Source: Cucumis sativus (taxonomy: Eukaryota; Streptophyta; Magnoliopsida; Cucurbitales; Cucurbitaceae). From it: 64,000 nt of DNA. Below are positions 1 to 64,000 of this stretch, one piece after another. The stretch is from assembly GCF_000004075.3 (NCBI RefSeq), contig NC_026655.2:24227489-24291488 (forward strand), read 5' to 3'. The notes beneath the pieces are model-generated. The model was not told where the DNA came from, did not search any database, and was given only the letters and a program-made list of their open reading frames with translations. The stretch's first letter is position 1. Each line of letters begins with the position of its first letter. The position numbers and the translations under genes are program-made.

Positions 1-132
1 TTGTTTTCCTATTTTCTTTTTACAAGAACGTAAGGCGTGTGTGTGTGTTTATGCCAGACAATGATTATGAGAAGCTAAAACAAAATTAACTAAGGGAAAT
101 ATGCAAATAAACTGTTTTGCAAGGATTCATAC

Positions 133-1114
133 CCCATTCCTAGCCTCAATAGGATGCTCTTCATCAATGTGACAGCACAATCCGACTATATCAAGATATT
201 CTGAGCAAAATGGGCATGGGAATTCCTCCCTTATATCATCATCTCCTTCAAGATCTTCAAACCCCATGAACATACCTGAATGTTGAGCTACAACAGAATC
301 AGTCCAAAACTGAAGGTGAAGGCAGAAAAGGATACCGAGATAATAATTATAAAAAGGAGTAGAGAGATACATAAAAGCACTGACACATACAAAGGACGAT
401 GTATAAAAAACTGAAGCAGCAGGTGATGTCATGGATTACAGCAGAAAATGAGATGCACTGTGTCTTAATATCAAAATCTTAAAGTTCCACATAATGTAAT
501 CTTATTGACAATCAGGCTTGCTTAAATCATAAGGTACTTCTAGTTACACAAAGAAGACACTACGAAGCATAATCAATTTCTCGTGTTAAAAAAAAATAAC
601 CCAAAACAAACTTTTAGCACCCTACAGCCATTGCACAGTTAAAAATAAAGACGGAAAAAGTAGACGGCATGAAACAATCGACCTGTTTTCCATATCTCAA
701 CAAGGCAGGATCGAAATTCAAGACTTTGATTTAATTCGCCACCTTCACCACACTTGAGCAAAATAATAATAATAAATTTAACACAAGGCAGAATCAGGAT
801 AGCCTTAATTGTGTTAGGAATCGTCAATAGTTTATCCATTTATCCGAGACCAGAAAGAGAAGATTGAGGTAACAAAAAACAATGTATGGAAAAAGTTCAT
901 TTCTCAGAAAACCAATTTATAAAGTGGGGAGCTCCGAATCACTCCAAAGTAAGTAAAGCGGTGAAACAAATAAACAAAAAAAAAAAAAATAATAATAATA
1001 ATAATAACAATAAAGAAATGAAAGAGATTCACCTAAACCAGATCGTGATAGAAGAGCAGATTGGTAACGCTTAGAAGCAGAAGAAAGACGAGCAGTCCAG
1101 GAATCAGCATCCAT
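133..1114 (-). CDS. DI19: Di19-family zinc-finger protein (5' part, runs off left edge)
   Basis: Partial minus-strand gene. Exon 1 is 1039-1114, starting at the ATG at 1112-1114 and encoding MDADSWTARLSSASKRYQ..., the standard Di19 N-terminus. Exon 2 is 133-275 and encodes MFMGFEDLEGDDDIREEF followed by a CPFC...CCHIDEEHP C2H2-like finger, the first half of the zf-Di19 domain. The donor after 1039 and the acceptor before 275 join in phase. A GT donor follows at 132-131, so 1-132 is intron and the rest of the gene (second finger, C-terminal domain) lies outside the window. A second in-frame donor, 6 nt downstream in exon 1, would add two residues. Di19 proteins are small nuclear, stress-responsive DNA-binding factors of plants. 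The intron between these exons is about 760 bp and contains an A/AAT-rich tract. Confidence 0.9.
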
Positions 1115-3544
1115 AGCTCTTCCCTAGCAGAAAAAAGATTTGGGTTTTCCAAGTTGAAGCCTCAATCTGCAGAAACTTTGAAGCAAGTTTGAAGAAGCTT
1201 ACGATCCAAAACAGAGCAACAGCAAATTGAGAACAAAATGAAAACCCTAAAAAAGAGATAAAATTAGGGAAAAGAAAGGAAAGTGATGATTTTTTTTAGA
1301 GAAATGAGAGTGAGAGATGAGATGAACTGCGAACTGAAAAAATCGATTTTGGTTCTTTTTTTCTCTCTCAAAGGTGAAATTCACAAACCAAAATGTGAAA
1401 GAGAAGAAATATACTTATTCACAACTCTATATTTATATATATATTTCTTCTTCTTTTTTTTTTCTTTTTCTTCTTATTCTCTTTTTTTTTCTTTTTTTAA
1501 TTTGTGTTATAAAAAAAATACATAATTAGGGATTTTCTCAAAAATTGAAAAAAAAAACTATTTACAAAAAAAACCACCAAATTTCATTACATAAATATTT
1601 TGCCAATTTCTCTAATAAAAAACTAAAATGGTTTATTCCATAAGTTATATTTGGAATAATTTAGAAGACATTTATATTTTACATTGAAAAATTGATTAAT
1701 AGTAAAAAAAATAGAAAATTTGACAAAATATTTACTAACATATAGTAAAATTTTTTATTTGATATCCAAAACAATAACATTGATAAGGAGTGATAAATGT
1801 CTATCGATTCTATCATAGATAGAATACAAAATTTTATGTAGTTTTTAAATATTTTAGTTTATTTTACTATTAGAATTACTAATATTTAGCTTTTAATTTA
1901 TTTTTACTATCACAGTAAATATTACTATTAATTTTTCCTATTCGTTTTAAAATATTTTTAAAGTTTCATATTTTAGAAATAACAATTTAGTGTATGTAAC
2001 AATAACTTAAACTTGTATATGACCGTCGTATGAAATATTATTATTGATGTTCTATTTACATTTCAAAATATTACTGAGGTATAAACGTTTCAGAAACAGT
2101 AATTTAGTTTATTAACAGTAATGAAACTATTAAATTTGTAACAGTTTAATTAACCTCTAAATTATCATAAACAATCATACAAACTTTGAATTTCTTCAAA
2201 CAATTTAGTTTTTATCATAAAAAAAATCACATCAAGAGTAAGTGTCAATTTTTATTAAGTAACAACTTAATCTTTTTATTTTAGAAATAAATTTGACTTT
2301 CCCAATTATAAATCGTTATAAATGATAATGTACTGTGATTATTACTTTTCATCCAACATTCTTTTTTTACTCCAAAAATAATGTTCTCACAAAGTTTGAT
2401 GGAATGGTCAATTGTAGCATTACATTTACAATACCTTTCTAATAGATTTGAGGAATTTTGGAAACAAAAACCTTACTTTATAGTTTAGGCCTAATAGTTT
2501 TCCAATTTAGCGTGTTTATCACAGTTCTCTTTTAAATTAGGATGAATAATTAAGTTGTATTAATTTACTCTTCAAGACAACATAAAACATTAGATATATT
2601 AATGAATAGTTTATATCGATATCAAACTTTTTAATTTATGGATATATAGACATATCAACAAAAAAATTTATAATCGATTAAAAATAAGTATTAGTAAGAT
2701 ACAACTAACACTTGTATTTACCATATAAAACGGTACTCAAAAACTTCCAAACAAAAAATTTATTTTTCCTTTTAATTTTCTTTATTTTACCTTTTATTTT
2801 TTACTTGAAAGCCCATTGCAAAAATCTTTCCAAAAATTATTTTGAGATAAAAGAAAAAAATGATATGATTATTTAGCAATCTTTCCAATAAGTTCATATG
2901 ATATATAGGAATAAATGTAAGAATAAAAGTTGAGGTTCCAAAATTTTCTTTTCATGTGATTGAAAGATCTTCAAACAATCATAGAATCGATTCTTCTTTG
3001 TCACACTTCTCATCAAAGACTAGTGTTTCTACCACGTGCATCACACATATATTTCTTTCTTTTGTTGGTGTAAAATATGTGTTTTTTTTAATAATTTGGA
3101 TCATATATTATTCATATTGAAACAAAATATTAGTTATTTTCATTTAGTGCTATTACTAAGTTAGTAAAATTTTAATCACTTTTAGAATAACCTTTAGAAT
3201 TTGCATGAAGATGCCTAAGTTTTAACGTTGAGAGAATCTTAGTTTTAGAAAGAACCTAAACGATGTTTGCTTTGAAGTGTGTTTCAAACAAAAAAGAAAA
3301 GAGTGGCAGAAACTCTTTCTTTTGAATTTGTTTAGTGAAGTTCTTTTCATCAAACTATCTTCCTTTCATATTTCTTTGTAAACAACTATGTCCTGACATT
3401 TCAATTCATCCACCCGTTTCTTGAGAATATGGACATCAAGAAGGATCTAATGAGGGTAAATAAAATGACCAAAAGTTATTCAAATAAGAATGAACAAAAG
3501 TTACAACAATTAGTAAAGAACATTACAACAAAAACTCCAACAAA
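1115..3544. other. Di19 5' leader/promoter and intergenic DNA
   Basis: Bases 1115 to about 1300 read, on the minus strand, as a pyrimidine-rich leader directly upstream of the Di19 ATG. A TATA-like AT run lies near 1428-1442 and a TC-rich tract at 1446-1497, so the promoter probably sits around 1300-1500. From 1520 to 3544 the DNA is AT-rich without convincing coding potential. The open frame at 3429-3638 on the plus strand is the shadow of the last exonuclease exon. Confidence 0.5.
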
Positions 3545-4755
3545 CTATTTTTTCTTCTTATTAATCAGATCTAAAGGAGTGAAAGCTCTTTCAACGAGAT
3601 CCGAGATATCTAGCTTGAGGTCGAAAGTAAGCCTCTGAAGAATCGATGACAACAATCTCACGTCTGACAATGCTCGATGTGCTTTACCATCCAGTTTTAT
3701 ACCGTAATACTCGCCAAGAGCTTGTAATGTTATTTTTGTAATCTTCGAATCTGATCATGATATTGCCATCAACAATATTACATTACATCACTCTAATCCT
3801 TTTATTCACAGAGAAACTAGAAAACGATAATATGGGGAAAGGGAAAACTAACCGGATAACTTCATCAGTTGACGGGCTAACGTCATAGTATCGAAAAATA
3901 GCCAATTTAGAGGAATATCAACGGAGTAACGGCTGAATTCACTGAGTAAAAAGGGTACGTCGAAGGTACGAGCATTATGAGCTACCAATAATACATAACC
4001 ACCAGGTTTCTGACGGCTTTTGACAAATTGTAATATAATTGGAATAAGTTCCTGCATCCTATATGAACAAGAAAAGGAGCGTTTGAACATGTATAAAAAT
4101 ATATGATTGATAAATGACTGTAACTAGCAGTGAACTGAATGGAAGATATAAGAGAAATGAGACTACTATGAACGTTTCAATACCTTGGAACACTGGGACT
4201 ATCGACCATACGGTTTGAAATGCCATGTATATTTGAATTTGTAATATAGCACTGTGGATTTATTAATGTTTGAAAGGTGCTATTTTCTCCTCCTGAAAGA
4301 TCTTGAAATGCAATTTCCACTATTCTATCGAGGTTTCTACTAAAACCTGTCGTTTCAATGTCAAAGGTTATAACTGTCACCAGGTGAGCGAATTCCTTGC
4401 TCTTAATAATTGTTGGTTGAATATCACAATATTGAAGCTTCTGAGTTTCACTTTTCTCGGACTTGTTAATGTTAACTGTACAGCTTGCTAACATCGATTC
4501 CTGCAAGATTTCATTCCTGATATTGGTGGGTTTACTGCTAGGGTTGGTCTTTGCCTTCTCCCCCGCTTTGGTAGTAATAGATTTTCTGGTCCATCTCTTG
4601 TTCCGCCCTCCTTCAAGGTTATAGATCCTAAAACAAAGCTGATCATACCAACAATTATGACCATGATTCCTGTTCAAGGGATGAAAGTTTTCCCTCCAAA
4701 GGTTAGCTAAAACAGGGACTCCATATTTCGGAAATCGGAAGATTGAAAGGCACAT
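3545..4755 (-). CDS. DPD1: DPD1-type organellar DEDDh exonuclease
   Basis: Complete three-exon model: 4184-4755, 3853-4058 and 3545-3750 (stop at 3545-3547), predicted 327 aa. All junctions are GT-AG and phases match (2, then 1). The DnaQ-like fold is clear: ExoI FDIETTGF with Asp132 and Glu134, ExoII VAHNARTFD with Asp224, and ExoIII HRALSDVRLL with His284 and Asp289, so the complete DEDDh set is present. The first 120 residues are basic and low in conservation, as expected of a transit peptide, and begin MCLSIFRFPK. Arabidopsis DPD1 is a dual plastid/mitochondrial exonuclease that degrades organelle DNA in pollen and in senescing leaves; length and architecture fit that family. The name rests on the N-terminus and overall layout, which I recognise but cannot align here. 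Other TREX-like plant exonucleases are the alternative. Confidence 0.85.
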
Positions 4756-6975
4756 TGGAGCTGTTAAAATTCGAATTCACAGCACAACAAGGGGAAATCT
4801 AGACAGAAAACCCAACAAAATCCAGCAACCGAAAGCAATTTTCTTCAACCTGTAGATAACGGGGTGTGACAACCAATGTATAACCCCATATCAGAGATCA
4901 AGAAACAGAAAAGGGATCAACTTTAAATTCTCCACATTGATTATCATACAGAATAACGAAAATAATAAACAAAACAAAAAAGTTAAGGGCTCCATATGAT
5001 GGATCTCAAAAGTATAAGCACAATTACGTCAAAGACAAAAAAAAAGAAAAAAAAATAATAATAATAATTTATTTTCAACGATCTTATTCAGACATTTTAA
5101 CAAACACATTGTAATCAAACCGATTTGGCCTAGAACACTCCCAACTCCCGCCATCTCCAATCTTTCGCCAATACCCCACAAACAGAAACCCAAACATTCA
5201 TTACTAAAAATCAAACAACGCAAACCAATCGATCGGTGACACTTAAAAACGTCCAAATGAAGCACTACTGCATTAGATTAAAAAAACAAAAAAAAGGGTT
5301 TATAGCAGAAACAGAAATCGACCCATTTCATTCTCACACAACTTCAAACTATTTACCTTCAGATTTCAAAAGAGTACAACATCATCCCACTTCTCGGCAA
5401 TCTAAAGCAATCTTTGAATGCAAAAACATGGAAATTACAAAGCGAGAGAAAGAGAAAAGGAACTTGCCTGAAATGAAATCTGAGGGAGGATTATACTGCA
5501 TTTAAAAACCAAAGGAAAAACGTAAGTTAAGGGAGTAAATGGCGTGGAAGAAGATTGAGAGGTGCTTTAGGGAGACATGGAGGTGGGAAGAGAAATCTTT
5601 AGCTTCGTTGCTTTCTCTATAATTATTCTTCCGAAATAATTAATAAATAGGAAAAAAAAAAGACGCAGCTAAACTTACGGATCCTTTCATTTCTTTTTTC
5701 TTCCTAATTTATAATTCATCTAATCCTTCTTTTTTTAAAAAAAGTTAAATTAATTAATTTATTCCAAGATTGCTTTGCCTACAAATATATTTCATTTTAT
5801 TTTATTTTATATAGTTTTGAATGATCTTCTATAATTACAAATATTTTGTGTTATGTTAATATTATCCTAATTTGTGTATATATTTGATATCTTTATGTTC
5901 TATACAACTAATTTATAAATACTTTAATGTTTGATTAATTATGTATGTATCTATTTTCATGAAAAGTGTCCAAAACGATTGTCCATTATATTGTGCCTCT
6001 TATGATGAATTGGAGGTTTTATTATTGCCACGAACTAGCACGAAACACAAAAAGAAAATGTTTGAATAGCTAAATAAGCTTGTTTTGATCCAACCAAGGG
6101 CTTCAAACCCACTTGGGTAAAGTTGTAGAGGTATATTATATATGCAAATACACATGCCACATATATACCATTTACTAGTGTTCATAAACTTCTACTAACA
6201 TAATGCCATATTGTTATATATTTATCATAACATCATTAGTAATGGAATCGCTGTATTTTAAAAGTTCAATGAATATCATTCAATGCTCTGTTATTAGACA
6301 AGGATGAGTTTTTTTTATTATTATTACTTTTTCCCTTCATAACCATTAAACTTTTCATGTCAAATATTTATGAGTAATCTGGATGTTAAATTAATTCACG
6401 TGGTACGAAACTAGTTTAAATATAAACATGTAATTGAATATTTGGTATTTTCAATTACATTTGAATTCATTAATTATGGTAAAATACACCTTTGGGATTT
6501 GTAGTTCGTATAAAAAATAAACACTTTGGTACCCATAAAAGCTTTAAAATAACTTTAAATTATATTGAATTAGATGGGACTGCTCCATCCTTTTTGATGA
6601 ACTACGTCAACCCATACCCATGATTGAGAAATAATTAGAACCAAAGTACTTATAACACAAATTAGGTTAAGAGAGGAAGGGCTAATTTGTAGTACTACTT
6701 TTTTTGGCATACCTACACATCACTTAGTTACTTTAGAAAATAAAAACACTACAACTACACATAATATCATTTTGAATTCCCCAATGTCCTTCTTCATTGC
6801 CTAAATGCTAAAACTAACATTTTTGGAAAGGAATCCAATTACTAGTCTTCTTCCAATTTCATTCATTTTGAACCCCAAAAAAGTGATGATTTGGTTGGTA
6901 ATTAGTATTATAGGTTAGAACTTCTATGAGTAAATTACTAAATCCTAACTCTGTACCTTCTTCCTTTCTTCTTCC
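4756..6975. other. DPD1 5' leader region and intergenic DNA
   Basis: Upstream of the DPD1 ATG, an acceptor-like site on the minus strand near 4850 and a pyrimidine-rich, leader-like stretch near 5500-5600 suggest a 5' UTR intron, but no junction can be fixed. From about 5640 to 6900 the sequence is AT-rich intergenic DNA. The GATA gene ends at 6976, so its 3' UTR lies in about 6700-6975. No other gene is supported. Confidence 0.45.
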
Positions 6976-8062
6976 TCAGGAAATTAGAGAGTCATTCGAC
7001 AGCGCTATTAAAGACATGGCTGCTTGCTTCTCCTCCTCCCCGACCTTCCTCTGCCATTGCCACTGCTGTTTCTTCACCACCATCACATCCTCCTCCAATG
7101 ACATCATTAGTCTCATTCTCAATGACCCACACTCCCCTGAATTCTCATCTCCATCCACGCCGGAGGAGGAGGTGGTGGTGGTGATGGTCGTCCCACTTGA
7201 GGAAGTGGTGGTGGCTGACACGGTGGCAACGGCGGAGGAGTGATTGTCGTTAACTTTTTCCCTCTTCTTGTCACGTCTGTTCGTTCCTCTGGTGGATATT
7301 CTTCTCTTTCTAAATCTAATCCCACATGCATTACACAGTGACTGCAAGAATATATCCCAAATGGGAAGAGAGGTTTGTTTAATTATTGATGATATGATGA
7401 TTTCCTATTTCAACAAGAAATGAAAACGGAACAAAAGAATGTGAAACCAAACCAGAGGCTTAAGATCATACAAATAAATTGAAAGGGAAATCTCATCATC
7501 TAATCGAAAACAGGAGAAACCCATTAAAAATAGAACAAAATGGAAAGGAGGATCAACTTCAGGAACAAAGGAGAAACACAAAATTCTAGTGAAATAAGTG
7601 CCAAAACAGAACACGATCCTGAAAAAAAGCCTGAAATCAAACAGTAGAAACACAGTTTGTTTCAAGGGAAAAATACGAATCATAAATAGATCATGAATCA
7701 AAACTCATAAACTCAAGACTAAACAAAAGAAAAATGGTAAACAATAGAACAGGGTGAAGAAGCAATGGAGAAGGCAAATCTTCTCAACAAAAGCAATCCA
7801 GAAAACCAAAAGACAAACAGAAAAGGAAAAAAAAAAAAAAAAAACGAAAAGATAAAGAAAGGTAAGAACCTTAGGTCCAGTAGGGCCTCCACGCCACAAA
7901 GGAGTTTTAGTAGTCTTACAATCAACACAACATTTAGTATCCGCCAGCAAAAGTCCCTAATACAGAGAAATTAGAATTAACAAAAATCAGTAAAAAAATA
8001 ACAAAGATTCGTGTGAAAGGGGATATGAAACTAACCTTTTGGCTTAAATCCATGAAACCCAT
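6976..8062 (-). CDS. Small B-class GATA zinc-finger transcription factor (GATA15/16/17-like)
   Basis: Three coding exons: 8036-8062 (MGFMDLSQK), 7870-7956 and 6976-7341 (stop at 6976-6978), predicted 159 aa. All introns are GT-AG and phase 0. The finger is the plant class IV type C-X2-C-X18-C (C19, C22, C41, C44) with the TPLWRGGP core, and is split by an intron after GPK, as is usual in this class. A basic RFRKRR tail follows. The central region is Ser/Thr-rich with repeated TTTSSSG runs. The C-terminus reads EEEKQAAMSLIALS, which looks like a diverged form of the LLM motif (LLMALS) of B-class LLM GATAs. These nuclear factors regulate greening, germination and development. A leader of CT repeats lies upstream at about 8120-8215. 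Which GATA15/16/17 subgroup it belongs to cannot be decided here. Confidence 0.88.
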
Positions 8063-9743
8063 TTCAGGATTAGGGAGAAAAATGAATGAGGGAGATAAAG
8101 AAGGGGAGAATGTAAGATCATTACTGAAAAAAAAAAAAAGAAAAAAGAAAAAACAGAGAGCAGAACCGTCAGAGACTGAAAGAGAGAGAGAGAAAGAAAA
8201 GAGATAAGAATGAAGATGACGGAGAAACCCTACGCGACACTGTAAAACCCTAGTAATGGAGAAATGGGGTTAAGGAAAGGATTGACAAAAGTGCCATTGC
8301 AATTCTTCTGATTTTGCAGGGAAGGAGAAGGCTTCTGAATGACACGACACCCTATTCCACCGTTCCATTCCACGTCGTTTCTTCTTCCCTACATATTTCT
8401 TTTCTAAAAACAAATCTTATCTTAAGCATTGAATTAGGATACGTAAGTGTAAGGATAAAATATCAGAAGGACTACATGTCTGTATACGACGATTAAAAAG
8501 TTGATTCTTACAGGACACATTGATCTTCAAAGGTACTAGAAATCTACACCATTGTCAATGTTACACTTTGAATATAAAAGAGCAATAGTATAGTGGAGAA
8601 ATAAACATTGATGCATTGCGTACTCTGTAATAGAAGTTGAATATATGTTGCTACTTGTCAAGCAACTAAAGAAGCTCTTGAGCATATAAAGAGGAAGTAT
8701 AACTAGATAAAAGAAATGGTTCAAAAATAAAAAGAAGAAGACGACGACGTGATTGTCACCAAAATTTAGTAGTGTTCGAGAGTCATCTGGAAAGTTTAGC
8801 TCTACTAGATGCACCATTTTATTTAAGGCAATTAGAAGATGATATTGTCCGTAGAGTATGCCCTAGTTCAAGTAGGAGATTGTTAAGTTTTGTTCCATCT
8901 AATAAAATAACAGTTATTTGTTTTGTATTTAATTTTACTTAATTTGATAAAGTAAAATCTTATGTTATTATATGAAATCTTGAATAGAAGGTGGTTGGGT
9001 CTAATATTGTGCGTGTGGGGCTATATATATATATATAAGATTAGATATCTTATCCTAGTGAACGTATGAATACTAGTTACATTGTAACTATTACCATCAA
9101 TTTGATCCAAACTGTTGATGTGGACGTGAGTGAACAAAATTTATATAAAAAGTTTGTATAAGACTTGACGATGAACGAGATATTAAATCTCTTTGATGTC
9201 CGTCTCAATATCGATTGTTATGAAAAATAAAACACAAAAAATATATATTAACGTAAATAATAAATAGTTTATTTACAAACTACATGTTAAAATTCTCACT
9301 ATAATAAATTTAGTTTTAGGTTTGAAAATTGATTTTGATAGAAAGGAAAGCCCTTATAAAAGGGTTTGAACCTTTTTATTTGGTTTGGTGAAACAAATTA
9401 CATTTAAATATACTAATATCACATCTACCTCACACATAATTTATTTCACTCTTTTTATTTACTACCATTTGAATTCTAGAGTTAAAAATTAATTCTAATC
9501 ATATCGAATGATGATTCTATTTTATACCAACTTTATTCAAACCAACAACAATAATCTAATTTTAGTTATTTATATATCTTTATCACAATAATTTAGTATT
9601 TATAAAAGAAAAAAGAAGTATTAAAAAAATTATTGTAATCCAAAATGAAATATAATTCAAAATAGTAACAATAAATTTAATGTGATATGAATTGATTCTT
9701 AGCAATATTAGAAGAAGCAATAATTTTACTGTATTCAACAAAA
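8063..9743. other. GATA leader/promoter and intergenic DNA
   Basis: A CT-rich leader of the GATA gene (minus strand) covers about 8120-8215. Beyond 8300 there is no supported gene. Around 8860-8890 a purine-rich stretch followed by TGTTAAG resembles the polypurine tract and LTR start of a decayed copia-type element, but no second LTR or coding domain is visible. The rest is AT-rich. Confidence 0.4.
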
Positions 9744-9783
9744 GTTGAGATGGCCGAGTTGGTCTAAGGCGCCAGATTAAGGT

Positions 9784-9816
<33 letters not shown>

Positions 9817-9824
9817 TCTCAACA
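9744..9824 (+). tRNA. tRNA-Leu (anticodon AAG)
   Basis: The acceptor arm GTTGAGA (9744-9750) pairs with TCTCAAC (9817-9823), followed by discriminator A. The anticodon stem CCAGA/TCTGG encloses the loop TTAAGGT, giving anticodon AAG, which decodes CUU after A34 modification. The long variable arm (about 9787-9799) is typical of class II tRNA-Leu. The T arm contains the GGTTCAAATCC B box. No intron and no encoded CCA are present, as expected for a nuclear tRNA gene. Confidence 0.97.
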
Positions 9825-9828
9825 TCTA

Positions 9829-9834
9829 TTTTTT
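9829..9834 (+). terminator. Pol III terminator of tRNA-Leu
   Basis: A run of six T residues starts five bases after the discriminator base of the tRNA, the normal RNA polymerase III stop signal. Confidence 0.85.
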
Positions 9835-11273
9835 CCCTTTTCTCACAACACAATCATATTGGGCTAAAATGTAAATATATATCATGGTTGCGGGTGCACA
9901 AAAGGAAGAGAGTTGAAACACTCACGATGTATAATAAAATAATTGAGTGTTGCCAAAATTAGTAAAATTTTTGAAGTTAAATTGTTAAGTTTGAAAATTT
10001 AGAGACTTTAATACAAGTTTAAACAAAAGACTCGTCAACTTTTTTTCCCTCTTAGTATTTCAAGTTTACAAAGCACATTTTAAAATAATGAAAATGATAA
10101 TTAATATGTAAGAATAAAATTATATTCCAACGGATGGTTCACGTCTATATATTTTATTATTTACCAGTATAACTTAACTTATGAATGTATATTATTTACT
10201 CGTTCAAATTTTGTAGAGTTTATTATATTTTGTTTGATTGTATATAATTTATTGTCAAAATGAAATTAGTGGAACTTATTAATATAAATATAATAAATAA
10301 GCACTTTGTATATTAAATTGGATTTAAGTAAAACCATACAAATTCATTGGAGAAAAAGTGGACAAATATTGACAAAAATATAATAAGTAAACACACTTTG
10401 TTGTATTAATTAATTGAGAAAGAGACAAATTGTAGACATTAAACATAATTAAAGTAATAGTTATATTTCTTTTCATATCCTTCTAATCCTTTCTCTACTT
10501 TAGAAAATGAGATCAGTGTGCAAAAGTTGATTAACAACCAACACCATTAATTAATTTCCTAATTGATTTAAACATTATTTCTAATCATTTTTTTAATTAT
10601 AATTTGACCATCCCACATTTTATTATTTTTTTGAGAAACAAACAAAGTTGGTGTTTCTTGATTGGATTTGCATACGTGGTTTAAATGACTTTCTAGCTCA
10701 TCCTATAATATTTAATGTAAATTTCTAAATCTTAGGTCATGATGATATGTATATTGAACTTCTCATTATGTTTAATCTTGTTTTAATAAAGTGGATTTGA
10801 ATGGGTTGGTATGAGTTTAATTTGACCAATAATCCATACCAATCAAGGATCAATATAAAGATCCATTATTAAAAATATGGAAAATGATATGGATTTTAAA
10901 TAATTAATGTTACGTTTCTTAGCTATTTTATTTTTTTTAGAATTAAGCCTGATTTACTATGAATTGCAATTAATCCATAAAATTTATAATAATAATGAAA
11001 TTTAATGCTATGTTATTCATTTATTTATTTAATTCATCGTCAATGTTAATTGTAATTTATATATTGCAGTTGACTATTTTCATTTATTAAATAAAAATTG
11101 TTAAAATAGAAAAATTGACAAAATACTTACCCTTATCATTTTAGTGATTTTTTTTTATGGAGTTGAAGTATTTTGTCATTTTTTCTATATTTGAAAGTAC
11201 CTCTTTTGCTTATGTAAAACAAAAGACATAGATAGTATTGGTTGCAGAATAATATGCATTTCCATCTTCCACT
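9835..11273. other. Start of duplication unit 1, downstream flank of CBP60-A
   Basis: Sequence homologous to unit 2 begins about 10 bases after the tRNA terminator: the segment at 9846-9870 recurs at 20690-20715, and 9955-10900 resembles 23265-24790 in order. No gene is seen. Bases 10975-11110 match 27560-27680 just downstream of CBP60-B. Confidence 0.6.
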
Positions 11274-13490
11274 TCATGGGTTGTATTTATATGAAGTTGA
11301 AGCTTCTTGCATGGGCTCCCATTCTTCAAATGTTGTTTCTAAAATCTTATTCCAATCACTTGAGTTCCTTTGCTCACTTACTTCTAAGTTTTCTTCAAAA
11401 CCTTCACTTCCCATGCCTTCATATTCAAGCAAATCTTGCCTCTTCATGTAATAATAATAATAAAATAAAATAAATACAAAGTGAGAATTTTAAAATAAAT
11501 GTCGTCTTAAGTTGATGAAGAAAGTCATCAAACCTTGAAGCTTGGAGCAAAGCTTTTGACAAGAGGGACACATTCCATAGCATTAGTGACCATTGCATTC
11601 CATGACTTGTTTGACACATTCTTACCAAGTAACTTCATCAATGCATGAAAAGGGAAATTGGTTTAACAACTTTTAGATCATTATCTAAATAAAAATGGGT
11701 AAGTGACGAAGAACTTCGATGATACTTTTTTAAGTTTACCTTTCTTAAGTAAAGAGGACCCTTTTCTTCATAAGTTCTTAAAAAATCATCAACCGTTTTG
11801 ATGCCTTGAGAAGATAAGATTTTATGATAAACACCATTTCTTCTAATTCTTTCTAATCTCCATATCTCGTCTTCCCTTTGTGGAGGGTGGTGCTTCTTGC
11901 TCCCTGGTTAAACAATTGAAGCAAAAACAAACCATGTATATATTAGAAAGAAAGAAAAAGAAAAGGTTTAATTTGAGAGAAAATAGCTAGGTTTAATTTG
12001 AGTTATAAAACATAAAATAGTTAACTACCTTCTCCTCGATTTTCTAAGACTCTGAATGGTTGAGATACAGCTTCTCTAATTCTTGGAAACTTGCCATGAG
12101 TTTTGTCATCCACAATTCTTAATCCTAATCTAAATTGTTTGGATCTCACCCAGCTTGAATTGTCAGTGAAACTCAAACTCTTGATGACCCCAACTCCATT
12201 TTTGAGATGAAGTTTCAAATCATTACCCACGATTAATGGCCTTTTTCCATTCCTTTGAGACAAAATGTTTCGGCTCATGAACTCGTCCGAGTCTCCGTCG
12301 AGGACGATGACCTCAATTTGTGCTATCGACAACAGTCCGTTGGAGAGGATGGCATTGGAATTCTTGACATCAATAAGTGCAACTTGTAATGCATCACCAT
12401 TGCCCGTTTCTATCTCGTTGTTGGTAAAAATAGTGGAAGGAATTTGGTTGAGAAAACATAAACTAAACTTGGTTGTTTCTTCATTGTTATGATTATTTCG
12501 TTGGATAGCGCTGAAAGAAATAATGATAAAGTGAAACAAAACAGTGCAAAGATATTAATTAATTAGGAGTTTGAAAGCAAACAATGAGAAGTAATTAAAT
12601 TTTTTTTCTAAAAAATAGAAATTAACCTTGAAGATAACGATAGAAGAAATTGATCAGTGTAAGACGACAGAAGCTTTCTATCAAATTCCTTACTGACCTG
12701 AAAAGGAAAAAAAAAAAAATTAATGAAACAACTTTGAATCTTGATAGTGCAAAAAGTGATCACGATTTGTTTTGAAAATGGTAAACTTTTGGAATTTCCC
12801 ACTGGACATAATTTGTGGAGTTTAGTGAATGAGAACAAAATTATAGATAGGTTCAATTGGGGAGAGGAAGAAGTCATTTCAATGAGGAGTTTGGTTGAAG
12901 ATCCTATTGAAAAAATCAAGAGATCTGATGATGTCTATAACACATACCGAGGATACTCAGAGTCAATATTTGATGTTGAAATAAAACATTTTGTTATTTA
13001 ATAAACTCAAGGGTTACGATTTTGATACCTCTAATTACCTCTCATTTGTTACAATCAAAGATGAAACTAAGGGTATCTACAGATCGAATGGTTATGACGA
13101 TAATTGTTGGGTGTTTAAAACAAGAACAAGACGGATGAAGGAATAAATGGGTGTACGTGTACCGAATATCTAAACTAAGTTGACACATTCATAATACTCT
13201 CAAGAAGAGAGATCATGAAAAGAAAATTACTCTTAATTTACTCAAAATCAAGAGTAGAAAAGAGATAGAGATCAAAGAGATTAAAATTACCCGGCGAAAA
13301 ATAGTATCTTCCATTTGAGACAAGAATTGAGGAGTAAAAAATCTATCTACAATGTCGGACGGGTCTTCAGAACTAAGAAAAACAAAAACACCCCATGTTT
13401 GTAAATCTAATGATCACAAAATTCTTAACAAAAGAAGACGAAGAGGAAGAGGAGGAAGAAGAGGAAGAGGAAGAAGAGGAAGAGGAAGAA

Positions 13491-13522
<32 letters not shown>

Positions 13523-13719
13523 AGAAGAGGAAGAAGAAGAAGAGGAAGAAGAAGAAGAGGAAGAGGAAGAAGAAGAAGAAGAAGAAGAAGAGGAAGAGGA
13601 AGAAGAAGAAGAAGAAAAGCAAACCCAGGTGTTGGAATAGAGTTGGATGTTATTTTAGGGCTAGTTTCAGAAGGTCGATAATGAAGGTTTTGAAAGTCTC
13701 TCTTTCTGTCACTCTCCAT
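11274..13719 (-). CDS. CBP60-like protein, tandem copy A
   Basis: Seven-exon model: 13625-13719, 13291-13372, 12627-12697, 12029-12510, 11740-11903, 11534-11632 and 11274-11441, predicted 386 aa with all phases consistent. Exon 4 encodes the CBP60 core: FLNQIPSTIFTNNEI, GKRPLIVGNDLKLHLKNGV and FTDNSSWVRSKQFRLG. Exon 5 encodes SKKHHPP...DEIWRLERI and the H-x-x-L/GI segment. Exon 6 encodes LLGKNVSNKSWNAMVTNA. CBP60s are plant-specific DNA-binding proteins, several of which bind calmodulin and induce salicylic-acid biosynthesis genes. The N-terminal exon has the basic and Pro-rich opening (MESDRKRDFQ). Compared with copy B, one extra base near 11279 shifts the last codons and ends the protein at SYKYNP. 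Intron 1 contains a long pyrimidine tract. It looks intact, but it is unknown whether it binds calmodulin; the C-terminus is short and acidic. Confidence 0.85.
13434..13618 (+). repeat. GAA/GAG microsatellite in intron 1 of CBP60-A
   Basis: About 185 bp of almost pure GAA and GAG triplets on the plus strand, which is a CTT/CTC pyrimidine tract in gene orientation, placed between donor 13624 and acceptor 13373. It opens long poly-Glu and poly-Leu frames that are artefacts of the repeat. Confidence 0.9.
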
Positions 13720-13763
13720 ATTTAGTTTGAAACTATATTTCAAGCAAGGCGTGCAAATACTGT

Positions 13764-13771
13764 CTTATATA
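13764..13771 (-). promoter_or_regulatory. TATA box of CBP60-A
   Basis: TATATAAG on the minus strand 45-52 nt upstream of the start codon. Copies B and C have TATATATA boxes at the corresponding place, about 50 and 90 nt before their ATG, which supports this as the core promoter and implies a very short leader in A. Confidence 0.55.
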
Positions 13772-15639
13772 CTAGCTCTTGGCCGATATGTGTGTGCGTA
13801 TATATATTTATTTTAATCTTGTTACCTTTTTGAAAGAAGATACTTAGAAAATTCATCTGCATTTGCTTGAAATCTTTAACCTAGGAAACAGAAAGGTTTA
13901 TGAAACCAAAGGAAAAAGGTTAGAAGGAGAGATGGGGTTTTTTTTTTTTTTTTTTAAAAAAAAAGTATTTTTTATAATGCTCTAATCATTATGTTTGAGT
14001 TAGGTTATAAATCTTTTGTTTTAGAAAGATACAATATAATTTTTGTGGGGCAAGGTGCACTTGGAGAGATTTAAGAATGACATTGTTTGGTGATTCTTAG
14101 GTCAAAATGTGAAGGTTTTTTTTTTAGTTGTTTGTTTGAAAGAGAAGGATAAGCATGGTGGGGTAGAGTAACAAAGGAACAAGCAAAGCTGTAAAGTTGA
14201 TTATAAGAAGTGGAACAAGCAAAGCTGTAAAGTTGATTATAAGAAGTGGAACAAGCAAGAGGGAAGAAAGAAATCGAAAACAGACAAAAATTTATGAATA
14301 TATTTGTATATGAGAGAATGTGTGTTGACATTCAAAAGAAAGGGCTTCAGCCTTCATATATGTTTCTCTATTTACAAACCCTCATGTGTACGTACGTTCA
14401 TAGTACTAATTATAATTAGGTTGTCACTCTGGGACTTTAATCTCCCTTAGCTTCATTCATTATAAATAACAAATAAGAACACCAGAAATATAACTATAAC
14501 TATAACTATATAACTCTTCCCCTCTCTGTAATCATTATTTAAAATGGTTGACAACACAAGTCATGAGATAATGCTTTGTTATTTTATTGTGGGGTATTTT
14601 CTATATTATATATTAACTTTTTTCTTACGTTAAGTACCACTTATAGCTTTGTATATGGTATATTTATATTTTTATATTATTGAAGCTCTATACTATATAA
14701 TTAGAGGATCATGATCAAGTGTTTGGTGGGACATACGCATTTATAGCCAATATATTGACTTTAAGCATATGGGACTCCTTATTGCAACTAATTATATATA
14801 CATATCAATTTAAACTAAAACAAATATTCTTAGAAACTATTATAAAAATGATTTTACTACCTTTATTCAGAAGATTATTAATTTACAGTTATTTGGGGTG
14901 GTTGTGATATTCCTATTTTGTTGATCCTAATTTGTATAAGGTGGAATGAGAAAGTAGGAGAGAGGTGACCGTTTTGCTTCTTGACCTTGGACCAATATAT
15001 TGGTGACCACGATAAGAGCTTGAGTGCATGTTTTGAGAGCTTTTGAAGAAACAAATACAACACTTGAGCATAAGGGTTTTATGTTGACGCTAAGATTGCT
15101 AATGTATATTATGGAACCATATCATAAAATATATATATATTTGCTGTGCTCATTAGAGTCTATTGATGATAGGTTGAATGTTTTTTTAATGTTGTTGATT
15201 AGTATCTATCACCAATACTTAAAAAACTGAATAAATTTTTATGAAGTGAGAAATTGTATGGCTATTTTTTTAATCTATCATTTATTTTCATGAAAATTAG
15301 TAAGAAAATACATAGGTTTAATGTTGTTTTTGGAGGTTGTTAATTAGTACTTATTAGTGATTAGTGATAGAGTAGTAGAAGGAAGTTGAATATATATTTC
15401 AGCAAAAATGAGAAAATGGACCATTTTTTGTTGTTGTTGAGTCTATTGGTGATGAGTTCCAAATAATGATAAACTTAAAGAAAGTTGATTTTTTTTTATG
15501 AAAAATAAAAAAAAATAGTTTAAATTATGTTTTTGTTGTACATTAGTGCTAGGTTTCACGGTTTCTATCATTGATAAACAGAAAGAAAGTTATTTATTTT
15601 CATAAAAAGTAAAAAAAATTAGGCCATATCTTTTTATGT
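13772..15639. other. CBP60-A upstream flank (unit 1)
   Basis: Bases 13800-14720 match 30780-31800 upstream of copy B in order, including the segment near 14545 and its partner near 31640. A W-box-type TTGACC (minus strand, about 14099-14104) is conserved at about 31147-31152 in B. No gene is supported between 14900 and 15640, where the sequence is AT-rich. Confidence 0.5.
14176..14256 (+). repeat. 36-bp tandem duplication in CBP60-A promoter
   Basis: The unit starting GGAACAAGCAAAGCTG occurs at 14176 and 14212, with a partial third start at 14248. Copy B has only one related unit near 31210, so the duplication is specific to A. Confidence 0.9.
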
Positions 15640-16320
15640 GAAATACTATTTTGGAATATCCAAAGACAAACACAATATCCATCTCTCATATGGCCTACAA
15701 ATTTTGTGCATTATTGTGGCAAAATACAAGCAATCATACTTAGGGTGACATTCCAACAAAAAAGAATGCTTCTTGGATTTCCATAGTCAAAAATACTTGT
15801 GAAAATATATCCTTTTGGAACGGACTTTGGCACGATAACAACCCTCTTTCGATATGCTCTATCACATGGCAAGAACCATTAAACATATATGTGTGGAACT
15901 AGGAGACTCTTGATTGGGATCTTCTCCCTAGGAGACCTCTTTGTAGCTAGGAAAGTTCGTGGCATGAACTAAAATCCTCCTCATATGCCCCTACTTTTGA
16001 TGGTGGTAATGATACACCTATTTCAAAATTAATTAAACTCACATGGGATCTTGAATGCTGCATCTTTAAAAAAAAAAAGCTATCCACGTGGGGTGATCAA
16101 AAGGTTTAATTTTATTTGACTCGAATATTTTTCAAATTCGTAAATTTTTCATTTGGTCTCTTGTTTATAAATGCATCAACACATAAGATTGATAATTTAC
16201 AAAAGAGGCTCCCAAGTTTGAATGCATCAACACGTAAGATTGATAATTTACAAAAGAGGCTCCCAAGTTTGAATCCCAAGTATGACTCTCAAGCCAAGCC
16301 GGTGTGTTATGGCTAGAAAT
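15640..16320 (+). mobile_element. Degenerate LINE fragment
   Basis: Reading on the plus strand across frameshifts gives pieces such as ISFWNGLWHDNNPLS, typical of the region between reverse transcriptase and the zinc-binding (zf-RVT) domain of plant L1-type elements. Stops are frequent and neither end is recognisable. A 51-bp tandem duplication lies near its 3' edge. Confidence 0.45.
16170..16271 (+). repeat. 51-bp tandem duplication
   Basis: The unit starting AATGCATCAACAC occurs at 16170-16220 and 16221-16271 with a single visible difference, indicating a recent duplication inside or beside the LINE relic. Confidence 0.9.
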
Positions 16321-16483
16321 AAAGAGGAAGACAGAAACCACCTCTTTCTATTCATATGCTACTAGCTATTTGAAAAGGTTATGCTCGATGCTTAACTGGA
16401 ATATCTCACATCATAGTACCTCCTCATTATGCAAATTTGTTTGTAAAGTGAAACAAAAAACAAAAAAGAGGTCATCTTATTAA

Positions 16484-16860
16484 CACTACAAGAATTTTCG
16501 TCTTTGCCGACACAGGAAAACGTGGACAGTTCTTATAAAAAACGTGGGTATAGAGCTTCTGCCCACATTTTTTTTTGCGTGGGCACGTTGCATGAACTAA
16601 ACATTGTCGTCTTTTCCTTTGTCCATGTTTTTGACATTGCGTTAACAGAAATGGCCACACAAATTAAAATCGTAGACAGAAACGATATTTCTAGCCACGA
16701 AAAAAACGTCTACATAAAGATATTTTTGCCCACGATCATCATCACATCGACAAAAATAAATTTTATGACCACGAAAAAAACGTCGACAAAAAGATATTTT
16801 TACCCAGGATCATCATCACATCGGCAAAAGTAAATTTTTTGGCCACGTCCAAGAACGTCA
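16484..16860 (+). mobile_element. CACTA transposon terminus with subterminal repeats
   Basis: Starts with CACTACAAGAATTTTCG, the classic CACTA (En/Spm) end. Three tandem starts of a 74-bp unit (16695, 16769, 16843), each opening CCACGAAAAAAACGTC or a variant, look like subterminal transposase-binding repeats. Short inverted CGTGGGCA-type pairs lie at 16545-16590. No transposase and no matching opposite end (TTCTTGTAGTG) are seen nearby, so it is a fragment or a non-autonomous end. Confidence 0.6.
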
Positions 16861-19800
16861 TCAACGCTATTTGAATATGGCTTTTAAACAATAATCACAA
16901 TAAAGAATTTTGTCATAAGTTATGCTTGCTTGGGGGAGTAATTATTGGACAGGGTATGTTGAGTAGTCTTCATATCAGGATAGATATTTCTCTTAAATGT
17001 AATGGACTTTATATTGGACTGAATGCCGCCATGTTTTCAAGAATGTGCCTTAGAAGTGGTCTGTCCTTTAATCAGTTACCCTTGTTTATGCTGTAGGCTA
17101 CAAGGCTAATGGTCAAGAATATTCTTTTCTTGTGATGTAGTTTTAAGGTTAAACTGGTTAACTTAATTTTCCATCATAATTTTTACTTAGTTCTCATCGA
17201 TGCCTAAGTAATTTGTAGACATGTTATATTTTTTCTTTTCTGTATCTTTCCAGGGTGGAGATTTCAATCTTGGAAGGTAGATCTTATGCTTATGTGACCA
17301 CTAGACATACTGAACCTAAAATTAAGGTCAAGTGCCCTTACAAAAAGTACTCATTGATTGCCAATTTTACTCTTAGAAACACTTGAAATAGTATACTAAG
17401 ATTCAGTCCTTAATCGTCCCACCCCAAACATGAAAACACTCAATAGAAAATAAAGCATGATCTTGAGAAAGAGAAATAATGATATATATTATATATTCAG
17501 ATCTTAGGTCCTAAATCCTTTTTTATTTTTAACATTATCATGGTTCCTACTACTTGCTTAGTCATAAACAAAAAAGTTTGATTCCATTATTTACAAAACC
17601 CTAGATTCCTCATCAATATAAAAATCCTAGCAATGAAGATGGAGCCAAAAACAAAAAATTAAAAAAATAAAGAAAAGTGAAAGTACATGTAATCACCATT
17701 TGAAAGGCATTGCCATGAATAAGAATTAATGGTTCTTTTCTCTATCTTTCTAGGGTGGAGATTTTGTCAAACCAGATGAGGCCATATATGATGTATATAT
17801 ACATACACATGTACACACACACACACACACATATAACTCTTCGCCTCTCCATAATAATTTAATTGATTACTACTTATAGTTCCATTCGCCTTCATCACTA
17901 GGTTGAAGCTGATCTTGAAACAACCATAGCTGATTTGAGAGGATTTTTACGTTGGGTTGAATTCATATGGAATTGTTGATGTGGAGACGAAGAGAAAAAA
18001 GTTGCAATGGATTTTCATGGAATATATATTTAATATTTCCACTAACTTTTGTTTTTGTTTTTACAAGATAATTTTACTTATTTTCAAATTCAAAACAGCT
18101 TTTTCTTATTATTTTCTTTAATTGGAAAACCAACTCATGATTATGTGAGAACTGAAAAAAAGCTTCCTCTGTACTAGGAACCAACTAAATGTTTTTATAA
18201 AAAAGTTGGGAAATTAAATAAGGGATCCCTGAGAAACCCACTTTTTAATTTTTTGCCAAAAGAAACTATGGAAAAGTCCTCTTTTCATATACTACTCTTT
18301 CACATTTTAATATTATAACGTAATTGTGTGCCTCTTCGGTTTACTGAAAGGCCACCGTACTCTTCATTACTTCAACTTTTCTAAACTACTGAACTTCTTT
18401 CAAGTTAATATATACTTAATTATGCTACTGTCTATCAGCTTTGTGATTGGTAATCCATCACCTTCCTCTATTGTTCATGAAAATTAGTATTTTATTTTAG
18501 CGTTTTCAAAGACAATGACCTACGATATTATTATTTCAACCAACCAATTCCAATGTGATCAAATGAGATAGTCATTAGAATGATTGTCATTATCTATATC
18601 TCGTCATTCTCGTGAGAAAAAAAATATTAATGATAGAAGTACGATTAAAATCTGACATTAGTTAGAGAAAGAAAAGTGACAATAAAAATATAAAAAAATA
18701 TCTCCATTGGTATGAATATAAGCCTTTGGGATGTAACCAAAAGCAAAATCTTATTACAAGGATATATACGCAAAATAGACCAATATCATATTATCGTGGA
18801 GATATATATAAAAGATCTATATGATTGTTCTTTACCAATTAAAATGTTTTAAGTGCATTCTCTCTTACAAATATCTATGAGTTAAACTCATAATCATTTT
18901 ATTCTTTGGATGTTGCATATACAAAGTTACAATTTCCTTCTGGAACATTTTTGACTAAGTTAACCTTTTTTTTTTGATATTTTATTTTAATAGTATTAGA
19001 TTGAGACAGTTGAGCAAAGCACTATTAATAGATTGATGTGATTAGAAGTGGTATGAAGTTAAAAGTTTGAACCAACTACATACTTTGATTAGAAAATTAG
19101 AAGGTGACCCAAAAAATATTTTTTTGAAAACTTCATGTCACAGTCCAAATCTTACCAACTAAATTTAATATTTATATAAAAAAAGAACATAAAAAAGAAG
19201 AAAGAGTTTAAAACCATCAAAACATTATTAATTATTTTTCATATAGAAACAAGTAGCTGTTCATACATACAAACAAAGTTCCTAAATAATTTATCAATAT
19301 TTCACTTCTTTATTAATTCTTATTTTGTATAGAATCTAGTTGGAATACAATCTGTTATTTTAGTTTAAACATAAAGATGCAACAATCGACCCTCTATTGA
19401 AAAGTGAATTAGGATTCGAGTGTATCTCAATAACATATATATGGTTTTATCTTGTAATTATGTTACCATTTTAATCTTTCAATATCTTCCAATGTTAATA
19501 GTACACTTTACCTTTAGTTCTATTTTAGTATTTTGTATTTTTAGTATTAAGATTTACTTTTTACATTGAATAGATCTTAAATTTAATCCTACACTATTGT
19601 TTATATTAGTCTATGTGGTGTTTTCTTTTCCGTTTTCATTAAAATTATTATTATTACTCAATTAATCAACTTTCGATATAATTAACTTTAAACAATGAAA
19701 GATTTATGTATAAAGTATAACCATTCATTTTTCCTTCGAACATGCACTCATCACTTTAGCCTTTATGATAGAAAATGATAAATTTTAATTGATTATTGCC

Positions 19801-20211
19801 TTGTTAAATTCTTATTAGTTAGGCAACATACATTAAATGCTTAAACGACTAAGTGAAGTAATTTTAGTAAAAAATGGAGATTAAAAATTAAAATTTGAAA
19901 CTTAATTGAGTTAAATTAAAACAAAATTCAAACTTTTAACGATAATTTTTTTAACATTTTGAAACGCGACAATTAAATTGAAATCAACTCAAAAAAAAAA
20001 AAAAAAAAAAAGACTAAAGAGCAATATTTTCAAATATAGGAATCAAACCAAAACAAAGTTGATCTAGACATGATGGATATTGAAAAAAAAAACTTGACAC
20101 GCAAACTAAATAGTTTCAATGTAGGAACATTTTCAATGAAAAATTCCAACTATGGACATGGGAATTAAAACACATCCAACCTTGTTTCCACCTTCTCAAA
20201 CTATATACATC
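16861..20211. other. Rest of unit 1, non-coding
   Basis: No supported gene. Bases 17020-17400 are less AT-rich and include two TCTTTC(C/T)AG-GGTGGAG acceptor-like contexts (17250, 17750), perhaps a captured gene fragment, but no open frame joins them. A (CA)n run sits at 17812-17830. Bases 18290-18700 match 32290-32740 (unit 2) and partly 40955-41170 (unit 3). The rest is AT-rich. Confidence 0.4.
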
Positions 20212-20431
20212 ATGCCCTCCGATCCTACTTTGGATGATGACAGTTTCATCATTTGGAAGATGAAAATCATTTACATTTGCAACAGTGAGGTATTGTGGAT
20301 CTCCTACTAATTAGTTGACATATGCCCTCCGATCCTACTTTGGATGATGACAGTTACATCATTTGGAAGATGAAAATCATTTACATTTGCAACAGTTACG
20401 TGTGTGGATCTTCTGCTAATTAGTTAGACTT
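20212..20431 (+). repeat. 110-bp tandem duplication
   Basis: Two adjacent copies beginning ATGCCCTCCGATCCTACTTT (20212 and 20322) differ at a few sites near their ends. No coding frame is conserved across both. Confidence 0.9.
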
Positions 20432-20443
20432 TTTTCAATTTAG

Positions 20444-20662
20444 CACTACAAGAAAATGGCAGGGCTCTCTCTCCACCGTGTAAGGAGAGTTGGGTTTAAG
20501 CTTTCAACAAGATTAGTTGGAAAAATGAAACTAAAATCAAAAGACTTAGAGAGGGGAAAAGAAAAACAAAATAGAAAATGTTGCACTGTACTGGAAACCC
20601 TCCTTGATAGCATTGCGATGCTGCCAAAGTTGTCAAAGCTAAAAGTTGATACATCTTTTTGA
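20444..20662 (+). mobile_element. Second CACTA-type terminus
   Basis: CACTACAAGAAAATGGC at 20444 matches the CACTA terminal consensus. The following 200 bp, with an open frame to 20662, has no recognisable transposase similarity. It has the same orientation as the 16484 end, so the two are not the opposite ends of one element. Confidence 0.4.
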
Positions 20663-20689
20663 TATCGAATGAGATTTCATTAACACTAA

Positions 20690-22304
20690 CACAATCATAT
20701 TGGGCTAAAATGTAAATGTATAGAGCCCAATATCACAAACTTTATACAATACATCAATCCAAATATATATAGAGATCTAAATTCCATTTTTGTTTTTATT
20801 TTTTCCAAATTCCTCAACACCATAACAATTTGCTTTTTTTTTTCTTCTAAAAAATAAAATACAATGCCAATGTTTAAAGGTACGAGCGAGTTTCATTATT
20901 ATTAATAGTCGTAACTATTGGAACTTAAAAGTAGGATCTATAAGCCTAAATTTAAAAAATATAAAGAAAAGATAAAATGGTTATCAAAATATTTTCTAAA
21001 AAAAATTAACAAGTATTATATTTTAAGGGTGTTTGGGATGCATGTTCGAAATCAAATGCATGAGAATTAAATAACCGTGAACTTATTTGAGAGAGTTCTA
21101 ATGTCTGGAAATTATAAATGCTTGTATTTAGGATGTAAGGATTGAAAATTTGGATTTCTGATGTCTGTGTTTGGAGTTTTGGATTTGATTTTTTTCTTTC
21201 TTTTTGTGAATGGTACATTATAAATTTATTATATATTAAATTTTAATTGATTTTTTAAATATTTTGTAGCTATAATTCAATCTTTTGATTTTATTGATTT
21301 TCATGACAATAATGTAAAAACGAAAAAATTTAACATTTAATAACAATAATTTTGATTACAGCTGCATTAACATGAATGATCTATTTAGAAATATTACAAA
21401 TCATTCGCAAAATATAACAAATCATGTAATCGAATAAAATTTACAATGGTCTAATAGATTTCAAAATAAACATAACAAAATGGTCATGAAAAACAAAAGC
21501 TAAGTAGGGTTACATTTAGTCAGAGTTATAATTGTCTTCCTATGATACATGTGCAATATAATATTTAATCCACTTTTATGAAAGGAGTTTAAACAAAAAT
21601 AAGTTTTTTTTTTTGAAAACAATACCCTTTTCTTATGTCAATCCAAATAAATCCTAAATCTTTTAGTTAAAGTAAAAAACGAAAAAAAAATAAATAATGT
21701 ATATTTGAATCCTAATTTTGTAGACTAGATGGAAGATGCTCTTAAAATTTAAAATCATGTATAATAATGTGTTTTAAATTTAATTATGTGTCAAATGGGA
21801 TTCATATTTCTCTCATAAAAAAGTGATAAAAGATTAACCAAAATGTACCATTTTTTATTTTTTAATTGAGTAAACAAAAGATTTTCTTTTTCTTTTTCTT
21901 TTACATATATAACAACTTTTCCACATATAAAAAATAAAAGAAATTCAATATTTATTCACTCAACACAAAATTCCATTAGCTACTTTAACTAGAAAAGGAT
22001 CTTAATACATAACTTACAAGCCTATTTATTTTTAGCCAAACCAATTCAAAGTATTTTCAAATTTTAATTTATTTGTCTTGTCATAAAAAAACTGATGTCA
22101 AACCCACCTAATACTAAAGTAAGGGACCAAATCAATGCCTAAATAGTTTTTTATTTTTTGAATGAAACTTCTAAAAGTCTTTTCCTTTACTCGCTCAATT
22201 AAACCAATAGTGTTATACTATCTAGTTTGAGAGAGTATATTATATCACAACTATTTTCATATTTTAGAAGTTTTTTTTTTTTCTTTTCGATTTATCTTAT
22301 TATC
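20690..22304. other. Start of duplication unit 2, non-coding
   Basis: The segment at 20690-20715 repeats the sequence that follows tRNA-Leu at 9846, marking the start of a second duplication unit, but no tRNA copy precedes it here. The remainder to 22304 is AT-rich without a gene. Confidence 0.5.
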
Positions 22305-23220
22305 AATCATGACTTAAAATTTTAGAATCTAAAAAGTTACATTATAACATCGTTCTTCATACTCTGGTCACATAGGTGCATGCATAGCACCACAAAAAGT
22401 TCTTTCATTACACAATTGAGGGAGAGTTCTTTAACTACTCAACAAATTAGCAATACTACTTCATCAAATCATACCTCAACAAGGGGAGATGCAACCCAAA
22501 AGATAGTCATTACTAACCTAAACCAAAGACAAAAAAACAAGGTTTTATGCTCTAAAAAAGAGACAAAAGTGGGAAAGAGGCGTCTGAAAAGGAAGAAAAT
22601 GAAAGTGGACAATCCCAAACCAAAGAGAAGATTCGGACCCACTTCAAACCATAGACAAGAAGCAAGGCTTTAGAAAAAAAGAAAAAAGAAATTAAATAGA
22701 ATTGCTAGAATGAGGGAAAAATGGCAATGTCTTGGATTTAACAATTTAAACAATTCTGGTTTTTCTCTTTTTTCCAGAGCCTTGCTTCTTGTCTTTGGTT
22801 TCTAGATTGATCTTTGGTTAGTCTTTGGTTCGGGATTGTCCACTTTCACTTTCTTTCTTTTCAGATGCCCTTCCCATTTTTGTCTTTTTCTAGAGCCTAG
22901 CATTTTGCTTCTTGTCTTTGGGTTGAGTTCTCGTAATGACTATTTTTTGGTATAGGTCATTCAATCCAATGGCGGTCGATAGCAGCAGGAGAAGGGAAAG
23001 TGAAAAAGAAGAAGAAAAAATGGGGGTGGCATTTGACAGCAAGTCCTTTTGTGTGAATATGAAGGTAAGGACCAAAAAGAAGAAGTATATCCTCGTTGCA
23101 GTTGCATGAAAGGAAAGAGAGTTTAGAGGATGGGTGGAGAAATTAGAAGAAGAACACCAAGGCAAAAAAAAAAAACAAAGCTATATTAAAATATGTTTTT
23201 AAAATTTAATAAAAATAGAT
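22305..23220. repeat. Long foldback (inverted-repeat) element, copy 1
   Basis: Left arm about 22470-22690 and right arm about 22760-22965 are imperfect reverse complements around a loop of roughly 70 bp. For example, GGAAGAAAATGAAAGTGGAC at 22591 pairs with its complement in the right arm near 22843. Right-arm sub-repeats read GCTTCTTGTCTTTGG. The element continues to about 23200 with a purine-rich part containing a short open frame that starts ATGGCGGTCGATAGC at 22970. A related copy lies at 34645-35640. No transposase or terminal duplication was recognised. Confidence 0.7.
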
Positions 23221-23549
23221 ATCATGTCAAATTTTTGTTAGTACTTAGTAAAAACAATAATGGCCAAAGTAAACTTTGTTAAGTTTAAAAATTTTAGAGA
23301 CCTCAAATAATACAACCTTAAATAAAGTTTAGAGATCCCTCAACGTTTTTTTCGTTCTTAGAATTTTAAATTGACTGTATATTTTTTAAAATAGAAATGA
23401 TAATTAATATATATAAATAAAATTATATTCCAACTCATAGTATCCACGTCTATACATTTTATTACTTACTCCTATAATTTATGGAGTGGGTGTAACAAGA
23501 ATGTATTAAAAAATCTATTTATTTAAGTTGTATATAATTTGTTATAAAA

Positions 23550-24060
23550 AAAAAAACTTATTTTATATGGTACTAAAACATCTTGAAATTTGTAGTTTAA
23601 TTCCTCTATTCTTTATTGTACTTAAAAAAAATGCTTAATTAGTAGTTTAATTCCTATTCGTTATTGTAATTAAAAAATGTTTAATTATTAGTATTCCTAT
23701 TCTTTATTGTATACTTTAGAAAAAGTGTTTAATTAGTAGTTTAATTCCTCTATTCTTTATTGTACTTAAAAAAAAGTGTTTAATTAGTAGGTAAAATCAT
23801 AAAGTTTTCTTCTAACAAAAGTGGAACTTATTGACATAAATATAATAAATAAGCAATTTGTATATTAAATTCAATTTAAGAAGTAAAATCATACAAGTTT
23901 CCATAAAAAAAAAGAAAAAAGAAAAAAAAAGTGGAACTTATTAACATAAATATAATAAATAAGGAGTGTGTGTATTAAATTCGATTTGGAAAGTAAAACC
24001 ATGCGAGTTTACTTATGGAATTGATTAACATAAAAATAAGAAGTAAACACACTTTGTTGT
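23550..24060 (+). repeat. Two short degenerate tandem arrays
   Basis: Bases 23596-23800 contain about four degenerate units built on TTAATTCCTCTATTCTTTATTG. Bases 23821-24060 contain about three units built on GTGGAACTTATT(G/A)ACATAAATA. The unit-1 counterpart (10270-10400) has a single unit, so the arrays expanded after duplication. Confidence 0.75.
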
Positions 24061-25419
24061 ATTAAATTCAGAAAGAGACAAATTGTAGAGATTAAATTAA
24101 AGTAATAATTAATTTCTTTTCATATACTTTGAATCCTCTCTACTTTAGAATGAGAGTGAGCAAAAAGTTGATTGACAAACAGCACCATTAATTAATTTCC
24201 TAATTGTGATTTAACATTTCTAATCTTTTCTTTATGATTATAATTTGAGCAATTAATTTTTGGTCGGTCGAAAAGCAAACTTTCTTTTCTTTCCTTTTGT
24301 TTTTCTTTTGGGAAATAAACAAAGTTTGGTGTTTTTCTTGATTGGATTTGCATACGTGGTTTAATGATTTCTAGTTCGTCCAATACTTAATTGATCTAAA
24401 CTTTTAAATCTTAATTAGGTATCATTATTGCCACGTAGATTAAACTTTTTTAAAGTTGTCTATCTAAATTTTTAAATCTTAGATCATCTTGATGTAAATT
24501 AAACTTTTTAAAAGTTCAAATATTGTTTTGAACGTAATGTTTAGGCCATCATCGAAATAAGGTCATAATAAGGTCATGTAAACTTTTAAATCTCAAGTCA
24601 TCATGATGTAAATTAAACTTTGTAAAGTTCAAATCATGGAAGGTAAAGTACTTCTAAATCTTAGGTCATGATAGGATGTAAATTGAAATTTATTATGTTT
24701 AATTTTTTTTAATAAAGTGAATTTGAGTGGGTTGGTATGAATTTAATTGGACCAATAATCTATACCAAACACCTCATTTTCATTTTCAAGGTTGAATAAA
24801 AAGATCTATTATTAAAAGATTTGGAAAATGGTTCCATAAAAATAACATTGATTATGTATGTTAGAAACGTTGATACTGTGATTCGAATTTTCCTACTCCA
24901 AATTTACTAGGAAAATGAGTAACCATAATCATCTTTTTTTCTTTTTATGTGGGAAAAATAATTTTTTGTCCTGAGTTAGGTCTAATTTTCATTTTGATCA
25001 TTAAGGTTTAAGATGTTACCCATAAATTTTAGTTTTGTATTGATTTGGCCCCTAAATTTAAAGATATTATATTTTTACTTTTTTTTTAAAAAAAATACCA
25101 ACTGTGGGTTAGAAGGTACACTCAAACATTCTCACTAGGTAAACACTCTTTTAGCACTCTCATCGTATATTCCATATATATTCATTAAAGCACAAATGCA
25201 TAAAAAGTTCAAGGACTAGAGATAATTCCATACAACTATAACAAAGTATTGACATTTAGAGGGATAAGGGAAGGTGAGTAATTGACAAAAAGTTTACTTT
25301 TAGATGTCCGTACGCATGTGTAGTTGCATATATCTTTCCATAACTTGATAGAGCTTTAAGAGCAGTTGTTGAAAACTATTTTGTTTCTTTCCAACCATAT
25401 GACTCATAAAACAGCAGTC

Positions 25420-25590
25420 ACAAAATTGAGTCAAATCATATCTCTTTTTGTAGGGATATTGTTGTTGAAGATTTTATTGAGTCAAATCATATCTCTTTTT
25501 GTAGGAAGATTGTTGTTGAAGATTTTGTTGAGAAAGATTTTTGTAGTGAAATTGAGTCGAATCATATCTCTTTATTTGAGAAAGATTATT
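25420..25590 (+). repeat. About 54-bp tandem repeat, three units
   Basis: Units beginning TTGAGTC(A/G)AATCATATCTCTTT occur near 25424, 25478 and 25552, separated by GTTGTTGAAGATTTT. The third unit is degenerate. The open frame across it has no recognisable domain. Confidence 0.8.
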
Positions 25591-27059
25591 TTGTTGACTC
25601 ATGTGATACTTTGTAATCCTTGTGTAATATCAGCCTTGTTTAAGAGATATTTGTGTTATGGGGCACTAGATGGAGAGATGTTCGATAGATTCATTATCTG
25701 ATTTGCACATAACACACCAACTTTGGACTTAAACTCGTTGATTTGATTCTTTTTTCAATCAAATCCGAGGTCAGAACACGATCATGCACTAAAGTCCATA
25801 AACCAAAACCCTATATTTTTACTTTTACATTCTAATTTTGTTTCAAGTTTTTTTCTTCTTAGAACTCAAAGTTTTGAAATTACATTAAATACTCATTTTT
25901 AGTTAATGGCTATTAGTTGAATGAAAAGATTTATCCAATAAAATTAGATATTAATAACTTTCCATTACTACTAAACTTAATTAAAAAAAATTTAATATTT
26001 CAACTTTTCTTAAACTTTGTTATCGTTCTAACACTTAACCCTTAAAATTGAAGATGATCGAGAAATTATTGTAAATAAATGAAATGTTTTGATTAGAAAA
26101 AAAATAAACTTGAAACTGAACTGTAGGATTTAATTAAAACCTACTTATCAAATAGAAATCAAACTCACAAAACTTAAGATGAAGGTGTAGTTTTTTCTTT
26201 AAAACTTTACTTTTAGGTTTAAGGAAGCTGAGGTTTCTCAATGAAGCCTATATACGATTACAACGTTCTATATACTTTAAACTAAAATAAAATAAATGTA
26301 AAGTTATCTATATGGATTTTTAATAGAGCAACTTACATCATTAGAAGAAAGAAAAAAACAAAAAAACTAAATTAGGTTCATGTGAGTTATAACTTTTAAA
26401 TTGGAAAAACGATAAATTCGTAGCTCGTATTTGTCGATGGACTTGAAGAAAAATACCCCATTTTAAAAATAAATATAGTCATTTGATTACCTTCTGATTG
26501 ACATATAATTACCACCATGCGACAACTGTCATCTGATTATCAGCATCTAACTATCATCTGATCATATAGTCGTTTGATTACTTTTTTATTTTCATCTGAT
26601 CAATTTTTTATTTAGTTAGCTTTTTGATATAGTTATTTCATAGTAATTTTTATATTACTTGATTGCTATCGTATACTAAATTGTTAATGATAGTGACTTG
26701 TCATCTTATTGTTATTTAATTTAATTTTGATAGTTATTTAATTGCAAATAAAATCGAATGCTAACTTACAAATTTTCTTTTACAATTATTAAGAGTTCTA
26801 GTATTATGTCATTGTTACGATTGTTATATAGTTGCTAATGATACCAATTGTGTATGATTACTATATGATAATTAGTCAACAATATTGACATCATTATCTA
26901 ATTAATATATGATACCAATTCTTAATGTTATTGAATACAACTTGATAATGATTTTGATAGTTGTCTAATTGCTATTTGATATTAGTAGTTATTTGATTAA
27001 TATGGATTCCTAACCAATTGTTGTCCAATAATTATATAATTCTTGTTCGATTAAAATAT

Positions 27060-27370
27060 ATTGTGTGTGAAGCCGCCTCTTCTGACCGGAGATCCACGCA
27101 GCTCACCCAAGAAGAACCCACGCCAGAGAGTCTCCAACAAACCACGTGAAGAAACCCACGACCGAAAAACTCAGTCAAACCACGCTGAAGGGCGGAACCC
27201 GTCGCCAACTGGCATTCCGGTCGACGCCCTCAACGTCAACCTCTTCACCGTCGGTTGCCTCTCTCCTCTTCCTTTTGTTTGTTTGTACGGCTGCACCTTT
27301 TCTCTCACTGTCTTTGTCAGCTCCCCCCCTCTCTCTATCTCCTTCTTTCTTTTCCCAATTAAAAAACCTA
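27060..27370 (+). other. GC-rich island of unknown origin
   Basis: An abrupt change from AT-rich DNA to about 300 bp rich in CCACG, CCGTCG and CTCTCTC words, with open frames on both strands (plus 27061-27456, minus 27171-27581). It resembles a plant gene leader or first exon carried inside the unit-2 insertion. I do not recognise a protein. Confidence 0.35.
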
Positions 27371-27882
27371 AAGGAGAAGATGAAAACAATTGTAAACCTC
27401 TTAAAATATTTTTCATTTCTGCAATAACAAAAAAAGAAAGATATCTTTCATATTGAAAGCTATATGTGATGATGATATCATTGATGACTGCAATCATTAA
27501 TATACCTTTCAGTTTTGAGAAACCAGGAACAAATATTTGAATGTGCATTCCATAATCCTTAGTAAATTTTATAATAATCATGAAATTTCATGCTATGTTT
27601 GTTAATTATTTATTTAATTCATCGTCAATGCTAATTGTAATTTATATATTGCAGTTGACTTTTTTTCATTTATTGAATACAATTAATGCTTGAGTCAAAC
27701 ATGTAGCATTATTTCAATACATATATAATATATATAGATATATATACCCCACAATAATTAAAATAAAAGGTGAAATATTAATATAAAAAGCGTGAAGAGA
27801 ATAATAGTTTTTGTTTACATAAAATAATTAAAGATACAGATTCATTTGTATTTGGTAGTATTATTGGTTGCACAATATGCAT

Positions 27883-30714
27883 TTACATATCTTCCACTTC
27901 ATGGTTGTATTTATATGAAGTTGAAGCTTCTTGCATGGACTCCCATTCTTCAACTGTTGTCTCTAAAAACTTATTCCAATCATTTGAGTTCCTTTGCTCA
28001 CTTCCTTCTAAGTCTCCTTCTAAACCTTCACTTCCCATGCATTCATATTCAAACATATCTTGCCTCTTCAAGTTCATGTAATAAAAAAAAAAAGAACTAG
28101 AAAAGTGAGAAGTATTTCGATTTGTTTGAATTGACTTTTAAAATAGATTTCGTCTTAATTTAATTAGTTTATGAGGAAGAGTCGTCAAACCTCAAAGCTT
28201 GGAGCAAAGTTTTTGTCAAGAGGAACACATTCCAAAGCATTAGTGACCATTGCATTCCATGACTTGTTTGACACCTTCTTACCAAGTAACTTCATGATCA
28301 ATGCATGAAAAGGAAATTGGTTTAACAACTTTTAGATCATTATCTAAATAAAAATGGGTAAGTGACGAAGAACTTCGATGATACTTTTTTAAGTTTACCT
28401 TTCTTAAGTAAAGAGGACCCTTTTCTTCATAAGTTCTTAAAAAATCATCAACCGTTTTGATGCCTTGAGAAGATAATATTTTATGATAAACACCATTTCT
28501 TCTAATTCTTTCTAATCTCCATATCTCGTCTTCCCTTTGTGGAGGGTGGTGCTTCTTGCTCCCTACATTGAAGCAAAACAAACTATGTATGTATTAGAAA
28601 GAAAGAAGAAAAAAATGTTCAGTTTAATTTGAATAAAAAAATATAAAATAGTTAACTACCTTTTCCTCGATGATCCAAGACTCTAAATGGTTGAGATACA
28701 GATTCTCTAATTCTTGGAAACTTGCCATAAATTTTATCATCCGCAATTCTTAAACCTAATCGAAACTGTTTGGATCTCACCCAACTTGAATTGTCTGTGA
28801 AGCTCAAACTCTTGATGAACCCAACTCCATTTTTGAGATGAAGTTTCAAATCATTACCCACAATTAAGGGCCTTTTTCCATCCCTTCGAGACAAAATGTT
28901 TTGGCTCATGAACTCTTCCGAGTCTCCGTCGAGGACGATGACCTCAATTTGTGCTATCGACAATGGCCCGTCGGAGACGATGGCATTGGAATGATTGACA
29001 TCAATAAGTGCAACTTGTAATGCATCACCATTCCCCATATCTATCTCGTTGTTGGTAAAAATAGTGGAAGGGATTTGGTTGAGAAAACATAACCTAAACT
29101 TGGTTGTTTCTTCATTGTTATGATTATTTAGTTGGATAGTGCTGCAAAAAACAATCATAAAGTGAAACAAAACCATGCAAAGATATTAATTAATTAGGAG
29201 GGTGAATGCAAACAGTGAGAAGTAATTCAATTTTTTTTTGAAAAAATAGAAATTAACCTTGAAGATGACGATGAAAGAAATTGAATGTAAGACATAAACT
29301 GTCTATCAAATTCCTCACTGACCTGAAAAGGAAAAAAAAAAATTAATGAAACTAATTTGAATCTTGATAGTGCAAAAAATGAGGACTGGTTTTTATTTTT
29401 TCTTCTGAAAAAAGATACGGTAGGGTCAGTTAGGATTGGTTTTATTTGGAAGAAAAATGAGGATTGGTTTTAAGAATGGAAAAGGTTTGGAATTTCCCAC
29501 TGGACATAATTTGTGGATGAGAACAAAATTATAGATAGGTTCAATTGGGGAGGGGAAAAGAAGCCATTTCAATGAGGTGAAAAAATCGACTAGAGTTTGG
29601 TTGAGGATTCTATTGAAAAAATCTAGAGTTCTCGTAATCTCTATAACACATACGTAGGAGATACTCGAGTCAATACTTGAGGTGTTGAAAGAAAACATTT
29701 TGTTTTCAAGGGTTTTGATACCTCTAACCTCACATTTTTGTTCTATCAAAGATGAAAGTCACATATCCAGAGGTTGAATAGTTTTGGATTTTGAATATGG
29801 GTGTTTAGACAAGAATAAGACGGATGAAGGGATAAATTATATTGGTGTATGTGTACCGGACATCTTAACTAAGTTGACACATTCATATTACTACCCTCGT
29901 CATACTAGAATTGGTCTAGAGAAGTGATTCATAGCCAAGAACGATAGGAACAAGATCGAGCAAGAGGAGAGATCATGAGAAGAAAAGTACTCTTAATTTA
30001 CACACAAAATCAAGAGTACTAGAAAAGAGATAGAGAAGGAGATTGAAATTACCAGCCGACAAAGAATAGCTTCCATTTGAGACCATAATTGAGGTGACAA
30101 AATGTTAGCTACAATGTCGGACGCGGCTTCAGAACTAAGAAAAAGAAAAACACCCCAAGTTCGTAAATCTAATGATCGCAAAATCCATAACAAAAAAAGA
30201 AAAGAAGAAGAAGAGCAAACCAAGGTGTTGGGATAGAGTTAGATGTTATTTTAGGGCTAGTTTCAGAAGGTCGATATGTTGGAGGCGTTGACGAGCCCAC
30301 TCTAAATTTACTCTAAATCTCACAAACTTTTAAGAGAAGAAATTTGTTCTCTTAGAAAACTCAATAACACACAAGAGAAGAATGTTGTTCTCTTGAAACT
30401 CACTTACTTTCTAAAACTCAATTTGCTTCTATTGATTTGATTCTTTTTATCTTTTGTATACAAATGAAGGAAATGATCTCTATATATAGTATTCAAGAGA
30501 CACTTCCTAAAAGACACAAAATAAATGAAGTACATGAATACATACCATTCATGTACTTGAATAATTACATGTATCTAGAAATGCATATGTATCTTGAAAC
30601 TAGAAATGTATCTATTAATGTGTTATCCATAATGTATCTAGCTTATTAATTTCTAACACGATATTCATGTTCATTGTGAAGGTTTTGAAAGTCCCTCTTT
30701 TTGTCGTTCTCCAT
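27883..30714 (-). pseudogene. CBP60-like tandem copy B, exon 1 split by a solo LTR
   Basis: Seven exons parallel those of copy A: exon 1 in two pieces (30664-30714 and 30221-30276) flanking an LTR, then 30053-30134, 29258-29322, 28660-29141, 28399-28562, 28191-28289 and 27883-28065. All downstream splice sites, phases and the CBP60 core (GKRPLIVGNDLKLHLKNGV, FTDNSSWVRSKQFRLG) are intact, and exons 2, 4, 5 and 6 have exactly the lengths of A. The only break seen is the LTR: reading from the ATG runs into it after about 20 codons and stops at TAA. The full-length protein is therefore lost. A 5'-truncated product starting at an in-frame ATG in exon 2 (SQMEAILCRL) is conceivable if transcription starts in the LTR. 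Confidence 0.8.
30277..30658 (-). mobile_element. Copia-like solo LTR in exon 1 of CBP60-B
   Basis: A 382-bp element with TG...CA ends (TGTTGGA at 30277 and TCTAACA ending at 30658) flanked by an exact 5-bp target duplication CGATA (30272-30276 and 30659-30663). On the minus strand it reads TGTTAGAAATTAATAAGC..., with a TATA box at about 30479-30488 and an A-rich region after it, the layout of a Ty1/copia LTR. No internal retrotransposon domains flank it, so it is a solo LTR left by recombination. Its TATA points in the sense direction of CBP60-B. Confidence 0.9.
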
Positions 30715-30763
30715 ATTTTAGTTTGAAACTAGCTATTTGAAGTAAGGCAAAAAGAAGTCTGGG

Positions 30764-30771
30764 TATATATA
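30764..30771 (-). promoter_or_regulatory. TATA box of CBP60-B
   Basis: TATATATA on the minus strand 50 nt before the original ATG at 30712-30714, aligned with the boxes of copies A and C. Confidence 0.5.
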
Positions 30772-32739
30772 ATAATTTTGGCCGATATGTGTATATATCT
30801 TTTTAAATTATTTGTTACCTTTTTGATAGAAGATACTTCGAAAATTCATCTGAATTTGCTGAATTCAGATATATTATATTGATGAGAGAGAAAGAAACAG
30901 TATAAAGGTGTAACCCAAGGAATAGAAAGGTTTATGAAATCAAAGGAGAAAGGTTAGAAGGAGAGATTAGGTTACTTCCCAATGAAAAAAAGTTTATTTT
31001 TTTCTTTTTTTGAAAATATATTTTTATGGTCTAGATTAAGTTTGAGTTAGGTTATAATTAATCTTTTACTTTAGAAAGATACAAAATAATTTGTGTGGGC
31101 AAGCACTAGGATAAATTTAAGAATGATATTGTTTGGTGGTTCTTCAGGTCAAAATGTGAAGCTTTCTTTTAAGAGAAGGATAAGCATAGTGGGGGAGAAT
31201 AAAAAAGGAAGAAGCAAAGCTGTAAAGTTGATTGTAAGAATTGGAAAAGGCAAGAGGGGAGAGAGAGAAAACGAAAATAGACAAAAATATATGAATATAA
31301 ATGTATATATGAGATCAGAATGCATGTCTTGAAGAGAGAGGTAAGGGAGATTCAAAAGAAAAAGGGGTCATGTTTCCCTATTTACAAATCCCCATGTGTA
31401 CGTTCATAGTACGTACTTAGGTTGTCACTGATCTGATACTTGAAACTTAGCTTCATTCATTAACAATAACAAATAAGAACACCAGAAATAATTAACAGTT
31501 GTTGGAGAGATAAGAAGGTGAGGAAAGATAAAGGAATGAAAGCATTCGAATTATTGAGGGATACCATTCTTATGGGTATTTTTTAAACAGTTTTTCATAT
31601 ATATATAAAAGACTAATAGTGAGAGTATTTTTCATATATATTTAAAATGGTTGACAGCACAAGTCATGAGAAAATGTTTTGTTATTTTATTGTGGGGTAT
31701 GTTCTCTATTATATACTTAACTTTTCTTACTTGAACCACTTATAGCCTTGTACATTATGATATATTATTTTTACATCATTTAAGAACTATATAAAGATGA
31801 TGATTTTGTGCAAAGCTCTAGAGCTAATTGGTTGGACATGAGCCTTAGCTAATATTGAGGTTAGCACATGGACTCCAGCTTTATTGCAACTATTTGATTA
31901 AGCTATATTATATACCATCAACTTAAACTAAAACCAATCTTTGAAACTATATAACATAAACACACACAAGTATGACTATAGTTTAAACAAATGCATGTTA
32001 GTTGTACGACAACCCTTAAATATGTGTCAAATATCAATATCGATGTGTATTTTTAGAAAAGCTATAAATATATGAGAAAAACTTACAAGGTCTCGTGTAG
32101 ATTATAGTTAATTTTTTTAGAATTTTGTATTTTGTGTTTAAAACATCTCTAAAATTTCAAAGATTTCAAAAATACTTTTTAAAAAGAATTAAAAAAATAT
32201 TCTTACCATTTAGTTTTAAAAAATCTACAAATGCTACTGCAGGTCGTATAGTTCAACCTTTTTTTAATGGTGTTTTCATATTCTACTTTTTTTACATTTT
32301 AATATTACAACTTAATTATGTGCCTCTTCAAGGGGTGATTTTGATTTTGAAAAATAGGATTGTTTTGAAATTAAAACAAAAAAAAGTTACTGAATGAAAT
32401 CGCAAAACTTAATTATGTGCCTCTTTGGTTGTTCGAAAGGCCAATGCTCTTAATTACGTAACTTTTCTAAACTACTGTTGTCTTTTCAAGTTAATGTATT
32501 TATGCTACTGATAATCGGGTTTATGTGATTGGTAATCCATCACCTTCTTCTATTGTTCATGCAAATATATAACTCAATCTTCTTAATATCCACCTTTTGC
32601 TAATTCCAACGATTTCATGAAAATTACGATTTTATTTTGGAGTTATAAAAGTTGATGAGTACACCCTACAATATTAACCCAAATAAAATCGAGATTTCAA
32701 CAAACCAACTACAATGTGAGCAAATGAGTCATTAGAATG
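30772..32739. other. CBP60-B upstream flank (unit 2)
   Basis: The sequence matches the region upstream of copy A in order (about 13800-14720, then 18290-18600). The intervening unit-1 stretch carrying the LINE and CACTA debris is absent here. No gene is seen. Confidence 0.5.
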
Positions 32740-34575
32740 ATTGTCATTATCAACATATATTATGCTCATCCAGCTCGGAGCTCCAATAGATCTCCATTTT
32801 CATGGAGATTTTCTGCTTTGCCTTTTTCTCTAGACCTTTCTTTTGAAGATCAATGGACTGCTCATCTCTCAGTCTCAGATACACGGCCACCGCACCAATT
32901 TGGCTGCCATTGCCTTATGCGGTTACGTGCATTTAGTTTCAAGCACCAGTCCCACCGTTTCGCTTCTCTATTGTTTCCTAAATTTGTTGTATGCGTCGGT
33001 CGATTGCGTGTATTTACTGTGCCATCTCTCTTGCGACGTACTTCAATCTGAGCCGAGCCAAAAAAATGACGTCTCGTGATTCCTCCGGTTCCGACAATGG
33101 CCTATTACCTCTTACTGTTTCCACTTCCAGCCGACGTCACGATGTTGAGTCTGGACTCTCCTCCGGCGAAAGCATTGACGAGGAGAAAGAAGAGGGTGTA
33201 TCGGATTCCTTCGACATTGACAACACCAAAAATGTCCCTCTACAGATACTCAAGCGATGGTGGCAAGCTGCATCGGTGCTTAATGCCTCTTGGAGATTTC
33301 GATATACTTTGGACTTAAAAAAGGAGGAAGAGAAAGAACGAAGGAGGTGGATGATTAGAGCGCATGTACAAGTGATAAGGGCAACGCTGCTTTTCAAATT
33401 GGCAGGGGAACAACAAATTTGTTCATCAGTATCACCTCCACTGTCAAGTAGTGACTATTACATTAGTTTGGAACAACTTGCTTCATTGACTCGTGATCAA
33501 AACTTGTCTTCTTTACAACAGCATGGAGGAGTTAAAGGCTTATCAAATTTGTTGACAACAGTACCGAGAAAGGAATATCAGGAGATGAAACTGATTTGCT
33601 TAACAGAAGAAACGCATTTGGATCAAATAAGTATCCAAGTAAATTGAAAAAGGACGGAGCTTCTTGAGATTTCTTTAGGAAGGTTGGCAAGATTTAACCT
33701 TAATCATCTTGATCATAGCTGGAGAGGGTGTGGGTATTAAAACAGAGGGTGTAGAGGAAGGATGGTATGATGGAGAAAGTATTGGCTTTGCTGTGTTTCT
33801 TGTCATAATGGTCACAGCGATTAGTGATTATCAAAAGTCCCTTCAGGTTCAGAATTTAAATGAGAAAAAGCAGAACATATACAAGTAGCTAAAGATCTTC
33901 AGCGATGGTAGAACTTTAAGGGTCTCGATATTTGACCTTGATGTTGGGGATGTTGTACCTCTTAAAATTGGAGATCAGATCCTTACTTGATGGAATATTG
34001 ATCACTGGGCATTCACTTGCCATAGATGAATCTAGCAATATGACAGGCGAAAGTAAGATTGTTCGAAAGGAGCAGAAGGCACCCTTTTTGATGTCTAGTT
34101 GTAAGGTTGCAGATGGAGTTGGTACCATGATGGTAACTGCCGTTGGAATCAATACTGAATGGGGATTGTTGATGGCAAGTATCTCAGAGGATACTGGGGA
34201 AGAAACTCCCTTGCAGGTCCGGTTGAATGGAGTTGCAACTTTCATCGGCATAGTTGGGCTTGCAGTTGCAATTTCTGTGCTAGCCATCCTTTTGGGCAGA
34301 TACTTCACGGGAAATACACACGATGCAAATGGGAACCCTCCATTTCGGCGTGGCCATACGAGTCAAAGTGATGCTGTCAAATGGAGTTATTAAAATGGTT
34401 ACTGTTGCTGTTACTATTGTGGTTGTGGCAATTCCGGAAGGTTTACCTTTGGCTGTCACCCTAACACTAGCGTACTCCACGAGGAAAATGATGGCTGGTA
34501 AAGCACTGGTTCTTAGGCTGTCTGCTTGTGAAACCATGTGCTCTACAACAACAATATGCAGCGATAAAGACTAGG
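32740..34575 (+). pseudogene. Intronless, 3'-truncated plasma-membrane-type Ca2+-ATPase pseudogene (ACA8/9/10-like)
   Basis: After a leader-like stretch (32760-33065), the ATG at 33066 opens an ACA-type N-terminus: LNASWRFRYTLDLKKEEE, then IRAHVQVIRATLLFKLAG, HGGVKGLSNLL, IKTEGVEEGWYDG, a TGES actuator motif (with an extra Asn before it), the GINTEWGLLMASISED segment, [15 protein letters not shown] and finally ICSDK, the phosphorylation site, where similarity ends and a stop follows. The ATP-binding domain and later membrane segments are missing. Lesions include frameshifts near 33560, 33645 and 33965, in-frame stops near 33679 and 33885, and a frameshift near 34370. All segments abut without introns, although plant ACA8-type genes are intron-rich, so this looks like a retrocopy cut at its 3' end. 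The N-terminal calmodulin-binding domain is still readable. Confidence 0.85.
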
Positions 34576-34644
34576 AAAAATTGAAGTTTAATTTCATATA
34601 AATATCTATTTTGAGATGCTTTTGCAATTTATCCTATTATCAAT

Positions 34645-35640
34645 CGTGACTTAAAATTTTAGAATCTAAAAAATTACATTATATAGAGGTGCATCGTTCT
34701 TCCTACTCTGGTCGCATAGGGGTGCATGCATAGAACCACAAAAAGTTATTTCATTACACAATTGAGGGAGAAGTCTTTCCCTACTCAACAATGAAAATAC
34801 TCATGAAAGCATACCTCAACAAGGGGATATGCAACCCAAAAAATAGTCCATATACTAACTCAACCCAAAGACAAAAGTAGGATGCTAGGCTAAAAGACAA
34901 AAATGGGAAATGCAAACCAAAGATTAACCAAAGACAAGAATTGGACCCACTTCAAACCAAAAATAAGAAGCAAGGCTCTGAAAAAACAGAAAAACAAGAA
35001 TTGGTAGAAGGTAGGAAAATATGGGAGTGTCTTATTGGATTTAACAATTTAAACAATTCTTATTTTTCTGTTTTTTCTAGAGCCTTGCTTCTTGTCTTTG
35101 TTTTGAATTGAGTCCGATTCTTGTCTTTTGGTTAGTCCATGGTTTGGGATTGCCCACTTTCATTTTCTTGCTTTTTGTCTTTGGTTCGAAGTGGGTCCGA
35201 TTCTTGTCTTTGCTTAGTCTTTGGTTTGGAATAATCCACTTTCCTTTTCTTCCCTTTATAGACGCCTTTCCCATTTTTGTCTTTTTCGATCTAGACTCTA
35301 GAGTCTAGCACCTTGCTTCTTGTCTTTGGGTTGAGTAAGTATTGACTATTTTTTGGTTATAGATCATTCAATCCAATGGCAGTGGATATCAGGGAAGGGA
35401 AAATGAAGAAGAAGAAGGAAGCGAAAAAAAGAAGAAGAAATGGAGGTGGCATTTGACAGCTGAATCGTTTGGTAAATATGAAGATAAGGAGGGAAGAAGA
35501 AGAAGTATATCCTCGTTGCGGTGCATGAGAGGAAGACAGTTTAGAGGAATGGGTGGAGAAACAAACACAAGCAGAAGAAGAGCAAGGAAAAAAGTTAAAC
35601 CTATATTAAAATATTGTTTCAAATTTTAATAAAAATAGAC
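34645..35640. repeat. Long foldback (inverted-repeat) element, copy 2
   Basis: Homologous to 22305-23220 over its whole length. Left arm about 34795-35005 and right arm about 35075-35360 fold back on each other, for example CAAGAAGCAAGGCTCTG-type sequence on the left and CAGAGCCTTGCTTCTTG-type on the right. The purine-rich tail to 35600 is shared with copy 1. It starts about 70 bp after the end of the ATPase pseudogene. Confidence 0.7.
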
Positions 35641-36563
35641 ATCACTTCAAATTTTCTCCTTAGTAGGTAGTAAAAACAGTGACGATACATCGTTAAATAA
35701 TTATCGAGCGTTAACAAAAGTAAACTTCAAAGTTTGAAAATTGAGAGACCTCGAATACAATCTGAGAGTTCCATCAACTTTTTTATTAAATAAAATGGAA
35801 AGTTATCTGTATCAATTTTAAATAAATAATGGTCCGTTGAATAACTATTTCATTTATGTTTTTGATTCGTGGAAATTAAGTTTGTTTTATCACCATGTCT
35901 TCCAAAACTTTCATCATTCTTGATCAAATTTTTCTCCTTATTCTTTTTTCTTTTTCTTTATATTTGTTTTTTTACTACATTTTGCCATCATGTAAAAAAT
36001 AAATAATAAAAGTAGCATAAGGATAACATATTTTATTGCAAAAATAGTAGAGGTGACTCGTAGTCAACTAGTAAAACCTTTTAAGATGTCAAGTCTTCAC
36101 TTAATCCATGGTAAAAGTCTAATTGATATATAGCATATTTTTCATATTGAAAAGTGTATGATGAATTATTTTTTAGTTATAAGAGTGATTGATTAATTGG
36201 AATACGATAAAATTAGGGGAAAAAAAAGAGAGAAAAAAGATATAATCATATGGGTAAAGATTAGAATAGGAAACACAAACAATATATAATATATGTATAG
36301 ATTAACTGTAAATAGTTACAAGAAAAAATATAGTAAAGTTTTGATGTTACATTATCCACATGTAACAAATTGAAAGAAAACAATAGAAGACAAATTCTTA
36401 AATACAATGCTTGAGTCAAACATGTAGCATTTAAACATATATATATTTCCCCATTTATTTTAATTATTACTCCACAATAATTAAAATAAAATTGGAAATA
36501 TATATATAAAAAAGCTTGAAGAGAATAATAGTATTGTTAATTATATAAATAAAAGATATAGAT
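35641..36563. other. CBP60-C downstream flank (unit 3)
   Basis: AT-rich DNA, partly matching the regions downstream of copies A and B (for example 36400-36560 with 27690-27860). No gene is seen. Confidence 0.5.
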
Positions 36564-38983
36564 TCATTTGTATTTGGTAGTATGATTGGTTTCACAATAT
36601 GCATTTACATAGTCCACTTCATGTTGCATGGGTTCCCATTCTTCAAGTGTTGCTGTCTCTAAAAACTGATTCCAGTCACTTGAGTTCCTTTGCTCACTTA
36701 CTTCTATGTTTCCTTCAACACCTTCAGTTCCCATGCCTTCATATTCAAACAAATCTTGCCTCTTCATGTAATAAAAAAAATACTAGGCAAGTGAGAAGCA
36801 TTTCCATATAGATACGCGTTTGGATTGAATTTTAAAATAGACTTTGTCTTAAGTTTATGAAGAAAGAGTCATCAAACCTCAAAGCTTGGAACAAAGTTTT
36901 TGTCAAGAGGGACACATTCCAAAGCATTAGTGACCATTGCATTCCAGGACTTGTTTGAGACCTTCTTACCAAGTAACTTCATTAATGCATGAAAAGGGAA
37001 ATTAATTATTAATTTAACAAACTTTTAGATCATATCTAAATAAATAAAAATGGTAAGTGATGAGAACTTTGATAATACTCTTTTAAATTAGTTTACCTTT
37101 CTCAAGTAAAGAGGACCCTTTTCTTCATAAGTTTTTAAAAAATCATCAACGGTTTTGATGTCATGAGAAGATAAGATTTTATGATAAACACCATTTCTTC
37201 TAATTCTTTCTAATCTCCATATCTCGTCTTTCCTTTGTGGAGGATGGTGCTTCTTGCTCCCTAGTTAAACAATTGAAGCAAAACAAACCATGTATATATT
37301 AGAAAGAAAGAAACAAAAAAGTTAGGTTTAATTAGAGAGAAAATAACTCGGTTTAATTTGAATAAAAAAAACATATAAATAGTTAACTACCTTCTCCCCG
37401 ATGATCCAAGACTCTGAATGGTTGAGAAACAGCTTCTCTAATTTTTGGAATCTTACCTTGAATTTTCTCTTCCACAATTCGTAATCCTAATCGGAATTGT
37501 TTCGATCTCACCCAGCTTGAATTATCAGTGAAGCTCAAACTTTTGATGAACCCAACTCCATTTTTGAGATGAAGATTCAAATCATTACCCACAATTAATG
37601 GCCTTTTTCCATCCCTCGGAGGCAAAATGTTTTGGCTATTGAACTCGTCTGAGTCTCCATTGAGGACGGTGACCTCAATTTGTGCTATCGACAAAGGACC
37701 GTCAGAGACGATGGCATAATTATTGACATCAATAATTGCAACGTGTAATCCATGATCATTCCCCGTTTCTATCTCGTTGTTGGTAAAAATAGTGGAAGGG
37801 ATTTGGTTGAGAAAACATAAACTAAACTTGGTTGTTTCTTCATTGTTATGATTATTTAGCTGGATAGTGCTGCAAAAAACAATCATAAAGTGAATCAAAA
37901 CAGTGCAAAGATATTAATTAATTAGGAAAGTGTGAATGCAAACAATGAGAAGTAGTTCATTTTTTTTTTTAAAAAAAAAGAAACTAACCTTGAAGATGAC
38001 GATGGAAGAAATTGAATGTAAGACATAAACTTTCTATCAAATTCCTCGATGACCTGAAAAGGAAAAAAAAGAAAGAAGTTTGAATTTTGATTGTGCAAAA
38101 AATGAGATTGTTTTAAAAAATGAAAATGTTAGAATTTCCCACTAGACATAATTTGTGGAGTTTAGTAGATGGGAACAAAATTATAGATTGGCTTTGTAAA
38201 TTCGACTAAAGTTTCACATCGGTTAGATAAGAGAATGATCTTGGATATATATAAGCGAGAAAAACTATCTCAATTGAGACAACATTATATGATCGAGTAG
38301 ATTTCCTGAGAGGTGTTTATTGTCCTAAGTGCCATTTCAATGAGATAAAAAGATGGATAAGAGTCTGGTTGAGGAACCCAGTGAAACACTACGTAGGATA
38401 CTCAAAGTTATATAACAAAAATGAAGCTCGGTAATAGTTGTGGATAGAAGTGATTCATAGCCAAGAACGATAGGATCTGGAAAAGAGATAGAGAAGGAGA
38501 TTAAAATTACCAGCCCACGAAGAATATCTTGTATTTGAGACCATAATTGAGGAGACAAATCGTTAGCTACAATGTCGGACGTGGCTTCAGAACTAAGAAA
38601 AACAAAAGCACCCCGTGTTCGTAAAATCGTTAATGATCACAAAATTCTTGACAAAAGAAGAAGAAGAAGAAGATCAGCAGCTTGAAAACAAAGAAAAACA
38701 AGAACACCACGTGTTCGTAAAATCATTAACGATCACAAAATCCTTGGCAAAAGAAGAAGAAGAAGAAGAGCAGCTTGAGAACAAAGAAACACAAGAACAC
38801 CACGTGTTCGTACAATCGTTAACGATCACAAAATCCTTGACAAAAAAAGAAGAAGATTCAAGAAGCAGACCGGACAGGTGTTGGAATAGAGTTGGATGCC
38901 CTTTTAGGGCTAGTTTCAGAAGGTCGATCATGACCATGTTCATTCTTAAGATTTTGGAAGTCCCTCTTCTTTTGTCTCTCCAT
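36564..38983 (-). CDS. CBP60-like protein, tandem copy C
   Basis: Seven-exon model: 38871-38983, 38511-38592, 37990-38054, 37391-37869, 37097-37260, 36878-36976 and 36564-36761, predicted 399 aa. Every junction is GT-AG and every phase matches copies A, B and D. Exon 1 (MERQKKRDFQNLK...) has the basic, KRA-containing opening. Exon 2 encodes SDIVANDLSPQLWSQIQDIL. Exon 4 holds the conserved core (GKRPLIVGNDLNLHLKNGV, FTDNSSWVRSKQFRLG) with one codon fewer than A. The C-terminus differs: a small deletion removes the SYKYN segment of A and B and changes the frame, giving a tail ending TNHTTKYK. The likely role is DNA-binding transcription regulation in stress or immune responses, by family. The exon 1 donor (CCG-GTCTGC) is the weakest part of the model. 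Confidence 0.85.
38593..38860 (-). repeat. Three tandem copies of the intron 1 3' end in CBP60-C
   Basis: Units of about 85 bp start near 38593, 38678 and 38768. Each contains a CACCACGTGTTCGTA- or CACCCCGTGTTCGTA-type word, GATCACAAAATCCTTG and a GAAGAA run. The unit next to exon 2 includes the real acceptor, and the other two carry similar TTTTCAAG-like acceptors. Copies A and B have only one unit. Confidence 0.85.
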
Positions 38984-39073
38984 ATTTTGTTAGTTTGAAA
39001 CTCTTTCAAGCAAGGCCAAATGAAAGTTTGGTAGAGTTCTGAATATGTAACTGTGTAGAAAGGGAGGGCGGGG

Positions 39074-39081
39074 TATATATA
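39074..39081 (-). promoter_or_regulatory. TATA box of CBP60-C
   Basis: TATATATA on the minus strand about 90 nt before the ATG, embedded in a short GC-rich context and aligned with the boxes of A and B. Confidence 0.5.
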
Positions 39082-42000
39082 GACTAATTTTTGTTACTTT
39101 TTGAAAGAAGATTCTTAGAAAAATTCATTTGCATTTCCTGAATCAGATATATTGAGAAAGAAACAAATGTAAAGGCCGTGTAATAGTGTATGAAATCTTT
39201 AATATAAGGAATAGAAAGGTTTATGAAATCAAAGGAAAAGAGGTTAGGAAGGAGAGACGGAGTTTCCCATTGAAAAGGAAGTTTCTTTTTTCTTTTTTCT
39301 TTTCTTTTTTGAAAAAATATGGTGTAATTAAGTGTGATTTATTTAGGTTATAATTGATCTTTTATTTTAGAATATCAACTAGGTTTTGTCCCTACGAAGT
39401 TCCCTAAAAAATTACTCTTTAATTAAAAAAAGATTAAAAAAATATCCTTACAATTTAGTTTTGAATAAAAATCATTAGAGACTGTCTGAACGTTAAATTA
39501 GTTATTATAGTTGAAATTTATACTCGTACGTAGGTATCATAGATTATTTTAATTCAGATAGGGACTAATAAATACTATAGTAGAGAGGAAAAAAAAAGAT
39601 AAGAAGAAAATAGTTAACACGATAATAAATAAGGATTTAAAATAATAATATTTTAGTTTAATTATAAATTATAATCTTTAAAGAAAACAACTATGTTGTA
39701 GTTGGAGCACCAAATTTGATGGAATGAGGTATAATAATCCACTCCACCCATTTAATATAATTAGGCTCAAACACTTGCATACTATTTTGTTTTACAACTT
39801 TCAAAAGTTTAAAAAATACTTTTAAACGGTTAGAAAAGTACTTCTAAAATATGTTTAGTATCGATATTCGAGCTTTGAAAAGTTGCATCAGTATATATCC
39901 TCTCACTTTTTTTCTTTTTCTTTTTCGAAAATGAGACAAACTGCCAAAACAGATCAAAGGGAAAACCCCATCTAAACACAAATATTATTAATAAGCAAAG
40001 TGACTAGAAAGGGTTGGAGAAAAGCCCTAAAGAGAAGCTATTAAGAGAGTGAGCTATTGGTATCCTCACTTTAAGAAAGAGCAAAAAGTTCTTTGAACGT
40101 TTGATCTAAATAACATTTTTCTATTATTTACCATTTTGTTAAGTTATAGGATTTTGATTTTGAAATTTTGGGACAATTTCTGGAATTTTATACTTTACTT
40201 GAAGTTTTGGTTCATATACATTGTGTTATGATAAAATTGGGCATAAGAATTAGTGAAATGGAAAAGAAAATAGAGTATCTATGTGAAAAAAGATAATATG
40301 TATACAACTTGTTTTTCAATTTGGTTCTTTTCATAGTTCATTTAATTTTTCTTTTCTTGGAAAAATAGTTTCCAACCTTTGGCTACTTCATTGCCATTGC
40401 TCTTTAAAGTATTTATTATAATTAGTATTAAGTTTACTCTATGTAATATTTTGTTGGTATATACATTTCAATTTTTTTATTACATGATGTAAGTAATTAA
40501 CGATGAGTTGTGTTAAGTGATATAATTAACATGTAGAACATAATTTATTTTTCTTAAACAAATAAATTTAATTATTTTCAAATTCAAAGCTGCTTTTTAT
40601 TCTTTTTATAAAAGAAATTATTAAATCAAGCTCTCTTTTTTTGCGGCAAAAGAAAAAGTGGGAAAGACCTCTTGAGGTGCATGTGAAATCTTCTGGTATT
40701 AGTCTATTGGTTGGGATTATATTAGTCAACATTTTTTAAACCAAAATTAATGGTCTTTTAATATAATCTTTTACATTTCATATTACAATTGCAAGTTAGT
40801 TGCGCAGCCACCCGTCGGGTCGATCGGGTCGAAAGATCACCTACTTATTATTCTTTTTCATTCAAAAAAGATAGGCTATACAATATAAGATTTTCAACTA
40901 ATTAAGTTAGACACACTCTATTAGCACTATAAAGTGATCTCTTAAAGTTATATATATAATACATTAAGTTAGTGATGATGAGATTTGTGATCCGTAATCT
41001 ATCACCTTCTATTATTCTTTGAAAAACATAACTCATTTGATCGTTTAAACATCCACTTATTGTTGGCTTATAAAAATTGAGATTTCAAAACAACCCATTA
41101 TCTCATGGTTGTCGTGAGAAAAAAGAAACATTAGAAATGCAATCAAAATCTGATATTAGTTTTAAAAAAATGATCATAAACATAAACTCTCTCCTTGGGG
41201 AGTCTTCACGTCCCATTCCTCCTTTTTCTCATCCTCTTCTTGGGGAGTCTTCAAGACTCGACAATGCCATTTTTTCTTTTAGCTTTTCATATAAATTTTA
41301 TTATTATTTTTTTTCAATTATTCCATTCCCATTGCTTTTTCTTCTTCTTTTTTTAATATATTTTTCATATAAATTTTGTCTTCTTTCTTGAATTTTTTCA
41401 TATAATTTTTAAGTTAACTTTTTCAAAATAATGTTAATACTTCTTTTAAATTTTTATTAAAATCCGTTGGAATGCTCTAAACTATTGTTCTTTTTTCTTT
41501 TATTTTTTTAAGATGATAGAATGTGATTGTTTTTATTTTTTCTTTTTAATTTATTTGATCCATTTAATAAATCAAATAAAATAAAAGTACAATATTGAAA
41601 TTAATAAAGGATAAATGTAAAACAAGAAGAATCTGTCAATCAATAACATATATAATAACTTTATATATATATATTAATTACTAACAAATTTATTATATGT
41701 TTTTTGGAATCTTATATTCACTAACGTTTGTTTGAACAAAATTATTAAAATTATTTTAAACAAATCAGTAAATGTTAACTTCAAATAACTAAACAGATTT
41801 AATATAGCATTTCACAAAAATTAAAATCATCAGCTTAAATTTAAAAATAAAATAATACTATACTTGATTTATTTGTTGTATAGAGATTAAAATTTAATAT
41901 TTAAAAAGTACATATACTAACACTAAGTAAGATTCAATATTTGAGAGTAAAAAAAATCAAGAGAAAAATTATTGTAAATGATTTTATTTGTTTAGTTAGT

Positions 42001-44124
42001 TCTATTATTATTTTTTGTAAGTTGAAAACTATAACCACAAACATATTAGTGAAGTATAATAGATAATCTATGGCGATAGCAATAGTTACCGAGACAAACT
42101 TATAATTTCTAATTTTGACTATTTACAAGATTAAAATCTATACATTCAATTTTATTATTTTTTAAGTTCTACAATGTTAAATTTTCAAATGCATCAAGAA
42201 TCATATTTTGTTCATTTTTAAACGAAAAATGGTTGAAGACCGAATAAGTTGTGCGAAGAAGAATACACATATCATACATATAATCATCAAACATTTTAAA
42301 CAATGAAAAAAATAATTTATTAATAAGCCAAGAGATTACAAAGGGCTAGAGAGAAGTTCGAAAAGCTCTTAGGATAGAAAATCGAGAAAGTTGAGAGCTA
42401 ACGAATTAGGAAAATAATCTTTGAATAGGTGATGACGACTACACCACGTACCTATATAATTACAATTGTCTTTTCCAGAGATTAAGTAATTTTACTTATT
42501 AGCAAATATTCTTCTATTTATTTTACAAACAAAAAATGATCTCCTTATAACAACAAATTATTTATTTAAGAAAAATACTATGTATATATATATATCGGCA
42601 AAATTAATATCCGAGAAATTATACATGTAACGCATGGAACGCTCGCAAAAATAGCAAAAGAGATTTATGATAATACGATCTATGTCATTATATTTTCTAA
42701 ATTGTAAAAGTAGCGAATTTAAAAACCGATAACTCTCTAATAACATTCTAATAGCCGTTTGATATCATTAGTAGATATGATTGGTTTTTTCTTCCTAAAA
42801 GTTTTTGTTATTGATGTAGTTTTCGAAAAAGAAAAAGTAAAGTAGAATAGTGAGAATTTAACTGAAGAAAAGATAAACTCAACTTATTTAATCTCCGACC
42901 AAAAAAGCTTAATTTTGGTGTGAAAAGGCACAAAAAAGGAAAAGAAAAGAAGCCATCGGTGGCAAAATTAGTTGGTCTTTTACACTATAATATAATGAGG
43001 GAAAGTGTGATTACAAAACCTTAGGAATGATTAACATAGCAAAAGAAAATAAAACCAAAAGAAATGTTTAATTAATTACCTAGTGTAATAATTAATATAT
43101 TGCTTTTCATTATTTAATTCTAAAATGTTTTCTATTTTTAAATATTCAGTTATTTCTAAAATATATTGCTTCAAATCTTAGCTTGGGGAAGAAATAGATT
43201 ATTTTCTTTCTTCCTTCCTCACCATATTTTTATTGATTCAATTATTCCTTACTCGAACTTGTACATATTTGAGTTTTTTTCAAGACAGTGATTACGTCTG
43301 TCGCACAACAACGATTAACATTTACATATCTATTGTATTATTTTTTTTCTTTTCTTTCTTGTGTTGAGTGTGTTATCACAGTGCATGCACTTTAATTCTT
43401 AACTAATTAAGTAACAGCTTGTTAAAAAAATTGGAAATCAATTTTGAGCATTGGATAGGAAAGCTTTTTAGCTCACAATATTTTCTTTAAAGTATGAACT
43501 AAATCACATGGAAAGAAGTATTAAGTGGAAGATGTTTTAAACATCAATATAAAATATGTGTTTTATCAAATAATAATTAAAAAAACACACATCTGCTTAG
43601 GGCCAACAAGTAGTCAATATATATAGTTTGAATTTTGAAACTTTGAACCATTTAGGGTTGTGGTGGAAGGGCTCTAAAAGCTAGGATTTTAAAATAGAGA
43701 GATCTTGAAGTAATTTACTTACCTAACTAAATATATCATAACTTCTTCCTCAAGTTTTTAAAATCTTAAATAGTTGTGTTTCAAAATTAATATCTTAAAC
43801 AAAGTTTCATTGCACAAATTTCTTCATTTATATGGACAATTAATTTGTTACATTTTTTATGACAAAAATTTAAATACTCTTCCATAAGATGTCACGTTTT
43901 TTTTAAATAAAGTTATCTTACATTACAAAATTTCTAAAAATATTTTGTTATAATTTAAATATTTTGATTTATATACTCCAATCATGGTAGATAAGAACAA
44001 TTTATAAAAAGGAAATTCTAAACAAATGTATTTATGATATTGCACAGTAGGGGGCTTTCTTTTAGCATTGCTTTCCCTTTTGACATGAGTTGTTCTTTAG
44101 CTCTTGCTGTACGTATTGAACTAT

Positions 44125-44167
<43 letters not shown>

Positions 44168-44482
44168 CACACACACACTCAGATTAAACCAAATCTTCTT
44201 CCTTTAATTAATAACCAGAGGTATACTAGAAGTTATAAATGGAAAAAATATCTTCCCTCTGGTCTCGAAAAAATTGTTATGCATTTTTGCACCAGCACTT
44301 GGAAGTTAGTTGAGTATTTTTCATTATGGACTATATGTTTGGTAGGTATTGATCTTCATTATCTAATATCTCTTCCAACTTTATTATGAATAGGAGATGT
44401 CGAGCCCTAATGCTTTTGCTTAAAAGGTTTTGGTTAGTTGATTAAAAGAGAATTTATGTCTGTTGAATAAAAAGTTTGGTTA
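39082..44482. other. Upstream flank of CBP60-C and intergenic DNA
   Basis: Bases up to about 39380 resemble the upstream regions of A and B, and 40955-41170 matches the far end of units 1 and 2. A LINE 3' fragment lies at 42320-42530 and a weaker one near 39940-40060. A (TA)n microsatellite is at 44133-44165. No gene is supported. Confidence 0.45.
42320..42530 (-). mobile_element. LINE 3'-end fragment
   Basis: Parallels 44575-44775 (the 3' part of the larger LINE) over about 200 bp, including AGTCTTTGAATAGGTGATG-like words and GAGATTAAGTAA. It is strongly 5'-truncated and lacks a complete protein domain. Confidence 0.6.
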
Positions 44483-44496
44483 GTTGAGAATCAATA

Positions 44497-46457
44497 AAAA
44501 AGAAAAAAAAGTTTGGATAAGGAGACTAGTGTCAAGAGTATGAAAGTCCCAACACCGAATTTATATTAAAAATCCAAGAAAGTACAAAGAGCTAGAGAGA
44601 AGCCCAAAAGCTCTTCGTGAAGAAGAGCGGAGAAGTTAAGAGCTAACGAAATAGAAGAATAGTCTTTGAATAGGTGATGGCGGCTACCCCACAAATCTAT
44701 GTAATTACAACAATCTTCCCAGAGATTAAGTAAGCTGTTTTGTTTAATAACGAATATTCTTCTATTTCTTTCAGTCCAAATACTCCAAAGGACAGCTACC
44801 GTTGCTTTCGTGATAATAATGTTTCTTCTGGTTGAAAAGTTATGATGTAAAAGAGATAGCGCAACTGATTTTAGATTGTTGAACGAGTGCTGATACCCAG
44901 TTTGAGCCCGTAAGGTGTCCCAAAGGAAGTTAGTCGCTCTACAGTTTACAAATAAATGATCACTTGTTTCGTAATGAGAGTGACACATGACACACCGGTT
45001 TGGATTTATACAAGTTTTTGGTTGTCTTCTTTGAAGAACTTCCATAGTGTTGATACGTTCATGAAGAATGGACCAAAGGAAGAATTTGCATTTCTTGGGG
45101 ATAGACGATTTCCAAAGAGCTTAGAAAATCTGTGGGTCGAGTCCATTATTCCGATTGAGGGGGAAATTTTGGATGGACTTTTTTTACTGTAGTCGTGGTG
45201 AAGACCTTGTTGTTTTCTAGCTTCCAATTCGGTTTGCACATACCTTTGTCTTCATTCGGATAAGGAAGGTTTGAAGAGATCTGATTCCAGAGTCCAATAT
45301 TTCTCTATCATTTAGTGGCCTATGCGGCTTTATGTCCCATTTCTTATCCGTTGGATTCCACAACTCTTTTACCAAACTGTTTTTGGCTTGAGATAAAGCG
45401 TATAATCTCGTGATAGCAATGGCTAGAGGACCATTTGTACTCCGATCCATTTTTTATGGTAGAAAGAAATATTTTCTTCATTATTTATTTTTCAAGAAAT
45501 GTTCGTTTCAAACCAATCTAGGCCTATAATAATACTCTTCCAAGGGGCTTTGGCAGTACTAAACTTACCCAACGTTTGAGATTTTAATTTCCTGGAAGGG
45601 TTTCTTTGTATTTGGCTGATATGATTTTTCTCCAAAGAGCATATGGCTCATTATGAAATGTCCACAACCATTTGCAAAGAACAGAGAAATTTGTGTCTTG
45701 AATCGTTGATACCCCAAACCCTTCTTTTGTCTTTGGAGTAGTTATTTTGGCCCAGCTAATTAAATGGGAACCTTTTGTTACACTGGACCCTTTCCACAGA
45801 AAATCTCTCCAATATTTTTCAATCTTTTTGTGTACAGCAGCTGGAGCTTAGAAAACAGACAGTTGGTATGTTGGCAAGCTAGATAAAGAGGAATTAATTA
45901 GAGTGAGTTTTCCACCTTGAAAACTGGGAGTAGTTCCAGTTATTGAGATTCTTGTTGATAACCTTTTCCCAAAAGGAGGTTGACTTTAGGTTGCCTCCTA
46001 GAGGGACTCCAAGATAAAGGATGGGCGGGTGGTGAATAGGAATATCCCAATTGTTAGCAACTTCTCTGGCACGATCATCTGAAGTGTTTATGGAATATAT
46101 AGTGGACTTTGATAAATTTATGTTTAGCCCCGAAGCTTTTTCAAATAGGTCAGTTAAAGTCATCTTCAAGTTTGCCAAAGAAACGCCATTGTCTTGAACA
46201 AACAAGAGGATATATCATCCGCAAAAAGAATATGGGTTAAGCTACATTGTTGTTGAAGTTGACTCCCTTTATTGAGTTGCTTTTCTCCATATAGGGGATA
46301 ACAAGATGTTTAGATAGTCCATGGCAAGAACAAAAATAAAAGGAGAAATTAAGATCATTTTGATGGATGCCCTTGTTAGCAGGAATTCAGCCATGGGGCT
46401 TGTCATTGATGAGGATGGAGTAAACCACATTGCTAATACAAGGTTTGATCCAATTTG
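44497..46457 (-). mobile_element. 5'-truncated LINE (RT C-terminal part to zf-RVT)
   Basis: The minus strand encodes, across several frameshifts, the late RT motifs (FVLAMDYLNILLS near 46300, then FEKASGLNINLSKS, YLGVPLGGNLKS and WEKVINK at 45894-46205) followed by the zinc-binding domain (NPNRCVMCHSHYETSDHLF, 44566-45045) and the SIWTERNRRIF tail. This is the order seen in plant L1-type LINEs. A 14-bp repeat GTTGAGAATCAATA occurs at 44483-44496 and 46458-46471, which may be a target-site duplication. The stretch beside the left repeat is A-rich on the plus strand, opposite to what a poly(A) tail of a minus-strand LINE would give, so this boundary is uncertain. Confidence 0.8.
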
Positions 46458-47387
46458 GTTGAGAATCAATATATTGATGAGTATGTTTTGATATGTGTGC
46501 ACAAGTTTGAATCTGTTTTTTATTTCTTGTTTTTTTTTTTGTTTTTGGAAAACTAAGCTTATTTGTTTAGTTTGAAAATGAAGTTTATTCTCTTGCATTT
46601 GCTTATAATTTGTATCCCTCTTAAGTTAAAAAAACGTGAGAAAAAAGAATGTAGAAAACAAAACAAAATGTTTAGAGGTGGAAGAGACATGAAAAATAAT
46701 CTCATAGAAAGAAAACGTTCCACTTTTTCTTTCCAAAAAAAAAAGATATAAACTCTAAATTTGAAATTGAACTTTAATTATTACAAAAGATTGCAAGTTG
46801 TATACACAAAGTGAGAAATGTTTGAATTTGAATGACGACGTGGATGAACAAATCTTTGTTTGTTTTGTATATTCTGTTTCTCTTTGTTCATTCAAACCTT
46901 TAAATTAATAATTATAAACATCTTTCCGTTTTTTCAGTTTCATTTCTCACTAATAATGGAAACATACTTCTTAATTTTCTTTAATTAATTAAGATAAAGT
47001 AGTGGGATTTATGAGATAACCATTTTGGATTCATTTGTAATTTTTTTCTGCCTGGTACTCGTAACTATTTTTGGGTTTTATTTTAAATTTAAGTTTAATT
47101 TGTTTTCCCAATTTCTTATAATTAATGGTTTGTAATTTTTAGATTGTGAAGACTTAAATTTGTAGGAATATTTTCAAAAATAAAAATATATTTTTAAAAA
47201 CTATTTTATAAAGATTCAAACTAGACTTGATGGTTATGGACATATTGTGATTAAGATAGGTACATGAGAGTAATTAGAAAGATTTTGTGTTTTGAGTGCA
47301 ATAAAGTTGATTAGTTTGGATTAGGAAACATTTGAAGGTCAAAATTAAGAGAAACAGAAGAACATACTTTATAAAAGAATGTGCAAT

Positions 47388-47477
47388 GTTCAAAAGTTAA
47401 TTAGACTATAGAAGTTTGTTCAAAAGTTAATTAGACTATAGAAGTTTGTTCAAAAGTTAATTAGACTATAGAAGTTT
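47388..47477 (+). repeat. 30-bp tandem triplication
   Basis: Three perfect copies of a 30-bp unit beginning GTTCAAAAGTTAATTAG start at 47388, 47418 and 47448. There are no spacers, so this is a simple tandem repeat. Confidence 0.95.
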
Positions 47478-47869
47478 GTAAAGTCAAGTTGTTTAATCTC
47501 GATTTATATACGAATAATATTTATAATTATATCCTCACATTTTTATGGAAAAAGCTAAGTAGTCAAATTCATACAAATGTTGAAATAAATTGTAAGAATA
47601 GTCATATTTTTAGTGTGTTTATTATATAGTGTCCAATGTGTTTAGGTAAAATTTATGAATCCGTTCCCAATTGGTTATTGACATTTTGTGATTAGGATAG
47701 GCATGTGGAAGTAATTAGAAAGTTTGAGTGCAACAAAGTTGTAAAGAGAGGAATATAATTGATCGAAAAAATGTGGAATGTTGAATAGTGAAAGACTATA
47801 AAAGTTTGTGAAGTCAAGTTGTTTAATATTGACTTATGTTGTTTGTGGGCCAAATACCACTCATATATA

Positions 47870-48190
47870 TATATATTCAAATAATTCTAAATTAATCACA
47901 TACAACAATTATTCAACCTAAATTTTGAAAACCTTTCTTAAATTTTGAAAATAAAAAATGGGATGGGTTATCAATTTAATTCAATTTTATTCTTTTTAAA
48001 ATATAAGATTAATATTACATTAGACAAAAATGTTGAAACCAACGAATTTGTAACTACAAACTAATTTATTAATTGTAAGTGATATATAAGTTTTAGAGTT
48101 TAGGTATATAGATGGTTTATTTTTCTCACATAAATTTTTTAAAGTTTATTTAGATAATTAGTAATCACACCAAACCCTATTTACTTGGAA
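47870..48190 (-). repeat. Arm 1 of inverted duplication flanking CBP60-D
   Basis: The reverse complement matches 55405-56010 on the plus strand in order (words such as GGTTTCAACATTTTT, GATAACCCAT and CCTAAACTCTAAAACT), after removal of a LINE insert from the other arm. Confidence 0.7.
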
Positions 48191-49100
48191 ATTAAAGGGT
48201 GACGATTTGTTGCCGTATCAAGACATCTCACCTATGTTGAAATTTTTTAATACTTTCGTCATGTTCCAAGAACATTTTCTCATTTAAACTCCTCTAGATC
48301 ATATGTTTCAAATTTTACTCTTGCTTCTTAATGTCCAGCCCCCTCTCCCTGCATATAAACTCCTCTAAATAACCTTCAACATTAGGCTCTCTCAAACTTG
48401 AACAAATCTTCTTAACAAAGTGAATGACAATACCAGCAATAAGGTGTTCAACACCACACGAACAGAATAGTTCATAAGAGAATCATTGTCAATGCATAAT
48501 CTACTAGAAGCTCCACATTTGACTTTTGTCTTCCACACATATATATACCACGTGGCCTAAAGCCCACAAGCTATATTTTTAGGTCAACGACTAAGGAAAC
48601 AACCAAAATCTGATAGGATACCAAAAAAATTGAATCTTCCATACTCTTTTGAAAAAGATAAAGATTGTATATAAATTAAAATCTTAGCCATTGGGAAGGT
48701 TTTTATATTAGTTAGGAGAGGATATATCTTCTTATATTTATTAATAAATATTAACCATAAGGATTCGTGTATTTTATATACTCTTATTGAGAGAAAGAGA
48801 TCCACCAAATATGTTTCCACCATTTGGGGAAAGAATATTATTGTTGAAGATGTTGTCCGACGTTTCCAAAACTACTGTTATCCACGTTTTTAACTTGTTC
48901 AACATGATACTCAAATTTTACCTTTAATAAAATTAATCAACCACAACAAACAGTAACACGAAGTTAAAGTTAGGTTCGATTTATCAATCTTCCATATCAA
49001 TACAAAAAAATAAACTTTCACAAGGTGTGATTAATTTGAGAGTTGCAAGGAATGAAATCCTACGTATCATAGTTTTGTATGAATTGCTTGAGTTTGAATG

Positions 49101-52100
49101 CTATCTTTTCTGTCCAATGTGGTTGATAGTGTTGGATCTGAGTCCCTCTACAAGAACCCATGGCGAGAAGCCTGAAATTCAAAATCATATACATATATCA
49201 TTTAACAAAACAATATAATTTTTTAGCTATACATACATATATACATCCTTCCAAAGTGTATATATACATCCTTCCAAAGTAATATTTTATCAGACTAATT
49301 GTTTGGTCCTAATTAAACTTTATAATGTCTCAAATATGGGTGTTTTTTATCTATTCACATTCTTTTAAGTTCAGAAACATATACTATACGTACAATCAAA
49401 ATTAAAGTTCAACAAACAACTCAATTAGTGGAGGCATACTAGTACTAAATATGTTGGAATGGTTTGAATGCACTATCTGACATTTCAAATTAACAAGTAT
49501 AAGGTTATTTAAAGGCGACACCAAGATGGGGATTGGGGGCACAATGTCCCTACGCTTAAGTTGATATTTCGCTATTAACATTTTAGCTTTAGGGTGTAGA
49601 GAAGTGCACTCTCTAATCCTAGAGACAATGCCTCTTGATCTGTAATTATCTAACATTTTCTTATTCTCTTCCTCTACGGTGCATGAGTGGACATAACTAT
49701 TATACTATTAGTAAATCATGTAAATTTGTATGTTAAATCTATTTCGTTTTAGGTTTTTAAGCTCATGTTTGACAAAAACACAAATTAATTAAAATTATAT
49801 TGAAAACTGAAGGAATTATTAACGCCTAAATGAAAGAGATTAATCCATAAGCAATACCTCCATCGTCAAGCACATATTCAAATTCTTCACCAAAGACCTC
49901 CATCCCTGAAATCTGAGAGCTCCCTTCACCTAAATTCTTCTTTTCCTCATAAACTTCATGGTCTTGGTTGAAAAATGATTCATCTGATCCCATGATCACT
50001 TTGCATGGCCACTCATTTACCTGTTTTCATATAATTAGAAAATCTTCTCAGTTCAAACCCATCATTTTCATCATATTTATACGGAAATTATAAAGTTTTA
50101 AAGTGTAGTTAACCTTTGGGATTTGTTCGTAAGTGGGAGGATTGACACACTCCTTTGCATGAGCAACCATCATTTCCCATGTTTTCTTTGGGACTTTGTT
50201 ACCAAGCAACTACACAAATTTGTAATACAACAACCAAAATTTTTATTTAGAAAAAAAACTTTTTAAAATAAAGTTAAGGTAATTACAAGGATTTTGAAGT
50301 TTCTGTGTAGACTAACCTTTTTCAAATTGGTACCATTTTTTTCATATGCCTTCAAGAAGTCACCCACGTTTTTTATATCATGCGAAGACAAACTTTTGTG
50401 ATACGTGCCATCTTTTCCAATCCCTTCCAATCGCCATACTTCATCTTCGCTACTTGGAGGGTGGTGCTTCTTGTTCACTATTATTATGACAAAAATAAAA
50501 CGAATTAGGAATACAAACAAGTTAATCAATGAGGTCATCACAATGTAAAGAGAATCTACATGTTCTCTTACAAGACAAAGCTGTTAGCTACATTGTGATC
50601 ACGATAGGCTAGTCAAATAGTTTTACCTTCGCCACGATGATCCATGACTCTAAAAGGTTGGGAGACAGCCATGCCAATTGGTGGAAACATTTTATCATCT
50701 TTAACCTTGAATGCCAAGCGGAATTTCTTGGATTTGATCCAACTGGAGTTGTCGGTGATGGACAAAGAGAGAATGGATGCAACCCCATCTTGCAACGTGA
50801 GGATGAGATCTTTACCAACCATTAAAGGCCTTTTGCCATCTCTTGCAGACAAAGCATAACAATGTTGTTGTTCACCCGAGCCACCATAATCACCATCAAG
50901 AAGTAAGAACTCGACTTCGGCCGAAGCAAGAAGGCCAAAGCAGATAATGACATTAGTTGTGGCATCAATAATGGCAACTTGCAAAGGCTCACCATTTTCT
51001 GCTTTTATTTGGTTGTTGGTGAAAATGACGGAAGCTGGTTCATTCAAAAACACTAACTTGTACTTCCCTATTCCACCCTCATTAGTTACTTCCTCTCCTT
51101 TCCCCTTTCCTTTTCTATTTACATACAAAACAACACAGAAGGAAATTTAGCCTAATTAAGTCAAATTTTTGTCACTTGTTATGGAATTGAAAAATAAAGA
51201 AAAGTAAAGCAATAGAGAATCAACCGGCATATTAAGGTGCAAACCGATATAAATACATTCAAATTGAAGTATACAATTTCTATTCAAATTAAAAGAAGGT
51301 TTACTTATGTCTTAGATGGTCTATATATATACATATGTACATTTTAGGTTCTAAGTGGGTCGATATAGATATGTCCATATGTGTATGCATACATATATTT
51401 TAGATTTTAGGTTGGTTGGTCTATGTGTACATGTGTACATGTGATGTACTTTAGGTTTAGGTTATTGATATCTATACATATGTACAGGTATATAGATATA
51501 GAAATATATATCATATACAATATAATCGGGTTGGGTCGGGTTAACTCAAATCCCTTACTTGTACGATTTTTTTAACACCCCTAATTTGCCATGGTTCACT
51601 AACAAATCATAGTGTACATGTTAATTTACTACTTCCATAAATAGAGGAAGAGAATAATTTTATCAGAGAAAAGATTTCCGAAACAGATAAGATGTGTTTA
51701 CACAGTTAAAGAGATAACACACTTCTTTAAACCAAGTCAAAACTGTAAATAAAATAAATATAAGAAATATGCTTTCAACTTCCAAAAAATAAACAACCAC
51801 ATAAATAATAAATGAAACCAACTATTAGATTTACGTGATTAAATAATAGTAGTATGTTAGCTACATTCATGAGTAGAGACTCTTCTTGAGATAGAGAGAG
51901 ATTATATATATTTATGGCATTGATCTTCTTAATAAAAACAACTAGACCCCTACTTGGTCATTCAAAACTCCATATAATAAATTGAAGACTATCCAAATAT
52001 TTTAGAAGTAATTAAACTTTCTGAAAATAAATTCAAAGGTATGCATCCCAATACTTGGGTTTTTAAAAACTGAACTTATAAAAGAATCTCTCCTATGAGC

Positions 52101-53268
52101 TATTTTGTTTGGTTATTATTCGTTATTATTCATTATTATTCTAATTTTAATTTTTAGCATTGACTAAAACTTCGAATGTATATTCTACACTTGTTAAATC
52201 ATTGTAAATAAATGGTAAGGAAACACACACAACTGTCACTAAAACAGTAAACTATCTTGAAAAATTTGCCTAAACCATTACAAACTAAAGTGGTTCATGG
52301 AGGAAAGGAAAGGAAAGGAAAGGAAAGAAAGTAATTAAAGTTAAAGAAAAAACAGTGTTTTTTAAAACCAAAACAAAATAAAATTACCATAAAGATCAGA
52401 TCCATTGGAATATGAAAATACTAACCTCAGTGATTCTAAAAGATGGGGAGGGAAGTGAACTTCCAAGACTTTTTCCATTTCCACCCTTACCTAATTACAA
52501 AAAGTAATAAATAAAAAGAAACAAACATGGATAGATGTGAGAGAGATCAAGAGGTCCACATTCAACTTTTTCAATCTTAGCACAAACATATACGATACTA
52601 GAACTTTAAAATAGAGAGTTGTAAAGAATATAAAATAATACCAATTCTTTCACAACTGGTTTCATCATTGAAGATAGAATTTCAGCAAACCCATGCTCAA
52701 CAGCTACAGATCCATCTTCAAAACTATCAAAAAAAAAAAAAAAAAAAACAAGAAAGATAAAAAACCTAGAAATATTAACGCAAGAAAATAAAAGATCAGA
52801 CAACAAAAGTTACCGATTTTCTTTTAACAAGGTACTAAAAGAAATGGAAAAGATTTTAACTGGTTAACAGATTCTTAGCATCTTCGTCCTACTGAATCCA
52901 ATAGTGACTCAATCTAAAAGATAACAATATCACCAGATCCAATCGAAAATACTAACAAAATCAAACAGTAAAACAATCAAAAGCTCAAATATAGCTCATC
53001 TGGGGAAATCATATAACATCGATCATACGATCAAAAGTTTGATCTTGATCACTTGTCAAGCTAAAAAAAAGAAAAAAAAAAGGATTATAAACCCTGTTAC
53101 AGTTCAAATCTTCACTCCAGATAGCAGTGAACTGATGAAAAAAAAAAACGGAAAACAGATAAGAGCGATCGGAGAGAAACCGAACCTAGTCTGAAGAGAA
53201 AAGCAAGCTCTTTTGCTGGGCGGAGAGTTCCAGTCATCGTAAGGAGATTTGTTGTTGTTGTTGTTCAT
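49101..53268 (-). CDS. CBP60-like protein, diverged copy D
   Basis: Eight-exon model: 53186-53268, 52642-52723, 52426-52490, 50627-51114, 50317-50477, 50114-50209, 49858-50020 and 49101-49171 (stop at 49101-49103), predicted 402 aa. All junctions are GT-AG and all phases agree. The protein opens MNNNNNKSPYDDWNSPPSKR. Exons 2-3 encode FAEILSSMMKPVVKELV and VEMEKVLEVHFPPHLLESL, the CBP60 N-terminal helix region. Exon 4 holds GKRPLMVGKDLILTLQDGV and ITDNSSWIKSKKFRL. Exon 5 encodes KKHHPPSSEDEVWRLEGIGKDG, and exon 6 LLGNKVPKKTWEMMVAHAKECV, closest to the canonical CBP60 form of the four copies. The short tail, ending NTINHIGQKR, is on its own small exon. Introns 1 and 3 are long; intron 3 contains (GGAAA)n at about 52302-52327 and dispersed TACATATGTAC words. 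It is probably a functional CBP60a-size family member; the exact orthologue cannot be called here. Confidence 0.9.
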
Positions 53269-55404
53269 GTTGTCGATGCCTTTGCGATCTATTTCTCTTT
53301 CTTTTTCCAAAGAAAAAGCCCACAACTTGAAAATCAAATATTTGAGAAATTTCAAGTGATGTGGTGAAAATTAGTGAGAGGGGAGGAGAGTTGGGTTTTA
53401 TGGAATCGATGAAAGGAAAATCAGCCATAAGAGAGAGCTTTTTGTTTTAGCAATACACAAAGAGAAACTCCAGAAATTGTTGAGAAATTTTCAGACGACT
53501 TACACATAATCTACACGTATGTGCTTCTTCTAACCTGCTACCGGCTAAGCGTGTACTCCCCACTCATCAAAATTACCTTTTCTTTTTCATTTTTTGTTCC
53601 AACTCTTTCTTATGTTTCAAATAATTAATTTCTTTGGGCCATACCAGTTTTTCTTCTTCTTCTTCTTTCTTTTCTTTTCTTTCCTTCTTTCTTTTCTTGA
53701 AGTACACAAATTGGCCGGTAGGTGATTTGAAAAACCACAGATCGTCTCTCTCAATTACTAAAACATTGTATATGCCAATTTAGTTGTGATTGCTTTTGTT
53801 GAGTTTTGTATGTTGGAAGTGTAATCATCCCACCAACTTGAGAAAAGGCGTTTAAGAGGAGTGATGTGCTCCAAACACTATAAAAAGAAAACGAAAAAAA
53901 GCGTGTTATCTAGCACACAATGTTGCAACGTCTCCAGGAACATATAATAAAACACAAATAAGAAAACATAAAAAGAACAAAAGATTTTTAATTTATCAAC
54001 CCAATTCAGTTAAATTTCAACCTATGTGTAGGAACAATGTAATTAGAAAATATAACTTCACTAATGTAAAGTCAAGCAATTATAATGATATACTAATTTG
54101 TAAATATACTCAACAATTATAGTGATACACAAATAGCCTAAAACTTAGTGAATGAACACTTGGAGGACAACCCAAAAGTGTGAGACTCCCTCTCAACATG
54201 AACGTTTATCTTTCTAGCTTCAAATGATGACTACTTCACTTGAAATACTTAGGCTGTCCTAAGTAATAAGAGAATCACAAGGATTCGAGACAACAAAAAG
54301 CTTCTTCTCAAAAAATAGGCAACGTCTAGAACAATCAATGTCTTTAGAATCTAGTAACCCTAAAACAAACAAAAACACCCTATATAAAAAGCAAGAGAAT
54401 AAATGATAAACAACTCAATAAGTCAACTAGCCTAGCTTCGAGGAATATTGATCAAGAACAAGGAAGAAGCACTAGATTACCAACAAAATGAGCCTGTATA
54501 ATTTTCAGTTTAACTCTAGTTAAATTTACCTTTTCTTCTTTTTTTCTTTTTTTGTATTCTTCTATTTGAGAGTGAGGAAAATAGCTCAAATGCATTGGAG
54601 AAGTGTTTTGTTTGTTATTGGAGTTTAAGGAGAGTTTTGTGTGTGATTGTAGTATTTCTTATCATAGTTTAAAAAAAAAAAAAAAATTGTCTTGATTTTG
54701 TTCTCCAAATTTGGTTTTTTCTACTTCTAAATATACACACTTTTATGTTGTTTATTATGGTTCTAAATATTCATTTTGTCTATTTTTCTTCTAAATACAG
54801 TAGTAGTATTGTTCATATTCATATCAATGTTATTTATAGTTTTTTTATAGATTATAATAGTTGCTTGGCTTAAATGATAAAAGTACATCACATGGTTCAT
54901 AATTAATTAATATAGGATGACATTGATATATTTACGAAAACAATTATTTAAAACAATCACCCATCAATTAATATGAAAATAAAAATATTTAGGTACAATA
55001 AAAATTAAATTATTAATATTATATTAATTGTGTTTCTAGTTTTAAATAAATATCTCGATATTTGAGAATGACACAAATTATAAAGTTGTCAATACACCAT
55101 TAAATTTTTAATTATAGAATTAGAATCACAAATTTATACCATTTAATTTCACAATCTACTGTAGTTTGAAACTTTAATATTTGTATAAACTTGAGAGCTT
55201 AACTTTTTACTCTAAAGAATATAATTATAAATATTCCTATAGTTTATAGGGGTTGCTTTTACAATTTTCTTTATCTTTTTCTTCCCCCTTGAAGAAAGGG
55301 TTTGGAGAGGTGTAAAAAATGACAAATTGAGAGACTAATATACATAATATTAACTAAAAGAACAACAATATAATGGCCAACCAATGTGGCAGTCAAATTG
55401 TCAC
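53269..55404. other. CBP60-D 5' region and intergenic DNA
   Basis: The leader of copy D lies in about 53269-53480 on the minus strand, and a TTC-rich tract at 53650-53700 precedes it. From 53750 to 55404 no gene is seen; the DNA is AT-rich. Confidence 0.45.
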
Positions 55405-56050
55405 CTTTTCTAAGTAAAGAGGGTTTGGTGAGATCACTAATCTAAATAAACTTTAAAAATTATATTTGAAAAAAAATAAACTATTTATATACCTAAACTC
55501 TAAAACTTTTTTTAGAAGGAAACCGAACCAAATCATTCTAAGAAGCAACTTAGAAAGAGTGGGCATATCTATTAAATTAGAGAAGAATTACAAAAGAGAA
55601 GCCTAAAACGACCTAATCTAACAAAGCCCCTATAATAACCTAAACTCTAAAATTTATATCACTTGCAGTATTCATAATCAATTTATGTATCCATATATTA
55701 CTGACTTATACCCATTACATATATTTTCAATTAATTTTGTTTAATTAAAATCAATTCAATAAAATAATTCCTTTTCAAATTATTTACAAAAGTTGTAGTT
55801 ACAAAATTTGGTTTCAACATTTTTTGTCCAATATAATATTAATCTTATATTTAAACAGCTCATATATACAAAACCTTAAAATAAAATTGAATTAAATTGA
55901 TAACCCATATCCCTTTTTTCTTATTTTCAAAATTTAAGAAATGTTTCAAAATTGAGGTTGAATAATTGTTTTATTTGATTAATTATAATTATTTGAAAAA
56001 AAAGTTAGAATCTTTCTAGTTTGTACATTTTACTTAAATACTAATAGCAT
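55405..56050 (+). repeat. Arm 2 of inverted duplication, with LINE insert
   Basis: Matches the reverse complement of 47680-48200. It is interrupted by a 132-bp LINE 3' end at 55506-55637. Confidence 0.7.
55506..55637 (-). mobile_element. 132-bp 5'-truncated LINE with target-site duplication
   Basis: Flanked by an exact 15-bp direct repeat ACCTAAACTCTAAAA (55491-55505 and 55638-55652). On the minus strand it ends in an A run beside the left repeat, as target-primed reverse transcription leaves. Its sequence (GAAGCCTAAAACGACCTAATC) matches the 3' end of the LINE at 57330-57400. Confidence 0.85.
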
Positions 56051-57022
56051 GTGTTCCCAAATACATATTATTTTAACATGAGTTCATAAAGTCTATATTA
56101 TTTTTGGAGTGTATAATATGCTTTAAGTTGAAGTTTAAACTTTATGTTTTTTTTATTTTTTTTTTACAATAGGATAGGAGATTTGGATCTCAGTAGATAC
56201 AAACCATGGTTGAGTTAAACTCTTATTAAAAAATTAGGTAGTTGATTTGTTGGTTTAATACAAAGTTATTTATGATTATAGGGTTGTTTTAAATTTTTTT
56301 AATGAGTACTAATACCTAGAATGTTACATTAATTTGTAAAAAGAAACAAAAATATTTATTCTACCAATTTTTAAAAATGGATGAAATTAGATTAAAATTT
56401 TATGTCAAAGTTGATATAAACCTAGCAAATTCAAGATCAAGGTGAAATTTTAATTTATTTGTGATGAGAGATTAGATAATTGAAAGAGATGCTCAGCAAA
56501 GAAATAGAAATATATTTATGTGGTCTAAGATTATCATCCAAAAAATCATACACCACTACCTCACCTTTGACTTTTCAATCTTCTTTTAATTACTTTTTCC
56601 AATATTCAAAACTAGGATAAGCTCAACAGTCTTAATCAAATTAATTAATCCAATCAAACAATTTTATATACTTTTTCAATATTCAAAACTGAATTGGATA
56701 AGAACGACACACAAGCAATTGCAAAGTAACTTTCAATGTTACCAAAAACAAAACAAAAGTAATAGAAAAGTAGGCTTTGCCTCAGACAAATTTATGAATC
56801 TTCCACATTTTACCATGACCAAGAGAATGAAGTTGGAGAATTCAAAACACAAATTTCGTAATCATTTGTATACGTTGTTTGTTTATTAAACCATATTTCC
56901 TTTGGCTTAGTATGATCTATATATGACCTAAAAGGGGGGAGTATTTTAATTATAAAGAAGAGGGTCTCATTTTAGTTGGTGTTACATAAAGAATATAAAA
57001 TGAAGTGAATCTTTATACTAAA

Positions 57023-57140
57023 TCCCTTGAGTTTGAATGCTAATTAACTTTGTGTTGAGCCCTTGATCATAGTGTTGGGTGTGAGTGCTTCTCTAGTAAA
57101 ACATAATGGTGAGAATGCTGCAATTAAAAATCGTATAAAC
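57023..57140 (-). pseudogene. Relic last exon of a fifth CBP60 copy
   Basis: The plus-strand words CTTGAGTTTGAATGCTA and TAGTGTTGG(G/A)T recur in the same order as in the last exon of copy D (49085-49171), and the acceptor context before the exon is kept (TTGCAG here, TTTCAG in D). The reading frame is decayed and no upstream CBP60 exon is found; a LINE begins 120 bp further on. This is therefore probably the remnant of an older duplicate. Confidence 0.6.
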
Positions 57141-57257
57141 ATATTATTTCACTTTCAACTTTGTGTTTAATTATTTGATCCCTAAATTTTCAAATGGTAT
57201 ATAAAGATGTTTTACCTATATATATTTTGAAATTCGTGAGTAAGGCAACAAATTATT

Positions 57258-57965
57258 TATAATTTTTTTAAAAAAGAAAACCGAACCCTTCCAACTAGGA
57301 AAGAACTAAAATGGAGGCCATTATCTATTAAGAGAGAGATGAGTTACAAGGTTGTAGGCTAGAGGGAAGCCTAAAACAACCTAATCTAACAAAACTCTAA
57401 AGTTTAGAGAAATGGTAGTAAGATCATACTGTTTACAAGAAGTATGACGCCTTGACCAAACTTCGATCAAATTACAAATATCTTTCCACAAGTTAACAAT
57501 GGAATTTGATTTTTCCTTAAAGATTCTATTTTTTCTTTCTATCCATACAGTCCAAAATAGGCCAGCTACCACATTGAATCTAATGACTTTTTTTCTGCTT
57601 GTTTGCTTCAGTTTGGAAACGCTTCTACTTAGTGAAGTAAAATTGTTGATATTTACAGAATCCCCCATAATTTCAGACATTTTGTTTCATAATGATTTTG
57701 TAATTTTGCAGTCTAGGAGGAGATAATCAACGTCTTCACTACTTGCATAGCATAAAATACACCTGTTTGGGTTCAGATACATGGACGGGCACTTTTTTTT
57801 AATTACTTCCAAGGTATTTATTTTTCTATGAAAAACGGTCCATAGAGAGAATGTACATTTTTTTGGTACTACGGAAGTCCAAATCGTTTCGAAAATTTGG
57901 AGGTAATCATGTCCAAAATGGTGTTGTTGAGTGTCTTGCAATGTCATATTTGTAATTGATGTTAC
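57258..57965 (-). mobile_element. 5'-truncated LINE (zf-RVT and C-terminal tail)
   Basis: The minus strand encodes CTFSLWTVFHRKINTLE, NPNRCILCYASSEDVDYLLLDC (zinc-binding RT-associated domain) and FWTVWIERKNRIFKEK, the same domain order as at 44566-45045 but clearly diverged. One frameshift joins the two frames near 57690. A short T/A run lies at the left end. No target duplication was confirmed. Confidence 0.75.
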
Positions 57966-60900
57966 TAAAGTCTGGAAAAAACCTTAAAACCCTAAACCTA
58001 AAGTTATATCCTAAAACAATATGTCGATATTTCTACCTTGTATGGGTTCGATCAAGTGGATTAATATTTCTGTTATATCGTAGAATAATCTACTAAACAT
58101 AAACAAAATAAGCAACAAAACGTCATTAATGTAAATATAATATAAACAATGGACATGTTAACTTGTTTAAAACTAATTTATTTTAGATGAATAACTATGA
58201 ACCAACTTAACTTAAACAAATTGTCGATAACTCGACTCAACTCCATAAATTATTTGAATTATTAGGTTAACACCCTAAATTCAAGCTTCAAATATGAGTC
58301 TTAACGTGATTAAGGGTTCGATTTTCCACCTTTTCACCCCACTCCTTTGAAATGAAAAATATTGTATCGATTAATTAACTTAGTGGAACAAAAGAAAGAA
58401 ATATTCTTTTAATTAAAGAGATATATTAAGTAGATTTTTAAAAAAAAAAAACTCACAAGATGGCATGGGAGTATGAAATGTTTGTCCCAATAATCTTGAA
58501 ACATGCAAAAATATTAATATATAAATCTTCATAAACCCTCTCTTACTGCTTAGAACAGTGTGTTTTAGGGTTTTATATTTGTGGTTTTGTTCTTCTTAAT
58601 TTTGTTTGTTGTTGTGTGCATGTGGTTGAAACATAGAACAACCAACTTCTATCACTTTATAAAGTTAGCATATAGATTTTAAATATATATATACATATAT
58701 ATAATATACCCAATTGTATTTCGTTTTAAAACTTCCTTTAAATGGTCATTGTCACTCACACCCTTAAACTTAAAATTATAAATAATCGAAATACCTTCGT
58801 CATTTGTATATAGAACATGTGACTGAATGACGACAAGCACTTCATTTCAAAAATAATTGTTGAACTTTCCAAAGTTGCATTAATTAATAATCTTAACCTT
58901 CACCTCAACTTCTAATCTCTTTTATACAGTATATACCTTATTAGCTTATTTTGGCTTACCATAACGATTGAAATAATTATTTTTAAATATAATCTATTAA
59001 TATCTATTCCCGTTCATCGCTAATAAACAATAATATTTTTAACAATTTTTCATTTAAAACAAATATCCTTCCTTTTCAGCATTGTTTGGTTTTAACAACT
59101 ATAAAAAGTAGATTTTAGGGGTAAAATTTGGCTAACGATTCAATTTTATTTAAAAAAATATTGTAATTCTGGTAAGTTGAAAGAAAAAAAAAGCTTAATT
59201 TTTAAATATGAATAAAAAACAATAATAACACTATCAAATAAGACTTAAATTATTTAAATATGTTTGGAAGTGATTTTAAAATTGTTAAAAATATTTGCAA
59301 AAATCACTCTAAACCACATCCTTACTTCTTATCACATACTCACGTACTCGGTCTTGTTATGTTAAAATAATTTTTTAAAAAGAAAAGTTAGGGATATTTT
59401 TCATTATTTAGCCTGCATTGTTTTTTAAATTTTGGTGTTATGGATTCTTTGTAATAAAAGAGAAGTTACTATGGGTTGGTGATGGGAAGATGTTTGACTT
59501 CCTTCTAAATAGAACAAAAAGGAAACTCCGAATATTGTATATATCCAAATAAAAGATAAAAAGTTTATGAGTTTTATGTACATGGAAGATATTAGAAAAA
59601 TTGAAAAAGCTAACATAATTTTGGTTTTAACAGAAAATTAATAATTTTATTTTTCTTGAGGTCAGATTCTTCCTAATTTAGAAATCTTTGAACTAAAAAA
59701 TTTAAGTAGTTATGTTAATGATTAATATAACCATCATGTAGTTTGATCTAGGATTAATATTGTTTCAAGATGTCCTCAAGTTTAAAAATAGAACCTAAAA
59801 TAAAAACTAAAAACTAAGACCACTTTTTAGTCGGTTTTAGAAAAGTATCTTAGCCAATAAACGTGGTGGAAGCTCATCAATCACTTTCTTTAGGGTTAGC
59901 CATATATATAAAAGAAAATTATTGAACTTTTTCTTCAATAAGTTGAGTTCAACCACGACTTCTTGTTGCAATAAAAGACTTAATTCTTTATGTTTCATTT
60001 GGACGAAAAGGTTTGAAAGATATTTTGTGTATTGAAATGACTTGTTTGATGGAGACTTTGTGATCAAGCAATCAAGTATCTGTCAAACAAGTGAACCAAT
60101 AACCCTTTTAATTGGTCTATTGGATCACAAAGCATGAAAGAGCGCAAAAAAAAAAGTGTGTTAACATGGTTGAGATGTCTAAATGTCTAAATGCACGATC
60201 AAATCTAGAGAAAAAAGTGATGCAATAGAAAATAAATTTTCTACAAGAGAGAAAAAGAGTAAGAGGGGGAGAGATATGTAAAACAAAGAAAAAAATGAAC
60301 CATAAAGGACAGAATTGGAGAAAAAGAAGGTAGAAAAAACTAAGTTAATAAATTAGTGAGAAATTGAGAAATGTGGGGATGATAAAAAAATAAAAAAAAA
60401 AAACTTGAAGGCATGAATCAATCATTAGTTTATCAAATATTTTTGCTTCATTTAATAAATTAAAAAACAAGCTAAATGGCCACAATAAATGGGAAAGATA
60501 TATAATTTTTTAAAAGGAAACGACTCTGAGTCTCAATATTATCAATAATGATAATGATAATGAAAATTAAGAGAGAGAGTCCAAAGTACACAAGAGACAT
60601 AGAAAGAAAACGAGTGGAGGGGGAAATGAGCAGCCACATAATCATAGATATATAATTAACGAAATGATAGTTGTAGAACATTACTTGCATATATAAATCA
60701 ATCAAACAAGTTTCCCCTTGACCATTATGTATTAAAAACAAGAGTTGATCATACAAATTATAAGATAATATATGACCATTTGTTGGAGTTCACTTGGGTT
60801 TCGGCCTAACCTTGATCTGAAGTTTTTGATACTGAGTTTCATCATCCACTTCACAAATGTTTGAAGCTTCAGCTACATATTAAAAGATAAAATATATATA

Positions 60901-61320
60901 TAAAAAAAAAAAGCGTACTTCTTGGGCAACATTTGAGCTTAAGCTATATAACTCCTTGAGTTTTGGCTTTTCAACTCATATCGGTTCTTGACTTTTCAAA
61001 CTCAACATTGTAGTCCTGAGATTTTGGAAATACACTTTGTTATTTCATACTTTCAACTTTCAAAGCTCTAATTATTTTATATTTCATACTTTCAACTTTC
61101 AAAGCTCTAATTATTTTATATTTTTTTAAAAATCAATCTTATGTTAGACGGTGGGAATGAAAGTGATCAAACCTCTGACAATGAAAGTGATCAAACCTCT
61201 GACCTCGAAGTGCCAATATTACTGTTAGGCTAAAAATAATCACTTTTGACAAACTTTTAATTGGTTAGCTATATGCAAGTGACTAGAAAAATACACAACA
61301 CTTCTTGGTATTTTCGATAT
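57966..61320. other. AT-rich intergenic DNA
   Basis: No gene, RNA or transposon domain is recognisable. Small direct repeats occur at 61042-61119 (39-bp unit, twice). Short open frames (59425-59616, 59837-60067, 60472-60756) look random in composition. Confidence 0.4.
61042..61203 (+). repeat. Two short tandem duplications
   Basis: A 39-bp unit beginning ATTTCATACTTTCAAC occurs at 61042 and 61081. A 24-bp unit beginning AATGAAAGTGATCAAACC occurs at 61156 and 61180. Confidence 0.9.
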
Positions 61321-62689
61321 GACAAGAACAAAACTATATATCTCTCTCCTTTTCTCCACACCTCCCAGAAAGTTCTTAATCTCAACCTAAAAAGTGTTGG
61401 AAGATAAAAGGTGTTCTCAAAGTTTCTATGCAGTCATCTTAATCCATTATGCATAGAATAGAAGGAAAGGAGAGAGTGCATGGAGAGGTAGAAGAAGATG
61501 TAAAAGAACTACACAAACTCATTCTATTATCTCGACGATATGATATTTATTATTTGGAACAAAATTTTCATAGATTTGCTTTTCGATTCGCCCAAAAAAA
61601 AAAGCCTTCTACCAATGATGAAAATGATCTTCGCTTATATTTCATCAAGCTCTCAATTTCCCTACTAATGTGAAAAAAAAATGTATACATATAGGGGTAG
61701 TGGTATTATCTACCCCTGTTAGCAAGAAACTAAAAAAGCTCTCCAAGTGTGAGTGTCAAAACCCTCGGAGAAGTTTCTCCATAATTCTCTCTCCCTTCTA
61801 AACTCTAGCTCAATTCTCCATCATTTTCAATTACCTTTAAAAAATTCAGTATTGCAGTGCCATTTCTCAAATGAACCATTTTTATAATTTCTCAAGATCT
61901 TTGGGAGATCATTGAAGAAGACTATGAAGAACCCCTGTTGCACAAGGAAATGAAGGCACCTCAGAGCAGTCACCAGATCAAGAGAAGTGTGTGAGAAGAA
62001 TAAAAGGTGAAATGTTTTATCATCACGGGTCTTAGGACGTTTGAGAAATTATAAAAATGGTATTATTCAACTATTAGACGTATTTAAATAATAATAATAC
62101 ATATAATTAAAGTGGGGACTATGTATGTGGATAAATAATTTACCACATTAAGTTAATTCATTAGATTGAACCCTATTATGTGATATATTTAATCAAGGCC
62201 CTAGATTCATAATTGAATATGAACCAAATGGGTAGAATAGATTCATAATTGAATATGAACCAAATGGGTAGAAACTCACTTCTAGATTGATTAAGATTTA
62301 ATGGGAACCATAATTGAACTAGTACATAAAGAGAGCTAAGGACGATGGTCTCCAATATACCAGAAAAATAAGCAGCAATGTTTCTTTATCCCATCTAGAG
62401 AGATCCCACCAAGAGCGTTCGAATTTGGAGTTTTGGTTGAAGACAATAGTATACTCATCATTAACCTTTCAACGGAATCCAGTAAGTTACTCTTAACAAT
62501 TTGGTATGAATGATCATGGGATTAATCAATTCAATATAGATTTAAAGTAATTATTCTAACATCAACAAGGTATAAGTCTATTGATAGCACTAAAAATGTG
62601 TTATCTAGCTCAGCCTAATTTGAGATCATTCCATGATTTTACGTTCGTTCTTATTTGGATATCTTAATGGATATTTTATAGGTTTTAAG
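61321..62689. other. Intergenic DNA with a 36-bp duplication
   Basis: Unassigned. A 36-bp unit beginning TAGATTCATAATTGAATATG occurs at 62202-62237 and 62238-62273. The open frame 61449-61673 has no recognisable domain. Confidence 0.4.
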
Positions 62690-64000
62690 CAATTTGAAGG
62701 TAGAATTCAGTGTTGATGTCATTTTGAAACTTAATTGGGTCAAATTGAAGTCGAGAGGCATCAACCGAGACAAAAGAGTGAAGAAAAAGGGCTATTTGAT
62801 CCTTTGCCTTACAACATAGCGGCACCCTACAAAGCGCCACGGCACTCAAATCATTCTCTAATTGGGAATATGAGTTTGTATACAATATTGAGAATCTGAT
62901 CCCTCTCCGCTTCGTAGGAGTTCTTTTGTCCTCTTTTTCTTCCTCTCATATAAAACCTTCCTTATGTTCCTTCTCTAAGCTTTCTCTTGATGGATAGGCT
63001 TTCCTCTTCTAAAACCTACTATTTGCACGAAAGCCTATCTTCCTATATCCTCTTATTGCTTTAATCTTTTTCTTCCTCTTGTAGGATAGGCTTTCTTCTT
63101 CCTAACCTACCTATGAGAGATAGCAGGAGGCGGCGACAGTGTACGTAGCCTTTGCTTTGACCTGCAGTTTTCCTTATTTTCTTGTGAATGCGGTGGCAAC
63201 AAGTTGGAACCTTTTCTCATCTTGAAGAGTGAGGGGACAAGATATGTTATTAATTAAGAAATATACCTGCCTTACTAAAGAGAGAGAGCTCCCTAACCTA
63301 TAGAAGATGAGGCAACTTCTGCACAACTACTACTTTTTTCAAGAGATAAGACTCAATCAGATTCATGACACACGGCCAGATGAGCTTACTCACGTAACTG
63401 AACAAAGTGGAAAACTCACAATACGAGAGCTAAGGACCCTTGAATGAGACTAGAGAGGAGCAAAGCGACGAGACCCATGTAGCGGTTATTCAGTTGAGGC
63501 CGATAAAGTTCCTCCGTGCATACTTAGTTAGGTGCTCCAGATTGGTATGCATATGCCCCATGGTTCATAGGTCTTACAAATACTAGCCTATTATAGCCTT
63601 TTCTTTGATAGAATTACTCTTGGACCTACCTTGGCCTTCATTCCCTGTCATCCAATGTGCCTGTTCTTGGGAATCTTTAGTTTGTCCCTTCACTCTACCT
63701 CTTTCTTTCTACCACGGTGTGGGGAGGATTCAACTATAGTAGAGTTTATCCCTTCCATTATTTATACTCGTTCATCCTATGAAATATAATAATTGGGCTT
63801 TGCAACAAGAGGGAACCACAGAGCGGTTTTAAGGGAAAGAAGAGAAACTTAAGGAAGTTTAAGATAAAGTCAGCAAGAGAAACTTAAGGATTCGAAATAA
63901 AGGAATAAAAGGATATTTCAAAGGGAAAGCACCTAAAAGAAGAAAACTACTCCTTCGGATCAAACGGAATAAAAAGATTAAAGGAACAAGGGGATATAGA
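62690..64000. other. Segment of different composition, possibly organelle-derived
   Basis: The GC content is visibly higher and the texture changes (GGCGGCGACAGTGTACG, CGACGAGACCCATGTAG, GAGGGAACCACAGAGCGG), resembling plant mitochondrial intergenic DNA. No organellar gene is recognised. A near-repeat GGATAGGCTTTC(C/T)TCTTC occurs at about 62994 and 63084. Origin is unproven; a transposon fragment is an alternative. Confidence 0.3.

Follow-up and report, generated by a model that had tools for sequence, protein, structure and literature searches.

A young solo copia LTR splits exon 1 of a tandem CBP60 gene in cucumber, probably leaving a null or nearly null allele

The 64,000-nucleotide stretch of the Cucumis sativus genome analysed here (NC_026655.2, positions 24,227,489 to 24,291,488, forward strand; hereafter the window, whose own numbering is used for the features described) contains four members, A, B, C and D, of a tandem cluster of CBP60 genes. 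The first exon of one of them, CBP60-B, is interrupted by a retrotransposon LTR. The question raised by this locus is whether the insertion has simply disabled the gene, or whether the LTR now drives a shortened CBP60, as was suggested when the stretch was first annotated.

The protein predicted from gene B matches PF07887 with 125.2 bits (cut-off 25.5) and PF20451, the central domain, with 71.2 bits (cut-off 24.5). By Pfam, these two domains are features of the CBP60 family, and with both matches above cut-off the predicted product of B is that of a CBP60 family member. The exon borders listed in Table 1 are those of a gene model built in this analysis. Exons 2 to 7, together with the split last codon of exon 1, comprise 358 open codons followed by a stop; all six acceptors (exons 2–7) are AG, and the donors of exons 1–6 are GT. 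For exons 6 and 7 the acceptors have no clear pyrimidine tract and are provisional, although the introns of A and C also end in ATGAAG at these places. The native donor of exon 1 fits the consensus poorly (4 of 9 positions), but a donor placed there preserves the reading phase in A and C as well.

The genome has 31 places with PF07887; 13 lie within C1:24.11-24.33 Mb and make up the tandem CBP60 cluster. These 13 places occupy about 215 kb and are found on both strands, while four strong full-domain places lie elsewhere. Another place, at C2:3.42 Mb, falls inside the interval Chr.2: 3400-3490 kb, to which a calmodulin-binding protein gene has been assigned (PMC9222855). Eleven partial matches were located on C78 (seven) and at C5:9.36-9.40 Mb (four). 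Ten of the eleven span position 86 or 87 to 147 of the domain, with scores of 53.1-53.2; they form another group of CBP60 exons or fragments, one that has multiplied recently.

Table 1. Positions in the window of the solo LTR, of its candidate regulatory sites, of the modelled CBP60-B exons and of two uninterrupted paralogues.
Feature	Positions	Strand	Basis
Solo LTR of Ty1/copia element, 382 bp	30277..30658	-	Terminal sequences and identity with LTRs of full-length elements; PBS/PPT orientation
Target site duplication CGATA, gene-downstream side	30272..30276		Read in sequence
Target site duplication CGATA, gene-upstream side	30659..30663		Read in sequence
TATA-like box CTATATATAG at LTR position 170, directed into gene B	30480..30489	-	Sequence; function putative
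Strong splice-donor-like site AAA/GTAAGT, 8 of 9 to consensus	30402..30407	-	Use putative; could join LTR-started RNA to exon 2
CBP60-B exon 1 before LTR, ATG 30714-30712	30659..30714	-	Conserved in A and C
CBP60-B exon 1 after LTR, second duplication copy included	30221..30276	-	Comparison with A and C
CBP60-B exon 2; ATG 30086 out of frame, ATG 30076 in frame	30053..30134	-	Gene model
CBP60-B exon 3	29258..29322	-	Gene model
CBP60-B exon 4, PF07887 domain	28660..29141	-	Gene model and profile match
CBP60-B exon 5, PF20451 domain	28399..28562	-	Gene model and profile match
CBP60-B exon 6	28191..28289	-	Gene model; acceptor provisional
CBP60-B exon 7 to stop	27883..28065	-	Gene model; acceptor provisional
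Paralogue CBP60-A with empty site	11274..13719	-	End counted from stop in translation
Paralogue CBP60-C with empty site	36564..38983	-	End counted from stop in translation

On the + strand, positions 30272-30663 read as CGATA, a 382-bp repeat, and CGATA again. The two duplications are perfect, and a 5-bp match of this kind is expected by chance about once in 1024 cases. The repeat begins with TGTTGG and ends with CTAACA on the + strand, which corresponds to TGTTAG and CCAACA in the sense of the element. Because the entire interval between the two duplications is occupied by the LTR alone, the insertion is a solo LTR. Its class is indicated by the full-length relatives: when one open frame was scanned for domains in each of three internal pieces (three of seven frames of at least 100 aa, taken from relatives other than the closest element), RVT_2 was found in two pieces, and Pol_BBD together with gag_pre-integrs in the third. 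By its ends, its duplications and its full-length relatives, the segment 30277-30658 is a solo LTR of a Ty1/copia retrotransposon, and the initial annotation was right to recognize one in exon 1 of CBP60-B from its TG/CA ends and the CGATA pair.

The orientation of the LTR was read from its full-length relatives. In all five of the full-length pairs whose junctions were read, the primer-binding site (PBS) follows the 5' LTR and the polypurine tract (PPT) precedes the 3' LTR: AAGTGGTATCAGAGC, which we take to be the usual initiator-methionine primer site, stands directly after the former, and the polypurine tract AAGGGGGCA directly before the latter. From these positions, the sense of the LTR is the minus strand, i.e. 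the sense of CBP60-B, as had been proposed; an antisense LTR is rejected by the same PBS and PPT.

The LTR belongs to a family of closely similar copies. Of 85 candidate relatives in the genome, 40 were scored as matches, the CBP60-B LTR itself included, with identities of 97-100%. Twenty of the 40 form 10 same-strand pairs with a spacing of 3.85-4.45 kb, two others are 6.6 kb apart, and 18 are unpaired; the CBP60-B LTR is among the latter, a partner being possible among the unscored candidates. Three of the 10 pairs (at C4:3.01 Mb, on C57 and on C59) share their host flanks and represent assembly or segmental copies of one insertion. The elements at C4:3012677-3016914 and C57:194349-198586 measure about 4.24 kb, about 0.6 kb less than the 4.8-kb members of the family, and the end pieces of the C4 copy contain element-strand open frames of at most 122 aa; in view of their length and of these short frames, the C4 and C57 elements may be non-autonomous. 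A further solo-looking LTR of the same family, at C5:5154800-5155500, is flanked by TTAGA on both sides and differs from the CBP60-B LTR by one gap.

The solo LTR is identical, over 382 of 382 positions, to both LTRs of C4:3012677-3016914 and to both LTRs of its C57 copy. Among the 11 LTR pieces compared, these four were identical to it, and the remaining seven showed 98.7-99.7% identity. The host flanks of the C4 and C57 copies match (1500 of 1500 positions on one side, 99.93% over 1500 on the other), so the four identical LTRs count as one insertion; the C59 copy shows one gap against the solo LTR in one of its LTRs and two in the other. Because the solo LTR is identical to both LTRs of one full-length element located elsewhere, its insertion looks young. 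If substitution rates are assumed to be 1.3e-8 or 7e-9 per site and year, the absence of differences over 382 positions means that it and its sister separated at most about 0.30 or 0.56 million years ago, respectively (95%). Gene conversion between elements could also produce such an apparent youth. The recent insertion first suggested for this LTR is thus borne out by its identity to the sister LTRs and by the perfect duplications.

At the insertion point of CBP60-B, the two nearest tandem paralogues, A and C, carry the uninterrupted sequence CGACCTTCTGAAACTAGCCC, so that the empty site is known from paralogues. In CBP60-B, the frame that starts at ATG 30714 runs through 18 codons and two bases, enters the LTR and reaches a stop, giving a product of 22 residues. 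Exon 1 measures 95, 107 and 113 bases in A, B and C, respectively, and these lengths differ from one another by whole codons, which supports this exon as coding; the possibility that it had been wrongly called was rejected on this ground. Among 17 cucumber gene loci compared, A, B and C alone gave a match to the peptide encoded by exon 1 (E up to 1). The rest of exon 1 and exons 2–7 of CBP60-B contain no lesion, and the LTR is the only break found in the gene, in agreement with the original reading.

The three paralogues were compared further to evaluate the state of the gene. Exon 2 of C was placed by its own sequence for the frame check, and C is then open throughout. The frame of A ends five residues before that of B, while C has a different and longer C-terminal tail (362 vs 358 codons). 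From exon 2 onward, the pairwise dN/dS values are 0.65 (A-B), 0.51 (A-C) and 0.40 (B-C). Values of this size are consistent with weak constraint on A, B and C, with no sign of free decay, and would provide only mild evidence that CBP60-B was functional in the past.

Two other features of this part of the cluster deserve mention. The segment 28563-28264, comprising exon 5 of CBP60-B and the intron that follows, is 99.3% identical to CBP60-A in both of its 150-base bins, whereas the neighbouring bins are at 84-93%; in CBP60-C, only exon 5 shows good conservation (95.3%), and the intron bin does not (85.6%). The pattern suggests recent gene conversion between A and B across a tract that includes the intron. 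Between CBP60-B and CBP60-C, positions 33066-34570 (+ strand) hold an intron-free, frame-broken copy of a gene of a presumably calcium-ATPase-like family, the end at 34570 being the end of the query. Its pieces match 17 separate segments of C7:21301555-21308303 with 80-99% identity (at least 88% in 15 of the 17), and, judged by its sequence, the copy is a processed retropseudogene.

We consider it probable that a recent copia insertion in the sense orientation, now reduced to a solo LTR, has made this tandem CBP60 copy a null or nearly null allele. A copia element inserted into the coding exon 1 of CBP60-B in the sense of the gene, and recombination of the usual kind within its pair of LTRs would then have left a solo LTR. 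RNAs started at the native promoter would meet the early stop, and possibly the poly(A) region of the LTR, so that no full CBP60 would be made, and on this account B would be null or nearly null. A, C and the other members of the cluster would remain beside it. Transcription from the LTR may also occur, and little truncated protein would be expected from it because the first ATG of an LTR-started RNA is out of frame.

This last point bears on the most serious alternative, namely that the LTR drives a truncated CBP60 from an RNA that starts about 30 bases past the TATA box and is spliced to exon 2, yielding a protein of 338 aa or, by reinitiation, of 321 aa. The TATA box that the initial annotation had aimed into the gene does exist in the sense orientation (CTATATATAG at 30489-30480), its role as a promoter being putative. 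All seven sense-strand ATGs of the LTR lie upstream of this box and none downstream, so that a spliced leader would contain no ATG before exon 2. The LTR donor at 30407 fits the consensus better than the native exon-1 donor (8 vs 4 of 9 positions). The LTR-started RNA was modelled with an assumed start at 30455 and with splicing from either donor, and the order of the ATGs was the same in both cases. The first ATG, at 30086 (TCAATT_ATGG; A at -3, G at +4), is out of frame and opens a frame of 13 codons that overlaps the in-frame ATG at 30076. The latter comes second, in a poorer context (TCTCAA_ATGG; C at -3, G at +4), and opens the frame of 338 aa; the third, at 29295 in exon 3, is also in frame and would give 321 aa. 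The in-frame start in exon 2 that had been postulated is thus present, yet it stands behind an earlier, overlapping ATG in better context, and a truncated CBP60-B would need leaky scanning or reinitiation.

A start at 30076 would remove about 55 residues, of which 35 belong to exon 1 and the other 20 to exon 2 with the split codon. The postulated loss of the N-terminal region would be correct to this extent, but no recognized domain would go with it, as the missing residues all precede the first Pfam domain and the 338-aa frame keeps both PF07887 and PF20451. Folding of the leader neither aids nor hinders such a reading, being ordinary (z -0.29; 79 of 200 shuffled sequences give an equal or better fold), and leader structure as a block to translation was rejected for the same reason. 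The downstream in-frame ORF with both Pfam domains, and the fact that solo LTRs can drive genes, as in the precedent of blood-orange Ruby, would count against a null allele, while young LTRs are commonly silenced. On balance, we regard an LTR-driven truncated protein as possible but doubtful, and a plain null allele fits the data at least as well. That CBP60-B is now controlled by the retroelement, with the LTR donor at 30407 joined to exon 2 and the shortened two-domain CBP60 acting as an altered immune regulator, appears improbable.

An equally unlikely proposal is that of a polymorphic site, at which the insertion segregates as a structural variant and affects immunity in a way open to selection; the youth of the insertion (a split within about 0.30 or 0.56 million years) speaks for it. 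Alternatively, splicing might remove most of the LTR as an intron, and the protein would then be almost complete apart from a few inserted residues. All GT/AG pairs were tried in which the donor precedes the first stop and the intron measures at least 60 bases. Two kept the frame, and these very weak cryptic pairs, by which most of the LTR might theoretically be excised, are also counted against a null allele. However, no more than 4 or 5 of 9 consensus positions are matched by their donors (4 by the native donor of exon 1), and we judge this outcome very unlikely. Finally, an old insertion into a gene that was already a pseudogene might be imagined in a duplicated, weakly constrained cluster, but no direct support for it was found, and it is rejected as most improbable by the identity to the sister LTRs, the perfect duplications, and the rest of exon 1 and open exons 2–7 free of other lesions.

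The preferred reading, a recent and probably null allele of CBP60-B, offers a clean, datable case in which a retrotransposon has disabled, or may have rewired, one member of a tandem group of putative immune regulators. The close paralogues A and C provide built-in empty-site controls, and the insertion would be an easy PCR marker to check for segregation of the allele. Among the titles and abstract openings listed in literature searches, no paper on this LTR at CBP60-B was seen; the text consulted of PMC12777003 and PMC11049924 likewise offers nothing about the locus, and the words 'CBP60', 'calmodulin' and 'solo' are absent from the available main text of the pan-genome paper PMC8813957.

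As regards known systems, CBP60-B resembles the Arabidopsis CBP60 family in the presence of PF07887 and PF20451 in the protein, and the function of CBP60g is reported to need calmodulin binding (PMC5877526). CBP60-B differs from that family in being short (about 390 codons by our model) and in its exon-1 peptide, limited to A, B and C among the 17 loci. The insertion itself is an ordinary kind of mutation, with a cucumber precedent in csgl3, a loss-of-function allele described as a 5005-bp copia insertion in exon 4 of CsGL3 (PMC4696102). Both are young copia insertions in a coding exon with a target duplication, and the gene hit in csgl3 is a cucumber transcription factor; that element, however, is full-length, with 222-bp LTRs and a 6-base duplication, whereas in CBP60-B the solo LTR has 382 bp and the duplication 5 bases, and the effect of the insertion is putative. 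The blood-orange Ruby alleles are reported to be driven by a copia LTR, either full or solo (PMC3520747). What they have in common with CBP60-B is the presence, at a regulatory gene, of a solo copia LTR that could provide a transcription start, but the LTR lies in the 5' UTR of Ruby, while in CBP60-B it splits a coding exon (PMC3520747).
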